This document shows, piece after piece, positions 1 to 57,530 of a DNA stretch of 57,530 nt (position 1 is its first letter; each line of letters begins with the position of its first letter). A program made the translations under genes and the position numbers. The notes under the pieces are model-generated. The model did not search any database and was not told the origin of the DNA. It worked only from the letters and a program-made list of their open reading frames with translations. This DNA comes from Clostridia bacterium (lineage in GTDB: Bacteria; Bacillota; Clostridia; Christensenellales; Aristaeellaceae). The stretch lies in NCBI GenBank assembly GCA_017395685.1, contig JAFQOD010000005.1, positions 1-57,530 of the forward strand, written 5' to 3'.

Positions 1-139
1 AATGAAAAATTCTTCCCGAATCATAAATGATTCTCCAGAATTTTTCTCCTCGCGGCGTACATGCCGCCGCTGCGGATTGCATTTCTTCGCCTACTATGCT
101 GCAAGTATTTTTGCGTATGGTTGGTTTGTCAACGGTCTG

Positions 140-168
140 AGGACGGCTTGAATCGCCGTCCTTTTTCT
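140..168 (+). terminator. Rho-independent terminator of a gene left of the window
   Basis: An 8-bp stem (AGGACGGC with GCCGTCCT) closes a short loop and is followed by CTTTTTCTTT on the plus strand. The flanking gene at 178 is on the opposite strand and has no T-run from this hairpin, so it most likely ends a plus-strand transcript entering from outside. Bases 1-139 hold no gene I can support. Confidence 0.7.
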
Positions 169-177
169 TTGCAGAAG

Positions 178-1845
178 TTATTGATCCTGAATGATCAGAT
201 TGCTTTCATTCTCCTGGGCGGCCAGCATCATCCCCAGATTGAGGGCGTCCTTTTCCAGCTGCAGCGTCATTTCATGGATGGGCTGCAGGCGGCGGAGGGG
301 CCATGCTTTGGCCGGGCCTGCTTCCAGGATGGATTCCAGCTGCAGGGCCACGGATTCGATGCGGCGGAAAATCTCTTCCTGATCCGTTCCTTCCGTCATA
401 TCCGCCTGGGCTTCAATAGGATCCATCCGGGCTTCATCGGCCAGGGTGAAGGCGCTTTCCCCCGGAACTGCGATGCAGGGATAGCCGGTTTCCTGTTCGA
501 TCAGATTGTGCAGGGCGGCCTTGGCCTCATCCTCCCCATGCACCAGGAAAATCTGCCGGGGGGCCTGCTGCAGCCCCTTCACCCATTTGAGCAGGGAGCG
601 CTGATCCGCATGGCCGGAAAAGCCCTCCAGGCGCACCACTTCCGCCTTTACTGCAATCTTTTCCCCAAAGAGGGTCACCCTTTTTGCCCCGTCCAGCAGC
701 ATCCGGCCCAGGGAGCCTTCCGCCTGATAACCAACGAACACGATGGTGCTTTTTTCATTCCACAGGTTATGCTTCAGATGATGGCGGATGCGCCCGGCAT
801 CGCACATGCCGCTGGCGGCGATAAGAATCTTGGGCCGCTGATCCTGATTGAGGGCCTTGGATTCATCGGAGGTGCGGGAGAAATAGAGATTTTTGAAATC
901 CAGGGGATTATCCCCGGAAAGGATGCGGTTCCGGGTGGGCTGATCAAATACCTGGGCATTGCGGCGGAAAATCTCCGTGGTGGAGATGGCCATGGGGGAA
1001 TCGATGTATACATCCACCTTATCCAGGACGGGCTGATATTGAGGATGATCCTCATAATACTGATTCAGCTGATAGATCAGATCCTGGGTGCGGCCTACCG
1101 CAAAGGCAGGGATTACCACATTGCCCCCCCGCTTCACCGTGCGCAAAATCACCTGGATCAGATCCTCCAGGTTTTCTTCACCGGTTTTGTGATTGCGGTC
1201 GCCGTAGGTGCTTTCCATGATCACATAATCGGCTTTTTTGATGGGCTTGGGATCCCTGAGGATGGGCCGGTCATCCATACCGATATCCCCGGTATAGACG
1301 ATTTTCTTCGCCCCATCCCCTTCATCGGCCCAGATTTCTGTGATGGCGCTGCCCAGGATGTGCCCCGCCTCGTTGAAGCAGGCCTTCATCTGATCGTTCA
1401 ATTCAAACAGGGTATCATACAGCATGGGGCGCACCAGCTTCAGCGTCTGTTCCACATCGGCCTGGGTGTAGGCGGGCTCCACCGGGGGATCGCCCCGGCG
1501 CAGTGCCTTGCGGGTGGCCTGCTGTGCCTCCATTTCCTGGATGTGGGCGCCGTCGGGCAGCATGATGGAGAGCAGATCGGCGGTGGCGTCGGTGCAATAG
1601 ATGGGGCCGGAAAAACCCCGTTTTACCAGCAAGGGCAGCCGCCCGGTGTGATCGATGTGGGCATGGCTGATGATGACGCAGTCGATGGCCTTGGGATCAA
1701 AGGCAAAGGCGTCGTCATTCCGTTGCTCCAGGGCCTTTCCACCCTGGAACTGACCGCAATCCAGCAGGATCTGATGGCGGTCGGTACTCAGCAGATGGCA
1801 GGAGCCGGTAACACAATCGGCGGCCCCCAGAAAGCGAATGTTCAT
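178..1845 (-). CDS. MBL-fold beta-CASP RNA metallo-hydrolase
   Basis: Predicted cytoplasmic zinc-dependent nuclease of the metallo-beta-lactamase/beta-CASP group (Ysh1/CPSF73-like bacterial branch). The di-zinc motif HAHIDH is at residues 61-66, a YTGDIG strand-loop follows near residue 200, and the beta-CASP segment carries PAFAVGRTQ and, late, GFSGHADQ. The length of 555 residues is normal for the family. The family processes or degrades RNA; the substrate here is not known. An AAGGAG-type site precedes the ATG at a slightly long spacing. It stands alone, separated by a hairpin from the secreted-protein genes upstream. Family assignment is firm, cellular role is inferred. Confidence 0.9.
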   Translation of the reverse strand: MNIRFLGAADCVTGSCHLLSTDRHQILLDCGQFQGGKALEQRNDDAFAFDPKAIDCVIISHAHIDHTGRLPLLVKRGFSGPIYCTDATADLLSIMLPDGAHIQEMEAQQATRKALRRGDPPVEPAYTQADVEQTLKLVRPMLYDTLFELNDQMKACFNEAGHILGSAITEIWADEGDGAKKIVYTGDIGMDDRPILRDPKPIKKADYVIMESTYGDRNHKTGEENLEDLIQVILRTVKRGGNVVIPAFAVGRTQDLIYQLNQYYEDHPQYQPVLDKVDVYIDSPMAISTTEIFRRNAQVFDQPTRNRILSGDNPLDFKNLYFSRTSDESKALNQDQRPKILIAASGMCDAGRIRHHLKHNLWNEKSTIVFVGYQAEGSLGRMLLDGAKRVTLFGEKIAVKAEVVRLEGFSGHADQRSLLKWVKGLQQAPRQIFLVHGEDEAKAALHNLIEQETGYPCIAVPGESAFTLADEARMDPIEAQADMTEGTDQEEIFRRIESVALQLESILEAGPAKAWPLRRLQPIHEMTLQLEKDALNLGMMLAAQENESNLIIQDQ

Positions 1846-1887
1846 CGGGCGATTTCACTCCTTTTTCGGTAAAAATCATGAAAATTG

Positions 1888-1916
1888 AAGGAAAGTCCGC
1901 ATGAGCGGACTTTCTG
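1888..1916 (-). terminator. Hairpin between 1920 and 1845 genes
   Basis: Perfect 9-bp stem AAAGTCCGC/GCGGACTTT (1892-1900 and 1905-1913) with a 4-base loop. On the minus strand it is followed by a weak pyrimidine tract (TTCAATTTTC), so it probably ends the transcript of the two secreted-protein genes. Confidence 0.55.
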
Positions 1917-1919
1917 TGG

Positions 1920-2633
1920 TTATAGCATTTCTTCCAATTGGGCAGGGGTATAGGTGAAGGTGGGCACGTCAAAGCTGGGCGCAGCCATCAGCATGGGAGG
2001 GAAGAAAAAGACGGCATTGCCTTCTTCATCGGCATAGAAATGCCGGGTGGGCTCAAATTCCAGATAGAACAGCTCCTCATCCACATCCGCCCGGGCAATA
2101 CCCTGCTGCTGCAGGGATTTGAATTCCCCATAGAGGATGGGGTAGAGGGCCTCTTCGATCTGGGCGGAGGATTCCCCCACCATGGTAAGGCCGCGGAGGG
2201 TGAGCGTTTCCCCCAGATATTCCCCTGCCATATCGAATACCAGCGCTTCCATGGCCAGATTGGTGTAATCCGGGCCCATGGTCTGGCTGCGGTACTGAAG
2301 GATGGAAAGGAAGCGGCCGTTATTGCAGGTGACGGCGAAATCATGGCGCACCTCATTCTTCCCGTCAAAGAGCATATCCTCTTCGTGGGAAAACATGGGC
2401 AGCACCAGATTGATCATTTCATCCAGCGCCATTTCATAGGTGTCGTTGACGGCGGCGGAGGCATAATCATCCCCGGTGAGGCGGGGATAGGCATAGGTGA
2501 AATGATAGGTCCATTTCTTTTGGGAGGGAAACCATTCTTCCCCCTCCCTGCGCTCGATTACTGCTTCGGCAAATGCGCAGGAAAGGGTGAAAAGCATTAC
2601 CAGCGCTGTCGCCAGCGCCATTTTCTTAGCCAT
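1920..2633 (-). CDS. Secreted protein of unknown function, DUF3298-like
   Basis: A 237-residue protein with an N-terminal signal peptide (hydrophobic residues 5-18, cleavage likely after the AFA near residue 22). The body contains an alternating hydrophobic pattern and the phrase 'FEPTRHFYADEEGNAVFFFPP', which resembles the end of the DUF3298/RsiV-like domain seen in extracytoplasmic anti-sigma and lipoprotein families, but the match is by eye only. The C-terminus is short and has no membrane anchor. Its start overlaps the end of the next upstream gene by 8 bases, indicating co-translation with that other secreted protein. Function unknown. Confidence 0.75.
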   Translation of the reverse strand: MAKKMALATALVMLFTLSCAFAEAVIERREGEEWFPSQKKWTYHFTYAYPRLTGDDYASAAVNDTYEMALDEMINLVLPMFSHEEDMLFDGKNEVRHDFAVTCNNGRFLSILQYRSQTMGPDYTNLAMEALVFDMAGEYLGETLTLRGLTMVGESSAQIEEALYPILYGEFKSLQQQGIARADVDEELFYLEFEPTRHFYADEEGNAVFFFPPMLMAAPSFDVPTFTYTPAQLEEML

Positions 2634-3672
2634 TGGAAAGCCCCCAGACGATCATGGAATTGCGGACGAATTCCGCATACAGGGCAAATTCTGCCTGCCG
2701 TTCAGCGGGGAAGGAGAGGGAAATGGTATAGGCCCAGGAAAGCCCTTCCGGGATGATCCACAGGGTGTAGCTGCCCTCGCCCACGGCGAAGAACTGGGAA
2801 AATTCCCGCTGCTGGGTCACCGTCTGGCCGGGATTGGAAAGCATGAACTGATTCAGGGTTTCATCGAAGGAAGCAGTGTAATCGGTATGCACCCGGATTT
2901 CCGCTTCGGCCATGCCGTCGGCGGTCTGCCAGGCCATCCGGGCGGGATCATCGGAGGCCAGGCCCAGGATGGAGGGCAGATTGACGGAATATTCATAGGT
3001 GGTATTTTCGATCTGCTGCCAATCGGAAAGCCGGCCGTTAAGATAGACGGGGGAGAGGGCGAACTGATCCACCGTATAGCCAAAGGTGGTTTCGGGGGCA
3101 TAATTCAATGTGATTTCCCCGTGGCACAGCCAGCTCATGGCATCCTCGGGCAGCAGCTGGGCGCTCTGGGCATAGCTGTCATAATAGGTATACAGATCGC
3201 ACAGCGCCTCCACCTTTTCCCCGTCAAAGGTGGTGGAATAGATGTGCACCCCGATCATGGGATTGGAGGAGAGGAAGGAAAGATCAAACTGCATTTCCTT
3301 TCCCTTGAGAGCAAAGCAGGAAAGGGCGGATTGGGTCAGGGGGGCATATTCCCCGGAGGTGAACAGGGAAGCATAAACGGCGGCGGCCTGATCCTGGGTG
3401 AAGGCGGTCTTTCCGTTTTCTGCGGCCAGGGCGCCGTTTTGCAGCCCCAGGGCCAGAATGCCTTCCATCAGCGGCTGGGCGGGGGCCAGATTTTCCTCCA
3501 TGCCCTGCACATCGCTGATCACGGCGGCACCCAGCACCAGCTCCACCAGCGTCTGCATGCCAAGATCAATGGTCATTTCCTCCAGCTGGGCGTCCCGGGC
3601 AGGGGCGGCCAGGGCGGCAGGGGTCATCAGGCACAGGGCCAGCAGCAGGGCCAGCATCTTTCTCAGTTTCAT
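2626..3672 (-). CDS. Secreted protein of unknown function
   Basis: A 348-residue exported protein with a clear signal peptide (KLRKMLALLLALCLM start, AxA site near residue 23). The rest is soluble, acidic and rich in Tyr, Leu and Ser, without a family motif I recognise. It starts behind GGAGGAAATCATCCC and its 3' end overlaps the start of the 237-residue secreted protein by 8 bases, so the two form an operon and may act together outside the cell. No catalytic motif or repeat is evident. Confidence 0.75.
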   Translation of the reverse strand: MKLRKMLALLLALCLMTPAALAAPARDAQLEEMTIDLGMQTLVELVLGAAVISDVQGMEENLAPAQPLMEGILALGLQNGALAAENGKTAFTQDQAAAVYASLFTSGEYAPLTQSALSCFALKGKEMQFDLSFLSSNPMIGVHIYSTTFDGEKVEALCDLYTYYDSYAQSAQLLPEDAMSWLCHGEITLNYAPETTFGYTVDQFALSPVYLNGRLSDWQQIENTTYEYSVNLPSILGLASDDPARMAWQTADGMAEAEIRVHTDYTASFDETLNQFMLSNPGQTVTQQREFSQFFAVGEGSYTLWIIPEGLSWAYTISLSFPAERQAEFALYAEFVRNSMIVWGLSNG

Positions 3673-3726
3673 GGGATGATTTCCTCCTTGTGATATCTCT
3701 ATGCATATAAAACGAAACGGACTGCC

Positions 3727-4569
3727 TTATTCATCCAGCTGCCGGATCAGCTGCAGGGCGGCGATATTTCCATCCCCGACGGCCTTGGCAATCTGGTAGG
3801 GCGGGCCCTGCAGATCCCCGGCGATCATCACGTTATTCAGGCTGGTCCGGTATTGATCCCAGGTGCGGATTTTGCCCTTTTCATCCGTTTCCAGTTCGGG
3901 CATCAATTGGGAAAGGGCCATGGCCGGGCGCAGAATGAATACCCCGTCGTAGGCGTCGCTGCCTGCTTCGGTTTCGATCAGGATGCGGCCGCCCTCTGCG
4001 GTCAGGCCCAGGGGCTTCAGGGGGGATCGATCAATTTCCGGCTTCAATGTGCCGGTTTCATGGGGCTTTTCCGTGTAATAGGTCACATGGGCCAGAGTGG
4101 CAAGGAAATTGGCCTCCTCAGCGGCTTCATTCCAGGCGCCGATCACGGCGATATTGCCCCCCTTGTAAAACATGCCGTCGCAGGTGGCGCAATAGCTGAC
4201 GCCCATGCCCACCAGCTTTTCTTCCCCCGGCAGCAGGGCGATCCGGGGAATGCCGGTGGCCAGGATGACGGCCCTTGCCTGTGCCAGTTCATTGCCCAGC
4301 ATGGCGGAAAACATATCCCCCATGGGCAGCACCCGCTGCACCAGGGATTCCTTGATTTCCACCCCCAGATCCCTTGCCTGGGCCCGTATGGCATCGATCA
4401 TATCCCTGCCGGAAATGTGGGGCATGCCGGGATAATTTTCCACCAGCGCCGCTTTTTCCAGGGCGCCTCGGTCAGAGTAGGCCATCAGCACCGATTTTCC
4501 CCGCATCCGCAGCGTCAGTGCGGCGGAGCAGCCTGCCGGGCCGCCGCCCACAATCAGAACGTCATACAT
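3727..4569 (-). CDS. Thioredoxin-reductase-like FAD/NAD(P) oxidoreductase
   Basis: A 280-residue flavoprotein of the thioredoxin reductase family. The FAD-binding GGGPAG lies at residues 8-13, the redox-active CATC at 127-130 inside the typical SYCATCDG context, and an AGD (C-terminal FAD contact) near residue 254. The NAD(P) Rossmann loop is atypical (IGAWNEAAEEA rather than GGGxxA), so the electron donor may not be NADPH; ferredoxin-dependent flavin reductases of this family occur in Clostridia. The start is the ATG preceded by GGAGGATCAATC; 36 codons of open frame upstream are not used. It is shorter than a standard TrxB of about 310 residues. Confidence 0.85.
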   Translation of the reverse strand: MYDVLIVGGGPAGCSAALTLRMRGKSVLMAYSDRGALEKAALVENYPGMPHISGRDMIDAIRAQARDLGVEIKESLVQRVLPMGDMFSAMLGNELAQARAVILATGIPRIALLPGEEKLVGMGVSYCATCDGMFYKGGNIAVIGAWNEAAEEANFLATLAHVTYYTEKPHETGTLKPEIDRSPLKPLGLTAEGGRILIETEAGSDAYDGVFILRPAMALSQLMPELETDEKGKIRTWDQYRTSLNNVMIAGDLQGPPYQIAKAVGDGNIAALQLIRQLDE

Positions 4570-4700
4570 GATTGATCCTCCGGCTGAAAAAATGATGCTC
4601 CGACAATCCGGAACGGCTGCGGATTTTCTGCTCCGCATTCTGTGTTGATACAAAGGCGCAGCCCGGTCTGCTGCCAAGCCGCGCCCTCATTTTTCAAGGA

Positions 4701-6062
4701 TTATTTTTCTTCGTTTTTCTGGGGTTCTTCCTTGGGCTGGATGGTCACCGTGGCCCATTCCACCCTGCGATCCACCATTTCCTCCACCCGGATATGCAGC
4801 CCGTGGCATTTTACTTCGGGATGGGTGCCATCCTTGGGGATCACCGCCAGGCAGCTGAATACCAGCCCGCCCAGGGTATCAAATTCCTCGGAGAGGGGCA
4901 GATCAATTTCCAATGCTTCGTTGATGGATTCCAGATCAGTGCCGCCGGCGATGCGATAGCTGTTTTCCCCGATCTTCTGGATATCCTGGGGGGTGGTGGG
5001 ATCGTATTCATCATCGATATTGCCCACGATTTCCTCCAGCAGATCCTCCATGGTGATCAGGCCGGAGGTGCCGCCGTATTCATCCACTACAATGGCCAGA
5101 TGATTCTTTTTGCTCTGCATATCCCGGAAAAGCACATCCGTGCGCACGGATTCGGGCACGAAATAGGCGGGGCGCAGAATTTCCCGCAGCGTCTTTTTCT
5201 TTCCGGTGGAAAGGGCCAGCAGGAAATCCCGGGTGGTGACGGTGCCCAGAATGTCGTCCAGATCCTCTTCATATACCGGGAAGCGGGATTTGCCGCTTTC
5301 GGCGATCAGGGAAAGGATTTCTTCATCCGTGGCATCCACCTGCAGGGCGATCATATCGGTGCGGTGGGTCATGCAATCGGCAGCGGCCATATTATTGAAT
5401 TCGAAAATATTTTCGATCATATCCCGCTCGTTGCTTTCGATGGCGCCCTTTTCCTCGCCCATATCCACCATCATGCGGATTTCATCTTCCGTGACATTTT
5501 CCTCTTCGGCGGCAGGATCAATGCCAAAGAGGCGCAGCACGCCGTTTACCGATTTGGTCAGGAACCAGACCACGGGCTTGACGCCGACGGCCACCCCGTT
5601 GATGATGCCGCATACCGCCCGGGCCACCCCTTCCGGCTTCTTCATGGCCACCCGCTTGGGCACCAGTTCGCCGAACACCAGGGTAAAATAAGAAAGGATC
5701 AGGGTGATCAGCACCACGCACAGGGTATTAAGGGTGCCCTCAGGGATGGCGGTGAAGCCCCACTTGTTCACGATCAGATCCACCAGGGGATCCGAAAAAT
5801 TATCGGCAGCAAAGGCGCTGCCCAGGAAACCGGCCAATGTAATGGCGATCTGGATGGTGGAAAGGAAGCCGGAGGGCTCCAGCATCATTTTCAGCAGCCG
5901 GGCGGCCTTTTTATCCCCTTCATCCGCCTGATGGCGCAGCTTGGTTTCGCTCAGGGAGACCACCGCAATTTCCGCTGCCGCAAAAAATGCATTGATGGCA
6001 ATCAATGCCACCTGTACCAACAAAAGACCGCCTATCGGGGTATCCAAAGTGTATTCCTCCAT
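4701..6062 (-). CDS. CNNM/CorC-HlyC family membrane protein with CBS pair
   Basis: Integral membrane protein of the hemolysin-C/CorC group, thought to take part in Mg2+ or cobalt efflux. Domains in order: an N-terminal DUF21/CNNM membrane domain (residues about 12-190, three or four helices, with the family's FAAAEIAVVS near the start), two CBS domains (about 205-335, containing the THRTDM and DEYGGTSGLIT phrases) and a C-terminal CorC_HlyC domain (about 350-435). The length of 453 residues is normal. A paralogue with the same layout lies at 28832-30178. An extended -10 promoter is at 6204-6209. Confidence 0.9.
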   Translation of the reverse strand: MEEYTLDTPIGGLLLVQVALIAINAFFAAAEIAVVSLSETKLRHQADEGDKKAARLLKMMLEPSGFLSTIQIAITLAGFLGSAFAADNFSDPLVDLIVNKWGFTAIPEGTLNTLCVVLITLILSYFTLVFGELVPKRVAMKKPEGVARAVCGIINGVAVGVKPVVWFLTKSVNGVLRLFGIDPAAEEENVTEDEIRMMVDMGEEKGAIESNERDMIENIFEFNNMAAADCMTHRTDMIALQVDATDEEILSLIAESGKSRFPVYEEDLDDILGTVTTRDFLLALSTGKKKTLREILRPAYFVPESVRTDVLFRDMQSKKNHLAIVVDEYGGTSGLITMEDLLEEIVGNIDDEYDPTTPQDIQKIGENSYRIAGGTDLESINEALEIDLPLSEEFDTLGGLVFSCLAVIPKDGTHPEVKCHGLHIRVEEMVDRRVEWATVTIQPKEEPQKNEEK

Positions 6063-6203
6063 TCATGGCTGCGCATCCCTTTCCCCGGCTGAAATAAAAG
6101 CGCCGCAGGATGGATGATGGGCTGCCTCCGGGACGTATAGATTGGGGGATACCGGCCTGCCCGGCTGCCGCCGATCCCGGAATCAGATAAGATTCCACTT
6201 TCA

Positions 6204-6209
6204 ATTATA
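6204..6209 (-). promoter_or_regulatory. Extended -10 element for the CNNM/CorC gene
   Basis: Minus-strand TGC-TATAAT, an extended -10. No good -35 is seen 17 bases upstream. The 287-base divergent gap 6063-6349 also holds the forward promoter at 6275-6304; I see no RNA motif or small gene in it. Confidence 0.55.
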
Positions 6210-6274
6210 GCATAACCTCTTCTGAAATTCCACATAAATTTGAAAAGAATTTGTAACATTATTGGCTGCCTGTG

Positions 6275-6304
6275 TTGTCCGCAGGGGGCGGAATATGGTA
6301 TACT
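6275..6304 (+). promoter_or_regulatory. Promoter of the TetM-like GTPase gene
   Basis: TTGTCC, an 18-base spacer and TATACT with a TGG extension. It leaves an untranslated leader of only about 40 bases, too short to contain the leader peptide and attenuator that precede classical tet(M). Confidence 0.5.
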
Positions 6305-6349
6305 TTGGATGATACAGAATTTTCAATGCCGTCAGAAGGATGATCCGTT

Positions 6350-8257
6350 ATGCGCAACATCGCCATTTTTGCCCATGTGGATGCGGGCAAGACCACCCTC
6401 AGCGAGCAATTGCTCTCCCATGCCGGGGCCATCCGGGTGCGGGGGGCGGTGGATCAGGGAACGGCCCATACCGACCGGCTGCCGGTGGAAAGGCGGCGGG
6501 GCATTTCGGTGCAGTCCTCCTGCGCTACCCTGTGCTGGAAGGGGGAGGAGATCCACCTGATCGATACCCCCGGCCACAGCGATTTTGCCGCTGAGGTGGA
6601 GCGTGCCCTGTGGGCGCCGGATGGAGCCATCCTGGTGATCAGCGCCGCCGAAGGGGTGCAGCCCCAGACGGAGGTGCTCTTTGATGCGCTGAAGGCCGCC
6701 CGGATCCCCACCCTGCTGTTCATCAATAAAATGGACCGGGAGGGGGCGGATGCAGAACGCGCCCTTTCTGAATTCAGGGAAATTCTTTCCCCCAATGCCG
6801 CCTTCCTCACCGATGCCGAAGATATGATGGCTCTGGTCGCCGAAAGCAGCGATCAGGCAGCGGAGGATTATCTGTGCGGCGAAATTTATGATCAGGAAAA
6901 ATTATATCCCCTGCTTCGCAGCGCCATGCAGGAAATGCAGGCCTTCCCCGCCCTGACGGGATCCGCCCTTCGGGATCAGGGGGTGCCGCAGCTGCTGGAC
7001 GCCATTCTGGATCTGCTGCCTGCCCCGGCAGGGAAGGAGGAGGATCCCCTCTGCGCCATCTGCTATGCCGCCAGCCAGGATCCTCTGCTTGGTCGTGGGG
7101 TGCATGTGCGGATTTTTTCCGGCACTCTTCAGAATCGGGATGCCCTCACCCTTTCCGGCGTCCAGCGGAAGATCACCCAGATCCGCCTGTGGACGGCGGA
7201 TGGCCGGGGCCAGGATACGGGCAGGCTTTCCGCCGGGCAGATCGGGGTGCTTTATGGCCTTTCGGATGTGAAGGTGGGCACGGTGCTGGGGGATGAAAGC
7301 TATCTGCCCCGGCCCATGGCGCTGGGCGCCCTCAGGGAGCCGCTGCTCTCCGTCCGGGTCACGCCCCTGGACCGGGCCCGGGATCATGAATGCCGGAAGG
7401 CTCTGATGGAGCTGGCGGGGGAGGATCCCCTGCTTTCCGTTTCCTACAGTGAGGAAACCAAAGAAACCACCCTCAGGGCCATGGGCAAAATGCAATTGGA
7501 AATCCTGGAGGAGATGCTGCGCACCCGCTTTTCCCTGCCCTGCCAGTTTACCCAGCCCCAGCTGATTTACCGGGAAACCATCGCCGCCCCCTCCGAGGGA
7601 TTTGTGGCCTATACCATGCCAAAGCCCTGCTGGGCCATCATCAATCTGTATATCGAGCCCCTGCCCCGGGGATCGGGGGTGCAGTTTCAATCCACGGTGG
7701 CCCCCCGGGATATCGCCCTTCGGTATCAGCATCAGGTGGAAAATGCCCTGCCCCTGGCCCTGCGCCAGGGCATGAAGGGCTGGCAGGTGACGGATGTGAA
7801 GGTGACGCTGACAGGCGGCAATCATCACGAAATTCATACCCATCCCCTGGATTTTGTGGTGGCCACCCCCATGGCCATGATGGATGGGCTGAGAAGGGGA
7901 GGCACAAAGCTATTGGAGCCGGTGCTGCAGGCCCATATCTGGGCGCCGGAGGCCCTTTCCGGCCGGATCATCAGCGATATCAATCAGATGCGGGGCCAGG
8001 TAGAGGAAACGGTGAACGGCCGGGGTATGATGCGCATCAGGGCCATCCTTCCTGCTGCCACCTCCCTATCCTATTCCGAAACCCTTTTGCAATTGACCAG
8101 CGGCCGGGGAGGCATGAATGTGAAGCTGATGGGCTATCAGGACGCCCCTGCCGATGTGCAGGCGGAAATGCCCCGCCGGGGGGTCAATCCCCTGGATACC
8201 GCCAAGTATATTCTGGCCGCCCGCAGCGCCCTGGAAGGCGAAATTTTTGATCGGTAA
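6350..8257 (+). CDS. TetM-like translational GTPase (EF-G family)
   Basis: A 635-residue GTPase built like the ribosomal protection proteins Tet(M)/Tet(O) (about 639 residues). G1 AHVDAGKT is at residues 8-15, G2 RRRGISVQS near 47-55, G3 DTPGHSDF near 73-80 and G4 NKMD near 126-129; EF-G domains II, III, IV and V follow. In Tet(M), loop III of domain IV carries YSPVST, which dislodges tetracycline; here the equivalent stretch (about 490-503) reads HHEIHTHPLDF. Resistance is therefore doubtful and a paralogous ribosome factor more likely. The gene has a short leader and is followed after 12 bases by an unknown gene. Confidence 0.85.
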   Translation: MRNIAIFAHVDAGKTTLSEQLLSHAGAIRVRGAVDQGTAHTDRLPVERRRGISVQSSCATLCWKGEEIHLIDTPGHSDFAAEVERALWAPDGAILVISAAEGVQPQTEVLFDALKAARIPTLLFINKMDREGADAERALSEFREILSPNAAFLTDAEDMMALVAESSDQAAEDYLCGEIYDQEKLYPLLRSAMQEMQAFPALTGSALRDQGVPQLLDAILDLLPAPAGKEEDPLCAICYAASQDPLLGRGVHVRIFSGTLQNRDALTLSGVQRKITQIRLWTADGRGQDTGRLSAGQIGVLYGLSDVKVGTVLGDESYLPRPMALGALREPLLSVRVTPLDRARDHECRKALMELAGEDPLLSVSYSEETKETTLRAMGKMQLEILEEMLRTRFSLPCQFTQPQLIYRETIAAPSEGFVAYTMPKPCWAIINLYIEPLPRGSGVQFQSTVAPRDIALRYQHQVENALPLALRQGMKGWQVTDVKVTLTGGNHHEIHTHPLDFVVATPMAMMDGLRRGGTKLLEPVLQAHIWAPEALSGRIISDINQMRGQVEETVNGRGMMRIRAILPAATSLSYSETLLQLTSGRGGMNVKLMGYQDAPADVQAEMPRRGVNPLDTAKYILAARSALEGEIFDR

Positions 8258-8269
8258 GGAGGGAATTGC

Positions 8270-8869
8270 ATGGATGCAATGATGCTGCTCCGGCAGGCAC
8301 AGCAGCAGGAAAAGCCGGAGAAAAAATATGATCTGCTGAAGAAGGCCCATGCCCTGGCCCCGGATTCCCTGCCGGTTTTGCAGGAAATGCTGCTGACAGG
8401 AGATTATGATCGCTGGCCCCTGGGGGATCTGCGGCGGATCGGCTGTTATCTGTTTCATGGGTTTGAGCATCCTGAGCAGCATCCGGAGGAAGAGCAGCAG
8501 CGGATGGCGCTGGAATTCTTCCATTCCTCTCTTCTGGATCAATGCCTTGCCCTGGCCGATGATCCCCAGGCCTTTCTGAAGGAATATTTTACCGCCCTTG
8601 GGGCAAACTATATCAGCATTTTCATCCGGGAGGATCGTGCCCACATGCCCTATCTGTTCGGCTATCTGGCCACCCGGAAAATTCCCCGGTATCTGGCAGC
8701 GCCCATGGGCAGCGTGATCCGCAATATTTTCCTGTGCCCCTTCCTCACCGGGGAGCAGCAATCCCTGCTGGCGGGCTGCTTTTACCGGGCCTGCTATCAG
8801 TATCTGGAGGGGCAAACCGGCCCCTTGGATGAAAACTTGGGCGCTTCCATCTGCGCCCTGATCCGATGA
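8270..8869 (+). CDS. Uncharacterised cytoplasmic protein
   Basis: A 199-residue protein with no signal peptide and no membrane segment. The first 60 residues look like a single helical TPR-type hairpin (LLKKAHALAPDSLPVLQEML), after which the protein is mostly alpha-helical with Leu, Tyr and Phe-rich stretches. It begins behind AAGGAGGGAATTGC, 12 bases after the TetM-like GTPase, and its stop overlaps the next start (ATGA), so it belongs to a four-gene unit. No family recognised. Confidence 0.75.
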   Translation: MDAMMLLRQAQQQEKPEKKYDLLKKAHALAPDSLPVLQEMLLTGDYDRWPLGDLRRIGCYLFHGFEHPEQHPEEEQQRMALEFFHSSLLDQCLALADDPQAFLKEYFTALGANYISIFIREDRAHMPYLFGYLATRKIPRYLAAPMGSVIRNIFLCPFLTGEQQSLLAGCFYRACYQYLEGQTGPLDENLGASICALIR

Positions 8870-9249
8870 AGGGCCTGCGCCCTGCCCTGGTGCGCTTTGG
8901 GGTGCTGGTAATTGCTGCCCTGGCGCTGCAGGGCCTGCCCCTGATTTTCCCGGATATGGCGGGGGAAGGGGGCCTGGCGCTGTATCTGATCCATCTCTAT
9001 GGCGTCATTCCCCTGTGTGCATTCTTCATTCCCCTTTGGGCGGCCCGGGGCGGCGTGCATCCCTTTGCGGGCTTTTTCCCCATCGGAGGGGCGCTGATGC
9101 TGCTGCCGGTGTATCAGAGCATGGGAATGGGGCTGATCTGCCTGCTGCTTTCCCTGATCGGCGGCGTTGCCGGCCAGGAATGGGAAAAGCGGCGGATGGC
9201 CGTGAAAGGAAAACATCATGGAACAGCAAAAAAATACGCAAAAAAGTAA
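8866..9249 (+). CDS. Small integral membrane protein of unknown function
   Basis: A 127-residue protein with about four hydrophobic helices (residues about 8-30, 37-57, 67-83 and 87-104) and a basic C-terminal tail ending HHGTAKKYAKK. It overlaps the preceding gene by four bases (ATGA) and the following one by 32 bases, so it is translated within the same unit. No family recognised. Confidence 0.7.
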   Translation: MKGLRPALVRFGVLVIAALALQGLPLIFPDMAGEGGLALYLIHLYGVIPLCAFFIPLWAARGGVHPFAGFFPIGGALMLLPVYQSMGMGLICLLLSLIGGVAGQEWEKRRMAVKGKHHGTAKKYAKK

Positions 9250-9787
9250 GGCCGGCCGGTGGATCCGGGGCCTGATCCGTGGGCTGGCGATGCTGCTGAC
9301 GGCGGCGCTGGTGTATGGGGGTGTGGTGCTGCTGGAAAGCCCGGAGGCCAGCCAGGATGATTCCTGGGCGGTGATCGATGATGCGCCCGTTACCCCTATG
9401 CAGGCCGCCACCATGAGCGATCCCCAGGCCCTCGCCCGGCTGTTCGGCGCGCCGCTGCCTGCCTTTCCTGGGGTACAGCCCCGGGGTGAGGCGCGCAATG
9501 CCCGGCATGACGGGGGAACAGTGCGGATGATCACCCTGGATTACGGCGGCGCACGGATCATGGCGGTGCGCCCGGCGTCTGCCGCGCCCCTGCTTTTGCA
9601 GGAGGGGCTGTCCGTCAGCCTCCGCAGTGATCTGACCGCCCTTAATCTGCCCGCTGTGCTGGCGGAGGGAAGCGGCCGCTATTGCCTCTATTTTTCCAGT
9701 GATCAGGCAGCCTATGCCCTGATCGCCCCGGCGGAGAGCGCCCATGCTTTCCTGACAATCGCCGATCAGATGATCCTGATCAAATAA
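9218..9787 (+). CDS. Single-pass membrane-anchored protein, extracytoplasmic domain unknown
   Basis: A 189-residue protein with a basic N-terminus, one transmembrane helix (about residues 21-41) and an outside domain of roughly 145 residues with alternating beta-strand-like hydrophobics. The start lies inside the upstream gene, behind GTGAAAGGAAAACATC, so a 32-base overlap is real. It closes the unit begun by the TetM-like GTPase and ends at the bidirectional terminator. No family recognised. Confidence 0.7.
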   Translation: MEQQKNTQKSKAGRWIRGLIRGLAMLLTAALVYGGVVLLESPEASQDDSWAVIDDAPVTPMQAATMSDPQALARLFGAPLPAFPGVQPRGEARNARHDGGTVRMITLDYGGARIMAVRPASAAPLLLQEGLSVSLRSDLTALNLPAVLAEGSGRYCLYFSSDQAAYALIAPAESAHAFLTIADQMILIK

Positions 9788-9793
9788 GTGCAT

Positions 9794-9829
9794 AAAAAAA
9801 TGATCGCGGAAGCGATCATTTTTATTTTT
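9794..9829. terminator. Bidirectional terminator between convergent genes
   Basis: A 12-bp perfect stem AAAAATGATCGC/GCGATCATTTTT with loop GGAA. T-runs exist on both strands, serving the plus-strand unit ending at 9787 and the minus-strand MFS gene ending at 9828. Confidence 0.85.
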
Positions 9830-11219
9830 ATGCTCTTCTTTTTCTGAAATTCAGGTTGCGGAATGTATTGCCGAATGCCCGGATCAGCTGGCGGGGGGTG
9901 CCCTCCCGGTCATTTTCCATGGGGGGAACCAGCAGCAGCGTGATGCCAAAGCGCAGCACCACGGAAAGCACAATCAGCGCCATATATTTATCGAATCGGC
10001 CGGCGAACAATGCCATTCTGTCAAAGGCCTCCAGCAGCGCGCCGCCGGTCATGGTGCCAAGGGCGGTGCCCACCAGGGCGGTGACGCAGGCAAAAATGGC
10101 GATGTAGGATGGGCGGCCTTCATCGGGGGAATAGGAAAGCTGCATGCTGTTGGCGGAAAGATTGGTGCCGCTCCAGAACATGGCGCCGATGAAATTATGC
10201 AGGAAAACGGGCCAGATGCTGCCGGGGGCAGAGAGCAGGAAAAACAGGGGCGTCAGCGATGCGCCGATGCCTGCAATCAGCATTACGCTGCGGCAGCCGT
10301 AGGTATTCAGCGCCCGGCCCCACCGGGGCATTACCAGAATGGTGCTGATGGAGGCGGCCATGGTGCCGAAAATCATCATCTGCATGAAATTCAGGCCCAT
10401 TTCATTGATGGCATACCGGCTCAGATAAGCGCCGCTGAGATTGGCGGTGAAGCACCAGGCCGTCCACATCACAATCAGGCGCACAAAGGGCCTGGTATGG
10501 AATACCTGCTTGAACATGGAAAAGAATTTCTGCTTTTTCGGGGGCGCGGAATGCACCTCCTTGCAGAAGGCAAAGCACACCATATCCATAATGCCCGCAG
10601 CGCCGCCCAGCAGGAAAATGATGATATACCGGCTGGAGGGGGGCAGGGCATCCAGCAGCGCCGCCACCGCCAGGCCCACCAGGAAATTGGTGCAGGCCAG
10701 CAGGATTTCCCGGAAGGAAAGCAGCCTGCTCCGGATATGGATGGGGGCCAGATCGGAAAACCAGGGGAACCAGCATACATTGATCACCGATCCGCAGCAG
10801 GAGGAAATGCCCAGCAGGAAAATCAGCGTCCACAGCTGCAGCCCGGCAGGGCTGGCGGGCACCAGCAGGGGGATCAGCCCGAACAGCAGCCACAGCGCCC
10901 GGGAAAATACGCCGATGGTGAGCATGTATTTCTTCCGTTTCTGGGTGCGGCTCACCAGCATGGAAAAGGGAATCTGCAGCAGGGCCGCCGCCTGGGGGAT
11001 ACCGTTGAGCAGACCGAAGGTGAAATCCCCCGCCCCCAGCTCATTGGCCAGGCCGATCATGGCGGTGGTGCCGCCGCCGCAGATGATGCCGTGGAAGGTG
11101 CCGAAAATATTGGCCAGCAGGATGAAATTCAGGCTGCGGCGGATGATATGGGGCAGTCTTGCCTCATCATACAGCAAATTAAGGGGATTGTGGCGAAGGC
11201 GATCGCGAAGGCTTCTCAT
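9828..11219 (-). CDS. MFS transporter
   Basis: A 463-residue polytopic membrane protein with about 12 hydrophobic helices and a charged loop in the middle (near residues 215-235), the layout of the major facilitator superfamily. The inter-helix motif SRTQKRKKYM near residue 90 corresponds to the family's basic loop 2-3. The substrate cannot be read. I prefer the second ATG, because AAGGA would abut the first ATG (11231) directly but lies about 11 bases before the second. It has its own strong promoter at 11269-11297 and is flanked by terminators. Confidence 0.8.
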   Translation of the reverse strand: MRSLRDRLRHNPLNLLYDEARLPHIIRRSLNFILLANIFGTFHGIICGGGTTAMIGLANELGAGDFTFGLLNGIPQAAALLQIPFSMLVSRTQKRKKYMLTIGVFSRALWLLFGLIPLLVPASPAGLQLWTLIFLLGISSCCGSVINVCWFPWFSDLAPIHIRSRLLSFREILLACTNFLVGLAVAALLDALPPSSRYIIIFLLGGAAGIMDMVCFAFCKEVHSAPPKKQKFFSMFKQVFHTRPFVRLIVMWTAWCFTANLSGAYLSRYAINEMGLNFMQMMIFGTMAASISTILVMPRWGRALNTYGCRSVMLIAGIGASLTPLFFLLSAPGSIWPVFLHNFIGAMFWSGTNLSANSMQLSYSPDEGRPSYIAIFACVTALVGTALGTMTGGALLEAFDRMALFAGRFDKYMALIVLSVVLRFGITLLLVPPMENDREGTPRQLIRAFGNTFRNLNFRKRRA

Positions 11220-11236
11220 GGGGGGAGCCATCCTTT

Positions 11237-11250
11237 CTGCCCAAGGGCAG
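11237..11250 (-). promoter_or_regulatory. Short hairpin beside the MFS gene ribosome binding site
   Basis: CTGCCC-TT-GGGCAG forms a perfect 6-bp stem in the untranslated leader, ending three bases before the AAGGA ribosome binding site. It could modulate translation or simply stabilise the 5' end. Confidence 0.35.
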
Positions 11251-11268
11251 TAGTGGATTTACGCCCCC

Positions 11269-11297
11269 ATTATAAAAGGGAAAGCCCCATCCGTCAA
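11269..11297 (-). promoter_or_regulatory. Sigma-A promoter of the MFS gene
   Basis: Minus-strand TTGACG, a 17-base spacer and TATAAT: 11 of 12 consensus positions. The expected start site is near 11262, giving a leader of about 40 bases. Confidence 0.8.
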
Positions 11298-11306
11298 TGG
11301 ATTTTC

Positions 11307-12458
11307 TCAATATTCTCTCAGCGCCATCTCCACCTGAATTTCCACCTGGGCGCCCCTGTATTTTTCCCGCCAGGAAAGGGCCTCCCATTGGGCCAGCGTA
11401 AGGCATTTCCGGGCGGCCAGATTGCCAAAGCCCAGCCCGTCGCAGGAAAGGGCCTGCAAATGATCCATCAGGGCAGCAAGATCCCGGGTGAGCAGGGCGG
11501 AAAGCTGATCCTGGTCGGGCAGATATCCGGGGAAATACCGCCCTTCGCACAGCAGGCGGATGTGCAGCGTAACAGGATCGGAATCAAGATCCACGGAAAG
11601 GGCGGCCGGGGCCCGGGCAAAGATGGGGGTGGCTGCATTCCCTTCCCCCCTGATATCCACCGATCCTGCATCCCCCCGGATCAGATGCACCAGCGCCATT
11701 TCATAGCCGGACAGGGTGCCGCTGACGGATACGCCGTCGGTGGCGGCGGCGCCGAATAATTCGATGGCGTTTACGCTTTTCCGGGGCAGATCCCCTGCTT
11801 TGGCATCCAGGATATTTTCGTCATTGGGGGATTGCACCTGATGAAAATCATTGACGGCGCCGAAAATCAGCAGCGCATCCTGAAAGCCGTATCCCAGATC
11901 CCTTACCGCCTGGCCCAGGGTAGTTTTTGGCACAAAGCCCTTGCCGGCATAGTTTTCCAGGGTGGTTTCCACATAGCGGCTCAGCCGGGCCCCCACATAG
12001 GGCTTTTGCTCCCTGACGAAATCATAGGCCTGATCCCGGCAGATGATCAGCGCCGCTTGGGCCCGCATCCGGGGCAGGGAATAGATGGAATAGAGCAGGG
12101 TGGAAAACTGGGGGGATCGGGCCGCATTCCAGCCCAGCGCCACCTCCCTGATCTGGCTGAAATTGAGGGTGCGGGGGGTGGTGGCCTGCAGCAGATTCAC
12201 CGCATCGGCAAAATGGCCGCCGGTGGCTTCCAGTAAAAGGTATCCCATCTGCTCCCCGCCGGAGGATGCGCCCTCCCCGCTGCCGCCCCCGGAGGCGGAA
12301 TTGCTGGGCACCTTTACGGAAATGCGGATGTTGCCCTCTTCTGTGGTATCCACCCCCAGAATGATCACCAGCAATTGCTCCTCCATTTCCCGGCCGGTGC
12401 AGCCGGAAAGGGCAAGGCATAAAAGAATACAGAAAGGCAAAAGGAGGGCTTTTTTCAT
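11307..12458 (-). CDS. gerC: Ger(x)C-family spore germination lipoprotein
   Basis: C subunit of a germinant receptor: a lipoprotein on the outer face of the spore inner membrane that works with the A and B subunits. The signal sequence ends in a lipobox LSGC with the modified cysteine at residue 20. The N-terminal region has the family's VIILGVDTTEEGNIRISV phrase, and the C-terminal half carries GYGFQDALLI and later beta-rich segments. It is 383 residues, within the usual 350-400. The start is the ATG that overlaps the gerB stop (ATGA); a longer open frame upstream is merely gerB sequence read in another frame. Last gene of gerABC. Confidence 0.9.
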   Translation of the reverse strand: MKKALLLPFCILLCLALSGCTGREMEEQLLVIILGVDTTEEGNIRISVKVPSNSASGGGSGEGASSGGEQMGYLLLEATGGHFADAVNLLQATTPRTLNFSQIREVALGWNAARSPQFSTLLYSIYSLPRMRAQAALIICRDQAYDFVREQKPYVGARLSRYVETTLENYAGKGFVPKTTLGQAVRDLGYGFQDALLIFGAVNDFHQVQSPNDENILDAKAGDLPRKSVNAIELFGAAATDGVSVSGTLSGYEMALVHLIRGDAGSVDIRGEGNAATPIFARAPAALSVDLDSDPVTLHIRLLCEGRYFPGYLPDQDQLSALLTRDLAALMDHLQALSCDGLGFGNLAARKCLTLAQWEALSWREKYRGAQVEIQVEMALREY

Positions 12459-13591
12459 GCCTGTTTTCTCCTTTCCCGGATCCAGGTAAGGATACAAAGC
12501 GGGATCAGCACCAGCATCACCGCTGCTCCCCGGAAGGGGGCCAGACGGATCAGCGCATCCTGCACCGGCAGCGTTTTCAGGGCCGCAGCCGGCACCAGTA
12601 GCAGCAGCAATGCGCCGGTGAGCAAAGGGGAGGGCTTTCTTTTCTCTGCTATCCCCGTCAAAAGATGGGCGCAGCGCATGATCCCTGCCGCAAGCGTCAG
12701 CAGCAGCAAAAACAGCTGGGCGAATACCAGCAGCGACCAGGCCAGGGAGGAACCGCTGATTTTGGTAAACAAAAGCAGCCTGAACCCCAGATTTTCCGGC
12801 CGGGCCAGGGAATACGCGGGCAGCAGGCAGGCGCTGATCAGGGCATAGAGTGCCGCTGCCAGCAGCGCCCCCAGCAAGGGGCGATACAGCATCCTTCCTT
12901 TTTTCTGAAAAGGGGAAAGGGAAGGGGAGGGTGAGGGGATGAGCAGCGGGCAGCAGGCTCCGGCTGTGCAGCCCCCCATCCACAGCGCTCCCTGGAAAAT
13001 GCTGAGCGTTCCCCGGCCCAGAAGGGGAAAAAGATAGCCCGGGCTTCCGTGGGGCAGGGCGGTGAGGCCGCAGTAGAAAAGGGCGATGAGCAGCGGCCAG
13101 CGGAGCATTCCGGCCAGCCGGGGCAGGGCATATTCATTTTCTCCGCCCATGGCGGCGGCCATGATCAGCGCCACCGCCAGCATGGTAATCAGGGGACTGA
13201 ACCGGGGCAGGGCATCGGATAAAATGGCGCTGATGGCGTAGGCGGCCAGCTGGGCATCCAGAAAAAATACCGGAAACAGCATCAGGGAAAAAATTTTCCC
13301 CGGGGTTTTCCCTGCCGCCTCCAATACCGCCCCATCCTTTGCATGCCGGATCAGATAAAGGGAAAGGGCGGCGATCAGCAGCGCCCATGGCACCGTCAGC
13401 AGGATGGATAGATAGCCTGGGGTGCTCACGTGACCGTAGAGATAAAGGGCGGCGCCGATCACCGATTGCCCCAGGATGCTGACGGCGGAAAGGATGCCCT
13501 GTTCTCTTGCGAAGGCATCCTTCCGGTACTGCAGCAGGGCATCCATGCTGTGCACCGGGGTGGCGGTTTCAAGGGGGGATGAATGATTCAT
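12455..13591 (-). CDS. gerB: GerB-type germinant receptor permease
   Basis: B subunit of a nutrient germinant receptor, a member of the APC-type amino-acid permease superfamily. It is 378 residues with about ten hydrophobic helices, normal for GerB. The N-terminus (FAREQGILSAVSILGQSVIG) fits the first discontinuous helix of the family. The start is the ATG behind GAGGAGGAACC that overlaps the gerA stop; the stop in turn overlaps gerC. This chain of ATGA overlaps implies strict co-translation of the three subunits. Confidence 0.9.
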   Translation of the reverse strand: MNHSSPLETATPVHSMDALLQYRKDAFAREQGILSAVSILGQSVIGAALYLYGHVSTPGYLSILLTVPWALLIAALSLYLIRHAKDGAVLEAAGKTPGKIFSLMLFPVFFLDAQLAAYAISAILSDALPRFSPLITMLAVALIMAAAMGGENEYALPRLAGMLRWPLLIALFYCGLTALPHGSPGYLFPLLGRGTLSIFQGALWMGGCTAGACCPLLIPSPSPSLSPFQKKGRMLYRPLLGALLAAALYALISACLLPAYSLARPENLGFRLLLFTKISGSSLAWSLLVFAQLFLLLLTLAAGIMRCAHLLTGIAEKRKPSPLLTGALLLLLVPAAALKTLPVQDALIRLAPFRGAAVMLVLIPLCILTWIRERRKQA

Positions 13592-15111
13592 GGTTCCTCC
13601 TCGTTCTTTTCCCAGGCCCGCATCCGGCCCAGGGTGCGGTTCATGTGGAAGGGATTGGCGATGCCGCCCCGCAGCCGCTGCCGCCATACGGGCAGACGCA
13701 CCACCCCATCCGGATTGGAGGGCCGCTTGGGGGCGTTGGGGGCAAAATAGGGGGAGCGCAGGCTGGTCAGCCCCGCTGCCCGGATCAGCAGAAAGAATAA
13801 GCCCAGCGTCAGCCCCAGATATCCCCCGATCCCGGAGGCCAGCACCAGCAGAAGCTGGGCCAGGCGCAGGGATAACGTCAGGGAAAAGGAGGGCACCGCA
13901 TAGCTGCCCAGGCCGCTGACGGCCACGATGATGATCACCAGGGGGCTGAACAGATCGGCCTCCACCGCCGCCTGGCCCAGGATCAGGCCGCTGACGATGG
14001 AAAGGCTGCCCCCCATGGCCCCCGGCACCCTGACCCCCGCCTCATTGATCAGGCTGAAAATCAAAAGCACCAGCAGCATGGAGGAAAACAGGGAAAGGGG
14101 CACCCTGGCCTGGGTTTCCAATACGGATGTGAGCAGGGAAAGGGACATCCCCTCCGGATGAAACATGGAAAGGGCCACAAACAAGGCGGGCAGCAGCAGG
14201 GCGATCAGCATGCCTGCCATCCGCAAGAGCCTCAGAAAGGTGCCGTACTGCCAGCGCATATTGGTATCATCCGGGGCATGATACAGATGCAGAAAGCCCA
14301 TGGGCAGTGCCAGCGCCCGGGGGGCATTTTCCATCAGGATGATGATCTGCCCTTCGGAAAGGAAGCTCACCGCCCGGTCCGGCCGCTCGGTGGAGGCGGC
14401 CTGGGGCAGCAGCGACCAGGGCTTATCCTCGATCAATTGCTCCAGCATGCCCAGGCTGGATACATAATCCACATTGCAGCCCCGGATGCGGCGGCGGATT
14501 TCCTCCACATTCTCCTGCCGGGCGATGCCGTCCAGATAGAGCAGGCAGATCCGGGCAGGGATTTTATTGCCCACCGTCATGGCTTCGCTGATAAGGGCGG
14601 GGGTGCGCATCAGCCGCCGGATCAGCACCACATTATCCCGCAGGCTTTCATTGAAGCCCTCGTGGGGCCCCACCACCACTGTTTCATTGACGGGCTTTCC
14701 GGGAATCCGCCGGACGAAGCCCTTCAGATCTGCCGCCAGCGCCCCGTTCATGGTATCGCAGATCAGGGCGGCATCCCCGCTGAAAATGCGGGTGAGCAGG
14801 GGGGAAAGATGGAATACCTGGGATACCGATCCCAGGGGCAGCACCGCCTGCATCAGATGCTCTGCAAGATCGGTATTTTCCGGGAGGGCAGGGGCGTGAA
14901 GGGCGGGCTCCAGCAAAAACTGCTGCAATTGCTCGCTGTTGACCATGCCGTCGATATAGATCAGCGCCGCCGGATGCCCCAGCAGCAAAAATTCGTGAAT
15001 CTGCACATCCTCGCTCTCCCGTGCCCTGGCCGCTTTCTGGAGCAGGGCCAGATTGCACTGATAATCCTCCGTGATTACCCCCTGGGGCTGGGGCTGCCAT
15101 GCTTGCTCCAC
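13588..15111 (-). CDS. gerA: GerA-type germinant receptor subunit
   Basis: A subunit of the germinant receptor. It has an N-terminal soluble domain (about residues 1-270, with phrases such as LIYIDGMVN, VVGPHEGFNESLRDN and LIRRLMRTP that mark the family) and a membrane domain of four or five helices (about 285-440) followed by a basic tail. I chose the GTG start at 15111: AAAGGGGG lies 9 bases upstream. The upstream ATG at 15135 would leave a leader of only a few bases from the sigma-G-like promoter and has no ribosome binding site. Protein length from GTG is 507 residues. Confidence 0.88.
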   Translation of the reverse strand: MEQAWQPQPQGVITEDYQCNLALLQKAARARESEDVQIHEFLLLGHPAALIYIDGMVNSEQLQQFLLEPALHAPALPENTDLAEHLMQAVLPLGSVSQVFHLSPLLTRIFSGDAALICDTMNGALAADLKGFVRRIPGKPVNETVVVGPHEGFNESLRDNVVLIRRLMRTPALISEAMTVGNKIPARICLLYLDGIARQENVEEIRRRIRGCNVDYVSSLGMLEQLIEDKPWSLLPQAASTERPDRAVSFLSEGQIIILMENAPRALALPMGFLHLYHAPDDTNMRWQYGTFLRLLRMAGMLIALLLPALFVALSMFHPEGMSLSLLTSVLETQARVPLSLFSSMLLVLLIFSLINEAGVRVPGAMGGSLSIVSGLILGQAAVEADLFSPLVIIIVAVSGLGSYAVPSFSLTLSLRLAQLLLVLASGIGGYLGLTLGLFFLLIRAAGLTSLRSPYFAPNAPKRPSNPDGVVRLPVWRQRLRGGIANPFHMNRTLGRMRAWEKNEEEP

Positions 15112-15146
15112 GGGATCAATCCCCCTTTCCGGCATTGTATCAGGGA

Positions 15147-15176
15147 TAGTATGCAGGAAAAATCCGGGGCTTATGC
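15147..15176 (-). promoter_or_regulatory. Sigma-G-like promoter of gerABC
   Basis: Minus-strand GCATA, an 18-base spacer and CATACTA exactly fit the forespore sigma-G consensus as described for Bacillus subtilis (GHATR, 18, CATNHTA). The predicted start near 15140 places the GTG of gerA about 29 bases downstream. Forespore expression is the known pattern for germinant receptor operons. Confidence 0.7.
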
Positions 15177-15182
15177 AAATGA

Positions 15183-15214
15183 AAAAAGGCCGTTCCTGTC
15201 AGGAACAGCCTTTT
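15183..15214 (-). terminator. Terminator of the ThuA-like gene
   Basis: A stem with arms AAAAGGC-GTTCCTG and CAGGAAC-GCCTTTT, followed on the minus strand by TTTTTTC. It separates the ThuA-like gene from the gerABC promoter. Confidence 0.8.
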
Positions 15215-15227
15215 GCAATATTGGAAA

Positions 15228-15959
15228 TCAATCTTTCTTTTCTTCCAGAGCGGGGGCGAATTCGCTGTGCAGTTCCCGATCCAGCTCCCTGTTCCGGGCG
15301 GCCCAGCGGGCGGCGTTTCCGATGATCTTTTTTACATATTCATTGTGATAGGAGGGCAGCGTTTCATGGCCGGGCTGGAAATAGACGATCTTGCCATAGC
15401 CCCGGGAGAAGGTGCACAGAGAGCGGAATACATCGCCGCTTTCATACCAGCCAATGGCCAGCAGCTGATCGGGGGCAGGGATATCGAAGCGTTCGCCGTA
15501 CATTTCCTCTGCCTCCAGTTCAAACCAGGCAGGGATGCCCCGCAGGATGGGATGATGGGGCTCGATGGCGAAAATGCGTTCCTTATCATTGTTTTCATGC
15601 CAGCGCAGGGAGCATTTCGTGCCCATCAGCCGCTGGAAAATCTTCGATTCGTGGCCGGAATGGAGCACAATCAGCCCCATGCCCCGCAGCACATGATCCT
15701 GCACCCGGCTGACCACTTCATCGGGCACCTGGCCATGCTTGCAATGGCCCCACCATATCAGCACATCGGTATCGGCAAGCAATTCTTCCGGCAGGCCCCC
15801 ATCCTGTTCGCACAGGCAGGCGGTGCGCACCACACAATCGGATTTATCCTCAAAAATAGCGGCCAGGGCGCCGTTGAGGCCCTTGGGATATACTTTCAAT
15901 ACGTTTTCGTGGGTTTCCTGAAGGGAATCTTCATTCCAGATGGTGATATGAAGGGGCAT
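15228..15959 (-). CDS. ThuA-domain protein (trehalose-utilisation-like)
   Basis: A 243-residue cytoplasmic protein of the ThuA/glutamine-amidotransferase-like fold. Diagnostic stretches are VTIWNEDSL-like start (HITIWNEDSLQE), VLIWWGHCKHG near residue 70, LIVLHSGHESK near 100 and the late YFQPGHETLPSYH. ThuA proteins are linked to sugar catabolism and metabolism of keto-sugars, but the enzymatic activity is unsettled. It is a single-gene unit with its own terminator. Family call is good; the physiological role is open. Confidence 0.85.
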   Translation of the reverse strand: MPLHITIWNEDSLQETHENVLKVYPKGLNGALAAIFEDKSDCVVRTACLCEQDGGLPEELLADTDVLIWWGHCKHGQVPDEVVSRVQDHVLRGMGLIVLHSGHESKIFQRLMGTKCSLRWHENNDKERIFAIEPHHPILRGIPAWFELEAEEMYGERFDIPAPDQLLAIGWYESGDVFRSLCTFSRGYGKIVYFQPGHETLPSYHNEYVKKIIGNAARWAARNRELDRELHSEFAPALEEKKD

Positions 15960-16021
15960 ATCGTATCCTGCCTTTCCTGTTTTTTCTTATTATACAGCGG
16001 AAACCCGGCGGAAGCAAGCAA

Positions 16022-16066
16022 AATTCCCCTCCGCCCAGGGGATGCCCCGGCGCAGGGAGGGGAATG
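16022..16066 (-). terminator. Probable terminator of the Spo0E-like gene
   Basis: A 10-bp perfect inverted repeat, ATTCCCCTCC (16023-16032) with GGAGGGGAAT (16056-16065), enclosing a GC-rich 23-base loop that can pair further. On the minus strand it is followed by TTTGCTT, a weak U-tract. Confidence 0.5.
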
Positions 16067-16091
16067 GCATGCTGTATGCAGAGGGGATGCT

Positions 16092-16268
16092 TCAGCCAAT
16101 CTGTTCCTTTTGCTTTTTTTCATTTTGCCACAGGGCCAGCTGGCATGCATCAATCTGCCGGCTGAGCAGCATGATCTGATCGGGATCCCCCTCATCCATG
16201 GCTCTTCCCAGCTGGGTGCGCAGCTTGGCAAGGCGGAAATGCATCTCAAATGCAGATTTTTCTTTCAT
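16092..16268 (-). CDS. Spo0E-like aspartyl-phosphate phosphatase
   Basis: A 58-residue helical-hairpin protein of the Spo0E family, which dephosphorylates Spo0A~P and so delays sporulation. The second helix contains LLSRQIDACQLALW, matching the family signature SxxxD (Ser and Asp both present); the first helix is FRLAKLRTQLGRAM, and the two are joined by the acidic turn DEGDPDQ. The start is the second ATG, behind GGAGGGCTGTTT; the frame before it is uncoded leader. A promoter and a Spo0A-box cluster lie upstream, implying feedback from Spo0A. Short length matches the family. Confidence 0.75.
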   Translation of the reverse strand: MKEKSAFEMHFRLAKLRTQLGRAMDEGDPDQIMLLSRQIDACQLALWQNEKKQKEQIG

Positions 16269-16301
16269 AAACAGCCCTCCTTCGATTGCTTTCCTTTGTT
16301 T

Positions 16302-16318
16302 TCGCCGGTTTTTTTCCG
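16302..16318 (-). promoter_or_regulatory. 5' leader hairpin of the Spo0E-like mRNA
   Basis: GCCGG-A7-CCGGC sits at the predicted 5' end of the transcript (start near 16320). It may protect the mRNA from 5' attack. It has no T-run on the plus strand beyond its loop and is not a terminator. Confidence 0.35.
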
Positions 16319-16326
16319 GCACTTAC

Positions 16327-16355
16327 AGCATACCGCTGAAAACGCAGGATTGCAA
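16327..16355 (-). promoter_or_regulatory. Promoter of the Spo0E-like gene
   Basis: Minus-strand TTGCAA, a 17-base spacer and TATGCT. Both hexamers are 4/6 matches, the kind of weak sigma-A promoter that needs an activator; the Spo0A boxes start 11 bases upstream of the -35. Confidence 0.5.
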
Positions 16356-16365
16356 TGACTACATT

Positions 16366-16412
16366 TGTCGAACGCTGTCGGATGGGGAAAAATCGTTCGA
16401 CAGCATTCGACA
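16366..16412. promoter_or_regulatory. Cluster of four Spo0A boxes
   Basis: Three perfect 0A boxes (TGTCGAA at 16366-16372 on plus; the same on minus at 16396-16402 and 16406-16412) and one single-mismatch box TGTCGGA at 16376-16382. They form two tandem pairs, each with a 10-base period, facing each other as a 15-bp inverted repeat with one mismatch. The cluster lies between the Spo0E-like gene and serC, just upstream of the -35 of the former. The gap 16269-16571 otherwise holds the two divergent promoters. Confidence 0.75.
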
Positions 16413-16454
16413 GGCTTTCTTTTGTTCTTTCACTGTACTTATGTGGAAAGGCCC

Positions 16455-16483
16455 TTGCATTTTTTTTCGTATGAGCGCATAAT
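16455..16483 (+). promoter_or_regulatory. Candidate promoter of serC-serA
   Basis: TTGCAT, a 17-base spacer and CATAAT, leaving a leader of roughly 80 bases. The same -35 hexamer recurs at 34797-34802, 22681-22686 and 44005-44010 in this window. Confidence 0.5.
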
Positions 16484-16571
16484 ATATGTATGGTACAAGT
16501 TCTGCCCGGCGGGCGGAAAATGCCCCGCAAAACAAGAATGCAAATCATCTGCCGAAAGGAAGGTATAAATC

Positions 16572-17642
16572 ATGGATCGCGTTTATAATTTTTCTCCCGG
16601 CCCCTCCGCCCTTCCCCTGCCTGTTCTGGAAAAGGTGCAGGCTGAATTGACTGCCTACGGCACCACCGGCATGAGCGTGATGGAAATGAGCCACCGCAGC
16701 GCCATGTATCTGGATATTTATCATGAAACGGAAGCCCGGCTGCGGAAGCTGATGCATATTCCGGAGGATTATTCCGTGCTCTTCCTCCACGGCGGCGCCA
16801 CCATGCAGTTTGCCTCCATCCCCCTGAATCTGGGCAAGACGGGCAAAGCCGATTTTATCGACAGCGGCAATTTTGCCCACGGCGCAGCAGTGGAAGCGAA
16901 AAAATATCTGGATGCCCGGATCGTGGCCTCTTCCCGGGAGGATAATTATACCTATGTGCCCCAATGGGAAGGTAAGCTGAATGCCGATGCGGATTTTCTG
17001 CATATCACCACCAACAATACCATCTACGGCACCCACTATATCAAGCTGCCGGAAGGCCCCGCGCCCCTGGTTGCGGATATGAGCAGCAATATCCTGGGCG
17101 AAGTATACGATGTGAATAAGTTCGGCGTCATCTATGCCGGCGCCCAGAAGAATATTGGCCCTGCCGGCGTGTGCGTGCTGATCGTAAAGAAGGATCTGCT
17201 GGGCAATGCCGCCCCCATCTGCCCCAAGATTCTCAATTGGGCCACCCAGACGGAAAATGAGAGCATGATCAACACCCCCAATACCTTCGCCATCTATGTG
17301 GCAGGGCTGTGCATGGAATGGCTGCAGAATCTTGGCGGTGTGGAGGCCATTGAAAAGATCAATCAGCAAAAGGCCGCCCTGCTTTATGATTTCATCGATA
17401 ACAGCAAGCTGTTCAAGGGCACTGCCCAGAAGGAATTCCGCTCCATTATGAATGTCACCTTCGTTACCGGCGATAAGGATAAGGACGCCGCTTTCGTGAA
17501 ATTCTGCGCCGGAAAGGGCCTGGTCAATCTGAAGGGCCACCGGTCTGTGGGCGGCATGCGGGCCAGCATCTATAACGCCATGCCCATGGAAGGGGTGCAG
17601 GCGCTGGTAGCCGCCATGAAGGAATTTGAAATGCAGGGCTGA
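16572..17642 (+). CDS. serC: Phosphoserine aminotransferase
   Basis: Converts 3-phosphohydroxypyruvate and glutamate to phosphoserine, the second step of serine synthesis; PLP enzyme, cytoplasmic. The N-terminus NFSPGPSALP and MSVMEMSHRS is diagnostic, FLHGGATMQF binds the cofactor phosphate, and the Schiff-base lysine is in YAGAQKNIGPAG near residue 197. The length of 356 residues is normal. Ribosome binding site GGAAGG. Followed after 14 bases by serA, so the pair forms an operon for serine synthesis; a phosphoserine phosphatase gene is not present in this window. Confidence 0.97.
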   Translation: MDRVYNFSPGPSALPLPVLEKVQAELTAYGTTGMSVMEMSHRSAMYLDIYHETEARLRKLMHIPEDYSVLFLHGGATMQFASIPLNLGKTGKADFIDSGNFAHGAAVEAKKYLDARIVASSREDNYTYVPQWEGKLNADADFLHITTNNTIYGTHYIKLPEGPAPLVADMSSNILGEVYDVNKFGVIYAGAQKNIGPAGVCVLIVKKDLLGNAAPICPKILNWATQTENESMINTPNTFAIYVAGLCMEWLQNLGGVEAIEKINQQKAALLYDFIDNSKLFKGTAQKEFRSIMNVTFVTGDKDKDAAFVKFCAGKGLVNLKGHRSVGGMRASIYNAMPMEGVQALVAAMKEFEMQG

Positions 17643-17656
17643 GGAGGATCATCATC

Positions 17657-18826
17657 ATGTTCAAAATTCAGACGCTCAATGCCATTTCCCCCGTGATTTA
17701 TGACGCCCTTTCCGCCGGGCAGTATACCGTATCCAGTGCGGAGCCTACCCCCGACGCCATTCTGGTGCGCAGCGCCGCCATGCATGATATGGAATTGCCC
17801 GAATCTTTGCTGGCCATCGCCCGTGCCGGCGCCGGCACCAATAATATCCCCATTGATAAATGCTCCCAGCAGGGCATCGTGGTATTCAATACCCCCGGCG
17901 CCAATGCCAATGCCGTGGCCGAATTGGTGATGGCGGGCCTGCTGCTCTCCTCCCGTGATATTTTCGGCGGCATCACCTGGGCCAAGGGCCTGAAGAATGA
18001 GCCGGGCATCGAAAAGCTGGTGGAAAAGGGCAAGAGCCAGTTTGTGGGCCCCGAACTCAGGGGCAAGAAGCTGGCTGTGATCGGCCTGGGCGCCATCGGT
18101 GCGCTGGTGGCCAATGCCGCTGCCCAGGGATTCGGCATGGATGTAGTGGGCTATGACCCCTATATTTCCGTTGCCCATGCCTGGGCCCTCTCCCGTGCCA
18201 TCCACAGGGCCAATTCCCTGGAAGAGGCCGTCCGTGATGCCGACTATATCACCATCCATGTGCCGCTGATGAATGATACCCGGGCCATGGTGAATGATGC
18301 CTTCCTGGCTGGGCTCAAGAAGGGCGCCAGGATCCTCAATTTCTCCCGGGGCGAATTGGCTGATCCCGAAGCGGTCAAAAAGGCCATCGCCGCAGAGCAG
18401 ATTTCCTGCTACGTTACCGATTTCCCCTGTGCCGCCCTGGTGGATACCCCGAAGGTGATCTGCCTGCCCCATCTGGGCGCCTCCACCCCCGAAAGCGAAG
18501 AGCGCTGCGCCGAAATGGCCGCCTCCCAGGTGCGGGATTATCTGGAGCGGGGGGAAATCCGCAACAGCGTGAACCTGCCCGAGGTGGTGCTGGGCATGCC
18601 GGAAGGGGAGCGGGTGCTGCTGATTCATAAGAATGTGCCCGGCATCGTCAGCAATATCGCCAATCTGATCTCCGGCCGGGGCATCAATATCCAGAACATG
18701 CTCAATAAGAGCCGGGGGGATATGGCCGTCACCGTGCTGGAGCTTTCCCAGCAGCCGGATGATACCCTGCTGGCTGCCCTGAGCAAGCTGAACAATGTTG
18801 TCCGTGCCCGCTTGATCACCAGATAA
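17657..18826 (+). CDS. serA: 3-phosphoglycerate dehydrogenase, short ACT form
   Basis: Catalyses the first step of serine synthesis with NAD+. The NAD-binding motif GLGAIGALVAN lies near residue 140-150, the catalytic Arg/Glu/His are in the family blocks FSRGELAD and LPHLGAST (near 230-285), and residues about 320-389 form a single ACT domain (LIHKNVPGIVSNIANLI). It has 389 residues, the short type without the intervening allosteric domain, as is usual in Clostridia. Ribosome binding site GGAGGATC. The ACT domain suggests serine feedback control. Terminator follows directly. Confidence 0.95.
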   Translation: MFKIQTLNAISPVIYDALSAGQYTVSSAEPTPDAILVRSAAMHDMELPESLLAIARAGAGTNNIPIDKCSQQGIVVFNTPGANANAVAELVMAGLLLSSRDIFGGITWAKGLKNEPGIEKLVEKGKSQFVGPELRGKKLAVIGLGAIGALVANAAAQGFGMDVVGYDPYISVAHAWALSRAIHRANSLEEAVRDADYITIHVPLMNDTRAMVNDAFLAGLKKGARILNFSRGELADPEAVKKAIAAEQISCYVTDFPCAALVDTPKVICLPHLGASTPESEERCAEMAASQVRDYLERGEIRNSVNLPEVVLGMPEGERVLLIHKNVPGIVSNIANLISGRGINIQNMLNKSRGDMAVTVLELSQQPDDTLLAALSKLNNVVRARLITR

Positions 18827-18835
18827 ATAAGATGG

Positions 18836-18869
18836 AAGAGCCTGCCATGCGGCAGGCTTTTCTTCTGTA
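18836..18869 (+). terminator. Terminator of serC-serA
   Basis: AGCCTGCC-ATGC-GGCAGGCT stem followed by TTTTCTTCT. Confidence 0.85.
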
Positions 18870-18875
18870 CAATCC

Positions 18876-18904
18876 TTGACGAATTGTAAGCCGAAGTGTA
18901 TCAT
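18876..18904 (+). promoter_or_regulatory. Sigma-A promoter of the LRR protein gene
   Basis: TTGACG, a 17-base spacer and TATCAT (10 of 12 matches), with the start codon about 52 bases downstream of the expected start site. Confidence 0.7.
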
Positions 18905-18962
18905 ATTTCCATAGAAATTCTTTCTTTCAGTATCGTTCCAATCGTTTGCGGAGGGTTGTTTC

Positions 18963-20432
18963 ATGAAAAAGAAAAAATTACTGCTCATTATTTCAGGTGT
19001 TGTCATCCTGATTGCCGTTGGCCTTCTGGCATTTTTCTTCTTTGGTTATGACAAAGGCTACAATGTTGAATCTGTACCGGGCGGTGTAAGCATTACCGGA
19101 TATCGCGGCAAAGCGGTTTCCGTATTGGAGATTCCTTCCACAATCAAGGGCAAAAAGGTGGTTGGCATCAGCTATGCTGCCTTCAGCCCCGGCCTTGCCA
19201 GCCAGGCAGGCGGCTATATCAAAGAGGTTATTTTGCCGGATACCCTGACCACCATTGGGGAGAGCGCATTTCAGAATTGTGCGAAAATCCAATCCATCAC
19301 CTTTCCGGACGGCTTGAAAACCATTGGCGCAAGGGCATTTGAGGATTGCTTAAGCCTGAAAAGCATTATTCTGCCGGATAGTGTGACCGATGTGGGGGAA
19401 AATGCATTCCGGGATTGCACTTCTCTCAAAAGCGCAGTGCTGTCCAAGGGGATGACGGCCATCCCGGATAACATGTTTATCAATTGCAGTCGGCTTACGG
19501 AAATTGTCATTCCCGAAGGGGTGCAGAAATTCGGCGCTGCATTCCAGAATTGCACTTCCCTTGAAACCATCCATATTCCGGATTCCCTGACGGAAATCTG
19601 GGGAAGCGCCTTTTCCGGCTGCCCTTCTCTGAAGGAATTTGCTGTTTCCGAAAATCATCCGGTATTTGAATTGATTGATGGGATCCTCTATACCCGCCAG
19701 GGCAGGATGCTCGTGCTGTATCCCGCATATCTGGAAAGTGAATGCTTTGAAGTGCCGGAGGGCACGGTTGCCATCGGCCCGGGCGCCTTTGGCGGCAATC
19801 AGTATTTGAAGGAAGTGATTCTTCCCAATGGATTGACGGAGATTGGCGAAGCTGCATTCTCAGCTTGCGGGAGTCTACAAAAAATGACGATTCCGGACAG
19901 CGTGACCCGGATCGGCAGCATGGCGTTCTATAGCTGCAGGGCGCTGAAGGAGATTGCCCTGCCAAAGCAGCTGACCGCCATTGAATATAACACATTTCGT
20001 TTTTGCACCCGCCTTGCTTCCATCGAAATACCCGACGGTGTGACCTCCATCGGTGTGGGGGCATTCTCCAGCTGCGAAGCCCTGACGGAGCTGCATATTC
20101 CGGCAAGCGTTCTGGAAATCGGGAAGGATGCATTTCAGCACTGCTCGGCGATCAAGCATCTCACATTTAGCGAGGGGCTGAAAGAAATCGGCGATCATGC
20201 ATTTTACGAGTGCGACGCTCTGGAAGAAGTGGTGCTTCCCGATTCGCTGACAACGCTGGGAAGAAGCGTCTTCTATGTTTGTTCTTCCCTGAAAAAAGTA
20301 TATGTGCCTGCGGCCACAACGGAGATTGGGGAAAATGCATTCCTGGCGCTTCCTGTTACGGTATATGTAGAAGCGGGCAGCTATGCCGAACAATACTGCA
20401 TTGATAATTCTGTAAAACACGCCCTCAAATGA
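18963..20432 (+). CDS. BspA-type leucine-rich-repeat surface protein
   Basis: A 489-residue protein with a short basic N-terminus, one hydrophobic helix (about residues 6-27, signal-anchor or uncleaved signal) and some 15 repeats of about 23 residues of the BspA/LRR_5 type (pattern IGxxAFxxCxxLxxIxxPxxLTxI). Such proteins are surface-exposed and bind host or matrix proteins in known cases. The base composition is clearly more AT-rich than the neighbouring housekeeping genes, which fits a laterally mobile surface gene. It has its own promoter and terminator. A second LRR_5 protein is at 30330-32501. Function inferred only. Confidence 0.88.
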   Translation: MKKKKLLLIISGVVILIAVGLLAFFFFGYDKGYNVESVPGGVSITGYRGKAVSVLEIPSTIKGKKVVGISYAAFSPGLASQAGGYIKEVILPDTLTTIGESAFQNCAKIQSITFPDGLKTIGARAFEDCLSLKSIILPDSVTDVGENAFRDCTSLKSAVLSKGMTAIPDNMFINCSRLTEIVIPEGVQKFGAAFQNCTSLETIHIPDSLTEIWGSAFSGCPSLKEFAVSENHPVFELIDGILYTRQGRMLVLYPAYLESECFEVPEGTVAIGPGAFGGNQYLKEVILPNGLTEIGEAAFSACGSLQKMTIPDSVTRIGSMAFYSCRALKEIALPKQLTAIEYNTFRFCTRLASIEIPDGVTSIGVGAFSSCEALTELHIPASVLEIGKDAFQHCSAIKHLTFSEGLKEIGDHAFYECDALEEVVLPDSLTTLGRSVFYVCSSLKKVYVPAATTEIGENAFLALPVTVYVEAGSYAEQYCIDNSVKHALK

Positions 20433-20522
20433 GAAAAAATGCTTCTATACCCATGGGAAAGGGTGAATTTCTTTTTCCTCTTCGCTTTTTTCATCGGGAA
20501 GGGGAGCAAATCAAAAGCAAAT

Positions 20523-20556
20523 GAAAATGGAGAGGATTTTTCCTCTCCATTTTTTA
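20523..20556. terminator. Bidirectional terminator between convergent genes
   Basis: A 13-bp stem (AAAATGGAGAGGA with TCCTCTCCATTTT) with loop TTTT and T-runs on both strands, between the LRR gene and the Gfo/Idh gene. Confidence 0.88.
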
Positions 20557-20579
20557 TGCAGGGACATGTGAAGCGCCTG

Positions 20580-21749
20580 TCAGATTTCGGGGATTTGGAT
20601 TTCCACTTCCCGGCCCAGGGCGGCGGATTTGGAAATGCCGTCGATGATGGCCTGGTTATAAAGAATCTGGGAAGAGGGAACGGGGGCGGGGGCGCCGTCA
20701 TGGATGGCATCCAGGAAGGAGCGCACCTTCATTTCAAAGAGGCTCTTGTTATTGGGGATGATGGGCAGCTTGGTCTGGGTGCGCAGGCCGGCGATATCGG
20801 TATACAGGGTCATTTCCCCGCCTACGGTGCCGTTCCAGCATTCGGTGGAGGGGATGCGCAGGGCGCCCTTCTTGCCCAGAATGATGGTATCGCCGGGGGT
20901 ATCCAGATGCATGGCCCAGGAGATGCGGAAATCCAGCACGATGCCTCCCTCCAGGCGGATGAAGGCCGCGGCGAAATCATCCACGCTGAAGCGGGCGGCA
21001 TTTTCTTCCGCGGTGTGATTGGCGTCGGGATACATATAAAGGGGATTTTTGCCGAAGAAATCGGCGGTGTAGCCGGAAACGGTGATGGGCTTGGGATAGC
21101 CGATGGCATTGAGCACCATATCCAGGGAATAGCAGCCGATATCCCCCAGGGCGCCGATGCCGGCGGTATCCTTTTCAATGAAGGTGGAATTGGGGATGCC
21201 CCTGCGGCGGCCGCCGCCGGTCTGGATATAATAAATTTCGCCCAGTTCGCCGGATTCCACAATTTTTTTGATCTGCTGCATATTGGGATCCATCCGGGGC
21301 TGGAAGCCGATGGTGAGCAGTTTGCCGCTTTCCTTTTCTGCCTTCATTACCGCAACAGCCTCATCCAGGGTGACGGTGAAGGGCTTTTCCAGCAGCACAT
21401 GCACCCCGGCCTTCAGGGCGTCAATAGCGCATTCGGCATGGGTGGCGTTATAGGTGCAGATGGATACGGCGTCCAGCTCTTCCTTTTCCAGCATTTCCTT
21501 GTGACTGGTATAGAAATGGATGCCGCTGTAATCCACCTTTCGCCTCTCGCAGAAGGCCTGGCATTTGCCGGGAATCAGATCAGCCATGGCCACGATCTGC
21601 ACATCGGGGAATTTCACATACTGATCCACATGGGCTTCGGCAATCCAGCCGGTGCCGATGATGCCGATCTTCAGCTTTTTGCCGGAATAGGCTTTCTTTT
21701 CTTCAATCACCTGGGTAAACTGGCTGAGTACCTGATCGCCGTTTGCCAT
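20580..21749 (-). CDS. Gfo/Idh/MocA-family oxidoreductase
   Basis: NAD(P)-dependent sugar or cyclitol dehydrogenase. The Rossmann motif GIIGTGWIAEAH is at residues 29-40, the conserved EKP (LLEKPFTVT) near 125 and the catalytic block GDIGCYSLD near 205-213; a C-terminal alpha/beta domain completes it. It has 389 residues with an extra 25-residue N-terminal extension that starts behind GGAGGAACG, so I keep the first ATG. Substrate not readable; the adjacent glycoside-hydrolase remnant and nearby xylulokinase suggest carbohydrate use. Promoter at 21807-21835. Confidence 0.9.
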   Translation of the reverse strand: MANGDQVLSQFTQVIEEKKAYSGKKLKIGIIGTGWIAEAHVDQYVKFPDVQIVAMADLIPGKCQAFCERRKVDYSGIHFYTSHKEMLEKEELDAVSICTYNATHAECAIDALKAGVHVLLEKPFTVTLDEAVAVMKAEKESGKLLTIGFQPRMDPNMQQIKKIVESGELGEIYYIQTGGGRRRGIPNSTFIEKDTAGIGALGDIGCYSLDMVLNAIGYPKPITVSGYTADFFGKNPLYMYPDANHTAEENAARFSVDDFAAAFIRLEGGIVLDFRISWAMHLDTPGDTIILGKKGALRIPSTECWNGTVGGEMTLYTDIAGLRTQTKLPIIPNNKSLFEMKVRSFLDAIHDGAPAPVPSSQILYNQAIIDGISKSAALGREVEIQIPEI

Positions 21750-21806
21750 ACATCGTTCCTCCGTATTCTGCGCCCCGGAAAGGGGCGTTGATTTCAGTGT
21801 ATCTGC

Positions 21807-21835
21807 ATTATAGCATCGAAAGCATCCGATGTCGA
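21807..21835 (-). promoter_or_regulatory. Sigma-A promoter of the Gfo/Idh gene
   Basis: Minus-strand TCGACA, 17-base spacer, TATAAT with a TGC extension: 11 of 12 consensus positions. Confidence 0.8.
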
Positions 21836-21866
21836 GGAGAATATATTCAATTCTTGGATGATGTGC

Positions 21867-22637
21867 TTATTCAGCAATCAGCAGCGTAAAGGAATAGGGG
21901 GGCAGAATGGTTTCAAAGAGAAAGGAATCCCCCTCTTTTTTGCAAATCTGCCGGCCGGTGATCAGGGGCCTGTCGGCACCTGGATGGACGAAGCAGTTAT
22001 TATGCTCCTGATCACAGCGGTATTCCCGGATCTGCGCCTGATCCCCATCAAAGCCGGAAAGGGAGAGGCTGACCGGCAGGGGGCAAGCTGCATAATTGGT
22101 GATCATCAGATACACCGCTTTTCCATCCCCGGCGGCAAATGCCCGGCGGCCGCCATCCCCGGTCAGGCGGATCTGCCCCTCGGGCATCATATGCAGCAGC
22201 TGCATGGCCATGCCGTGAGGGGTAGCCTCATATTGGCCCAGATCGTTCAATTGGAATTGGGTCAGGCTGCGCTGCAGCACCGGATTATGGAAGCTGGCCC
22301 ATGGAAAGACATGCATGCCCGGCATATCAGCGGAATCAAATAGGGATTCCAGCACGCCGGAAGCATTGACCAGATTATCTTCTGCCTTCTGCGTGGGATG
22401 CATCATGCCGAATTCATCAAAGAAGATGGGCTTCTCCGGCAATTCCAATTGCTGCAGGATACGGATGTGGGCATCGTAGTATTTTCGCAGCAGATCGATA
22501 TCGGGGTGATATTCGTGGGCGGCGTAGGCATCCAGCCGCTTTTGCGGGCAGGGATCAATTTTGTAAAGCCGGAGGAACTGGCGGTAAAATTCCATCTGCT
22601 GGGCGGTGAAGGAAAGGCAGGGCCCCACGCAGCGCAA
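21867..22637 (-). pseudogene. 5'-truncated glycoside hydrolase (GH39-like C-terminal half)
   Basis: The open frame gives 256 residues that begin in mid-domain: 'LRCVGPCLSF' looks like the GGP-A/S strand found half-way through GH39/GH30-type barrels. It contains HEYHP (substrate-side His) and PIFFDEFGM, whose Glu would be the nucleophile, followed by a C-terminal beta domain. The N-terminal half of the barrel, with the acid/base Glu, is missing. The only start is a TTG with no ribosome binding site; a stop lies eight codons upstream. An intact promoter sits 20-50 bases before it, so an internal deletion is the simplest reading. Function is probably lost. Confidence 0.65.
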
Positions 22638-22657
22638 TGGCCGATCGTAATATAGAT

Positions 22658-22686
22658 ATTATAGCATCAGAGGATGATCGATGCAA
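22658..22686 (-). promoter_or_regulatory. Promoter in front of the truncated glycoside hydrolase
   Basis: Minus-strand TTGCAT, 17-base spacer and TATAAT with TGC extension. It reads straight into the truncated frame, suggesting it is the original promoter of the deleted gene. Confidence 0.55.
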
Positions 22687-22688
22687 AG

Positions 22689-22718
22689 AAAAAAGCACCG
22701 GAAAAATCCGGCGCTTTT
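22689..22718 (-). terminator. Terminator of the flippase-DUF1538-PII-CHAP operon
   Basis: Stem with arms AAAAGC-CCGGA and TCCGG-GCTTTT, followed on the minus strand by TTTTTTCTTT. Confidence 0.75.
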
Positions 22719-22725
22719 CAATGCA

Positions 22726-23628
22726 TCAATACCAGGTCTGGCAGAAGCAATTGACATACCAGTTATAATATTTTCCGTTGCTGCGGGTGCGCCGGGCCTC
22801 ATCATAATGATAGATTTCCGGCTCCAGCCATTCTTCTTCAGGCAGCTGGATCAGATTCTTGTATTTTTCTTTTTTCTCTGCCTTGCTGTTATACAGGAAG
22901 GAATAGCGCTTCACCGTGCCGCCCACATTGCCCTCTACCGTGAAAAGCTGGTAGATGCCGTCGCCCCGGTCAATCACATCGGAAACGATGGCCACATGCA
23001 CAAAATCATAATAATCCTTGGCCCCGTAGATGATCAGATAACCGGGCCGGGGGATATTGGTGATGCGCTCCATATTTTCAAAGCCGGTGTGCAGCTTGGG
23101 CACCGCCGCTTCCCGGATGCCGTGGGGATCGCCGCTGCCGACGGGCTTGACCTTGCGGAAGGTATCGGTGGGCTCCAGGGGCACCCCTGCCTGATCCAGG
23201 CAGTAGCTGGCGAATGCGCCGCACCAGCCGCAGGCATACCGCCACCATTTGGTGAATTTATTGCCCTTGGGATCCTGGGGAATTTTCTTTTCCCCCAGTT
23301 CTTCCCATTCCCGGATGGCGATATTGATGGCATCCCGGATCATGGGGGGCACATCATCCGCTGGCTGCACCTGAATCTGCACCGACTGCTCCCTTTCCCC
23401 GTCGTTGGAAATCAGATACAGAATGGCGCTGCCCTCTTCATAGGCGGTGATGATATTGCCCTCGCCCATGGCAATTTCCGGTGCATCGCTTTCCCAATAG
23501 CCCTGGAAGGGCAGAGTAAAGGATTTTTCATCCCCGGGCTGCAGCGTTACCTGATCGGGCAGCTTCTCTGCCAGTACAAGGGAGGGCAGCATCAGGCACA
23601 GCAGCATCAGACAGCCAAACCTTTTCAT
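22726..23628 (-). CDS. Secreted CHAP/NlpC-P60-type cysteine amidase
   Basis: A 300-residue exported protein. Residues 1-20 are a signal peptide; about 25-90 form a beta-rich, Ig-like region (ITAYEEGSAILYLIS); about 95-260 is a CHAP-like papain-fold domain with Cys136 in YACGWCGAFASYC, His211 in DFVHVAIV and a polar third residue in VEGNVGG (232-238). Enzymes of this fold cleave peptidoglycan peptides. The start overlaps the stop of the tandem PII gene by four bases, so it is the last gene of a membrane operon. Peptidoglycan activity is inferred from the fold. Confidence 0.8.
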   Translation of the reverse strand: MKRFGCLMLLCLMLPSLVLAEKLPDQVTLQPGDEKSFTLPFQGYWESDAPEIAMGEGNIITAYEEGSAILYLISNDGEREQSVQIQVQPADDVPPMIRDAINIAIREWEELGEKKIPQDPKGNKFTKWWRYACGWCGAFASYCLDQAGVPLEPTDTFRKVKPVGSGDPHGIREAAVPKLHTGFENMERITNIPRPGYLIIYGAKDYYDFVHVAIVSDVIDRGDGIYQLFTVEGNVGGTVKRYSFLYNSKAEKKEKYKNLIQLPEEEWLEPEIYHYDEARRTRSNGKYYNWYVNCFCQTWY

Positions 23629-24341
23629 TCTTCTTCCTCCGCGGATTCTTCCGTCAGCCTGCGGATGCCCATCACATCGGTAACCGGCAGGCTGAAAATG
23701 ATGCCGTGGCCTTCGGTGGAAAGGCCGGCGCCCCGGGTGATGGCCTGCATGACGGGCACCTTATGCTCCCGATCCACCAGGATCATCACCATTTCCTTTT
23801 CGGGCTGGATGGTGATGCCGAAGAACTGGGATGCCTCTTCCGTACCGGCGCCCCGGGCATGGAGCACCGTACCGCCCCGGGCCCCGGCGGGCAGGGCGGA
23901 TTCCATCACCAGATCGGTGTAGCCCCGATTGACGATGGCGATAATCACTTCATTCTTAATCTGTTCCTGTTCCACGGTATTTCCCCCCTCATCATGGGCT
24001 GCGGGCATTTCTTCGCCCATCAGATAATGCATAGCCTGGGATCCGCCGATGCTGCCCACCGGAATGGTGAAGGCAATGCCCCGGCCGGGCAGATCAATTT
24101 CCAGGGCGTAGGAAAGCCGGCGCATGGCCCGGCGGGCAACGCCGCTGCGGATGAAGCTGAATACCACATCCTTGGCGGTATCCTTCAGCCCCAGCAGGCT
24201 CAGAATGCCCTTATGGGCTGTGCCGTTGCCCAGGGCGATATAGTGCAGCAGCACGCCTTCCTGGCGCAGCAGGCTGGCAACCCCATCGCCCTTGCCCCGA
24301 TCCACAATGGTAACCAATACATGTAACGAAGCGTTCAGCAT
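23625..24341 (-). CDS. Tandem PII-like regulatory protein
   Basis: A 238-residue protein made of two PII-like (GlnB-fold) halves: residues about 5-100 (HVLVTIVDRGKGDGVASLL onward) and about 128-228 (NEVIIAIVNRGYTDLVME, then MVMILVDREHKVPVMQAI). The first half keeps the PII-like beta-alpha-beta pattern, but no T-loop uridylylation Tyr in the RGxEY context is seen. PII-like proteins bind adenine nucleotides and gate a neighbouring membrane protein; here the direct neighbour upstream is the DUF1538 transporter, 18 bases away. The stop overlaps the CHAP gene. Sensor role is inferred from this pairing. Confidence 0.75.
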   Translation of the reverse strand: MLNASLHVLVTIVDRGKGDGVASLLRQEGVLLHYIALGNGTAHKGILSLLGLKDTAKDVVFSFIRSGVARRAMRRLSYALEIDLPGRGIAFTIPVGSIGGSQAMHYLMGEEMPAAHDEGGNTVEQEQIKNEVIIAIVNRGYTDLVMESALPAGARGGTVLHARGAGTEEASQFFGITIQPEKEMVMILVDREHKVPVMQAITRGAGLSTEGHGIIFSLPVTDVMGIRRLTEESAEEEE

Positions 24342-24359
24342 ATTTTCTCCCTCCAGCCG

Positions 24360-25904
24360 TCAAACATCGATGATTTCATCATCCACATCCAGGATCTGAT
24401 CATCCTGGGCAGGCTTGGGCATATTGGTAAGCGTTTTTCTGGTCTTGATCCGGTATACCAGCCCCAGCACCTCAATGGCGATCAGGGGCGTCATGGCCAC
24501 CATGGCCACCAGGCCGAAGGCGTCTTTGAGGATATTGCCGCCCACGGCGCCGCATGCGCCCATGGCCAGGGGCAGCATGAAGGTGGCCGTCATGGGGCCG
24601 GATGCCACGCCGCCGGAGTCAAAGGCGATGGCGGTGAAGATGGGATCGGTAAAGAAGGTGAGCACCAGGGCAATCAGATATCCGGGAATGACAATATACC
24701 AGATGGAAATGCCGGTGAGCACCCTGGTCATGGCCAGGCCCACGGAGATGGCCACGCCGATGGACAAGGTTTTCATCATCACGTTTTTGCTGATGGCGCC
24801 GGAGGTGACCTGCTCAACCTGCTCATTGAGCACGTGAACGGCAGGCTCCGCCGCTACCACCATATATCCCATCAGCATGCCCAGGGGAATGAGGATCCAG
24901 TTGAAGGGCAGGGCGGCCAGCTGCTGCCCCAGATAATCGCCCATGGGAAGGAAGCCCACATTCACACCGGTGAGGAATACCACCAGGCCGATATAGGTAT
25001 AGATCAGGCCGACGATAATCTTTTTGATTTCAGACCAGGGAAGATGCAGGGCAAAGAATTGAAACAGGAAGAATAAAACGATAATGGGGGCCAGGGCCAG
25101 GAACACTTCCCACAGATAATGGGGCAGCGCATGGGCATAGGTGGAACGGATTTCCAGGGTATTGGCCACCTGTGCCGCCGCATTTTCCCCGGGCACATTA
25201 TCCAGATGGGGGAAGAACAGGCTGATGATCATCATGGCCAGGATGGGGCCCACAGAGCACAGGGCCACCAGGCCGAAGCTGTCATCCTGGGCATTTTTGC
25301 CGCTGCGCACATTGGCAACGCCAACGCCCAGGGCCAGAATGAAGGGCACCGTCATGGGCCCGGTGGTCACGCCGCCGGAGTCAAAGGACATAGGCGCAAA
25401 TTCCGGCTTGATCAGCGCGCCCAGCAGGAAAACCAGGGCGTACAGGCCCACCAGGATATAGGATAATTTCCACTGGAAGATGATGCGCAGCAGCGCCACC
25501 ACCAGGAAAATGCCCACGCCCACGGCCACCGTCAGGATCAATACCAGGTTGGGCACGCCCTGCACCTGATTGGCCAGCACCGTCAGATCCGGCTCCGCCA
25601 CTGTGATGAGCAGGCCCATCAGAAAAGCAATGCCGCAAAGGAACCAAATATTTTTACTCTTGGTCAGCCGGGCGCCCATATGATTGCCGATGGGCACCAT
25701 GGCCATATCAGCCCCCAGGGTGAACAGGCCCATGCCGAAAATCAGCAGCACAGCGCCTACAACGAATAAGCCCATGGTGCCCACTTCCACCGGCACCAGC
25801 ACCGCACTGAGCACCAATACCATAAGAGAAATGGGCAGCACGGAAGAAATGGATTCATGAATTTTTTCTTTTAATTTTTTATTGGTCGCTTTCCGCTGAG
25901 GCAT
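24360..25904 (-). CDS. DUF1538 integral membrane protein (two repeats)
   Basis: A 514-residue membrane protein with about 12-14 hydrophobic helices and an internal duplication. Each half contains the same signature, FDSGGVxxGPMT, at residues 174 and 428, preceded by AEPxxxVLxxQV. This is the DUF1538 family, thought to be an ion or small-molecule transporter controlled by PII-like partners. The acidic C-terminus (ILDVDDEIIDV) could contact the regulator. I use the ATG at 25904 with GGA 11 bases upstream; a TTG at 25961 lacks a binding site. It overlaps the upstream flippase-like gene by 26 bases. Substrate unknown. Confidence 0.8.
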   Translation of the reverse strand: MPQRKATNKKLKEKIHESISSVLPISLMVLVLSAVLVPVEVGTMGLFVVGAVLLIFGMGLFTLGADMAMVPIGNHMGARLTKSKNIWFLCGIAFLMGLLITVAEPDLTVLANQVQGVPNLVLILTVAVGVGIFLVVALLRIIFQWKLSYILVGLYALVFLLGALIKPEFAPMSFDSGGVTTGPMTVPFILALGVGVANVRSGKNAQDDSFGLVALCSVGPILAMMIISLFFPHLDNVPGENAAAQVANTLEIRSTYAHALPHYLWEVFLALAPIIVLFFLFQFFALHLPWSEIKKIIVGLIYTYIGLVVFLTGVNVGFLPMGDYLGQQLAALPFNWILIPLGMLMGYMVVAAEPAVHVLNEQVEQVTSGAISKNVMMKTLSIGVAISVGLAMTRVLTGISIWYIVIPGYLIALVLTFFTDPIFTAIAFDSGGVASGPMTATFMLPLAMGACGAVGGNILKDAFGLVAMVAMTPLIAIEVLGLVYRIKTRKTLTNMPKPAQDDQILDVDDEIIDV

Positions 25905-27054
25905 CAGCAGATCCAGATGCTTCTGAATTCTCCGATGCAATCCCCTCAGCCCCTTTCTCAATATTTACGGTTTCCACAGCGCCTGCCTTTTTCCTTTGGC
26001 GCATGTGGTAGGTGCTATCCAGCAAAACGGCGATGAAGCCGGTGATCAAAGTGAAATAATAGGTGAAGAACCGCCACAGCAGCATGGGGCCAACCCCCAT
26101 TTCATCGGGAAATACCCCTTTGAAGAAGAGGAAAAAGCCGCCCTCCTGGGCGCCGGATGCGCCGGGCAGGGGAGTGAAGGAGGCGGATATATACAGCAGG
26201 AACTGGCGGGTGAGAATATCCAGATAGCTGTGCTCATTCAGCCCCAGGGCACGATAGATGAAATAGGAAATGCTCATCAGCCCCAGCACATTCAGGCAGG
26301 CATGGAAGAGCAGCCACAAAAGCTTCAGGGGGTGATGGGTGATCATATGCACGCTGGCATGGAAATCCTCCATGGCGGCATCCACCTTGGAGGCCAGCTT
26401 GGCCTCATTCTTTACCAGGCGGATGGCCTTGCCCAGCTTGATGCACAGGGTAATGATCCAGCGGACGATATTTTTATTGATGGCCAGCAGCAGCACCACC
26501 GCCACCGTAAACCCATTGAGGATGAAGCCGGTGGTGGCCCATACCTTGGTTTCCACGCCCAGGCCGATGGGGTCCCCGTTGAACAGCCACAGCAGGCCGC
26601 CCATGGTGAGCAGCGCCGTCTGGAAAGTGAAAAATTTTACTGCCAGGCCGGAGGAGGAAAAGCCGGTGGGCACCCCCCGCTTTTTATAGGCAAATACCTG
26701 CATAGGCTGGCCGCCGGTGGCCGCAGGGGTGACGGCGGAATAAAAGCTGCCGATCATGGCTACGATGAAGGAAGAAGTGAATCTGACCTTCTGTTTTTGT
26801 TGCAATAAGAAAATATACAGGCCCATGCCCTCGAAAATCATAAATACCAGCCAGGATACCAGGGCCATGCCGATCCAGAACAGATCGGCATTCATAACGG
26901 CCTCCCAGGCCTTTCCCAGATCGCCGCCCTGGGCGCTTAAATATAATACGATGCCCAGGGTAATAATAATCACCAGCGCATTGAGCAGATTGCTCCGCCC
27001 GCGTTTACTCAGCTTTTTCAAAAGGCGCTCTTCCTTCACTCTTCGTACAGGCAT
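25879..27054 (-). CDS. Flippase-like LPG-synthase TM-domain (YbhN/UPF0104) protein
   Basis: A 391-residue polytopic membrane protein of the lysylphosphatidylglycerol-synthase transmembrane family. Eight or so helices span residues 25-350. The family blocks FYSAVTPAATGGQPMQVF (near 105-125) and FTPLPGASGAQEGGF (near 290-305) are both present and are the conserved lipid-path motifs. The C-terminus is a 40-residue hydrophilic, Ser/Ala/Glu-rich tail. It lacks the aminoacyl-transferase domain of MprF. First gene of an operon with DUF1538, tandem PII and the CHAP protein. Lipid transport is the family's proposed role. Confidence 0.85.
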   Translation of the reverse strand: MPVRRVKEERLLKKLSKRGRSNLLNALVIIITLGIVLYLSAQGGDLGKAWEAVMNADLFWIGMALVSWLVFMIFEGMGLYIFLLQQKQKVRFTSSFIVAMIGSFYSAVTPAATGGQPMQVFAYKKRGVPTGFSSSGLAVKFFTFQTALLTMGGLLWLFNGDPIGLGVETKVWATTGFILNGFTVAVVLLLAINKNIVRWIITLCIKLGKAIRLVKNEAKLASKVDAAMEDFHASVHMITHHPLKLLWLLFHACLNVLGLMSISYFIYRALGLNEHSYLDILTRQFLLYISASFTPLPGASGAQEGGFFLFFKGVFPDEMGVGPMLLWRFFTYYFTLITGFIAVLLDSTYHMRQRKKAGAVETVNIEKGAEGIASENSEASGSADASAESDQ

Positions 27055-27069
27055 AACCCGCCATTACAT

Positions 27070-27098
27070 ATTATATCATACACAAATGTAAATTGCCA
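27070..27098 (-). promoter_or_regulatory. Candidate promoter of the flippase-like operon
   Basis: Minus-strand TGGCAA, 17-base spacer, TATAAT. The -10 is perfect, the -35 poor. Confidence 0.45.
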
Positions 27099-27152
27099 CC
27101 CTTTTAATATGGAAAAACAATTCCAAATGATGGCAGTATGATGGCGCTGTGA

Positions 27153-27181
27153 TTGACAATTGTTTCAGAAAATGGTATATT
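27153..27181 (+). promoter_or_regulatory. Sigma-A promoter of the xylulokinase gene
   Basis: Perfect TTGACA, 17-base spacer, TATATT with TGG extension. An 8-base palindrome ACAATTGT overlaps the -35 and spacer and could be an operator, but it is too short to argue for. Confidence 0.8.
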
Positions 27182-27221
27182 TTTTGCAGCATGAATTAAA
27201 TGAAACAAAGGGGGCCTTTCC

Positions 27222-28742
27222 ATGGCTTACTTACTGGGTATTGACATTGGCACTTCCGGCACCAAAACGGTTTTATTCGATGAGCAGGGCAACGGCCTTG
27301 CCTCCTACACCGGGGAATACGGCATGCTTCAGCCCCAGAACGGCTGGGCGGAGCAGCATCCCCAGGATTGGTGGCAGGCAGTGGTGGATGGCATCAAGGC
27401 CGTGCTTTCCAAATCCAATGTGGATGCCGCCGCCATCGCTGGCATCGGCCTTTCCGGCCAGATGCACGGCATGACCCTGCTGGATAAGAATGATCAGGTG
27501 CTGCGCCCCGCCATCATCTGGTGCGATCAGCGCACGGCGGTGGAATGCCAGGAAATTGAAGAGCTGATGGGCGGCCGGGATAAGCTGATCGCCATCACCG
27601 CCAATCCTGCCCTCACCGGCTTCACTGCCGGCAAGATCCGCTGGGTGCAGAAGCATGAGCCTGAAATTTACGAAAAAGTGGCCCATATCCTGCTGCCCAA
27701 GGATTATATCCGTCTGATGCTCACCGGCGAATATGCCACCGAAGTATCCGACGCCAGCGGCATGCAGCTGCTGGATGTGCCCGGCCGCTGCTGGAGCGAT
27801 GAAGTGCTGCAGAAGCTCTCCATCGATAAGGCCCTGCTGGGCAAGGTGTATGAATCCCCCGAAATCACCGGCCGCATCACCCCCCGGGTGGCGGAGCTGA
27901 CCGGCCTGAAGGCGGGCACCCCCGTTGTGGGCGGCGCCGGCGATAATGCGGCGGCTGCCGTGGGCACCGGCGTGGTGCGGGAAGGCCGTGCCTTCACCAC
28001 CATCGGCACCTCCGGCGTGGTATTCGCCCATACCGATAAGGTGACCATCGATCCCCTGGGCCGTGCCCATACCTTCTGCTGCGCCGTGCCCGGCGCCTGG
28101 CATGTGATGGGCGTTGCCCAGGCTGCCGGCCTGTCCCTTAAGTGGTTCAGGGATACCCTGTGCGCCGATGAGGTGGCCGTGGCCGCCCAGATGGGTGTGG
28201 ATAGCTATGATCTGATCAATGCCGCTGTGAAAAAGTCCCCTCTGGGGGCCAACCGCCTGTTCTATCTGCCCTATCTGATGGGCGAACGCACCCCCCATCT
28301 GGATGCCGATTGCCGGGGCGCCTTCATCGGCCTTTCCGCCATCCATCAGAAGCGGGATATGATGCGTGCCGTCATGGAGGGCGTGGCCTATTCCCTTAAG
28401 GATAGCCAGAGCCTCTTTGCCCAGATGGGCCTTTCCATCAATCACATGGCTGCCTGCGGCGGCGGCGCCAAATCCCCCATCTGGCGGCAGATGCTGGCCG
28501 ATCTGTACGGCTGCGATATCATGACCGTCAAGGGCGAAGGCCCTGCCCTGGGCGTGGCATTGCTTGCCGGCGTGGGCGCCGGGATCTATGATTCCGTGCC
28601 TCAGGCCTGCGACGCCGCCATCCAGTACGGCGATAAGTGCGGCCCCGACGGTGATGCGGAAGCCTATCTCAAGCATTATGAATTCTTCCGCACCCTCTAT
28701 CCTGCCCTGAAGGATTGCTATGCCAAGCTGGCTGTGCTGTAA
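27222..28742 (+). CDS. xylB: Xylulokinase
   Basis: Phosphorylates D-xylulose with ATP, feeding the pentose phosphate pathway; FGGY family, cytoplasmic. The phosphate-1 motif GIDIGTSGTKT is at residues 6-16, the sugar-contacting GLSGQMHGM near 78-86 with IIWCDQR near 100, GGAGDNAAAAVG near 235 and the adenosine loop CGGGAKSPIWRQM near 410. It is 506 residues, as expected. Ribosome binding site AAAGGGGG. No xylose isomerase or transporter adjoins it, so it stands as a single-gene unit with its own promoter and terminator. Confidence 0.95.
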   Translation: MAYLLGIDIGTSGTKTVLFDEQGNGLASYTGEYGMLQPQNGWAEQHPQDWWQAVVDGIKAVLSKSNVDAAAIAGIGLSGQMHGMTLLDKNDQVLRPAIIWCDQRTAVECQEIEELMGGRDKLIAITANPALTGFTAGKIRWVQKHEPEIYEKVAHILLPKDYIRLMLTGEYATEVSDASGMQLLDVPGRCWSDEVLQKLSIDKALLGKVYESPEITGRITPRVAELTGLKAGTPVVGGAGDNAAAAVGTGVVREGRAFTTIGTSGVVFAHTDKVTIDPLGRAHTFCCAVPGAWHVMGVAQAAGLSLKWFRDTLCADEVAVAAQMGVDSYDLINAAVKKSPLGANRLFYLPYLMGERTPHLDADCRGAFIGLSAIHQKRDMMRAVMEGVAYSLKDSQSLFAQMGLSINHMAACGGGAKSPIWRQMLADLYGCDIMTVKGEGPALGVALLAGVGAGIYDSVPQACDAAIQYGDKCGPDGDAEAYLKHYEFFRTLYPALKDCYAKLAVL

Positions 28743-28775
28743 ATAGATGAGGCATTTATCAACTGAAAGGTAATG

Positions 28776-28820
28776 AAAAGCGGCTGTCCCATCCGGGGCA
28801 GCCGCTGGTTTTTTGTTTTG
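28776..28820 (+). terminator. Terminator of xylB
   Basis: AGCGGCTGTCCC / GGGGCAGCCGCT stem (one mismatch), then GGTTTTTTGTTTT. Confidence 0.85.
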
Positions 28821-28831
28821 GGCGGAAGGGA

Positions 28832-30178
28832 TTATTCTTTTTCGTCTTCCTCTTCCGTTTCGTCTTCCTCTGTCTTTTTGCGGATCAGATGCACCCTGGC
28901 CCAGGCCATCCGGTGATCCTCAATCTTTTCCACCTGGATTTCCAGCTTATCGCAATCCCCTTCCTCCGGCTCTTCCCCGTCGGGGGTGCAGAACAGGATG
29001 GTATGGGGGGTGGTGCCGTCCTGGGGAATGGTGCTGAACCGGCTGAAGATCCAGCCGCCCAGGGTATCATAATCCTCGGTTTCGGGGGCCTTCACATCCA
29101 GGGCCTCGGCCACCGCATCCAGATCGGCTGCGCCGCTGATGCGCCACAGATCAGCGGAAAGGGGCTGGATTTCCGTTTCATCCGCCGGATCGAATTCATC
29201 ATAAATCTTGCCCACGATTTCTTCCAGCAGATCCTCCATGGTGATCAGGCCGCTGACGCCGCCGTATTCATCCACCACGATGGCGATATGGGTCTTGGCA
29301 TGCTGCATATTGCGCAGCAGCACATCGGTTTTCACCGTTTCGGGCACGAAATAGGCTTCCCGGAGCAATGCCTCCATGGGCTTGGGATTGGGAAGGCCCA
29401 TATTCAGCAGATAATCCCGGGTGGCCAGAATGCCCACCACGTCGTCAATATCCTCATTGCAGACGGGGAAGCGGGAAAGGCCGGTTTCCCGGATGGTATT
29501 GAGGATGGTCTGCTGATCATCCTCCAGCCAGATGGCGGTAACGTTGGTGCGGTGGGTCATGCACTGGGCGGCGGTCATATCCCCGAATTCGAAAACGTTT
29601 TCGATCATTTCCCTTTCTTCGCTTTCGATAACGCCGGATTCTTCGCCGATATCCACCATGGCGCGGATGCCCTCTTCCGTCACTTCCTCTTCCGGGGCAT
29701 GGGGATTGATGCCGAAGAAGGATGCAACGCCCCGGCCCAGGCTGTCGATAATGACGGTCAGGGGGGTCATCACCCAATTGAGGAAAAGAATCAGATGGCG
29801 CAGGCGGATGAGCGTTCCTTCCGCATGCTTTTTGCCGATCTTTTCCGGTACCAGCTTGGCAAGCACCATCACAACCGGCATGGCCGCCAGGCAGAATACC
29901 CAGGCCTTCCAGGGCTGTGCCTGATCCCCGGTGAGGAAATAGCCCGCCCCGAAGGCGGCAATCAGCAGCAGGCACAGCGTTTTTACCCCCCGCACGGCCA
30001 GCCCGGCCCGGGGATGATCCGGCAGCCCCGCTGCCTTTTTCAGCCGCTTGTTTTCTTCAGCGGCTTCCTTCAGTTTGCTTTCATTTGCATGTTTCAGCGC
30101 TTTTTGGGCGCAGGAAAGAATCGCACTCAGGAAAAGCAGTGCGATCATCAATAGCCATCGGCCTATCGGGTCTTCCAA
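28832..30178 (-). CDS. Second CNNM/CorC-HlyC family membrane protein
   Basis: A 448-residue paralogue of the 4701-6062 product: N-terminal membrane helices, two CBS domains (with [10 protein letters not shown] and [11 protein letters not shown]), and a C-terminal CorC_HlyC domain. The N-terminus differs: it has one helix, a charged Lys/Glu-rich stretch (residues about 25-50) and then the remaining helices. The tail is strongly acidic and ends EEEDEKE. I place the start at the TTG behind AGGAGGGGAATTTCC, a textbook spacing; the open frame before it contains no binding site. Metal-ion efflux is the family role. Confidence 0.88.
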
Positions 30179-30212
30179 GGAAATTCCCCTCCTAATGAAT
30201 AACAGTGGGGCC

Positions 30213-30241
30213 ATTATAGCATATATTTGAGCGGGACGCAA
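30213..30241 (-). promoter_or_regulatory. Promoter of the second CNNM/CorC gene
   Basis: Minus-strand TTGCGT, 17-base spacer, TATAAT with TGC extension. Confidence 0.6.
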
Positions 30242-30285
30242 TTGTTTGTGAAAGAAATCCTGGATTATCTATTTTTCCTGTATAA

Positions 30286-30315
30286 GAAAACTCCGCTCCT
30301 AAAAGGAGCGGAGGA
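30286..30315 (-). terminator. Terminator of the TasA-like/GLUG/LRR gene
   Basis: Perfect 10-bp stem CTCCGCTCCT/AGGAGCGGAG with loop AAA; minus-strand TTTTCTT follows. Confidence 0.85.
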
Positions 30316-30329
30316 GCAAAAGGGCTTGT

Positions 30330-32501
30330 TTAGATGCTGGGGAAATTGCCAATTTCGATTTTATATCCTCCGTAATCTTTGGCGGCAGTATCTGCAGCCA
30401 GCAGACGTCCCTTTACGGTTTCATTGGCAACATAAATGGTGATTGCGGAACCATCGCCGTTTTCTTTGGTGGTAAAGATCATGCCGCTGGAACCGCCGCC
30501 GAAGGTAACATCCTCGCCTTCGAGGACAACAGTCTTAAGATTTGTGCAGGCGCGGAAGGCATAGACAGGAATATCCAGATTTCCTTTAATGATAACGGTT
30601 TCAAGTTTCTTCATATCTCTGCAGCCGCCGTATTCGAGGGTGGTCACAGTGGCAGGGATGGTAAGGGTCTTGATGCCGCTGTTCTGGAAGGCTTCCTTGG
30701 AAATGGTGGTAACGGTAGAAGGAATTTCAACACTGGTTACATTGGAAGCATTGCGGAAAGCCTGATAGCTGATATTGGTGAGACCTTCATTGAGTACAAC
30801 CTCGGAAGCAGAAGTATCTCTGAAAGCACGATCATTCAGCGTAGTAACGGTAGAAGGAAGCACGATTTTCTTAATATTATCATTGTAAGCAAATGCATAA
30901 CTGCCTATCACGGTAACACCTTCAGGAATATTATAGGTTTCGTTAGCATAGGCCGCCGGAACTGCTACTAGAACAATGTTACCATTTACAGCAGTATTAC
31001 CGGATTCGGTAATATTCCCACCCTTTCTGCCATAAATCAGGCCGGCATTAAAATCTTTAACTCCATAGTAATTTTTATTCTGATTGATATTAATTGTCAC
31101 ACTGGTGGAAGTATTGTTATTGACGTTGGTAGAGGAAGCTACATAGCCCGCAATGCCGCCTACATCACGATAAGCGGTGAGATTCACATTCGTAGCAGAG
31201 CAGCCTTTCAGAGTGCGGTTGTTTCCATTGTCGCCGAGCCAGCCAACGATGCCGCCCACCTTATCGCCGTTATCAAAGCCATTGGCAACAGCATTGGGAA
31301 CAACCTTGATTTCAGCGCCATTTACATGACAGTTTTCGATGCTGCCGTAGAGCTGACCTACCAGAGAGCCGGTCATGCGGCTGCTGTTGAGGGTGACATC
31401 TTTCAGATTCACATTCTTGAGGTCAGCTTTGTAGGCGATACCGAAAAGACCAGCCCAACCTTCATTGGAAACCTTCAGATTGGAAACGGTGTAATTAGCG
31501 CCGTCAAAAGTGCCACGGAAAGCATAGGTGAAATCGGTAGAGGTGACACCAATCCGGCCGATGGGGGTCCATTCAATATTCTTCAGATCAATATTGGCGC
31601 CCAGCTTAACGGTCTTTCCGGCAAAGTCATCATGCAGCGCTTCGGCGGTTTGGGTCTTATTCGCAGCAGTGCCGTTGACGATCTGGGCCAGGCCGGCCAG
31701 TTCTTCAAAGCTGTTGATGGTGAATTCAGTGGCATCAGGATTGGCAGTATACCAGCTGATATCAGCCCAGTGAGCAGCGGCATCGTAATCAGAACCGAAA
31801 GCATCATCTTCAGCAGTCAGCTGGGTGGCATTCAGCTTCACACCCAGATCGATGTGCAGGTAATTGTTGTTCTGACCTGCAACATAATCGCTGACAGTTT
31901 TGCCGTTGTTCACATTCCACTTGTTATCGTCGGTGCCGGGCTGCCAATAGATGACCAGACCGTAGGTCTTGGTTTCCTTGTCGGCAGTTACACCGTCGGG
32001 CAGTTCAAGCGTGCTGTCCTTGGGCAGCAGCGCGCCGGAAGCCTTGAACTGGGCAAAGGTGGTCCACTGGCCGGCAGGAATGCTGCTCAGCAGCGTTTCA
32101 CGCTCGGTAGCGGTTACGCCGCCTTCCACCAGCGCTACTTTCAGAGCGGTGGAAAGGCCGTTGCCGTTCACGGTGTTTTCGTTGGTGGCATTGATGGTCA
32201 TCACATACTTAAGGGCCAGGTTACCCTCGTTTTTGATGGTCAGGTTTTCATAGGAAACAACACCGGGCTCCCACCGAGTAACATCATCAAACAGTTCGGT
32301 AGCGGCACCTACTTTTTCTTCGGCGGTAATGGTTTTGTTTGTATGATACAGTTCGATGTCCAGGTTACCGGAGGTAATCACGTTGTTGGCGCTGGTCACT
32401 TCGTCGGTGAACCAGGCGATGGTGCCGCCGGTGATGCTCATGATGATGGAGAGCGCCAGTACGGCGATCAGGGCAGTGCGCCCAAATTTCCGGGTGGTCA
32501 T
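30330..32501 (-). CDS. Surface protein: TasA-like head, GLUG repeats and BspA-type LRRs
   Basis: A 723-residue exported protein. Residues 1-30 form a SipW-type signal/camelysin N-terminus: after the hydrophobic stretch comes TIAWFTDEVTSANNVITSGNLDIEL, typical of TasA/CalY proteins. About 50-260 is a beta-rich TasA-like region, about 290-500 contains GLUG-type repeats (VGGIVGWL, VGGIAGYV), and about 540-690 contains LRR_5 repeats. It starts behind GAAAGGAAGGATTTTCACC. Codon use is more AT-rich than its neighbours. No SipW peptidase or second TasA gene lies in the window. Probably a matrix or adhesion protein. Confidence 0.85.
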   Translation of the reverse strand: MTTRKFGRTALIAVLALSIIMSITGGTIAWFTDEVTSANNVITSGNLDIELYHTNKTITAEEKVGAATELFDDVTRWEPGVVSYENLTIKNEGNLALKYVMTINATNENTVNGNGLSTALKVALVEGGVTATERETLLSSIPAGQWTTFAQFKASGALLPKDSTLELPDGVTADKETKTYGLVIYWQPGTDDNKWNVNNGKTVSDYVAGQNNNYLHIDLGVKLNATQLTAEDDAFGSDYDAAAHWADISWYTANPDATEFTINSFEELAGLAQIVNGTAANKTQTAEALHDDFAGKTVKLGANIDLKNIEWTPIGRIGVTSTDFTYAFRGTFDGANYTVSNLKVSNEGWAGLFGIAYKADLKNVNLKDVTLNSSRMTGSLVGQLYGSIENCHVNGAEIKVVPNAVANGFDNGDKVGGIVGWLGDNGNNRTLKGCSATNVNLTAYRDVGGIAGYVASSTNVNNNTSTSVTININQNKNYYGVKDFNAGLIYGRKGGNITESGNTAVNGNIVLVAVPAAYANETYNIPEGVTVIGSYAFAYNDNIKKIVLPSTVTTLNDRAFRDTSASEVVLNEGLTNISYQAFRNASNVTSVEIPSTVTTISKEAFQNSGIKTLTIPATVTTLEYGGCRDMKKLETVIIKGNLDIPVYAFRACTNLKTVVLEGEDVTFGGGSSGMIFTTKENGDGSAITIYVANETVKGRLLAADTAAKDYGGYKIEIGNFPSI

Positions 32502-32557
32502 GGTGAAAATCCTTCCTTTCTTTTTTGCCTGATGAACGAGCATAAGGATACAAAATA

Positions 32558-32586
32558 ATTCTACTCCCAGTATTTTTCCTGGTCAA
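32558..32586 (-). promoter_or_regulatory. Sigma-A promoter of the TasA-like/LRR gene
   Basis: Minus-strand TTGACC, 17-base spacer, TAGAAT (10 of 12 matches), giving a leader of about 50 bases. A run of 14 T (32606-32619 on plus; A14 on minus) lies 20 bases upstream of the -35, where an A-tract UP-element would be expected. Confidence 0.7.
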
Positions 32587-32681
32587 TGAAATGATTACAA
32601 AATTGTTTTTTTTTTTTTTGTTCTGTAATAATTTTAACAATTCCGAAATATATTTTGGGAGAGGGCTTATTCATGGGCGCA

Positions 32682-32712
32682 AAAAACCGCCGGTTTCAGC
32701 AGCCGGCGGCAG
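32682..32712 (-). terminator. Terminator of the F420-ligase-like gene
   Basis: CCGCCGG (32687-32693) pairs with CCGGCGG (32703-32709); the minus strand continues with TTTTTT. Confidence 0.8.
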
Positions 32713-32731
32713 AAAATATCCTATGCTGTTT

Positions 32732-33481
32732 TTATTCCTTCACGGGGCGGATGAGGATCAGGGGGGTCAGTTCATCGCCCTGGCCGGAGGGATTATCCCC
32801 CATGGCATCCTGAATCTCTTCATCGGTGAGGGGGAAATCATCGCATTTGCCCAGCTGATCCTGCTGGATATCATTGGCATCCATCAGCACCACGGGAATG
32901 CCTGTTTCCTTTTCCAGTTCATTGCACAGCTCCACAGGATTGGGGGGATTGATGAGGGCCAGCTGCTTATACCTTTCGAAGCTGGAACGGAAATAGAAGC
33001 CGTCAATGCCGCCCACGCCCTTGCCGCACACCTTATAGAATACGCCCTTGATGCCGAACAATTTGGTGACGGCGGAGCAGAATACCGCCAGCAGCACCCG
33101 GGGCAGGCCGCACATATCGATGACCAGCTGCAGCTTATAAGGCTCATGCATGCCAACGCCGGTATGATTGATGCCGGCAAAGCGCCACAGGAAATTGGCC
33201 CAGAAGCCGGGCTTTACCTGCTCGCGGGTTTTTACATTCTTGGTGCACATGGCCATGACCTTGGCGCCGAAGGACAGCATATCTCCTTGCCTGTACAAGG
33301 GCAGCACATATTTCTTTACCAGTTCCGTCTGGCTTTCGCCCACTTCCACAAAGTGGGTCTGGATGGCGAAGCGGGAATACTTTTTGCCGTTCTTGCCTTC
33401 CACAATGCCCCGATCAAAATATACAATGCCGTTTTCCTCACGGCGCTGCTCTTCCAGATTCCGGGAAGGAATAATACCCAT
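32732..33481 (-). CDS. Coenzyme F420-0:L-glutamate ligase-like protein
   Basis: A 249-residue homologue of the CofE/FbiB glutamate ligase family (F420_ligase fold). It contains PSRNLEEQRREENGIVYFD at the start, GDMLSFGAKVMA near 65-76, a central GVGGIDGFYFR and the acidic DANDIQQDQLG near 200-210, as in clostridial relatives of CofE. In methanogens and actinobacteria CofE adds glutamates to F420-0. None of the other F420 genes (cofC, cofD, cofG/H) is present here, so the substrate may be different. A palindrome straddles its start of transcription. Ribosome binding site TTTGGAGGTAATTTTTT. Confidence 0.78.
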   Translation of the reverse strand: MGIIPSRNLEEQRREENGIVYFDRGIVEGKNGKKYSRFAIQTHFVEVGESQTELVKKYVLPLYRQGDMLSFGAKVMAMCTKNVKTREQVKPGFWANFLWRFAGINHTGVGMHEPYKLQLVIDMCGLPRVLLAVFCSAVTKLFGIKGVFYKVCGKGVGGIDGFYFRSSFERYKQLALINPPNPVELCNELEKETGIPVVLMDANDIQQDQLGKCDDFPLTDEEIQDAMGDNPSGQGDELTPLILIRPVKE

Positions 33482-33500
33482 AAAAAATTACCTCCAAACA

Positions 33501-33520
33501 ATAAGGAAAGTATTCCTTAT
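33501..33520. promoter_or_regulatory. Palindrome at the start site of the F420-ligase-like gene
   Basis: ATAAGGAA-AGTA-TTCCTTAT, perfect 8-bp arms. It abuts the -10 hexamer (33519-33524) and covers the expected start site, a classic repressor position. Confidence 0.45.
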
Positions 33521-33548
33521 TTTACAACGGGTTATACATATTTGTCAA
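33519..33548 (-). promoter_or_regulatory. Sigma-A promoter of the F420-ligase-like gene
   Basis: Minus-strand perfect TTGACA, 18-base spacer, TAAAAT. Confidence 0.7.
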
Positions 33549-33582
33549 TGAATTGGCATAAGAATCACAGAGGTGAGGAAAA

Positions 33583-33831
33583 ATGACACAGGCCCATTGG
33601 CAGATGCTGCTGCTGATCGGGATGATCCTGGGGCTGATGCTGTGCTTTTCACTGGGCACAAGGGCCGAAACACGGCTATACCGATGGACGGGGCGGATCT
33701 TCTGGGCGTTTGTGATGCTCCAGGGGATGCAGGTGATTGGCGGTGTGGGGATCAATGGGGGCAATCTGGCGCTGGTTTCGGTGCTGGGCATCCCGGGGGC
33801 GGCGGCGCTGATGGCCATCGCCCTTATGTGA
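33583..33831 (+). CDS. BofA-like membrane protein
   Basis: An 82-residue protein with two or three hydrophobic helices. The C-terminal block INGGNLALVSVLGIPGAAALMAI (LGIPG at 68-72) matches the end of BofA, which in Bacillus holds the SpoIVFB protease inactive until pro-sigma-K is to be cleaved in the mother cell. BofA is normally about 87 residues. It begins behind AGAGGTGAGGAAAA, and its stop overlaps the stop of the opposite ImmA-like gene by 8 bases. Family assignment rests on the C-terminal block alone. Confidence 0.65.
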   Translation: MTQAHWQMLLLIGMILGLMLCFSLGTRAETRLYRWTGRIFWAFVMLQGMQVIGGVGINGGNLALVSVLGIPGAAALMAIALM

Positions 33832-34690
33832 AAAGAAGCATCAGCAGCACACAGATCAGGATTACAAGGCAAACGGAAAGGGCAAGGATCCTCCCTTTCC
33901 GTTTTTTCTTTTCGGGCCGGGAAGGCAGGGGCCTTTCTGCCCTTTGGATGGGGAGCGGGGGCATTTCCTCCGACGGATCCAAAGATAGGGGCAGGGCAGC
34001 CAGCTTTTCCCGCCAGGGGGATAATTTGGGCTCCGGCAGGGGGATATCCAGATAAGGCAGGGCAGGGGTATTCTTTTGACGGAAGAAGGGGAGAAATTGC
34101 TCATGCACCTTACGCTCCAAGGGATGGGAAAGGAACAGATTGCGCTCCCGGAGCAACCCCATCCTTTCCGCCCGGAGGGCAGCGGCCCCTGGGGGCAGGC
34201 TGCATCGGAGGGTGATTTCCTCCTTATTCGTCAGCCCCAGGGCATGCAGCACACAGGCCGGGGCCAGCAGCCGGATGGCAAAGATATCGGCGGCATAATC
34301 GGAAAGATCCAGGGGATCTTGGATCACATCCCCTTCGTTTTCCCGGCTAAGGAAAGCGCGCACCCCGGGGGAGAGGGAAAAGGTATCATGGCGCAGGATT
34401 ATATGGCCGATCTCATGGGCGACGGCGAAATGGAAATGAGCATCATCCAGCGTTCCCGGCCTGAAAAAGATATGCCATTTTCCCCGGATACGCAGCGACC
34501 GGCAGCATCCGCCGCCCGCCTTTTTCAGCAGCTGCGTCAGATGTTCATCCCCTTCCGGAAAGGGCAGAATTTCCACTCCCAGATGCCCGGCCACGGCCTT
34601 TGCATTAACGGGAAGGGCGGAAATTCCGCATTCAATCAGCGTTTTCCAGGCAGCGTCCCGGGCCTGCTGGTAGCGCTGATAGGTGCTCAT
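33824..34690 (-). CDS. ImmA/IrrE metallopeptidase with C-terminal membrane anchor
   Basis: A 288-residue zinc peptidase of the ImmA/IrrE family. HEIGH is at residues 92-96 and the downstream ligand region DYAADIFAIRLLAP near 130-145. In mobile elements ImmA cleaves a partner repressor of the Xre type. After the catalytic domain come a Pro-rich linker, a very basic patch (EKKKRKGR) and one C-terminal transmembrane helix (about 269-287), so the enzyme is probably tail-anchored with its active site in the cytoplasm. The start is the ATG behind GGAAGGAAGCATC. No Xre repressor gene is adjacent. Confidence 0.82.
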   Translation of the reverse strand: MSTYQRYQQARDAAWKTLIECGISALPVNAKAVAGHLGVEILPFPEGDEHLTQLLKKAGGGCCRSLRIRGKWHIFFRPGTLDDAHFHFAVAHEIGHIILRHDTFSLSPGVRAFLSRENEGDVIQDPLDLSDYAADIFAIRLLAPACVLHALGLTNKEEITLRCSLPPGAAALRAERMGLLRERNLFLSHPLERKVHEQFLPFFRQKNTPALPYLDIPLPEPKLSPWREKLAALPLSLDPSEEMPPLPIQRAERPLPSRPEKKKRKGRILALSVCLVILICVLLMLLFT

Positions 34691-34773
34691 GATGCTTCCT
34701 TCCTTTCTGCAAAGAAAATAATGGAATAAATTGCGAAAATAGATATTAACGAACAAAAAATAATATTTATTGA

Positions 34774-34802
34774 ATTATGGCATATTCTTAGGGAATATGC
34801 AA
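34774..34802 (-). promoter_or_regulatory. Promoter and operator-like palindrome of the ImmA-like gene
   Basis: Minus-strand TTGCAT, 17-base spacer and CATAAT with TGC extension. A perfect inverted repeat, GCATATTC-N5-GAATATGC (34780-34800), fills exactly the spacer and part of the -35, so a bound repressor would block RNA polymerase. Confidence 0.6.
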
Positions 34803-34837
34803 GAATGCATTGGATTCAATAGGCCGCCTTGCATAAG

Positions 34838-34866
34838 AAATCCCATCCGTTTTGCCGGATGGGAGA
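34838..34866 (-). terminator. Terminator of the 49-residue microprotein gene
   Basis: CCCATCCG/CGGATGGG stem with a 6-base loop; minus-strand ATTTCTT follows. Confidence 0.75.
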
Positions 34867-34896
34867 GGATGAGGATATCGGGTTTATTTTGCGTTT

Positions 34897-35046
34897 TTAC
34901 AGATCATCGGCGTCCTGGACGGGCATATCATCCTCTTCATCGGCCGGGGTGCCGGTATAGCTGCCCAGCACGTCGCTGTTGATTTCCTTGCTCATCAGGG
35001 CCATGACGCCCCTGCGCTGCCAGGCGGGCCTGTGATTTTTTTCCAT
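34897..35046 (-). CDS. Conserved-looking 49-residue microprotein
   Basis: A short gene of 49 codons with a strong ribosome binding site (AGGGAGGG, 8 bases before the ATG) and its own terminator. The N-terminal third is basic (MEKNHRPAWQRRG), the middle reads SKEINSDVLGSYTGTP and the end is acidic (DEEDDMPVQDADDL). The charge split and the tidy gene signals argue for a real protein. I recall similar SYTGTP...VQDADDL endings in unannotated clostridial small proteins, but cannot verify this. Function unknown. Confidence 0.7.
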   Translation of the reverse strand: MEKNHRPAWQRRGVMALMSKEINSDVLGSYTGTPADEEDDMPVQDADDL

Positions 35047-35149
35047 GGGTTTTTCCCTCCCTGAATTTTGTTATCCGGGCATATTTTGATGCATTTAGGG
35101 CCAGCTTATACCTGGAGAAACGATTTTGAGCCAAAGGAGAGGATGAATC

Positions 35150-35818
35150 ATGAAAAAATTGCTGGTGCTGCTTTTATGCTTGTTTGTGGTAACGGGAATG
35201 ATGACCACGGCCAGTATTTCCGCCCAGCGGAACGCCTGGAAAAAGGAAGCGGAACGGGCCATGAAGGAACGGGACAAAATTACGGAGGAATATGATGCCT
35301 ACCAGCTGGAAGCGGATGAGAAAATTGCATCCCTTACCACGGAACGGGACGCCTATGCGCTGCTCACCCATGCCATGGAAGAGGAAAATACCCGGCTGAA
35401 TGCGGAATTATCCCTGGCTCAGGGATCATTGCAGGATCTTTCTGCCTGCATGGAGGAAAGGCTGAATCAGGCCAATGCGGATAAAGCCTGGGCGGAGCAG
35501 CGGCTGCAGGAGGCGCTGGATATTCTTTTGACCCCTGCGCCCTCCCTGGCCCCTGCCGTAACCCCTGCGGTTCCGGAAAAAACTATGGAACCAGAAGAAA
35601 GGGAGAATGGGGAGGCGCCTGAGGAAACGGATGCATCGGAAGCGGCAAAAATCCCCGGCGGCCTTACCGATTCGGTATGGGAAATGTTTTCCCTGACGTT
35701 ACCGCCTTCTCCTTCCCCCTCTCCGTCTCCCACCCCCGCGCCTTCCCCTGATCAGCAGATGCAGGAACAGGAGGAAACGGAAGAAACAGCGGATTTGCTG
35801 CAGCCTGCCGCAGAATAA
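35150..35818 (+). CDS. Exported coiled-coil protein with Pro/Ser-rich tail
   Basis: A 222-residue protein. An N-terminal signal or signal-anchor (residues 4-25) is followed by a long coiled coil (about 28-125, heptads rich in Glu, Lys, Ala and Leu), then a Pro/Ala/Glu-rich linker and a PSPSPSPTPAPSP stretch near 185-198, which is a common cell-wall-spanning low-complexity type. The C-terminus is acidic and has no sorting motif. It starts behind AAAGGAGAGGATGAATC. No family recognised; the layout suggests a cell-wall or divisome-associated structural protein. Confidence 0.75.
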   Translation: MKKLLVLLLCLFVVTGMMTTASISAQRNAWKKEAERAMKERDKITEEYDAYQLEADEKIASLTTERDAYALLTHAMEEENTRLNAELSLAQGSLQDLSACMEERLNQANADKAWAEQRLQEALDILLTPAPSLAPAVTPAVPEKTMEPEERENGEAPEETDASEAAKIPGGLTDSVWEMFSLTLPPSPSPSPSPTPAPSPDQQMQEQEETEETADLLQPAAE

Positions 35819-35819
35819 G

Positions 35820-35862
35820 AAAATCGGCCAGCCCGGAAAAAGGGACTGGCCGATTCTTTATT
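35820..35862. terminator. Bidirectional terminator between convergent units
   Basis: 10-bp stem AATCGGCCAG/CTGGCCGATT. The plus strand continues TCTTTATTT, the minus strand TTCTTATT; it ends both the coiled-coil gene and the six-gene dipeptidase-rlmH operon. Confidence 0.8.
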
Positions 35863-36334
35863 TGTGATATCGTTCCCCGGCATTGATTTTGCATGCCCGG
35901 TAAATCTGCTCCAGCAGAAGCACCCGGGCAAGCTGATGGGGGAAGGTCATTTTGGACAGGGAAAGCTTTTCATCCGCACGCCGGATGACGGCAGGGGAAA
36001 GGCCCAGAGATCCGCCGATGATGAAGACCTGGCGGCCCCCCTTCATTTCATTCTCCCGGATGCGGGCGGCGAATTTTTCGCTTTCATATTGCGGCCCGTC
36101 AATGCACAGGGCGATCACATGATCCCCCGGCTTTACCCGGGAAAGGATCATATCCCCTTCCTTTTCCATTACCTGTGCGCATTGGGCGGGGGAGGCATTC
36201 TGGGACTCGGGCAGATCGGGCAGCTCGATCATTTCCATTCTGCCGAAACGGGAAAGGCGCTTCAAATATTCCTCCGCCGCCCCGGCATAGAATTTTTCCC
36301 GCAGCTTGCCAACGCAGATGATGGCGCCGTTCAT
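35858..36334 (-). CDS. rlmH: 23S rRNA pseudouridine-1915 N3-methyltransferase
   Basis: SPOUT-fold methyltransferase that modifies pseudouridine 1915 in helix 69 of 23S rRNA using S-adenosylmethionine. It has 158 residues, the usual size. The SAM-knot residues are in VIALCIDG and FIIGGSLGLS (near 110-120), and the C-terminus EQIYRACKINAGERYHK is the family signature. Its start overlaps the stop of the HAD gene by 4 bases. Last gene of the operon. Confidence 0.96.
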   Translation of the reverse strand: MNGAIICVGKLREKFYAGAAEEYLKRLSRFGRMEMIELPDLPESQNASPAQCAQVMEKEGDMILSRVKPGDHVIALCIDGPQYESEKFAARIRENEMKGGRQVFIIGGSLGLSPAVIRRADEKLSLSKMTFPHQLARVLLLEQIYRACKINAGERYHK

Positions 36335-36975
36335 ACGTCCAGCAGGGGGATGACCTGGGTTAGATCATCCTTCACATAATCGCAATAAGGGGCCAGATCC
36401 GCATGGAAGGGGATCAGATCCGGCACCATGCATACCTGCATCCCGGCGGCCCGGCCGGCCTTGACGCCGTTGACCGAATCCTCCAGCACCAGGCATTCCC
36501 GGGGATCCGCCCCCAGGGCCTTGGCGGTGATCAGGAAAATATCCGGCGCAGGCTTGGAAGGAATCCCCCCAACCCCGGATTGCAGATGCTGAAAATCCTG
36601 CAGGATGCCTGCCTTGGAAAGATACAATTCAATGGTTGCAACAGGGCTGGAAGAAGCCACTGCCCGGGGGATATCCCTTGCCTTCAGGGCGGCAAGCAAT
36701 TCCTTTACTCCCTTTTTCAGGGGAATGCGGCCCTCTTGTGCCAATTGATGCATAATTGCCCGAAAATCGGTAAATACTTTCTGGGCATCGATTCCGGGAT
36801 AGGCCTTGCGAAGAATTTCTCCAGAATAGGCGGAGGTGACGCCGATAAAGCTTTCAATCATGGGCATGGGAAAATCATATCCCTGCGCTTCACCTGCCTG
36901 ATGAATGGCGGTGAGGGCTACCCGTTCGCTGTCGGTGATCAGCCCGTCCATATCAAAAATGACTGCACTGATCAT
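36331..36975 (-). CDS. HAD-superfamily phosphatase, beta-phosphoglucomutase-like
   Basis: A 214-residue HAD hydrolase. The nucleophile motif DMDGLITDS is at residues 8-16, motif II ASSS (near 112-115), the Lys in SKPAPDIF (near 144-151) and motif IV EDSVNGVKAG (near 168-177). A cap domain lies between motifs I and II (C1 type). This set fits beta-phosphoglucomutase or sugar-phosphate phosphatases; the substrate cannot be read. Overlaps both neighbours by 4 bases. Confidence 0.9.
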   Translation of the reverse strand: MISAVIFDMDGLITDSERVALTAIHQAGEAQGYDFPMPMIESFIGVTSAYSGEILRKAYPGIDAQKVFTDFRAIMHQLAQEGRIPLKKGVKELLAALKARDIPRAVASSSPVATIELYLSKAGILQDFQHLQSGVGGIPSKPAPDIFLITAKALGADPRECLVLEDSVNGVKAGRAAGMQVCMVPDLIPFHADLAPYCDYVKDDLTQVIPLLDV

Positions 36976-37928
36976 TCCCAGTCCTCCACAACCACAAAAC
37001 TATCCAGAATAAATTCATGCAGCGCTTCCCGGTTGGCGATATAATCAATCTGCTGGGTGGCCATGCCGGCGACGGGCATGGGCTTGAAGGTGCCGTCCAC
37101 GGGCATGCGGATCTGCTCAATTTCGGTGCCCTTCAGCTCCATGGCCAGATCCAGGGCTTCAAAAAGATCGTCGGTGGTCATGCTGGTATAGATGGTATTG
37201 GCAATGACGGTATCCAGAAGGGCCAGGGCCTGATCATAGCTGATATCCTTCAGGCTGTCGGCAATGGAGGTGAGCACGATCCGGGCGCGGCGGGTGCGGC
37301 CCACATCCTGGGTTTCCCCTTCAATATTGGCCACCTTCCGCATGCGCATATAGATCACCGCCGCATAACCGGAAAAATGATAGGTGCCCGCGCCGGAAAG
37401 GGCGGGGGTGGTGGCGGAGGCGGAAATGGGATAATTCTTCAGATACTGGGCTTCCCGGGAGGTAATCGTAATATCCACACCGCCGATGGCATCCACGATA
37501 TTCTGCACCTGCTGGAAATCCACTACGATGAAATCTTCGATCCTGAGATCGAAATGGGTGTTGATGGTCTTCACCAGGGCTTCGATGCCCCCCTTTTCCC
37601 GGCCGAAATAATCCATTACATTATTGAGCCGGCCGAAATCCCCGTCCGGACGCTGGATCAGCATATCCCGGATGAAGCTGGTGAGCATCACCCGCTGGGC
37701 ATATTCATCCACCGTGACCAGAACCATGCCGTCGGTATGATTGCCCGTCTTTTTCAGATCGGTTTTCCAGGAATCGATGCAGATCAGCATGTAATGATGG
37801 ATGCCCTTGGGGGTGGGGGAAAGATCCTCCTCGGGGATGACGGGGATGGGGGCAGGATCTTCCGCCAGGGCGGGAAGGCAGCCCATGATCAGGGCCAGGG
37901 TGATGAGCAGGGAAAGCAAGCGTTTCAT
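36972..37928 (-). CDS. LytR-CpsA-Psr (LCP) family protein
   Basis: LCP enzymes attach teichoic acids or other polymers to peptidoglycan outside the cell. It is 318 residues: signal peptide 1-22, Pro-rich linker, then the LCP domain (about 50-240) with DSWKTDL, RDMLIQRPD (catalytic Arg-Asp pair), VDFQQVQNIVDAIGGVDI and a C-terminal MRMRKV-RTRRARIVL block. The usual N-terminal transmembrane anchor is replaced by a cleavable-looking signal. The 4-base overlap with the HAD gene supports one operon. Polymer not identifiable. Confidence 0.88.
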   Translation of the reverse strand: MKRLLSLLITLALIMGCLPALAEDPAPIPVIPEEDLSPTPKGIHHYMLICIDSWKTDLKKTGNHTDGMVLVTVDEYAQRVMLTSFIRDMLIQRPDGDFGRLNNVMDYFGREKGGIEALVKTINTHFDLRIEDFIVVDFQQVQNIVDAIGGVDITITSREAQYLKNYPISASATTPALSGAGTYHFSGYAAVIYMRMRKVANIEGETQDVGRTRRARIVLTSIADSLKDISYDQALALLDTVIANTIYTSMTTDDLFEALDLAMELKGTEIEQIRMPVDGTFKPMPVAGMATQQIDYIANREALHEFILDSFVVVEDWE

Positions 37929-37942
37929 GATTTTATCCTCCC

Positions 37943-38407
37943 TTATTCCGGATGGGTTTCGCTGAATTTTTCCAATTGTACGCCGGTTTCCCGGAAAATC
38001 TCCAGGGAGAATTCATCGGGATAGCCTTGTTCGTAGATGACCCGGCGAATGCCCGCATTGGCGATCATCTTGGCGCACATGGAGCAGGGCTGATGGGTGC
38101 AGTACAGGGTGGCCCCGTCAATATTGATGCCCAGCTTGGCCGCCTGCAGAATGGCATTCTGCTCCGCATGGGTGGCATAGCATACCTCGGCCCGGGTGCC
38201 GCTTTCAATGCCCAGCTTGCGGCGCAGGCATTCTCCCCGCTCCTTGCAGGTTTTCATGCCGGCAGGGGCGCCGTTGTAGCCGGTGGTCATCACTCGCTTA
38301 TCCTTTACGATTACGGCGCCGATATTGCGGCCGGGGGCAAAGCAGCTGGACCAGGTGGAAACCAGCCGGGCCATTTCCATAAAGCGGATATCCCATTTAT
38401 CCATCAT
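37943..38407 (-). CDS. dCMP deaminase (ComEB type)
   Basis: Deaminates dCMP to dUMP for thymidylate synthesis; zinc enzyme of the cytidine deaminase fold. THAEQNAIL (near 79-87) holds the first zinc ligand and catalytic Glu, and PCSMCAKMI (near 106-114) the two cysteines. N-terminal RDxR-type phosphate contact in FMEMARLVSTWSSC. 154 residues, typical. It is the third gene of the operon, with 14- and 12-base gaps. No competence genes are nearby. Confidence 0.93.
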   Translation of the reverse strand: MMDKWDIRFMEMARLVSTWSSCFAPGRNIGAVIVKDKRVMTTGYNGAPAGMKTCKERGECLRRKLGIESGTRAEVCYATHAEQNAILQAAKLGINIDGATLYCTHQPCSMCAKMIANAGIRRVIYEQGYPDEFSLEIFRETGVQLEKFSETHPE

Positions 38408-38419
38408 TGTTTCCTCCCG

Positions 38420-39103
38420 TCAGAGATTGGCCAGGAAGGCCTGCAGCAGCCGCTGGGATGCGCCGGCGGCCAGCATGGCCTTTTCCATATATTCCTTTTC
38501 ATCCCCGGCCAGGGTATCGGAAATGGCCCGGTAGGCCCCGTAGGGCACCTGCATTTCCACGCATACCTGGGCGATGGCCGCCCCTTCCATATCGCAGGCG
38601 GCGGCGCCGAAATGGCGGTGCAGCATCTGCTTTTTTTCCAGCTGATGGATGAATTGATCCCCGGTGGCGATACCGGCAGTGATGGAATGCAGGCCCTGGC
38701 TGTCCGCTGCCTTTTCCATGGCGGCAATCAGCTTGGGATGGCAGGGCAGCTCCACAATATTGATTTCGGGGATGCAGCCCAGGGGATCACCGAAGGCGGT
38801 GGTATCCACATCGTGCTGCACGCCGTATTTGCCGATTACAATATCGGCGATTTCCAGCTGCCCGTCCAGGGCGCCCGCCACACCGATATTGATGATGCAT
38901 TCCGGCTTGAAATGCAGGATCATGGCCTGGGCGCACAGGGCGGCATGAATTTTACCGATGCCGCACATGGCCAGGCACACTTCCCGGCCCCACAGCATAC
39001 CCTGATAAAAACGGATCAGGCCGATTTTTTTCTCTTCCATGTTTTCCATCTGCTCACGGAGCAGGCTGATTTCCTTTTCCATGGCGCCGATAATGCCAAT
39101 CAT
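38420..39103 (-). CDS. mtnN: 5'-methylthioadenosine/S-adenosylhomocysteine nucleosidase
   Basis: Cleaves adenine from methylthioadenosine and S-adenosylhomocysteine, recycling SAM by-products. MIGIIGAMEKEI opens the protein, NIGVAGALD (near 75) binds the purine site, DMEGAAIAQVC (near 172) supplies the catalytic Glu/Asp and ribose contacts. 227 residues, normal. Ribosome binding site AGGGAGGAAATACAG. Second gene of the operon. Confidence 0.95.
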   Translation of the reverse strand: MIGIIGAMEKEISLLREQMENMEEKKIGLIRFYQGMLWGREVCLAMCGIGKIHAALCAQAMILHFKPECIINIGVAGALDGQLEIADIVIGKYGVQHDVDTTAFGDPLGCIPEINIVELPCHPKLIAAMEKAADSQGLHSITAGIATGDQFIHQLEKKQMLHRHFGAAACDMEGAAIAQVCVEMQVPYGAYRAISDTLAGDEKEYMEKAMLAAGASQRLLQAFLANL

Positions 39104-39118
39104 CTGTATTTCCTCCCT

Positions 39119-40027
39119 TTATCTGGGGTCGATCCGATCGTAATAGCGCAGCAGATTCTCCCCGGCGATGCCCCGGATCTGGGCGTCGGAAAGCCCCCGT
39201 TCCTTCAGGGCGGCAAGCAGGGCAGGCAGATCCTGGGGGCCTGAGAGGCCCTCCGGCTTGCATTCGATGCCGTCAAAATCCGATCCGAAGCCGATATGGC
39301 CATCCCCGCCCATTTCCAGCATATGCAGGATATGATCGCATACATCGGAAAGGGCGGCGTTTCCGTCATTTTTCAGGAAATGGGGATAGAAATTGACCCC
39401 TACATAGCCCCCGGCCTGGAACAGATCCTTCAATTGCTGATCAGTGAGATTGCGCCTGTGATCGCACAGGGCGGTGCAGCAGGAATGGCTGGCCAGGGGA
39501 ATGATGCCCATTTCCAGCAGATCATAAAAGCCCCGCACATTGAGATGGGAGGTATCCACCCCGATGCCCAGTCGCTGCATTTCCTTTACCGCTTCCCGGC
39601 CGAAGGGCTTCAATCCCTTTTCCGGGCCAAAGGAGGCGGGGGTGGCCACGCAGTTTTCATGGTTCCAGGTGAGGGCCGCCATGCGCACCCCCCGCCTGCG
39701 CCAATCGGAGATCATGGAAAGATCGCCCTCCAGCAGATCGCACCCCTCCACGGAAAGCACAAAGGCGCTTTCCCCCTCCACGGCATCCCGGTAATCATCC
39801 AGCTGCTTCCAGCCCTGCTGCTTCAGCCCTTCCAGGGCGGCATACATTTTATCAAAGAGCTGCGCCATCAGGGCGGTATCCGGCCGGCCGCCCACATAAA
39901 GGGCCAGGGTCTGGGCGGATACGCCTCCCTGCTGCAGCTTTGCCAGGGATACATCAAACTGATCCGCCCTTTCCGGCCGGGTGGCCAGGGCGAACAGGGT
40001 ATCGGCATGGGTATCGCAAAGGATCAT
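39119..40027 (-). CDS. Membrane-dipeptidase-family peptidase (M19)
   Basis: Zinc dipeptidase of the M19/renal dipeptidase family. The metal-binding DTHADT is at residues 5-10, the bridging Glu in LSVEGCDLL near 93-98, SHSCCTAL near 193 (His ligand) and HIGFGSDFDG near 250-259 (catalytic Asp). It is 302 residues without a signal peptide, so it is cytoplasmic. The start is the ATG behind AAGGAGGCATTATTC; the longer frame upstream overlaps its promoter. First gene of the operon ending with rlmH. Confidence 0.92.
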   Translation of the reverse strand: MILCDTHADTLFALATRPERADQFDVSLAKLQQGGVSAQTLALYVGGRPDTALMAQLFDKMYAALEGLKQQGWKQLDDYRDAVEGESAFVLSVEGCDLLEGDLSMISDWRRRGVRMAALTWNHENCVATPASFGPEKGLKPFGREAVKEMQRLGIGVDTSHLNVRGFYDLLEMGIIPLASHSCCTALCDHRRNLTDQQLKDLFQAGGYVGVNFYPHFLKNDGNAALSDVCDHILHMLEMGGDGHIGFGSDFDGIECKPEGLSGPQDLPALLAALKERGLSDAQIRGIAGENLLRYYDRIDPR

Positions 40028-40066
40028 GAATAATGCCTCCTTTTCACAGAAACAATATATCAGCTT

Positions 40067-40095
40067 ATTATAGCACATTCTGTCCCGGGGGACAA
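40067..40095 (-). promoter_or_regulatory. Promoter of the dipeptidase-rlmH operon
   Basis: Minus-strand TTGTCC, 17-base spacer, TATAAT with TGC extension. Confidence 0.65.
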
Positions 40096-40249
40096 CGCTG
40101 TCAATCGTAAACTTTATGGGCCCCATAATGGCCATGCAGATGGCGTTTCGGGTGGAAAACCTTCCACGATTTGTGCAATTTATTCATATTGACATAGAAA
40201 GGAACCGGGATTTTGTCAAATAATGATGCTGGAATTTCCATCGGAAGTA

Positions 40250-40258
40250 TGCTATAAT
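40250..40258 (+). promoter_or_regulatory. Extended -10 promoter of the RNase J gene
   Basis: TGC-TATAAT, perfect extended -10, with the transcript starting near 40265 and a leader of about 100 bases. No convincing -35. Confidence 0.6.
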
Positions 40259-40366
40259 ACTTAAAGATTGGAAGTTTATATATCCGGCAGGCCGTATTCC
40301 CTGGACGGATTGAAAAAATAATATGGTATTTCCATTAAATGTAACCCCCTATGAAAGGAGGATTTT

Positions 40367-42031
40367 ATGCCGAACAATCATAAACTGAGAATCATTCCCC
40401 TGGGCGGCGTGGATGAAATCGGAAAGAACATGACCGCTATTGAATATGATGATGATATTCTGGTGGTGGACTGCGGATCCATCTTCCCCAAGGAGGATAT
40501 GCTGGGCATTGACCTGGTTATCCCCGATGCATCCTACCTGGCGGCCAATAAGCACAGGGTGCGGGGCTATGTATTTACCCATGGCCATGAGGATCATATC
40601 GGCGCCACCCCCTATATTCTCCGGGAAGTGCCCGCCCCCATCTGGGGCACCCGGCTGACGCTGGCCCTTATTGATATCAAGCTGCGTGAGCACAGGGTAT
40701 CCGGCATTCCCTTCAATGCGGTGGAGCCCAGGGACGAAGTAAAGATCGGCCAGTTCACTGTAAAATTTATCAAAGTGAATCACTCCATTTCCGGGGCCTG
40801 TGCCCTGGCCATTACCACCCCGGCGGGCACCATCGTCCATTCCGGGGACTTCAAGATTGATTTCACCCCCGTGGATGGGGAAGTGACCGATCTTTCCTCC
40901 CTGGCGGCCATCGGCGATGCGGGGGTGCTGGCGCTGCTGTGCGAAAGCACCAATATTGAGCGCCCCGGCTATACCATGAGCGAAAAGAAGATCGGCGAAA
41001 CCTTCGTCAATCAGTTCCGCAATGCCCAGGGCCGGGTGATCGTGGCTATGTTTGCCAGCAATATCAACCGGCTGCAGCAGGTGATCGACAGCGGCATCCG
41101 CTTTGGCCGCAGGGTATGCTTCATCGGCCGCAGCATGATTTCCGTCAGCCGTGTGGCCATGCAGCTGGGCGAGCTTTCCATCCCCGATGATTATCTGCTG
41201 GAAGTGGATGATCTGGATCGCTATCAGGATGATGAATTGCTGATCCTGACTACAGGCAGCCAGGGCGAGCCCATGAGCGGCCTGACCCGCATGGCTTTTT
41301 CCGAGCACAGGAAGCTGCAGATCAAGCCCAGCGATAAGGTGATCATTTCCGCCACCCCCATCCCCGGCAATGAAAAATTTGTTTCCCGGGTGATCAATCA
41401 GCTGTATCGCTGCGGGGCTGAGGTGATTTATGAGGCCATGGCGGAGGTGCATGTATCCGGCCATGCCTGCCAGGAAGAAATCAAGCTGATGCATACCCTG
41501 GTGCGCCCCAAATATTTTATCCCCGTTCACGGGGAATACCGGATGCTGTGGCAGCATGCGGAACTGGCTGAATCCCTGGGGATGGAGCGGCAGAATATCA
41601 TCCTGCCCGCCGCCGGCCAGGTGATTGAAATGAGCCGGGATTCCCTCTCCATTGCCGGCACGGTGCCCACCGGCGAAGTGCTGGTGGATGGCTTGGGCAT
41701 CGGCGATGTGGGCAATGTGGTGCTCAGGGATCGCAAGCATCTCTCCCAGGACGGCCTGATCATCGTGGCTATGGCCTTTGACCGCACCAACGGCATCCTG
41801 GTTTCCGGGCCCGATGTGATCAGCCGCGGCTTCGTCTACGTCCGGGAAAATGAGGATATCATCGAATCCACCCGGGATGTGGTGCGCACCATCATCGCTT
41901 CCTACGGCCGTATCGAGGGCAGCGACTGGCCCAGCATCAAAAACCGCATCAAGGATGAACTGCACCGCTTCATCTATGAAAAGATCAAGCGCAATCCCAT
42001 GATCCTGCCCATTATCGTGGATCTGGGCTGA
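40367..42031 (+). CDS. rnj: Ribonuclease J
   Basis: Dual endo/5'-3' exoribonuclease of the beta-CASP family, central to mRNA turnover in Bacillota. The zinc motif THGHEDH is at about 72-78, HSGDFKID near 162-169, the beta-CASP blocks TGSQGEPMSGL near 303 and VSGHACQEE near 364-372. The 554 residues fit RNase J1/J2. Excellent ribosome binding site GAAAGGAGGATTTT. It is a single-gene unit, and a second beta-CASP enzyme, of a different branch, is at 178-1845. Confidence 0.96.
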   Translation: MPNNHKLRIIPLGGVDEIGKNMTAIEYDDDILVVDCGSIFPKEDMLGIDLVIPDASYLAANKHRVRGYVFTHGHEDHIGATPYILREVPAPIWGTRLTLALIDIKLREHRVSGIPFNAVEPRDEVKIGQFTVKFIKVNHSISGACALAITTPAGTIVHSGDFKIDFTPVDGEVTDLSSLAAIGDAGVLALLCESTNIERPGYTMSEKKIGETFVNQFRNAQGRVIVAMFASNINRLQQVIDSGIRFGRRVCFIGRSMISVSRVAMQLGELSIPDDYLLEVDDLDRYQDDELLILTTGSQGEPMSGLTRMAFSEHRKLQIKPSDKVIISATPIPGNEKFVSRVINQLYRCGAEVIYEAMAEVHVSGHACQEEIKLMHTLVRPKYFIPVHGEYRMLWQHAELAESLGMERQNIILPAAGQVIEMSRDSLSIAGTVPTGEVLVDGLGIGDVGNVVLRDRKHLSQDGLIIVAMAFDRTNGILVSGPDVISRGFVYVRENEDIIESTRDVVRTIIASYGRIEGSDWPSIKNRIKDELHRFIYEKIKRNPMILPIIVDLG

Positions 42032-42044
42032 GAATATGCAAAAC

Positions 42045-42078
42045 AAAACGCTTTGCCGGCTGGCAAAGCGTTTTTTGA
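42045..42078 (+). terminator. Terminator of the RNase J gene
   Basis: 13-bp perfect stem AAAACGCTTTGCC/GGCAAAGCGTTTT with loop GGCT, then TTTTTT shared with the stem end. It can also serve the minus-strand MazG-like gene ending at 42084. Confidence 0.9.
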
Positions 42079-42083
42079 TGCGG

Positions 42084-42446
42084 TTACTTTTTCTCTTCCA
42101 GGTAATGCTGATGCTCGGATACAAAATCCCTTTTCAGATTCTTATCCGCTTTTTTCCGGTAGGCGGCCTCAAAATCCTCTGCCGAGGCGCCGCAGCAGAT
42201 CAGCACATCCGTCAGATACATGAATACATCCGCCATTTCTTCGCAGAAGCGCGCCTTCACATCGGCATTTTCCGCCACTGCTTCCGGGCCCCTTTTTTTC
42301 AGGATGGCAGAAACCTCGCCGATTTCCTCCACGGCGTAGAGCAGATGATTTTTTGCCGTTTCAGGGCTGCAGCCCTCCCAGATACCCTTGTATTTTTCCT
42401 GCAGGGCATGCTGGATATCCATCAGGTGCTGAATGGTCAGGCTCAT
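42084..42446 (-). CDS. MazG-like nucleotide pyrophosphohydrolase
   Basis: A 120-residue all-alpha NTP pyrophosphohydrolase-like protein. The Mg-binding signature is split as usual: AVEEIGEVSAIL (about 37-48) and EEMADVFMYLTDV (about 69-81), equivalent to EExxE...ExxD. Such enzymes remove non-canonical or excess (d)NTPs. Single-domain form. It lies 13 bases after the pyruvate kinase gene in the same direction, so it shares its transcript. Confidence 0.85.
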   Translation of the reverse strand: MSLTIQHLMDIQHALQEKYKGIWEGCSPETAKNHLLYAVEEIGEVSAILKKRGPEAVAENADVKARFCEEMADVFMYLTDVLICCGASAEDFEAAYRKKADKNLKRDFVSEHQHYLEEKK

Positions 42447-42459
42447 TTTCTTTCCCTCA

Positions 42460-43890
42460 TCAGGCCTTTTCGCCCACGATCTGCACCTTCAGCAGATTGG
42501 TGGTGCCGGATACATTGAGGGGCACGCCGGCGGTGATGACCACCAGATCCCCGTTATCCACCAGATCCAATTGCTTGGCGCAGTCCACCGCATGCTGGAA
42601 AAGCTCATCCGTGGTCATCTGGCTGAGGGCCAGCACGGGATATACGCCCCAGGAAAGGGCCAGCTGATGATAGGCCTTTTCCACCGGCGTTGCGGCCACG
42701 ATGGGCTCGAAGGGGCGGAATTTGCTCATGCCTCTTGCGGTCTGGCCGTATTTGGTGACGGCGATGATGGCCTTGGCCTTTACGTCCCGGGCGGTGGTGC
42801 AGGCAGCGTCGCAGATGGCGTCGGTGGTATCCTGATAGCAGGTATCAAAGCCGTAGGCCTTGTACACGCCCATTTCGAAGGCGTCCATTTCCGCCTGACG
42901 GGCGATGCGGGCCATGGCGCGCACCGATTCCACGGGATACTGGCCGGCTGCGCTTTCCCCGGAGAGCATCACAGCGGAGGTGCCGTCAAAGACGGCGTTG
43001 GCAACGTCGGTGATTTCGGCGCGGGTGGGCATGGGGGAATGCATCATGGAATCCAGCATCTGGGTGGCGGTGATGGCCATCTTGCCGGATGCATAGCAGG
43101 CGCGGATGAAGCGCTTCTGCAGGCCGGGCAGCTTTTCATATTCCACTTCCACGCCCATATCGCCCCGGGCCACCATGATGCCGTCGGAATACTGCAGGAT
43201 TTCCTGGAAGTTTTCAATGCCCTCCAGGTTTTCAATCTTGGAAATGATCTTGATATCGTGGCCGCCGTGATAATCCACAAATTTGCGCAGGGCGATCACG
43301 TCTTCCTTGCGGCGCACGAAGGAAGCGGCGATGAAATCCACATCATTTTCCACGCCGAAGATCAGATCCTGCTTGTCCGCTTCGCTCAGGTAAGGCATAT
43401 CGATGGATACCCGGGGGATATTGATGCCCTTGCGGTTGCTGACGATGCCGCCGGCGGTGATGCGGCAGACGGCCTTTTTGTCATCCGCTTCTTCCACCTT
43501 CAGGTGGATGTGGCCGTCATCGATGAGCACGGTGTAGCCGGGCTTCAATTGGCCGATGAGGGCGGGATAGCTGACGGAGCAGCCCTTTTCATCGCCGTCA
43601 CAGGGATCGGCATAGAGGGTGAAGGTGTTGCCCGCCTCCAATTGGATCTTCCCGGCAGGGAACATACCGGTGCGGATTTCCGGGCCCTTGGTATCCAGCA
43701 TGATCGCGGCGGCCAGGCCCAGGGAATCCCGGACGGAACGGAAGGTTTCGATCATTTTTTTGTGGTTTTCATGGGAGCCGTGGGAGAAATTGAGCCGGGC
43801 CACATTCAGGCCGCTTTTGAGCATTTCTGCCATGATGGCAGGATCGGCGCTTGCAGGGCCCAGGGTGCAGACGATTTTTGTTTTGCGCAT
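42460..43890 (-). CDS. pyk: Pyruvate kinase
   Basis: Makes ATP and pyruvate from phosphoenolpyruvate in glycolysis. The start RKTKIVCTLGPAS, then LDTKGPEIRTG, ISKIENLEG with the active-site Lys (near 215), MVARGDMGVE (near 240) and QMLDSMMHSPMPTRAE are all in place; a C-terminal regulatory domain follows. 476 residues without the extra C-terminal PEP-utiliser domain found in some Bacillota. The ATG at 43890 has GGAGGG upstream; a TTG 7 codons earlier is ignored. Confidence 0.97.
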   Translation of the reverse strand: MRKTKIVCTLGPASADPAIMAEMLKSGLNVARLNFSHGSHENHKKMIETFRSVRDSLGLAAAIMLDTKGPEIRTGMFPAGKIQLEAGNTFTLYADPCDGDEKGCSVSYPALIGQLKPGYTVLIDDGHIHLKVEEADDKKAVCRITAGGIVSNRKGINIPRVSIDMPYLSEADKQDLIFGVENDVDFIAASFVRRKEDVIALRKFVDYHGGHDIKIISKIENLEGIENFQEILQYSDGIMVARGDMGVEVEYEKLPGLQKRFIRACYASGKMAITATQMLDSMMHSPMPTRAEITDVANAVFDGTSAVMLSGESAAGQYPVESVRAMARIARQAEMDAFEMGVYKAYGFDTCYQDTTDAICDAACTTARDVKAKAIIAVTKYGQTARGMSKFRPFEPIVAATPVEKAYHQLALSWGVYPVLALSQMTTDELFQHAVDCAKQLDLVDNGDLVVITAGVPLNVSGTTNLLKVQIVGEKA

Positions 43891-43934
43891 ATCAAATAAA
43901 CCCTCCGTCAAGAAAGCATTTTTTACCTTTTTCT

Positions 43935-43963
43935 ATTGTACTCCATTTCGGCCTTTTTCGCAA
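43935..43963 (-). promoter_or_regulatory. Promoter of pyk-mazG
   Basis: Minus-strand TTGCGA, 17-base spacer, TACAAT. Confidence 0.6.
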
Positions 43964-44004
43964 GGGGAGCGGGGCAGATCCCTTTCCCGGCGCTGAATGA
44001 TTCT

Positions 44005-44033
44005 TTGCATTTTTGGAAAATCTATGCTATACT
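44005..44033 (+). promoter_or_regulatory. Promoter of the MIF-like gene
   Basis: TTGCAT, 17-base spacer, TATACT with TGC extension. The leader is only about 25 bases, mostly ribosome binding site. Confidence 0.65.
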
Positions 44034-44063
44034 GCCTGTATTATCATGAGGAGGAATGCCCTT

Positions 44064-44408
44064 ATGCCCTTTATTCATACCCGGGTGAACCGGCCCATCG
44101 ATCAGGAAACGGAAAAAATCCTTTCCCAGCAGCTGGGGGAGGCCATCTCCCTGCTGCCCGGAAAAAGCGAAAGCTGGCTGATGCTGCAGTTTGAGGATAA
44201 CTGTCGGCTGTATTTCAAGGGCGATTGCCAGAAGCCCCTGGCTTTTGTGAATGTGAAGCTGTTCGGCGCTGCGGATGAAGCCGCCTATGAAAAGCTGACG
44301 GCGGAAATCTGCCGCATTCTGCAGGATACCCTTTCCATCGCCCCTGCGCAGGTATATGTGCAGTATGATGAGATTGATCACTGGGGCTGGAACGGCAGCA
44401 ATTTCTGA
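44064..44408 (+). CDS. MIF-like phenylpyruvate tautomerase family protein
   Basis: A 114-residue member of the tautomerase/MIF superfamily. It begins MPFIHTRVN; the Pro exposed after Met removal is the catalytic base of this family, so the ATG behind GAGGAGGAATGCCCTT is the certain start, not the earlier one in frame. ILQDTLSIAPAQVYVQYDEIDHWGWNG at the C-terminus matches MIF (VYINYYDMNAANVGWNN type). Keto-enol tautomerisation of phenylpyruvate is the family activity; the physiological role in bacteria is unsettled. Confidence 0.88.
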   Translation: MPFIHTRVNRPIDQETEKILSQQLGEAISLLPGKSESWLMLQFEDNCRLYFKGDCQKPLAFVNVKLFGAADEAAYEKLTAEICRILQDTLSIAPAQVYVQYDEIDHWGWNGSNF

Positions 44409-44414
44409 ATACAG

Positions 44415-44457
44415 GGAATGAAGGGCGGAAACAGCCTTTCATTCTTTTCTATTTTTC
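44415..44457 (+). terminator. Terminator of the MIF-like gene
   Basis: GAATGAA-GG / CC-TTTCATTC stem with one bulge, followed by TTTTCTATTTTTCC. Confidence 0.7.
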
Positions 44458-44515
44458 CGGCTGTATGAAGCATCGGATCCCGATTGAATTGGGGATCAGG
44501 GGAGAGGAAAAGAAA

Positions 44516-45232
44516 ATGAAAACAGCATTGATCACCGGCGGCTCCCGGGGCATCGGGGCTGAAATGGTGCGTCAGTTTGCAAAGGCGGGCTATCGCACGG
44601 CCTTCACCTATGCCAGAAGCGGGGCGCAGGCCCTGGCCCTGGCGGCGGAAACGGGGGCGCTGGCCATCTGCTGCGATGCAAGAAGCGAAGAAGAAACAAG
44701 AAAAATGGCGGAAAAGGTGCTGGGGGATTTTCATCATCTGGATGTGCTCATCTGCAATGCCGGCACAAGCTATACCGGCCTTGTGCAGGATATGACGGCG
44801 GCGGAATGGGATGATCTTTTTGCCCTGCATGTGCGGGGGGCCTTTCTTGCGGCCAGAGAATTTCTGCCGGGGATGATCTCCCGCCGGGAGGGCAGCATAC
44901 TGTTCATCTCCTCCATGTGGGGGCAGGTGGGGGCCTCCTGCGAGGCCGCCTATTCCGCCTGCAAGGCGGCGCTGATTGGCTTTGCCAAAGCACTGGCCAA
45001 GGAGGCGGGGCCCTCCCATGTGCGGGTCAACTGCATCGCCCCCGGAGTGATTGAAACGGATATGCTCAAGGAGTATTCCCCGGCCGATCTTTCTGCCCTT
45101 TCCGATGAGACACCCCTGGGCCGCCTGGGCACGCCCTATGATGTGGCAAGGGCCGCCCTCTTCCTTTCCGGGAAGGATGCCGCCTTCATTACCGGACAGG
45201 TTTTGGGGGTGAATGGCGGCTTTATTGTATAA
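44516..45232 (+). CDS. SDR-family oxidoreductase (FabG-like)
   Basis: A 238-residue short-chain dehydrogenase. The NAD(P) motif TGGSRGIG is at residues 7-14, ICNAGTS near 80, the catalytic Ser-Tyr-Lys in SSMWGQVGASCEAAYSACK (Tyr near 145, Lys near 149) and the C-terminal TGQVLGVNGGF is the FabG-type ending. It could be a 3-oxoacyl-ACP reductase, but it is alone and not beside fatty-acid genes. Start chosen behind GGAGAGGAAAAGAAA. Confidence 0.9.
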   Translation: MKTALITGGSRGIGAEMVRQFAKAGYRTAFTYARSGAQALALAAETGALAICCDARSEEETRKMAEKVLGDFHHLDVLICNAGTSYTGLVQDMTAAEWDDLFALHVRGAFLAAREFLPGMISRREGSILFISSMWGQVGASCEAAYSACKAALIGFAKALAKEAGPSHVRVNCIAPGVIETDMLKEYSPADLSALSDETPLGRLGTPYDVARAALFLSGKDAAFITGQVLGVNGGFIV

Positions 45233-45353
45233 GAAAATGGAAATATATGGATATCCATTCTCTTTGTGCCTTAAAAATTTCCGTTTTTTTTGCGAATTTG
45301 CCAAAATCCGCGAAAGTTGGCTTCCCGCCCTTCCCAGGCGGGGAAAAATCATG

Positions 45354-45359
45354 TATAAT
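45354..45359 (+). promoter_or_regulatory. -10 element in front of the PRPP synthetase gene
   Basis: Perfect TATAAT; TTCCCA 17 bases upstream is a 4/6 -35. The GC hairpin just before it (TTCCCGCC/GGCGGGGAA) has no T-run and is not a clear terminator. Confidence 0.5.
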
Positions 45360-45409
45360 ATAGATGAAATCCAGGGATTGTTCAACACGATACGAAGGGG
45401 TGGTATGGC

Positions 45410-46621
45410 GTGAACAGCTTTCTGACCGAGTGGGGTAAGGATTTGAAGACGATTCCCGTAGGGCCGCTGGGCATTATTGCCATGGCAGGCTGCGAGGAAA
45501 TGGGAAAGAAAATCAATGGCTGGCTGCAAAAGTGGAATTCTCTCCAGGAGACTCAGGATCCTGAACTGATTACAATGCCGGGCGTCAACCGGGATTCCTT
45601 CCTGATCAAAACCTATTGTCCCCGCTTCGGTACAGGCGAAAGCAAGGGCGTCATCAAAGAAAGCATCCGCGGCTATGATATCTATATCATTGTGGATGTA
45701 TGTGCCTACAATAAAACCTATAAAATGTATGGGGCGGAAGTGCCCATGTCTCCCGATGATCATTTTGCCGATCTCAAGCGGATTATTTCTGCCATTGAGG
45801 GCAAGGCCAAGCGCATCAATGTGATCATGCCCATGCTCTATGAAAGCCGCCAGCATAAGCGCACCTCCCGGGAAAGCCTGGATTGCGCCCTGGCCCTGCA
45901 GGAACTGGAAAATATGGGCGTGGAAAATATCATCACCTTTGACGCCCATGATCCCCGGGTGCAGAATGCCATTCCCCTCACCGGCTTTGAAAATATCATG
46001 CCCACCTATCAGATGATCAAGGCCCTGTGCAAAAAGGAAAAGGATCTGATCATCGATAAAGATCATATGATGGTGGTTTCCCCTGATGAAGGGGCCATGC
46101 AGCGCAATATCTTCTATGCCTCCGTGCTGGGGCTGGATCTGGGCATGTTCTATAAGCGGCGGGATTATACCACCGTGGTCAACGGCCGCAATCCCATCGT
46201 GGCCCATGAATATCTGGGCGCCTCCGTGGAGGGCAAGGATATCATCGTGGTGGATGATATGATCGCCTCCGGCGATTCCATGCTGGATCTGTGCAAGGAA
46301 CTGAAAAAGCGCAAGGCCAACCGGATCATTGCCGCGGCCACCTTTGCTTTCTTCACCAGCGGCCTGGACGCCTTTAACAAGGCCTATGAAGAAGGCTATC
46401 TTTCCCGGGTGATCGCAACCAATCTCACCTACCGCACCCCTGAATTGGTGGCGGCCCCCTGGTTCATTGAAGCGGATCTGAGCAAGTATATGTCCTACAT
46501 CATTGCCACCCTCAATCACGATCGCTCCCTCCATGAATTGCTCAATCCCTACGTAAAGATCAAAACGCTGCTGGGCAAATACCGCAATGATCAGGCGGCC
46601 AGCGGCATCCGGCTGGTGTAA
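45410..46621 (+). CDS. prs: Ribose-phosphate pyrophosphokinase, long form
   Basis: Makes PRPP from ribose-5-phosphate and ATP for nucleotide, His and Trp synthesis. It is 403 residues, well above the usual 315. The flexible-loop KRRDYTTVVNGRNP (near 248), the PRPP-binding loop IVVDDMIASGDSM (near 282-294, replacing the canonical VDDMIDTGGT) and FDAHDPRVQN (near 182) are visible. The extra length is mostly a divergent N-terminus. Clostridia often have this form; whether it keeps normal allostery is unclear. GTG start behind GAAGGGGTGGTATGGC. Confidence 0.88.
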   Translation: MNSFLTEWGKDLKTIPVGPLGIIAMAGCEEMGKKINGWLQKWNSLQETQDPELITMPGVNRDSFLIKTYCPRFGTGESKGVIKESIRGYDIYIIVDVCAYNKTYKMYGAEVPMSPDDHFADLKRIISAIEGKAKRINVIMPMLYESRQHKRTSRESLDCALALQELENMGVENIITFDAHDPRVQNAIPLTGFENIMPTYQMIKALCKKEKDLIIDKDHMMVVSPDEGAMQRNIFYASVLGLDLGMFYKRRDYTTVVNGRNPIVAHEYLGASVEGKDIIVVDDMIASGDSMLDLCKELKKRKANRIIAAATFAFFTSGLDAFNKAYEEGYLSRVIATNLTYRTPELVAAPWFIEADLSKYMSYIIATLNHDRSLHELLNPYVKIKTLLGKYRNDQAASGIRLV

Positions 46622-46624
46622 ATC

Positions 46625-47077
46625 ATGGAAAAGCAGCAGGATGAAATTTTCCTTCCTGTGGAAGGGAATGGGAAAAAGAATCTGGTGCAGTCGGCCAAGG
46701 ATTTTATGGCCGGTGCCCTTTCTCCCCTGAAGGGGAAGGATCTTTCCCAGATGGTGGAAGGCTTCACTTCTGAAATGACGCTGGTGGCGGAAGGCCTGAG
46801 CGAGGATCAGCTGCGCCTTCAGCAGCAGCAGGATCGGATGGACGGCCAGCTGACCGAGGCGGAGGCCCAATTGGCCCAGGCCCGGGAAGAAATCAGGGAA
46901 CTGCAAAAGCAGGTATCCGCCCTGGAAGACCGGCTTGCCAAGGCGGAAAAGGAAAAGAAGGAAAAGAAGCTGAAAAAGACGGAGGGGTTCACTGCCCTGA
47001 TCCGCCAGGCCACCTGGCTTGCGGCCATCATTGCCGGGGCCTGGGTGATCGTCACCATCATCAATTTATTCAAATAA
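46625..47077 (+). CDS. Coiled-coil protein with C-terminal membrane helix
   Basis: A 150-residue protein. Residues about 58-118 are a long coiled coil (QQQQDRMDGQLTEAEAQLAQ onward, ending in a Lys/Glu patch KEKKEKKLKK), followed by one hydrophobic helix (about 129-148). Probably tail-anchored in the membrane with the coil in the cytoplasm. Starts 3 bases after prs. No family recognised. Confidence 0.72.
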   Translation: MEKQQDEIFLPVEGNGKKNLVQSAKDFMAGALSPLKGKDLSQMVEGFTSEMTLVAEGLSEDQLRLQQQQDRMDGQLTEAEAQLAQAREEIRELQKQVSALEDRLAKAEKEKKEKKLKKTEGFTALIRQATWLAAIIAGAWVIVTIINLFK

Positions 47078-47082
47078 TCTGA

Positions 47083-47122
47083 GGGGCGCGGCATCCTGAC
47101 GGGGATGTGCGCCCTTTTTTCT
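47083..47122 (+). terminator. Terminator of prs and its coiled-coil neighbour
   Basis: GGGCGC...GCGCCC outer stem with an inner GCATCC/GGGATGT stem, then TTTTTTCTTT. Confidence 0.82.
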
Positions 47123-47139
47123 TTACAGGAGGATGAAAT

Positions 47140-47646
47140 ATGCCCACTTACGGGGAGCTTGTGCAAAAATATCAGAAGCGGCAGAAGGCCCATATTGCCG
47201 ACAGCGTGGCCGCCGGCCTTTCCTATGCGGATAATCTGGCGGTGGATCTGGGGCTGATGGAGGAAAGCGGGCTGATGGATGCAGTCAGCGGCGCCCTGCC
47301 CTTTGTCTGCATTGCGGTGACCGAGCAGATGAAGGTGATCCTGGGGAAAAAGACCCAGAAGGCGGGCATCAGCGATGGGGTGCAGCGAATGCTGAAAACC
47401 GGGGCGGCCATGAGCGTGGGGGCCATTGCCTCCGTGCTGGGCGGCCCGGCGGCGGCGGTGCCTGCGGCGGCAGGGGCCCGGCTGCTGATCAATCATTACA
47501 GAAGCAAGGCCATGCTTAATCTGCGCATCCAGGAGCGGACACAGCGGCTGCAGGCCCTCAGGCAGCGCCGGGATCAATTTTCTGCGGCTTCTGAGGAGGG
47601 CAGAATCGCCCTTCCTGCCGGGATGGAATGGATCGGGGAAGAATAA
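47140..47646 (+). CDS. Uncharacterised protein with Gly/Ala-rich hydrophobic segment
   Basis: A 168-residue protein. Residues about 88-116 are a Gly/Ala-rich hydrophobic hairpin (AAMSVGAIASVLGGPAAAVPAAAG), possibly membrane-inserted, and about 120-160 a basic amphipathic helix. It resembles proteins that associate peripherally with membranes (EcsC-like), but I cannot make a firm assignment. It has its own strong ribosome binding site (ACAGGAGGATGAAAT), begins just after a terminator and has no visible promoter of its own; readthrough is possible. Confidence 0.7.
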   Translation: MPTYGELVQKYQKRQKAHIADSVAAGLSYADNLAVDLGLMEESGLMDAVSGALPFVCIAVTEQMKVILGKKTQKAGISDGVQRMLKTGAAMSVGAIASVLGGPAAAVPAAAGARLLINHYRSKAMLNLRIQERTQRLQALRQRRDQFSAASEEGRIALPAGMEWIGEE

Positions 47647-47782
47647 AGAGGATCCAACCTGCAATCTATCCGCGGCAAAAGGGATAAAGCCCGTTCCGGG
47701 GGATGCCTTCTGCCGGAATTTTCGGTATGATCGATAGAAACGGAATCTGAAAGAAGGAAAATAAGAACCAAAAGAATGAATT

Positions 47783-47832
47783 CGGCATCCTGGCGCTTTT
47801 CCGCCATCCGGGATGCCGTCTTTTATTTCCAG
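47783..47832 (+). terminator. Terminator before the lipid operon
   Basis: CGGCATCC-TGGCG / CGCCA-(bulge)-GGATGCCG, then TCTTTTATTT. The remainder of the 302-base gap 47647-47948 holds the operon promoter and no gene I can support. Confidence 0.8.
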
Positions 47833-47874
47833 AGGGAAAAACAGCGAAATATTCACATTTTTGACGCATTTTTA

Positions 47875-47903
47875 TAGACATTATTTTTCGGATGCAGTAT
47901 AAT
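47875..47903 (+). promoter_or_regulatory. Sigma-A promoter of the eight-gene lipid operon
   Basis: TAGACA, 17-base spacer and TATAAT: 11 of 12 consensus positions. Predicted transcript start near 47910. The operon gene order and its terminator at 55837-55860 make this a single long transcript. Confidence 0.8.
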
Positions 47904-47948
47904 GTAATATGTATAGGTATCGCCAGGCAGGGGGGAAAACAGCGGGCA

Positions 47949-48485
47949 ATGCAGAAAAAACGGGATGCAAAAACCGGAAGAGGCCATCGGATCGCCCTGT
48001 GCGGCATGGCTATGGCCCTGTCGGCGGCAGTGATGCTGTTGGGCCATATCCTGAGCTTCGGGGAATATTTCTGGTATTTTGTGGCCGCGCTTTTTGTGGA
48101 TCTGCCCAAGAAAACGGGGGATAAGGGGCTGTGCTGCCTGGGATCGATCCTGCTTTCTTCCCTGGTATGCGGTTTCAATTATGTATATCTTGCCTCCTAT
48201 GCCCTGCTGATGGCCCCCTATCCGGTGGTAAAGGCCGCCCTTTCCCATCTGCCCAAGGCGCCCGGCTATTTGTTGACGGTGCTGTTCTGGTGGGCGGGGC
48301 TTTCCGGGATCATGTGGTTTACTCCCATGTTCTTTGTGCAGCTGAGCGCGGTGTCGAATGTGCAGGTGCGGCTGCTGGCGCTGCTGGGGCTTATGCTTCT
48401 CAGCCTGGGCATCGATCTGATTTATCGCCGGCTGCATGCCTTCGGCAAGCAAATTTTATCGAAAGTGATGTTTCGCCTGATATGA
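47949..48485 (+). CDS. Integral membrane protein opening the lipid operon
   Basis: A 178-residue protein with five or six hydrophobic helices separated by short charged loops and a basic N-terminus (MQKKRDAKTGRGHR). Layout resembles small substrate-binding membrane subunits (ECF S-type), but no signature can be fixed. The ATG chosen has an AGGGGGG site at a slightly long distance; an ATG at 47892 lies before the transcript start. Its stop overlaps the adenylating enzyme start (ATGA), so its function should be tied to the pathway. Confidence 0.7.
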   Translation: MQKKRDAKTGRGHRIALCGMAMALSAAVMLLGHILSFGEYFWYFVAALFVDLPKKTGDKGLCCLGSILLSSLVCGFNYVYLASYALLMAPYPVVKAALSHLPKAPGYLLTVLFWWAGLSGIMWFTPMFFVQLSAVSNVQVRLLALLGLMLLSLGIDLIYRRLHAFGKQILSKVMFRLI

Positions 48486-50398
48486 AATTCTATGAAAAGA
48501 TCCTGCAGGAATTAAGAAATGAAGAGCATAGCTTTCGGACCATTTATCGCTATGCCTTCAGCTTTGGGGATCATGTGTATTTTGAGCAGAGCAAAAATCT
48601 GCTGATTGAAAAGATCACCTATGCCCAGGCCCGTCAGGAGGTGCTGCGGCTGACGGCGGTGCTGCAGGAAAAGGCGGCCCCCGGCCAGGTGATTGCCCTT
48701 TCCATGCCAAACAGCCCTTTGTGGGTGGAATGCTTCTGGGCCATCCTGCAGTCGGGCTGCAAGGCGCTGCTGCTTTCCCCCCAGCTGCCCTGGCGGGTGA
48801 TGGAAAAGTGCCTTCAGGATACCGGCTGCCGTCTGCTGCTGGGGGATATTGAGGGCTGCACCATTCCTGCGGTCGGGGCAAAGGAGCTTGCCTCCGCCCG
48901 GCCCGCCCATCCCCTTGCGGATGACCGTAAGGAGGGCTGGGGGGATGAAGTGATCCTGGCCACCTCCAGCACCACCGGCGCCCCCAAATTATATGCCTTT
49001 GACGGAAAGGCCATCTGCGCCCAGATCCTCAACAGCGAATTTGTGCTGAAAAACTGCAGGGATGTGGCCCGTTTCCATCATGGGGTGATCCGGCAGCTGG
49101 CATTTTTGCCCTTTTCCCATATTTTCGGGCTGACGGCCTGTTTCCTGTGGTTTACCATGTTCGGCATCACTTTTGTATTTCTTAAGGATCTGCAGCCTGA
49201 AACCATCCTGCGCACCTGCCGGCTGCATCAGGTGACCCATGTTTTCGCTGTTCCCCTTTTGTGGGATACCATGAATAACCGCATCCGCAAGGCCATCGCC
49301 GATAAGGGGATGACCGAAAAGGCGGAAAAAATGATGAAATTGAGCCTGAAGCTGCAGGATTTCTGGCCCGCTCTGGGCAGAGGCTTTGCGGCGCTGGCCT
49401 TCTCCTCCGTCCGCAAGCAGACCCTGGGTGGCAGCATCAGCTACTGCATCAGCGGCGGCGGCATGCTTTCCAGGGAAACGCTGCCCCTGATCAATGCCAT
49501 CGGCTATCCCCTGGAAAATGGCTATGGCATGACGGAAATCGGCATTGCCTGCGTTACCGTCCGCAAGCCCTCCAGACGCCATGGGGTGGCGGTTGGCAAG
49601 CCCCTGCCCAGCCTTTCCTTTAACCTGGATGAAAAGAAACAGCTGCTGGTGAAGGGAAAATCCTGCTACTGCGCCCGGTATACCGATGGAAAGCGTATTC
49701 CCCGGGAGGAGGATACCTGGTTTGAAACCGGCGATCTGTTCCATCTGGAGGAAACGGGGGATTATGCCTGCATCAGCCGGATGGATGATCTGGTGAACGG
49801 CGCCAATGGGGAACGGATCAGCCCCGACGCCGTTGAAAATGAAATGGCCCTGCCCCTGGAACACTGTGTATTCGGCCAGGGTGATGGAACGCTTGCGCTG
49901 ATGATCCGCCTTCCCGAGCAGTGCACCGTGCTGGAATCCGCCTGGGATAAGGCCATGGCCCAGGTGCAGGCCGCCATTGACGGGCTGCCCCCCTATATGC
50001 GGCCCCGCAGCATTTATCTTTCCCGCCAGGCGCTGCCCCTTTCCCTCAGCGGAAAGATCCGCAGAAAGGCCATCCGGGAGGGGGTTGCGGCAGGTACCTA
50101 TCCCTGCGATCTGATCAATGGCATGAAGCGGCCCGCCGCCGTGGCGGAAGGGGCAGGGGATGAGGCGCTGCTGCGGCAGCTGCAGGAAATGTTTGCCCGG
50201 CATGCCCGCTGCCAGGCTCCGGCCCAGCCGGACAGCCACTTTTTCACCGATCTGGGGGGCGACAGCATGGCCTTCCTGGAACTGATCACGGAGATTGAAA
50301 CCCGGTATACCATCAAGATTACAGACGCCATTTCCTCCGGCATGACCACTCCCCGGGCGGCTTGCGCTCAGGTAATTGCCAGCCTGGAACACCTTTAA
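48482..50398 (+). CDS. Acyl-adenylating enzyme fused to a carrier-protein domain
   Basis: A 638-residue ANL-superfamily ligase. The P-loop is ATSSTTGAPKLYAF near 160-175 (TSSTTGAPK, with Ser for the usual Gly), then NGYGMTEIG near 340, ETGDLFHLEE near 419 and the adenylation Lys in LSLSGKIRRKAI near 526. Residues about 560-638 are an acyl carrier domain with DLGGDSMAFLEL; Ser595 is the expected phosphopantetheine site. It would activate a carboxylic acid, probably a fatty acid, and load it onto its own carrier. Translationally coupled to the upstream membrane gene. Confidence 0.9.
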   Translation: MKFYEKILQELRNEEHSFRTIYRYAFSFGDHVYFEQSKNLLIEKITYAQARQEVLRLTAVLQEKAAPGQVIALSMPNSPLWVECFWAILQSGCKALLLSPQLPWRVMEKCLQDTGCRLLLGDIEGCTIPAVGAKELASARPAHPLADDRKEGWGDEVILATSSTTGAPKLYAFDGKAICAQILNSEFVLKNCRDVARFHHGVIRQLAFLPFSHIFGLTACFLWFTMFGITFVFLKDLQPETILRTCRLHQVTHVFAVPLLWDTMNNRIRKAIADKGMTEKAEKMMKLSLKLQDFWPALGRGFAALAFSSVRKQTLGGSISYCISGGGMLSRETLPLINAIGYPLENGYGMTEIGIACVTVRKPSRRHGVAVGKPLPSLSFNLDEKKQLLVKGKSCYCARYTDGKRIPREEDTWFETGDLFHLEETGDYACISRMDDLVNGANGERISPDAVENEMALPLEHCVFGQGDGTLALMIRLPEQCTVLESAWDKAMAQVQAAIDGLPPYMRPRSIYLSRQALPLSLSGKIRRKAIREGVAAGTYPCDLINGMKRPAAVAEGAGDEALLRQLQEMFARHARCQAPAQPDSHFFTDLGGDSMAFLELITEIETRYTIKITDAISSGMTTPRAACAQVIASLEHL

Positions 50399-50416
50399 AG
50401 AGAGGAAGCAGGAAAT

Positions 50417-51691
50417 TTGAAGCGCTTTTTTCGCCATTTTTTCGTATATTTCGTCAAGATCACCGGTTATCTGCCCATGTGGCTCTTTTTGAAGCCCCAT
50501 ATTTATTATGAGCATGCGCATTCCCCCAAGATCAAAGGGGGCGAAATCGCTGTAGCCAATCATACGAAAATGCTGGATTATGCGCTGATGCTGTTCGTAT
50601 ATAAAATGCGGATGGTGCGGGTGCTGATGGCGGAGGTGCTGTTCAGAAAGCCGCTGCTTGCCTGGTTCCTGCGCAGGATGCAGGGCATCCGGGTGGACCG
50701 GGATAACCATACCACTGTGGATTATATGGATATCGCCTGGCAGACCCTGAGGGATCAGGATGTGGTGGGCGTATTCCCGGAGGGCCGGCTCAATAAAGAG
50801 GGCCGGCATTACGGATCGATGCTTCCCTTCCAGAAAGGAGCAGTACGCCTTTCCATGGTGACAGGGGCCCCCATCCGGCCCATGTATTTCCATAATAACG
50901 GCGGGGTATTCAAATCCTCCGCCATTCTGGTGGGCGATCCCATCGATATGCAGGCTCTCTTTGGGGAGGATCCCACCCCTGAAGCGCTGGAAAAAGCCAA
51001 TCGGTATCTGGTGCGGAAAATGGAAGCGCTCAGGGATGATCTGAAGCTGCGGGATCAGCATAAGGAGCATTCCCTCCAGTCCCGGTTCATCCGCTGGAGC
51101 ATGCGCTGGTGCATGAAGCTGGGCTTTGGGGTCCAGTATCATTATACGGATGAAAGCATGCAGGGAAGAAAGCTGCATCAGAATGTGATCATCGTCAGCA
51201 ATCATCGCTATTTTCTGGATCCGCCCATGATCTGCACCCTGTTCCCCAAGGAAAAAATCCATATCCTGGCCGGGGAAGTGCTTTATGAGAATAAATGGCT
51301 GGCCCGGCTGCTGAACAGGCTGGGCTGCATCAAGGTGGATCGCACCCGGCTGGATATGGATTCCTTCCGCGCCATTTCGGATGTGCTGAAAAAGAAGCGC
51401 AGCGTGGGCATTTTCCCCGAAGGCGCCCTGTTCCGGGATGGGGAAATCCATCCCTTCAAATCCAGCTTCGTGCTGGCGGCCATCAATGGGGATGTGCCGG
51501 TGCTGCCCGTCTGCATGGCGGGGGAATATAGATTATTCCGCAAAAAGCTGCATGTATGGATTGATACCCCCATGCAGATGAAAACGGACAGCCTGACGGT
51601 GGAAAGCATCGAAAAGCAGGCCCTGCAGGTGGAAAAACGGATGAAATACCTGAAAGCGCAAATGGAAGGCGAGATGAAACGGCATGGATAA
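50417..51691 (+). CDS. Tandem two-domain PlsC-type acyltransferase
   Basis: A 424-residue protein with two LPLAT/PlsC domains in series. Domain 1 has NHTKMLD (48-54) and FPEGRLN (120-126); domain 2 has NHRYFLD (262-268) and FPEGALF (333-339). Both keep the HxxxxD catalytic pair and the phosphate-binding FPEG. Single-domain PlsC acylates lysophosphatidate; a double form could add two chains or act on an unusual acceptor. TTG start behind AGAGGAAGCAGGAAA. Its stop overlaps the next gene by 8 bases. Confidence 0.88.
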   Translation: MKRFFRHFFVYFVKITGYLPMWLFLKPHIYYEHAHSPKIKGGEIAVANHTKMLDYALMLFVYKMRMVRVLMAEVLFRKPLLAWFLRRMQGIRVDRDNHTTVDYMDIAWQTLRDQDVVGVFPEGRLNKEGRHYGSMLPFQKGAVRLSMVTGAPIRPMYFHNNGGVFKSSAILVGDPIDMQALFGEDPTPEALEKANRYLVRKMEALRDDLKLRDQHKEHSLQSRFIRWSMRWCMKLGFGVQYHYTDESMQGRKLHQNVIIVSNHRYFLDPPMICTLFPKEKIHILAGEVLYENKWLARLLNRLGCIKVDRTRLDMDSFRAISDVLKKKRSVGIFPEGALFRDGEIHPFKSSFVLAAINGDVPVLPVCMAGEYRLFRKKLHVWIDTPMQMKTDSLTVESIEKQALQVEKRMKYLKAQMEGEMKRHG

Positions 51692-53135
51692 GCAGTATTT
51701 CTTTGATATTCTCTCCCCGGAGGAAAGGGCCAGGATCCGCCGGCTGTATACCCTGCCGGAGCTGGAGCAGCTCTGCCTTTCCGAATATGCCGATCTGCCC
51801 GCCCTGGAGCTGCCGGGCAAGCAGATCAGCTACCGGGCCATGTGGCACAGGGTAGCCTGCCTGCGGACGGGGCTGAAGGCCGCCGGGCTGAAAAAGGGCG
51901 CCCTGATCGGCATTTCCCTGCCGCCCATGGTGGATGCGGTGGAATGCTTCCTGGCGGTGGTGACGGCAGGCGGTATTGCGGCCATGCTGCCCACCGGGGA
52001 TTCCGGGCAGGTGCTATCCCGTCCCTGCCAGCTTTTGCAGCCTGATTTTCTGATCACCCATCTGCCGGATGCCCCGGTGAAAGCCTATACCCCCGATTCC
52101 CTGCGGGGGGATGTGCCCTCCCCTGCGGAAAAGGCGGATCCTGCTGATCCTGCCGCCGCCTTCTTTACCGGCGGCACCAGCGGCGTGCCCAAGAGCGCCC
52201 TGCTCTCCCACCGGGCCATGATGCTGGGCAGCTATAACGGCCTGCTGGCCCCGGGCGGCGTATTTTTCCAGCGGTATTATGCCCTGATGCCCCTGACCCA
52301 TGTGTTCGGCATCATCCGCAATACCCTTTCCTGCTTCCAGAGCGGCTCCACTTTGTGCATGTGCACCGGCATGATGAACCTGACCAGCGATCTGCAGGCC
52401 TATCGGCCCACGCTGCTGGTGCTGGTGCCGGCGCTGACGGAAATGCTGCTGGGGCTGATGAAGGCCTACGGCCCCGGGGTGGCCGGGGGCCAGGTGAAGC
52501 TCATCATCGTGGGCAGCGCCCCCATCCGCTCCAGCGTGGCGGAGGAACTGAACCAATTCGGCATTACCCTGTGCGCCGGCTATGGCCTGACGGAATCGGC
52601 CAATCTGGTATCGGGCAATGCGGATCAATTGACCCATCCCCATTCCGTTGGCAAGCCCTATCCCGATCAGGAAATTCGTTTTGTGGATGGGGAAATCCAA
52701 TTGAAGGGCGAGCATATTTTTGATGGTTATATCAATAACCCTGAGGAAACGGCGGCCTCCTTCCAGGATGGATGGTTCCGCACCGGCGATCTTGGGTATA
52801 TGGATGAGGATGGCTTCCTCTACATCACCGGCCGGATCAAGAGCCTGCTGATTTTACCCAACGGGGAAAAGATTTCCCCGGAAGAGCCGGAACTGCTGAT
52901 CAATGAGCTGCGGGAAGTGAAGGCCTGCGTGGTGCGGATGGCGGAAAACCGCTTCGGCGCCAAGGTGATAACCTGCGAGGTATTCCCCGTGCCCGGCACA
53001 GATGAGAAGCTGCTTACGGAAAAAATCCTGACCGATATCAATGCCCAGCTGCCCGGGAGCATCCGCATTCAGCAGGTGCTTTTCCGGCATGAGGATTTTA
53101 AGCGCACCCCTGCCATGAAGATCGTGAGGGAATGA
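51684..53135 (+). CDS. Second acyl-adenylating enzyme (stand-alone)
   Basis: A 483-residue ANL ligase without a carrier domain. P-loop TGGTSGVPK is at 162-170, AGYGLTESAN near 298, RTGDLGYMDEDGF near 368 and the C-terminal Lys479 in KRTPAMKIVRE. It probably loads the free carrier protein encoded immediately after it (ATGA overlap). Shorter than the upstream ligase because it lacks its C-terminal carrier. Substrate cannot be told; hydrophobic acyl pockets are not resolvable by eye. Confidence 0.9.
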   Translation: MDKQYFFDILSPEERARIRRLYTLPELEQLCLSEYADLPALELPGKQISYRAMWHRVACLRTGLKAAGLKKGALIGISLPPMVDAVECFLAVVTAGGIAAMLPTGDSGQVLSRPCQLLQPDFLITHLPDAPVKAYTPDSLRGDVPSPAEKADPADPAAAFFTGGTSGVPKSALLSHRAMMLGSYNGLLAPGGVFFQRYYALMPLTHVFGIIRNTLSCFQSGSTLCMCTGMMNLTSDLQAYRPTLLVLVPALTEMLLGLMKAYGPGVAGGQVKLIIVGSAPIRSSVAEELNQFGITLCAGYGLTESANLVSGNADQLTHPHSVGKPYPDQEIRFVDGEIQLKGEHIFDGYINNPEETAASFQDGWFRTGDLGYMDEDGFLYITGRIKSLLILPNGEKISPEEPELLINELREVKACVVRMAENRFGAKVITCEVFPVPGTDEKLLTEKILTDINAQLPGSIRIQQVLFRHEDFKRTPAMKIVRE

Positions 53136-53392
53136 AAATGGAACGAAAAGAAATGATCGCCGCACTGGCCGAACTGCTTTGCCGCCTGCGGCCCGAACTG
53201 CAATTGAATGAGGAAAATCTGCATGAGGGCATTCATCTGCAGAATGATCTGGCCATCAATTCGGTGACGCTGCTGATGCTGGCCCTCAGCGTGGAAAAGA
53301 AATTCGATATCCGCTTTGAATCGGTGGGCCCCGCCCAATTACAGACCCTGGGCGACGTATGCGATTATATTGAAACGAGGCTGGGCAAATGA
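53132..53392 (+). CDS. Acyl carrier protein
   Basis: An 86-residue helical carrier. The phosphopantetheine site is Ser44 in NDLAINSVTLLML; the Asp that normally precedes it (DSL) is Asn, and Val follows instead of Leu, so holo-ACP synthase recognition may differ. Helix II and the acidic surface are otherwise ordinary. Overlaps both the ligase before it and the LRAT gene after it by four bases (ATGA). It is likely a dedicated carrier, not the general fatty-acid ACP. Confidence 0.88.
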   Translation: MKMERKEMIAALAELLCRLRPELQLNEENLHEGIHLQNDLAINSVTLLMLALSVEKKFDIRFESVGPAQLQTLGDVCDYIETRLGK

Positions 53393-53799
53393 AGGGGCAG
53401 GAGCGATGGGATGTGCATCCCCTGAAGCCGGGGGATCATATCCGGGTGAAATATCAGAATTTTTATCATCACGGCCTGTATGAAGGGGATGGCATGGTGA
53501 TCCATTTCGCCGGCCCTGATATGCGCCAGCTGCTGGAGCCGGAAGTGGTGCAGGTGCGCCGGGATTCCCTGGATACCTTCAGCATGGACAGGCATATCGA
53601 GGTGCGCTGCTATTCCCTGCGGGAAAGGCTGCAGCGGCGTCCGGTGGAGAAAATCCTTTCCGCCGCCCGGAAAAGCCTGGGGGAAAAGGGATATGATATC
53701 CTGTATAATAACTGCGAGCATTTTGTCAATCGCTGCGTGTTCGGCAAGGCCTTCAGCAGCCAGATCGATGAAATGCGGAAAATGATCCCGGAGGATTGA
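53389..53799 (+). CDS. LRAT/PLAAT-fold cysteine acyltransferase
   Basis: A 136-residue LRAT-domain protein of the NlpC/P60 superfamily. GDHIRVKYQNFYHHGLY begins the fold with His28, VIHF supplies His39 and NNCEHFVNRCVFGK carries Cys109, giving the Cys-His-His set of lecithin:retinol and phospholipid:amine acyltransferases. Known relatives move a fatty acyl chain from phosphatidylcholine-like donors to retinol or to the amine of phosphatidylethanolamine. No membrane anchor is visible. Its place between a carrier protein and acyltransferases supports an acyl-transfer role. Confidence 0.85.
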   Translation: MKGQERWDVHPLKPGDHIRVKYQNFYHHGLYEGDGMVIHFAGPDMRQLLEPEVVQVRRDSLDTFSMDRHIEVRCYSLRERLQRRPVEKILSAARKSLGEKGYDILYNNCEHFVNRCVFGKAFSSQIDEMRKMIPED

Positions 53800-53859
53800 C
53801 AAAGGAATCGGCGGCCGCCTTTATGGCCGTATCGATAAAGCAAAAGAGGGGTTGAAATC

Positions 53860-55227
53860 ATGAGAAAACTGACGAAGGGAAAATTGTTTATCTATGCCAT
53901 GTCCGGCCTGGGGCCCAATCTGCTGATGACGCTGGTGACCGGCTATCTCAATGACGCCCTGCTGGCCCCCACCGGTATTGACCCGGCCAAGACCTTTACC
54001 GGCTCCGTGATCGTATCGGTGGCGCTGTGCAGCGTGCTTTTCTTTGCTGCCAAGGTGATCGACGCTTTCATTGATGTGCCCCTGGCTTACCTGAGCGATA
54101 AGATGCATTGCAAAATGGGCCGCCGGAAGGCCAGCATCCTGATGGGCTGGGTGCCCATGGTGATTTCCTTCCTGCTGCTGTGGGCGCCGAAGCTGTATAT
54201 GGGCGCCGGCGCTACCGGTATCACCTGGATTCAGGCCATTTTGCTGGTGATCTTCTATTCCTCCTATACCCTCACCCTGGTGGCCTATTACGGATCTTAT
54301 TCCGCCATCACCAAGGATGAACAGGATCTTTCCTCCCTCACCCATTACAAGGCATTCTTTGATACCATTCAGTATTGCGTATCCTATGCCCTGTTCCCCT
54401 CCCTGCTGCTGGGCATCCTGGGCGGGCGTGAGGCCGGCGCCATTTCCAAGGCGCTGCTGATGCTGGCCCCCATGATGCTGACCATGCTGATCCCCATGTT
54501 CATGATCAAGGATGAGGATAAGGAAGAGGAAGCGGAAAAGAAGGAGCGGAATGTGTCTCTGATGGAAAGCATCCGGGCGTCCGCCTCCTCCCGGCCCTTC
54601 CGCCGCTGGCTGGGTACCCAGTTTCTGATCCATGTATCCCTGATGCTGTTCCTCACCGGGATCGGCACCACCATTCCCGATAATCTGGTGGGCATCAAGG
54701 GCTGGCAGGTAACGATCATGAATTCCGCCGCCTTTGCCCCCGTTCCCCTGATGCTTCTGATCTTTAACGGCTTCAAAAAGCGCAAGGGCCATCGCTTTGC
54801 CCTGCAGACGGCGCTGATCGCCTTTGCTGTGGCCATGTTCATTTTTGCCTCCGGCTGGAAGCAGCTGTGGCAGTCCATGCCCATGATCAGCTTCATTATC
54901 GGCCTGATCGCTTCCACCATCGGCAGCTACAGCGTGGGCGTATTCTTCTCCATCAGCTATTTCTATCCTGCCCATATCGCCACCGAGGAAATGAAGGTGA
55001 CGGGCAAGGATAACGCGGCCATGTATTTCGCCATCCAGGGGTTGGTGACCCAGCTGGCCTCCGCCGTGGGCGTCAATCTGATTTATATCAACCTGGTGGG
55101 CAATGAAATCTCCATTGCCGGCATGCAGGGCGGTCAGTTCGTGCTGGTGCCCATCATTGCAGGCGTTGTGATGCTGGCGGCCTTCTTTGTGGCCTTTGGC
55201 ATCAAGCGGAATATCATTAAAGAATAA
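53860..55227 (+). CDS. MFS_2/GPH-family transporter
   Basis: A 455-residue protein with about 12 membrane helices of the glycoside-pentoside-hexuronide:cation (MFS_2) type: the loop DVPLAYLSDKMHCKMGRRK after helix 2 is the family's basic motif. A long charged loop (DEDKEEEAEKKE, about 218-230) separates the halves. In animals the same family includes MFSD2A, a lysolipid transporter, so a lipid substrate is plausible in this operon, although most bacterial members carry sugars. A 60-base gap with a GGCGGCCGCC palindrome precedes it. Ribosome binding site AGAGGGG. Confidence 0.88.
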   Translation: MRKLTKGKLFIYAMSGLGPNLLMTLVTGYLNDALLAPTGIDPAKTFTGSVIVSVALCSVLFFAAKVIDAFIDVPLAYLSDKMHCKMGRRKASILMGWVPMVISFLLLWAPKLYMGAGATGITWIQAILLVIFYSSYTLTLVAYYGSYSAITKDEQDLSSLTHYKAFFDTIQYCVSYALFPSLLLGILGGREAGAISKALLMLAPMMLTMLIPMFMIKDEDKEEEAEKKERNVSLMESIRASASSRPFRRWLGTQFLIHVSLMLFLTGIGTTIPDNLVGIKGWQVTIMNSAAFAPVPLMLLIFNGFKKRKGHRFALQTALIAFAVAMFIFASGWKQLWQSMPMISFIIGLIASTIGSYSVGVFFSISYFYPAHIATEEMKVTGKDNAAMYFAIQGLVTQLASAVGVNLIYINLVGNEISIAGMQGGQFVLVPIIAGVVMLAAFFVAFGIKRNIIKE

Positions 55228-55814
55228 TGTCCATGTTTCTGCAGCGGTTTGTGGATTTTACCGCCCATATCCCTTTGCGCCTGAGCTATTTTCTGCGCAT
55301 TCAGGGAAAGAAAAATCTGCCCGAGGGCAATTATATCCTGGTGGCCAATCATGGAAGCCTGATGGATCCGGTGCTGATGCATATTACTCTGCCCAGCAAG
55401 TATATTTCCTTTCTCACCTCTCCCAAGCTGTTTGATTGCCCCCGCTTTTGCCAGGCATTCCTCCGGAAAATGGGGGCCATTCCTGTAACCGATGGGGTGC
55501 GGGAACTGGTGGAGCTGAAAAAGCAGGCAGAGGAAAGGCGGCCCCATCGCCTGATCTGCATGTTTTCCCAGGGCACAATTTCCAATGAACCTACGGATTT
55601 CAAGCCTGGGGCGGCCATTCTGGCCCTGCAGACGGGATTGCCCATGGTGCCGGTGTATCTGCACTGCGCTCCCTTTTTCCGGGGGGGCAGCCGCATCTGC
55701 TTTGGAAAGCCCCTTCCGGTTGAAAAGCAGCCGGGGCTGGATAAAAAAACGGTAATGGCCCTGACACGGGAAATCCAGGAAAGGGTATATGCCCTGGAAA
55801 AAAAGAAGAGATGA
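55227..55814 (+). CDS. Single-domain PlsC-type acyltransferase
   Basis: A 195-residue LPLAT protein. The catalytic pair is NHGSLMD (41-47, HxxxxD intact). In place of FPEGTRS it has FSQGTIS (near 114), a notable change in the phosphate-binding motif: Pro to Ser and Glu to Gln. Acceptor specificity may therefore be unusual. Its start shares one base with the transporter stop (TAATG). Last gene of the operon. Confidence 0.85.
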   Translation: MSMFLQRFVDFTAHIPLRLSYFLRIQGKKNLPEGNYILVANHGSLMDPVLMHITLPSKYISFLTSPKLFDCPRFCQAFLRKMGAIPVTDGVRELVELKKQAEERRPHRLICMFSQGTISNEPTDFKPGAAILALQTGLPMVPVYLHCAPFFRGGSRICFGKPLPVEKQPGLDKKTVMALTREIQERVYALEKKKR

Positions 55815-55836
55815 AAAAATCATCATCCGCTGCCAT

Positions 55837-55860
55837 GACCGCCTTCGGGCGGTCTTTTTG
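55837..55860 (+). terminator. Terminator of the lipid operon
   Basis: GACCGCC-TTCG-GGCGGTC with a UUCG tetraloop and TTTTT. Confidence 0.9.
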
Positions 55861-56071
55861 CTTGCGTTGGACGTCCTTGGCTGCAAAATGATGGCTTCTG
55901 CAATGCTGTTTTTTGAAAAAATGAAATTAATCTATTAAAAACTTGCAAAATATAAGGAAAATCCCCCTGTTTTCCATTGCATTTTGCAGCTTGGTTTGCT
56001 ATAATATTCCTGCTGGCGTTCGCATACAATATTCAATACCGGCAAAACGGATGAATGGCGAGGGAGATAAA

Positions 56072-57364
56072 ATGAAGCCTTATCGTGAAATGACGGCGGA
56101 AGAATTATCCGCGGAACTGACGGCCCTGAAGGCCCAGTATAAAAAGATGCAGTCCCTGGGCATGCAATTGAATATGAGCCGGGGCGTGCCCTGCCAGGAG
56201 CAATTGGATCTTTCCATGGGCATGATGGATGTATTGGATTCCTCCTCCGATCTGACCTGCGAAGACGGCACCGACTGCCGCAATTACGGCCAGCTGACGG
56301 GCATTAAAGAGGCCCGGGAGCTGCTGGGGGATATGATGGAAAATAACCCCAAGGATATTATTATTTACGGCAACTCTTCTTTGAATGTTATGTTTGATAC
56401 GGTGTCCCGGGTGTGGAATCACGGCGTTATGGGCAATACCCCCTGGTGCAAGCTGCCGGAGGTGAAATTCCTCTGCCCCGTACCCGGCTATGACCGGCAT
56501 TTTGCCATCACCCAGTATTTCGGCATCAAGATGATCCCCGTGCCCATGACCTGCGAAGGCCCGGATATGGATATCGTTGAAAAGCTGGTAAGCGAGGATG
56601 AAACCATCAAGGGCATCTGGTGCGTGCCCAAGTATTCCAATCCCCAGGGCATTTCCTATTCCGATGAAACGGTGCGCCGCTTCGCCCGGCTGGAGCCTGC
56701 CGCCCCCGATTTCCGCATTTTCTGGGATAATGCCTATGGCATGCATCATCTTTATGATCATCACCAGGATCACCTGATTGAAATCCTGGCCGAATGCAAG
56801 CGGGCGGGCAATCCTGATCTGGTATATAAATTTGCCTCCACCTCCAAGATCACTTTCCCCGGCAGCGGAATTGCTGCCATTGCCACCAGCCCCAATAACA
56901 TGGTGGATTTCCTCACCAATCTTCGAATTCAGACCATCGGCCATGACAAGGTGAATCAGCTGCGCCATGTACGCTTTTTCAAGGATATCCACGGCATGGT
57001 GGAGCATATGAGAAAACATGCGGATATTATCCGGCCCAAATTTGAGGCGGTGGAGGATATCCTGGAAAAGCATCTTTCCGGCCTGGATATCGGCACCTGG
57101 ACCTGCCCCCTGGGCGGCTATTTCATCATGTTTGATTCCCTGCCCGGCTGCGCCAAGGATATTGTGGCCCGGGCCAAGAAGGCGGGCGTCACCATGACCC
57201 CTGCCGGCGCCACCTGGCCCTACGGGGATGACCCCAACGATTCCAATATCCGCATCGCCCCCACCTATCCCTGCCTGGCGGATCTGAATAACGCCATGGA
57301 AATTTTCGCCCTGTGCGTAAAGATTTCCAGCGCCAAGAAGCTGCTGGCGGAAAAGCAGCACTAA
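56072..57364 (+). CDS. Class I aminotransferase, aspartate aminotransferase Ic-like
   Basis: A PLP aminotransferase of about 430 residues in the group first named Aminotran_MocR (aspartate aminotransferase type Ic). The N-terminus LNMSRGVPCQEQLDLSMGM matches the LDLTRGKPS block of this group, IYGNSSLNVMFDT near 105 contacts PLP phosphate, WCVPKYSNPQG near 190-200 and the Schiff-base Lys in FASTSKITFPGSG near 255. Start at the ATG behind GAGGGAGATAAA; the frame upstream is non-coding. Probably makes or uses aspartate; exact substrates are inferred. Confidence 0.9.
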   Translation: MKPYREMTAEELSAELTALKAQYKKMQSLGMQLNMSRGVPCQEQLDLSMGMMDVLDSSSDLTCEDGTDCRNYGQLTGIKEARELLGDMMENNPKDIIIYGNSSLNVMFDTVSRVWNHGVMGNTPWCKLPEVKFLCPVPGYDRHFAITQYFGIKMIPVPMTCEGPDMDIVEKLVSEDETIKGIWCVPKYSNPQGISYSDETVRRFARLEPAAPDFRIFWDNAYGMHHLYDHHQDHLIEILAECKRAGNPDLVYKFASTSKITFPGSGIAAIATSPNNMVDFLTNLRIQTIGHDKVNQLRHVRFFKDIHGMVEHMRKHADIIRPKFEAVEDILEKHLSGLDIGTWTCPLGGYFIMFDSLPGCAKDIVARAKKAGVTMTPAGATWPYGDDPNDSNIRIAPTYPCLADLNNAMEIFALCVKISSAKKLLAEKQH

Positions 57365-57451
57365 AAGCAGATACTTCATCCCCTGCCCCAGTGGACTGTT
57401 CCCAGGACAGAGGACAGAGAAAAGAAACACCCTGTTGTAGATAAACAAAGT

Positions 57452-57529
57452 TTACATGGCCTTGCACCGAATTTCAACTGGTGTGAGGCCATTTTTAAGA
57501 GAAATGCGCTCGAAATTGTAGAAATCGAC
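57452..57529 (-). mobile_element. 3' end of an IS3-family transposase
   Basis: Twenty-five codons reading inwards from the right edge: FYNFERISLKNGLTPVEIR is the standard C-terminus of IS3-family OrfB (typical YNxxRxxxxLxGLTPxExR). The gene is cut by the window edge, not necessarily broken. The terminal inverted repeat should lie between 57365 and 57451; CAGTGGACTGTTCCCAGGAC there looks like the usual IS3 end, but I cannot fix its boundary. Confidence 0.75.
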
Positions 57530-57530
57530 G

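Follow-up and report, generated by a model that had tools for sequence, protein, structure and literature searches.

An eight-gene operon occupies positions 47875..55860 of the window (the whole stretch of DNA that was analysed, 57,530 nt), in which no tRNA or Rfam match was detected. All eight open reading frames lie on the + strand, and the successive junctions measure -4, +18, -8, -4, -4, +60 and -1 bases. The locus comprises the following features:

47875..47903, + strand: promoter-like site, TAGACA-17-TATAAT (consensus match only, 11/12 positions)
47949..48485, + strand: small helical membrane protein, 178 aa (relatives in L024 and L140; no Pfam or NCBIfam match)
48482..50398, + strand: AMP-forming ligase fused to a carrier domain (Ser595), 638 aa (PF00501 and PF00550)
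50417..51691, + strand: tandem PlsC-type acyltransferase, TTG start, 424 aa (Pfam; TIGR00530 above cut-off)
51684..53135, + strand: second AMP-forming ligase, 483 aa (Pfam AMP-binding)
53132..53392, + strand: free acyl carrier protein (ACP), 86 aa, Ser44 in AINSV (Pfam PP-binding)
53389..53799, + strand: PLAAT/LRAT-fold enzyme, 136 aa; His27, His39 and Cys109 (Pfam LRAT, alignment, fold prediction)
53860..55227, + strand: MFS_2 transporter, 455 aa (Pfam, NCBIfam)
55227..55814, + strand: single PlsC-type acyltransferase, 195 aa (Pfam, NCBIfam)
55837..55854, + strand: intrinsic-terminator-like hairpin with a TTCG loop and a T run (sequence)

The Pfam scan identified AMP-binding and PP-binding domains in the ligase-ACP fusion (scanned from position 48494, 634 aa), two Acyltransferase stretches in the tandem PlsC protein, AMP-binding in the second ligase, PP-binding in the free ACP and, further downstream, LRAT (3.4e-24), MFS_2 (4.4e-34) and Acyltransferase in the last gene. 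The original prediction of an eight-gene operon was thereby borne out in its domains, except for the first gene, and also in its overlaps, said to join most genes by 1-8 bases (1, 4 or 8 bases at five of the seven junctions), and in both carrier serines, Ser595 (numbered from ATG 48482) and Ser44. Its bracketing of the genes by a near-consensus promoter and a UUCG terminator stood in part: the hairpin, TTCG and T run are present, as are the -35 and -10 boxes, but sites of this class occur near chance frequency in the window (9 found, 7.5 expected). The reading frame of the first gene opens at ATG 47892; because the -10 box lies downstream of this codon, within the extension, the gene more likely begins at ATG 47949, which matches the first residue of its homologue in the relative L024. 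The structure model of its product, built from 3 sequences, is of low confidence (pLDDT 61) and too poor for a fold search.

Most knowledge of PLAAT enzymes comes from animals, where they carry a C-terminal membrane anchor, and they make or break phospholipids and N-acyl-ethanolamine precursors. The LRAT protein of the window scores 85.9 bits against PF04970 (cut-off 24.3), its predicted fold is that of the human PLAATs, and its closest solved relatives are PLAAT2/3/4, phospholipases A1/A2. The permuted His...Cys active site (His27 and Cys109) is present in 94/94 aligned relatives, a set which includes the window protein and three loci without the cluster. The third catalytic residue in these 94 proteins is Q in 64, A in 17, H in 7, E in 5 and S in 1, versus H in 24 of 27 control LRATs. 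By simple hydropathy no C-terminal transmembrane helix was found in the window protein, in 78 of 81 proteins of relatives or in 26 of 27 controls; since the controls are also without one, the missing anchor is not a mark of this clade. The window protein is probably cytosolic.

Conservation of the gene set was analysed at 80 loci only, which had the best scores for similarity to LRAT among 241 confirmed relatives, with open reading frames called mechanically; the LRAT query alignment contains one protein without the cluster (G043). Among these best 80, a free ACP gene lies directly upstream of LRAT (at -60 to +200 bases) in 73, with a 4-base overlap in 44, and an ACP within 10 kb in 77; a ligase domain is present nearby in 76 (the last two counts take in fused domains), PlsC in 74 and the ligase-ACP fusion in 68; less than 4.3 kb of upstream sequence is available at 8 of the 12 loci that have no such fusion. 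Pairwise distances of LRAT, ligase and ligase-ACP proteins correlate at 0.84-0.91, which partly reflects shared species ancestry, and an ACP stands beside LRAT in none of the 27 control LRAT loci, which come from 19 further genomes in the phylum. The gene set is real, conserved among uncultured gut bacteria and not a chance assembly. Relatives devoid of the neighbours, named at the outset as the sign of chance grouping, amount to 3 of the best 80 of 241 (L059, L060 and L093, lacking carrier, ligase and PlsC alike), while the remaining loci keep at least some of them; gene order, neighbour counts and distance correlation support co-inheritance of the genes as one set. That LRAT was not found in 28 of 28 sampled same-genus genomes would suit a chance grouping, but the kept order, the distance correlation and the control loci refute that explanation, whose probability we regard as negligible. 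By the same count the module has a patchy distribution and is probably dispensable.

Not all of the operon is shared, and the view of it as self-contained did not hold. Among the loci examined, the first-gene membrane protein has relatives only in the near relatives L024 and L140, and a PlsC gene downstream of the MFS gene occurs in L024 and L025 alone; the tandem PlsC is often two separate genes, and clusters of other lineages contain extra FakA/DegV-like genes, hydrolases (alpha/beta-hydrolase) and a phosphopantetheinyl transferase (PPTase). In the LRAT tree (4 identical rows removed; few columns, SH-aLRT support only), L017, on a long branch, L059 and L093 are placed outside an 87-row group and L060, without the neighbours, inside it. 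Of 31 genomes, 23 (counting that of the window) gave a match to the aminotransferase gene located just after the operon. In the 24 other stretches retrieved, whose flanks extended to about 1.5 kb at most and less near the ends of contigs, neither the operon nor the left-hand neighbours were present, and hence no clean empty insertion site was demonstrated. One weak ligase match was observed in these flanks, at L190.

The serine context of the free ACP (AINSV) is unusual, in a comparison that dropped domains below 15 bits and counted some contigs more than once (L003, L007 and L026; L004 and L008), and the protein matches 10 NCBIfam ACP models at 21.0-35.4 bits, all under their cut-offs of 66-146. 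An ANL ligase gene adjoins this non-housekeeping-type ACP gene in the window operon, the layout of an AasR/AcpR-type private acyl-ACP supply. In 33 of the best 80 of 241 relatives LRAT is fused to PPTase, while that of the window is unfused; of 38 PPTase open reading frames, 10 miss each of two motif patterns and the Asp of GVD aligns in 31. Ligase residues were read from the alignment (motif patterns had missed most P-loops): the C-terminal catalytic Lys is present in 61 of 64 ligase-ACP proteins, window included, and the P-loop Lys in 55. Both ligases match many ANL families, spanning fatty-acid, oxalate, malonate and succinylbenzoate ligases and NRPS, none above its cut-off among the 25 matches listed for each, which leaves their predicted activation of fatty acids unproven. 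PRK08633 and PRK06814 (acyl-[ACP]-phospholipid acyltransferase) are each matched by the two PlsC proteins, and PRK06814 also by the second ligase, in every case far under cut-off; in the Aas-equivalog test PlsC and ligase are separate genes, the best PRK08633 score being 109.4 bits against a cut-off of 1221. The MFS_2 protein had been proposed as a lysolipid carrier, a role that is unsupported: at E <= 0.001 its four NCBIfam matches are GPH, MelB, YagG and a glucuronide transporter, all under cut-off, with no LplT model among them, and it resembles MelB/GPH sugar symporters.

All parts of the operon fit an acyl-on-carrier lipid pathway. Our leading reading, to which we give somewhat less than an even chance, is a dedicated acyl-ACP lipid-acylation module, in which fatty acids would be loaded onto private carriers in an insulated manner and then transferred by PlsC and the PLAAT-fold enzyme to a membrane lipid. 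Free fatty acids, exogenous or lipid-released, would be adenylated by the two ANL ligases and passed to the two carriers, one fused and one free. The PlsC-type enzymes, whose domains are present, would shift the acyl chains to a putative glycerol(phospho)lipid acceptor, and the PLAAT-fold Cys/His enzyme may accept an acyl group, bound as a Cys-thioester, from the holo-ACP encoded next to it and deliver it to a hydroxyl or amine on a lipid. The fused PPTase domain (about two fifths of relatives) would arm the neighbouring ACP, the transporter and the membrane protein would move precursor or product, and private carrier and ligase would insulate the acyl supply from housekeeping fatty-acid synthesis, as in AasR/AcpR. 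More tentatively, and rather doubtfully, a bacterial PLAAT-fold clade may have switched its donor from phospholipid to a private ACP, giving an acyl-ACP:lipid acyltransferase hard-wired to carrier and PPTase that makes a membrane lipid not yet described, possibly with N- or O-acylation, in uncultured Clostridia and Bacilli inhabiting guts, those of herbivores among them.

Several other roles have to be weighed. The kinship of LRAT with phospholipases A1/A2 suggests a bacterial Lands cycle, in which this enzyme (or the hydrolases of relatives) would act as a phospholipase A on imported or own phospholipids, and the freed acids would be reloaded onto ACP by the ligases and put back by PlsC, for chain exchange or lipid repair resembling LplT-Aas. 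The PRK08633/PRK06814 matches, though far under cut-off, and the FakA/DegV-like and alpha/beta-hydrolase neighbours, which suggest free acids or esters, agree with it; yet the transporter matches GPH/MelB and not LplT, the window LRAT has no membrane anchor, and the position of LRAT on the ACP gene and its frequent PPTase fusion are left unexplained. We consider this role unlikely, albeit with an appreciable chance. Production of an N-acyl lipid for secretion or signalling (an N-acyl-phospholipid, an N-acyl amino acid or an aminolipid of the ornithine-lipid type), with N-acylation by the PLAAT-fold enzyme, O-acylation by PlsC and export by the MFS protein, is improbable. HRASLS/PLAAT enzymes have both O- and N-acyltransferase activity (PMC7387801, in part), the ligase-carrier layout is NRPS-like and OlsF and a model for lyso-ornithine-lipid acyltransferase give weak matches to the tandem PlsC, far under cut-off, but no amine-headgroup gene was seen among recurrent neighbours; nor is the N-acylated phospholipid of the original prediction supported, no acceptor gene having been found.

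Adjacency to ACP and the PPTase fusion could also indicate an editing thioesterase role, in which the PLAAT-fold protein would free the dedicated ACP and form a carrier-maintenance unit with PPTase, all productive transfer falling to PlsC. The changed third catalytic residue of most relatives (Q 64/94, A 17/94) is in line with this, but the window protein keeps His there and we know of no precedent for an LRAT fold as an ACP thioesterase, which makes the proposal quite improbable. Least credible of these is a part in sphingolipid (ceramide) synthesis, which we hold to be very improbable. It is suggested by a ligase-ACP-AONS fusion on contig C42 of the window genome, beside a gene best matching 3-ketodihydrosphingosine reductase (NCBIfam 210 bits, cut-off 400); however, BioF is the best-scoring model for the AONS domain, likewise under cut-off, and there is no general co-occurrence. 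Of 16 LRAT genomes searched, 7 have an AONS match, with a fusion-size frame (>1,000 aa) only in G000 and G032 and frames of 397-448 aa (29-36% identity) otherwise, and a sphingolipid module was rejected as the general role.

An ACP-locked bacterial PLAAT clade, if real, would reveal how the fold operates on a soluble thioester donor and indicate that gut bacteria make an uncharacterised lipid; concrete, testable predictions follow from the LRAT-PPTase fusion and from the odd site of the ACP. No description of a PLAAT relative tied to a bacterial carrier, and no paper linking LRAT/PLAAT with ACP or PPTase, was found in the open-licence literature searched; both terms occur in the available part of PMC10318531, but in separate places. 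Compared with known PLAAT (HRASLS)/LRAT members of the permuted NlpC/P60 superfamily, the window protein is bacterial, has no detected anchor and is tied to an ACP gene (in relatives often also to PPTase); His occupies the third active-site position in the window, where its relatives usually have Gln or Ala. LnsA/LnsB, responsible for lipoprotein N-acylation in Staphylococcus aureus, likewise include a bacterial NlpC/P60-superfamily protein with permuted relatives that is required for acyl transfer, but a signal peptide is predicted for LnsA and the available part of the source mentions no ACP partner (PMC7387801). The FakA/FakB fatty acid kinase has a counterpart in the FakA-like and DegV genes of many relatives' clusters (32 of 58 with at least 5.5 kb of downstream sequence; the copies at L100 score below the FakA and FakB1 equivalog cut-offs and above those of YloV and DegV), but the window operon has no such genes, and the only FakA-like match of its genome lies on another contig. 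LplT-Aas, a lysophospholipid repair system of Escherichia coli (PMC8926400, in part), also groups an ANL ligase, PlsC and an MFS protein around acyl-ACP; the operon differs in its separate genes, two ligases, two private carriers, added PLAAT-fold enzyme and lack of an LplT-type transporter. AasR/AcpR of Rhodobacteria, as described in part of PMC9386255, is a private acyl-ACP synthetase with a private ACP feeding serine palmitoyltransferase (SPT); the window operon would share this dedication of ligase and ACP to one lipid pathway, but its end users would be PlsC and the PLAAT-fold protein rather than SPT, and the ligase-ACP-AONS fusion is encoded elsewhere in the genome.

The operon under study (47875-55860) comprises eight ORFs, all on the + strand, spanning positions 47949 (or 47892) to 55814, with junctions of -4, +18, -8, -4, -4, +60 and -1 bases between successive ORFs. 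The first encodes a small helical membrane protein with no Pfam match, and the following ones matched, in gene order, AMP-binding plus PP-binding (a ligase-carrier fusion, ligase-ACP), tandem Acyltransferase (PlsC), AMP-binding, PP-binding (free ACP), LRAT, MFS_2 and Acyltransferase. A promoter-like site with 11/12 consensus matches is found at one end, in a window where such sites as a class occur in about the number expected by chance (9 found vs. 7.5); the other end has a hairpin with a TTCG loop and a run of T. For the first gene, ATG 47949 is the probable start, since the -10 box falls downstream of ATG 47892; its counterpart in a related locus (L024) starts at the position corresponding to ATG 47949. 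Upstream (46625-47646) lie two ORFs without a Pfam match over the cut-off: one, judged by eye, is coiled-coil-like and hydrophobic at its C-terminus; the other has 168 aa.

The search for relatives used an alignment of the window's LRAT protein with 11 others taken from searched genomes (12 in total), run against GTDB 220 with each species represented by one genome. Of 241 confirmed relatives the best 80 were kept; all their titles read as uncultured or metagenome-assembled, and rumen or gut samples are named in many. Among these best 80 of 241, a free ACP gene directly precedes LRAT in 73 loci (4-base overlap in 44). The LRAT strand carries an ACP domain within 10 kb at 77 of the loci, a ligase domain at 76, PlsC at 74, the ligase-ACP fusion at 68 and MFS at 29; three loci (L059, L060 and L093) lack ACP, ligase and PlsC there. 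The original prediction of an eight-gene operon is thereby confirmed and strengthened (ORFs, junctions, Pfam matches and conserved neighbours), as is the co-occurrence of LRAT with the fusion and PlsC. The commonest order is ligase-ACP, PlsC, PlsC, ligase, ACP, LRAT, with an MFS gene second in some loci. In the window's nearest relatives (L024, 6528-8438, also L025 and L026), one more ligase-ACP gene separates LRAT from MFS, where the window has just the 60-base gap. Near the cluster, on its strand, 38 loci have a member of a small protein family that looks zinc-ribbon-like by eye (e.g., L091, 16342-16764). In L137 (G055:C40, about 7300-7850), a stop-interrupted frame resembling by eye the window's membrane protein adjoins an oppositely oriented ligase-ACP gene.

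At E <= 1e-10, LRAT was found in 16 of a sample of 396 genomes of the order; besides the window genome, 14 of 15 have the LRAT neighbours described above and one (G043) does not. As a control, the PF04970 profile detected LRAT in 20 of 398 genomes of the phylum, including the window's; at the 27 loci of the other 19, with 3.3-3.5 kb examined, ACP was found in none and a ligase in one, on the opposite strand. Pairwise distances, whose correlation is in part due to the shared ancestry of the species, correlated for LRAT vs. ligase (0.84, 59 loci), ligase-ACP (0.86, 62 loci) and ACP (0.76, 78 loci), and for ligase vs. ligase-ACP (0.91, 46 loci), with 0/1000 permutations as high in each case.

His27 and Cys109 of the LRAT domain are kept in 94/94 proteins. 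At the third catalytic position, occupied by His39 in the window, the 94 proteins have Q (64), A (17), H (7), E (5) or S (1), and 24/27 controls have H; in the tree, 87/90 relatives' rows fall on one side of a control-free branch (SH-aLRT 84). The serine of the free ACPs is kept in all, preceded by N, S, T or Q instead of D in 89/94; in the fused carriers, D precedes the serine in 11/77. The C-terminal catalytic Lys aligned in 61/64 ligase-ACP proteins and 60/61 free ligases, and the P-loop Lys is kept in 55/64 and 60/61, respectively. No model over its cut-off was found for either ligase among the matches listed.

The LRAT protein runs on into a phosphopantetheinyl transferase (PPTase) domain in 33 of the best 80 of 241 loci (in L100, PF01648 at 37.1 bits vs. 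a cut-off of 25). Among 38 PPTase ORFs, each of two motif patterns matched in 28, and 31 have the Asp of GVD in alignment. At least five proteins, all from a single fused clade, have neither motif:

LRAT-PPTase fusions without GVD and W..KE motifs: L045, L072, L083, L088, L096

Because these motifs are absent, the domain may have a non-catalytic role there. Around another LRAT-PPTase fusion (L060, 6816-7199), the 10 kb covered on that strand contain neither a carrier nor a ligase nor a PlsC gene.

The module is patchy in its genus, since LRAT was not found in the 28 same-genus genomes (completeness 65-96%) and the translated ligase-ACP matches are AONS fusions. A match to the ligase-ACP protein occurs in 27 of these 28; the matches translated, from G011 and the window's own genome (G000), were both of this type:

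L134 (G000:C42) 3258-6710 and 6610-7431, - strand, ligase-ACP-AONS region, window genome
L135 5919-9191, - strand, ligase-ACP-AONS fusion, same-genus G011

The fusion has about 1,100 aa, with a BioF/serine-palmitoyltransferase-like AONS part. The gene it follows in G000 has 3-ketodihydrosphingosine reductase as its top NCBIfam match, though under the cut-off; this suggests sphingoid-base synthesis.

For the cluster, the evidence comprises co-inheritance, domains, active-site residues and predicted fold. We read it as a dedicated acyl-ACP lipid-acylation module, in which the ligases would use fatty acids, the carriers would be loaded with acyl chains, PlsC would transfer these to an acceptor and ACP would be the acyl donor to the PLAAT-fold enzyme. 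The original interpretation (carrier-bound acyl activation, transfer and transport) is right in outline; its product is unproven. Against this reading stand the closest matches of the transporter, MelB/GPH, the ligases' failure to pass the cut-off of any model among the matches listed, and the patchiness of the module in its genus. The strongest rival is a Lands cycle (phospholipase A release, reloading onto ACP and return by PlsC), since phospholipase A is what PLAATs are and FakA/FakB act on free fatty acids. Where the downstream sequence reaches 5.5 kb or more (58 loci), DegV and FakA-like genes occur together in 32 and an alpha/beta hydrolase in 37; in 8/16 searched LRAT genomes, LRAT has a FakA-like gene no more than 6 kb away (in G392 on the opposite strand), and each of the 8 has another FakA-like gene elsewhere. 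The window operon contains no PPTase fusion, DegV, FakA-like or alpha/beta hydrolase gene.

By sequence, the parts of the operon are members of known families; the combination, above all an ACP-tied PLAAT-like clade with a PPTase fusion, had no description in the literature searched. LnsA (PMC7387801) and BtrH (PMC10318531) are examples of papain-like proteins in acyl transfer, with an ACP as the source for BtrH, and LplT-Aas illustrates the ligase-ACP-PlsC logic (PMC8926400; PMC6167442). AasR/AcpR comes closest as a functional precedent: this private pair of acyl-ACP synthetase and carrier may steer free fatty acids towards a single lipid pathway (PMC9386255).
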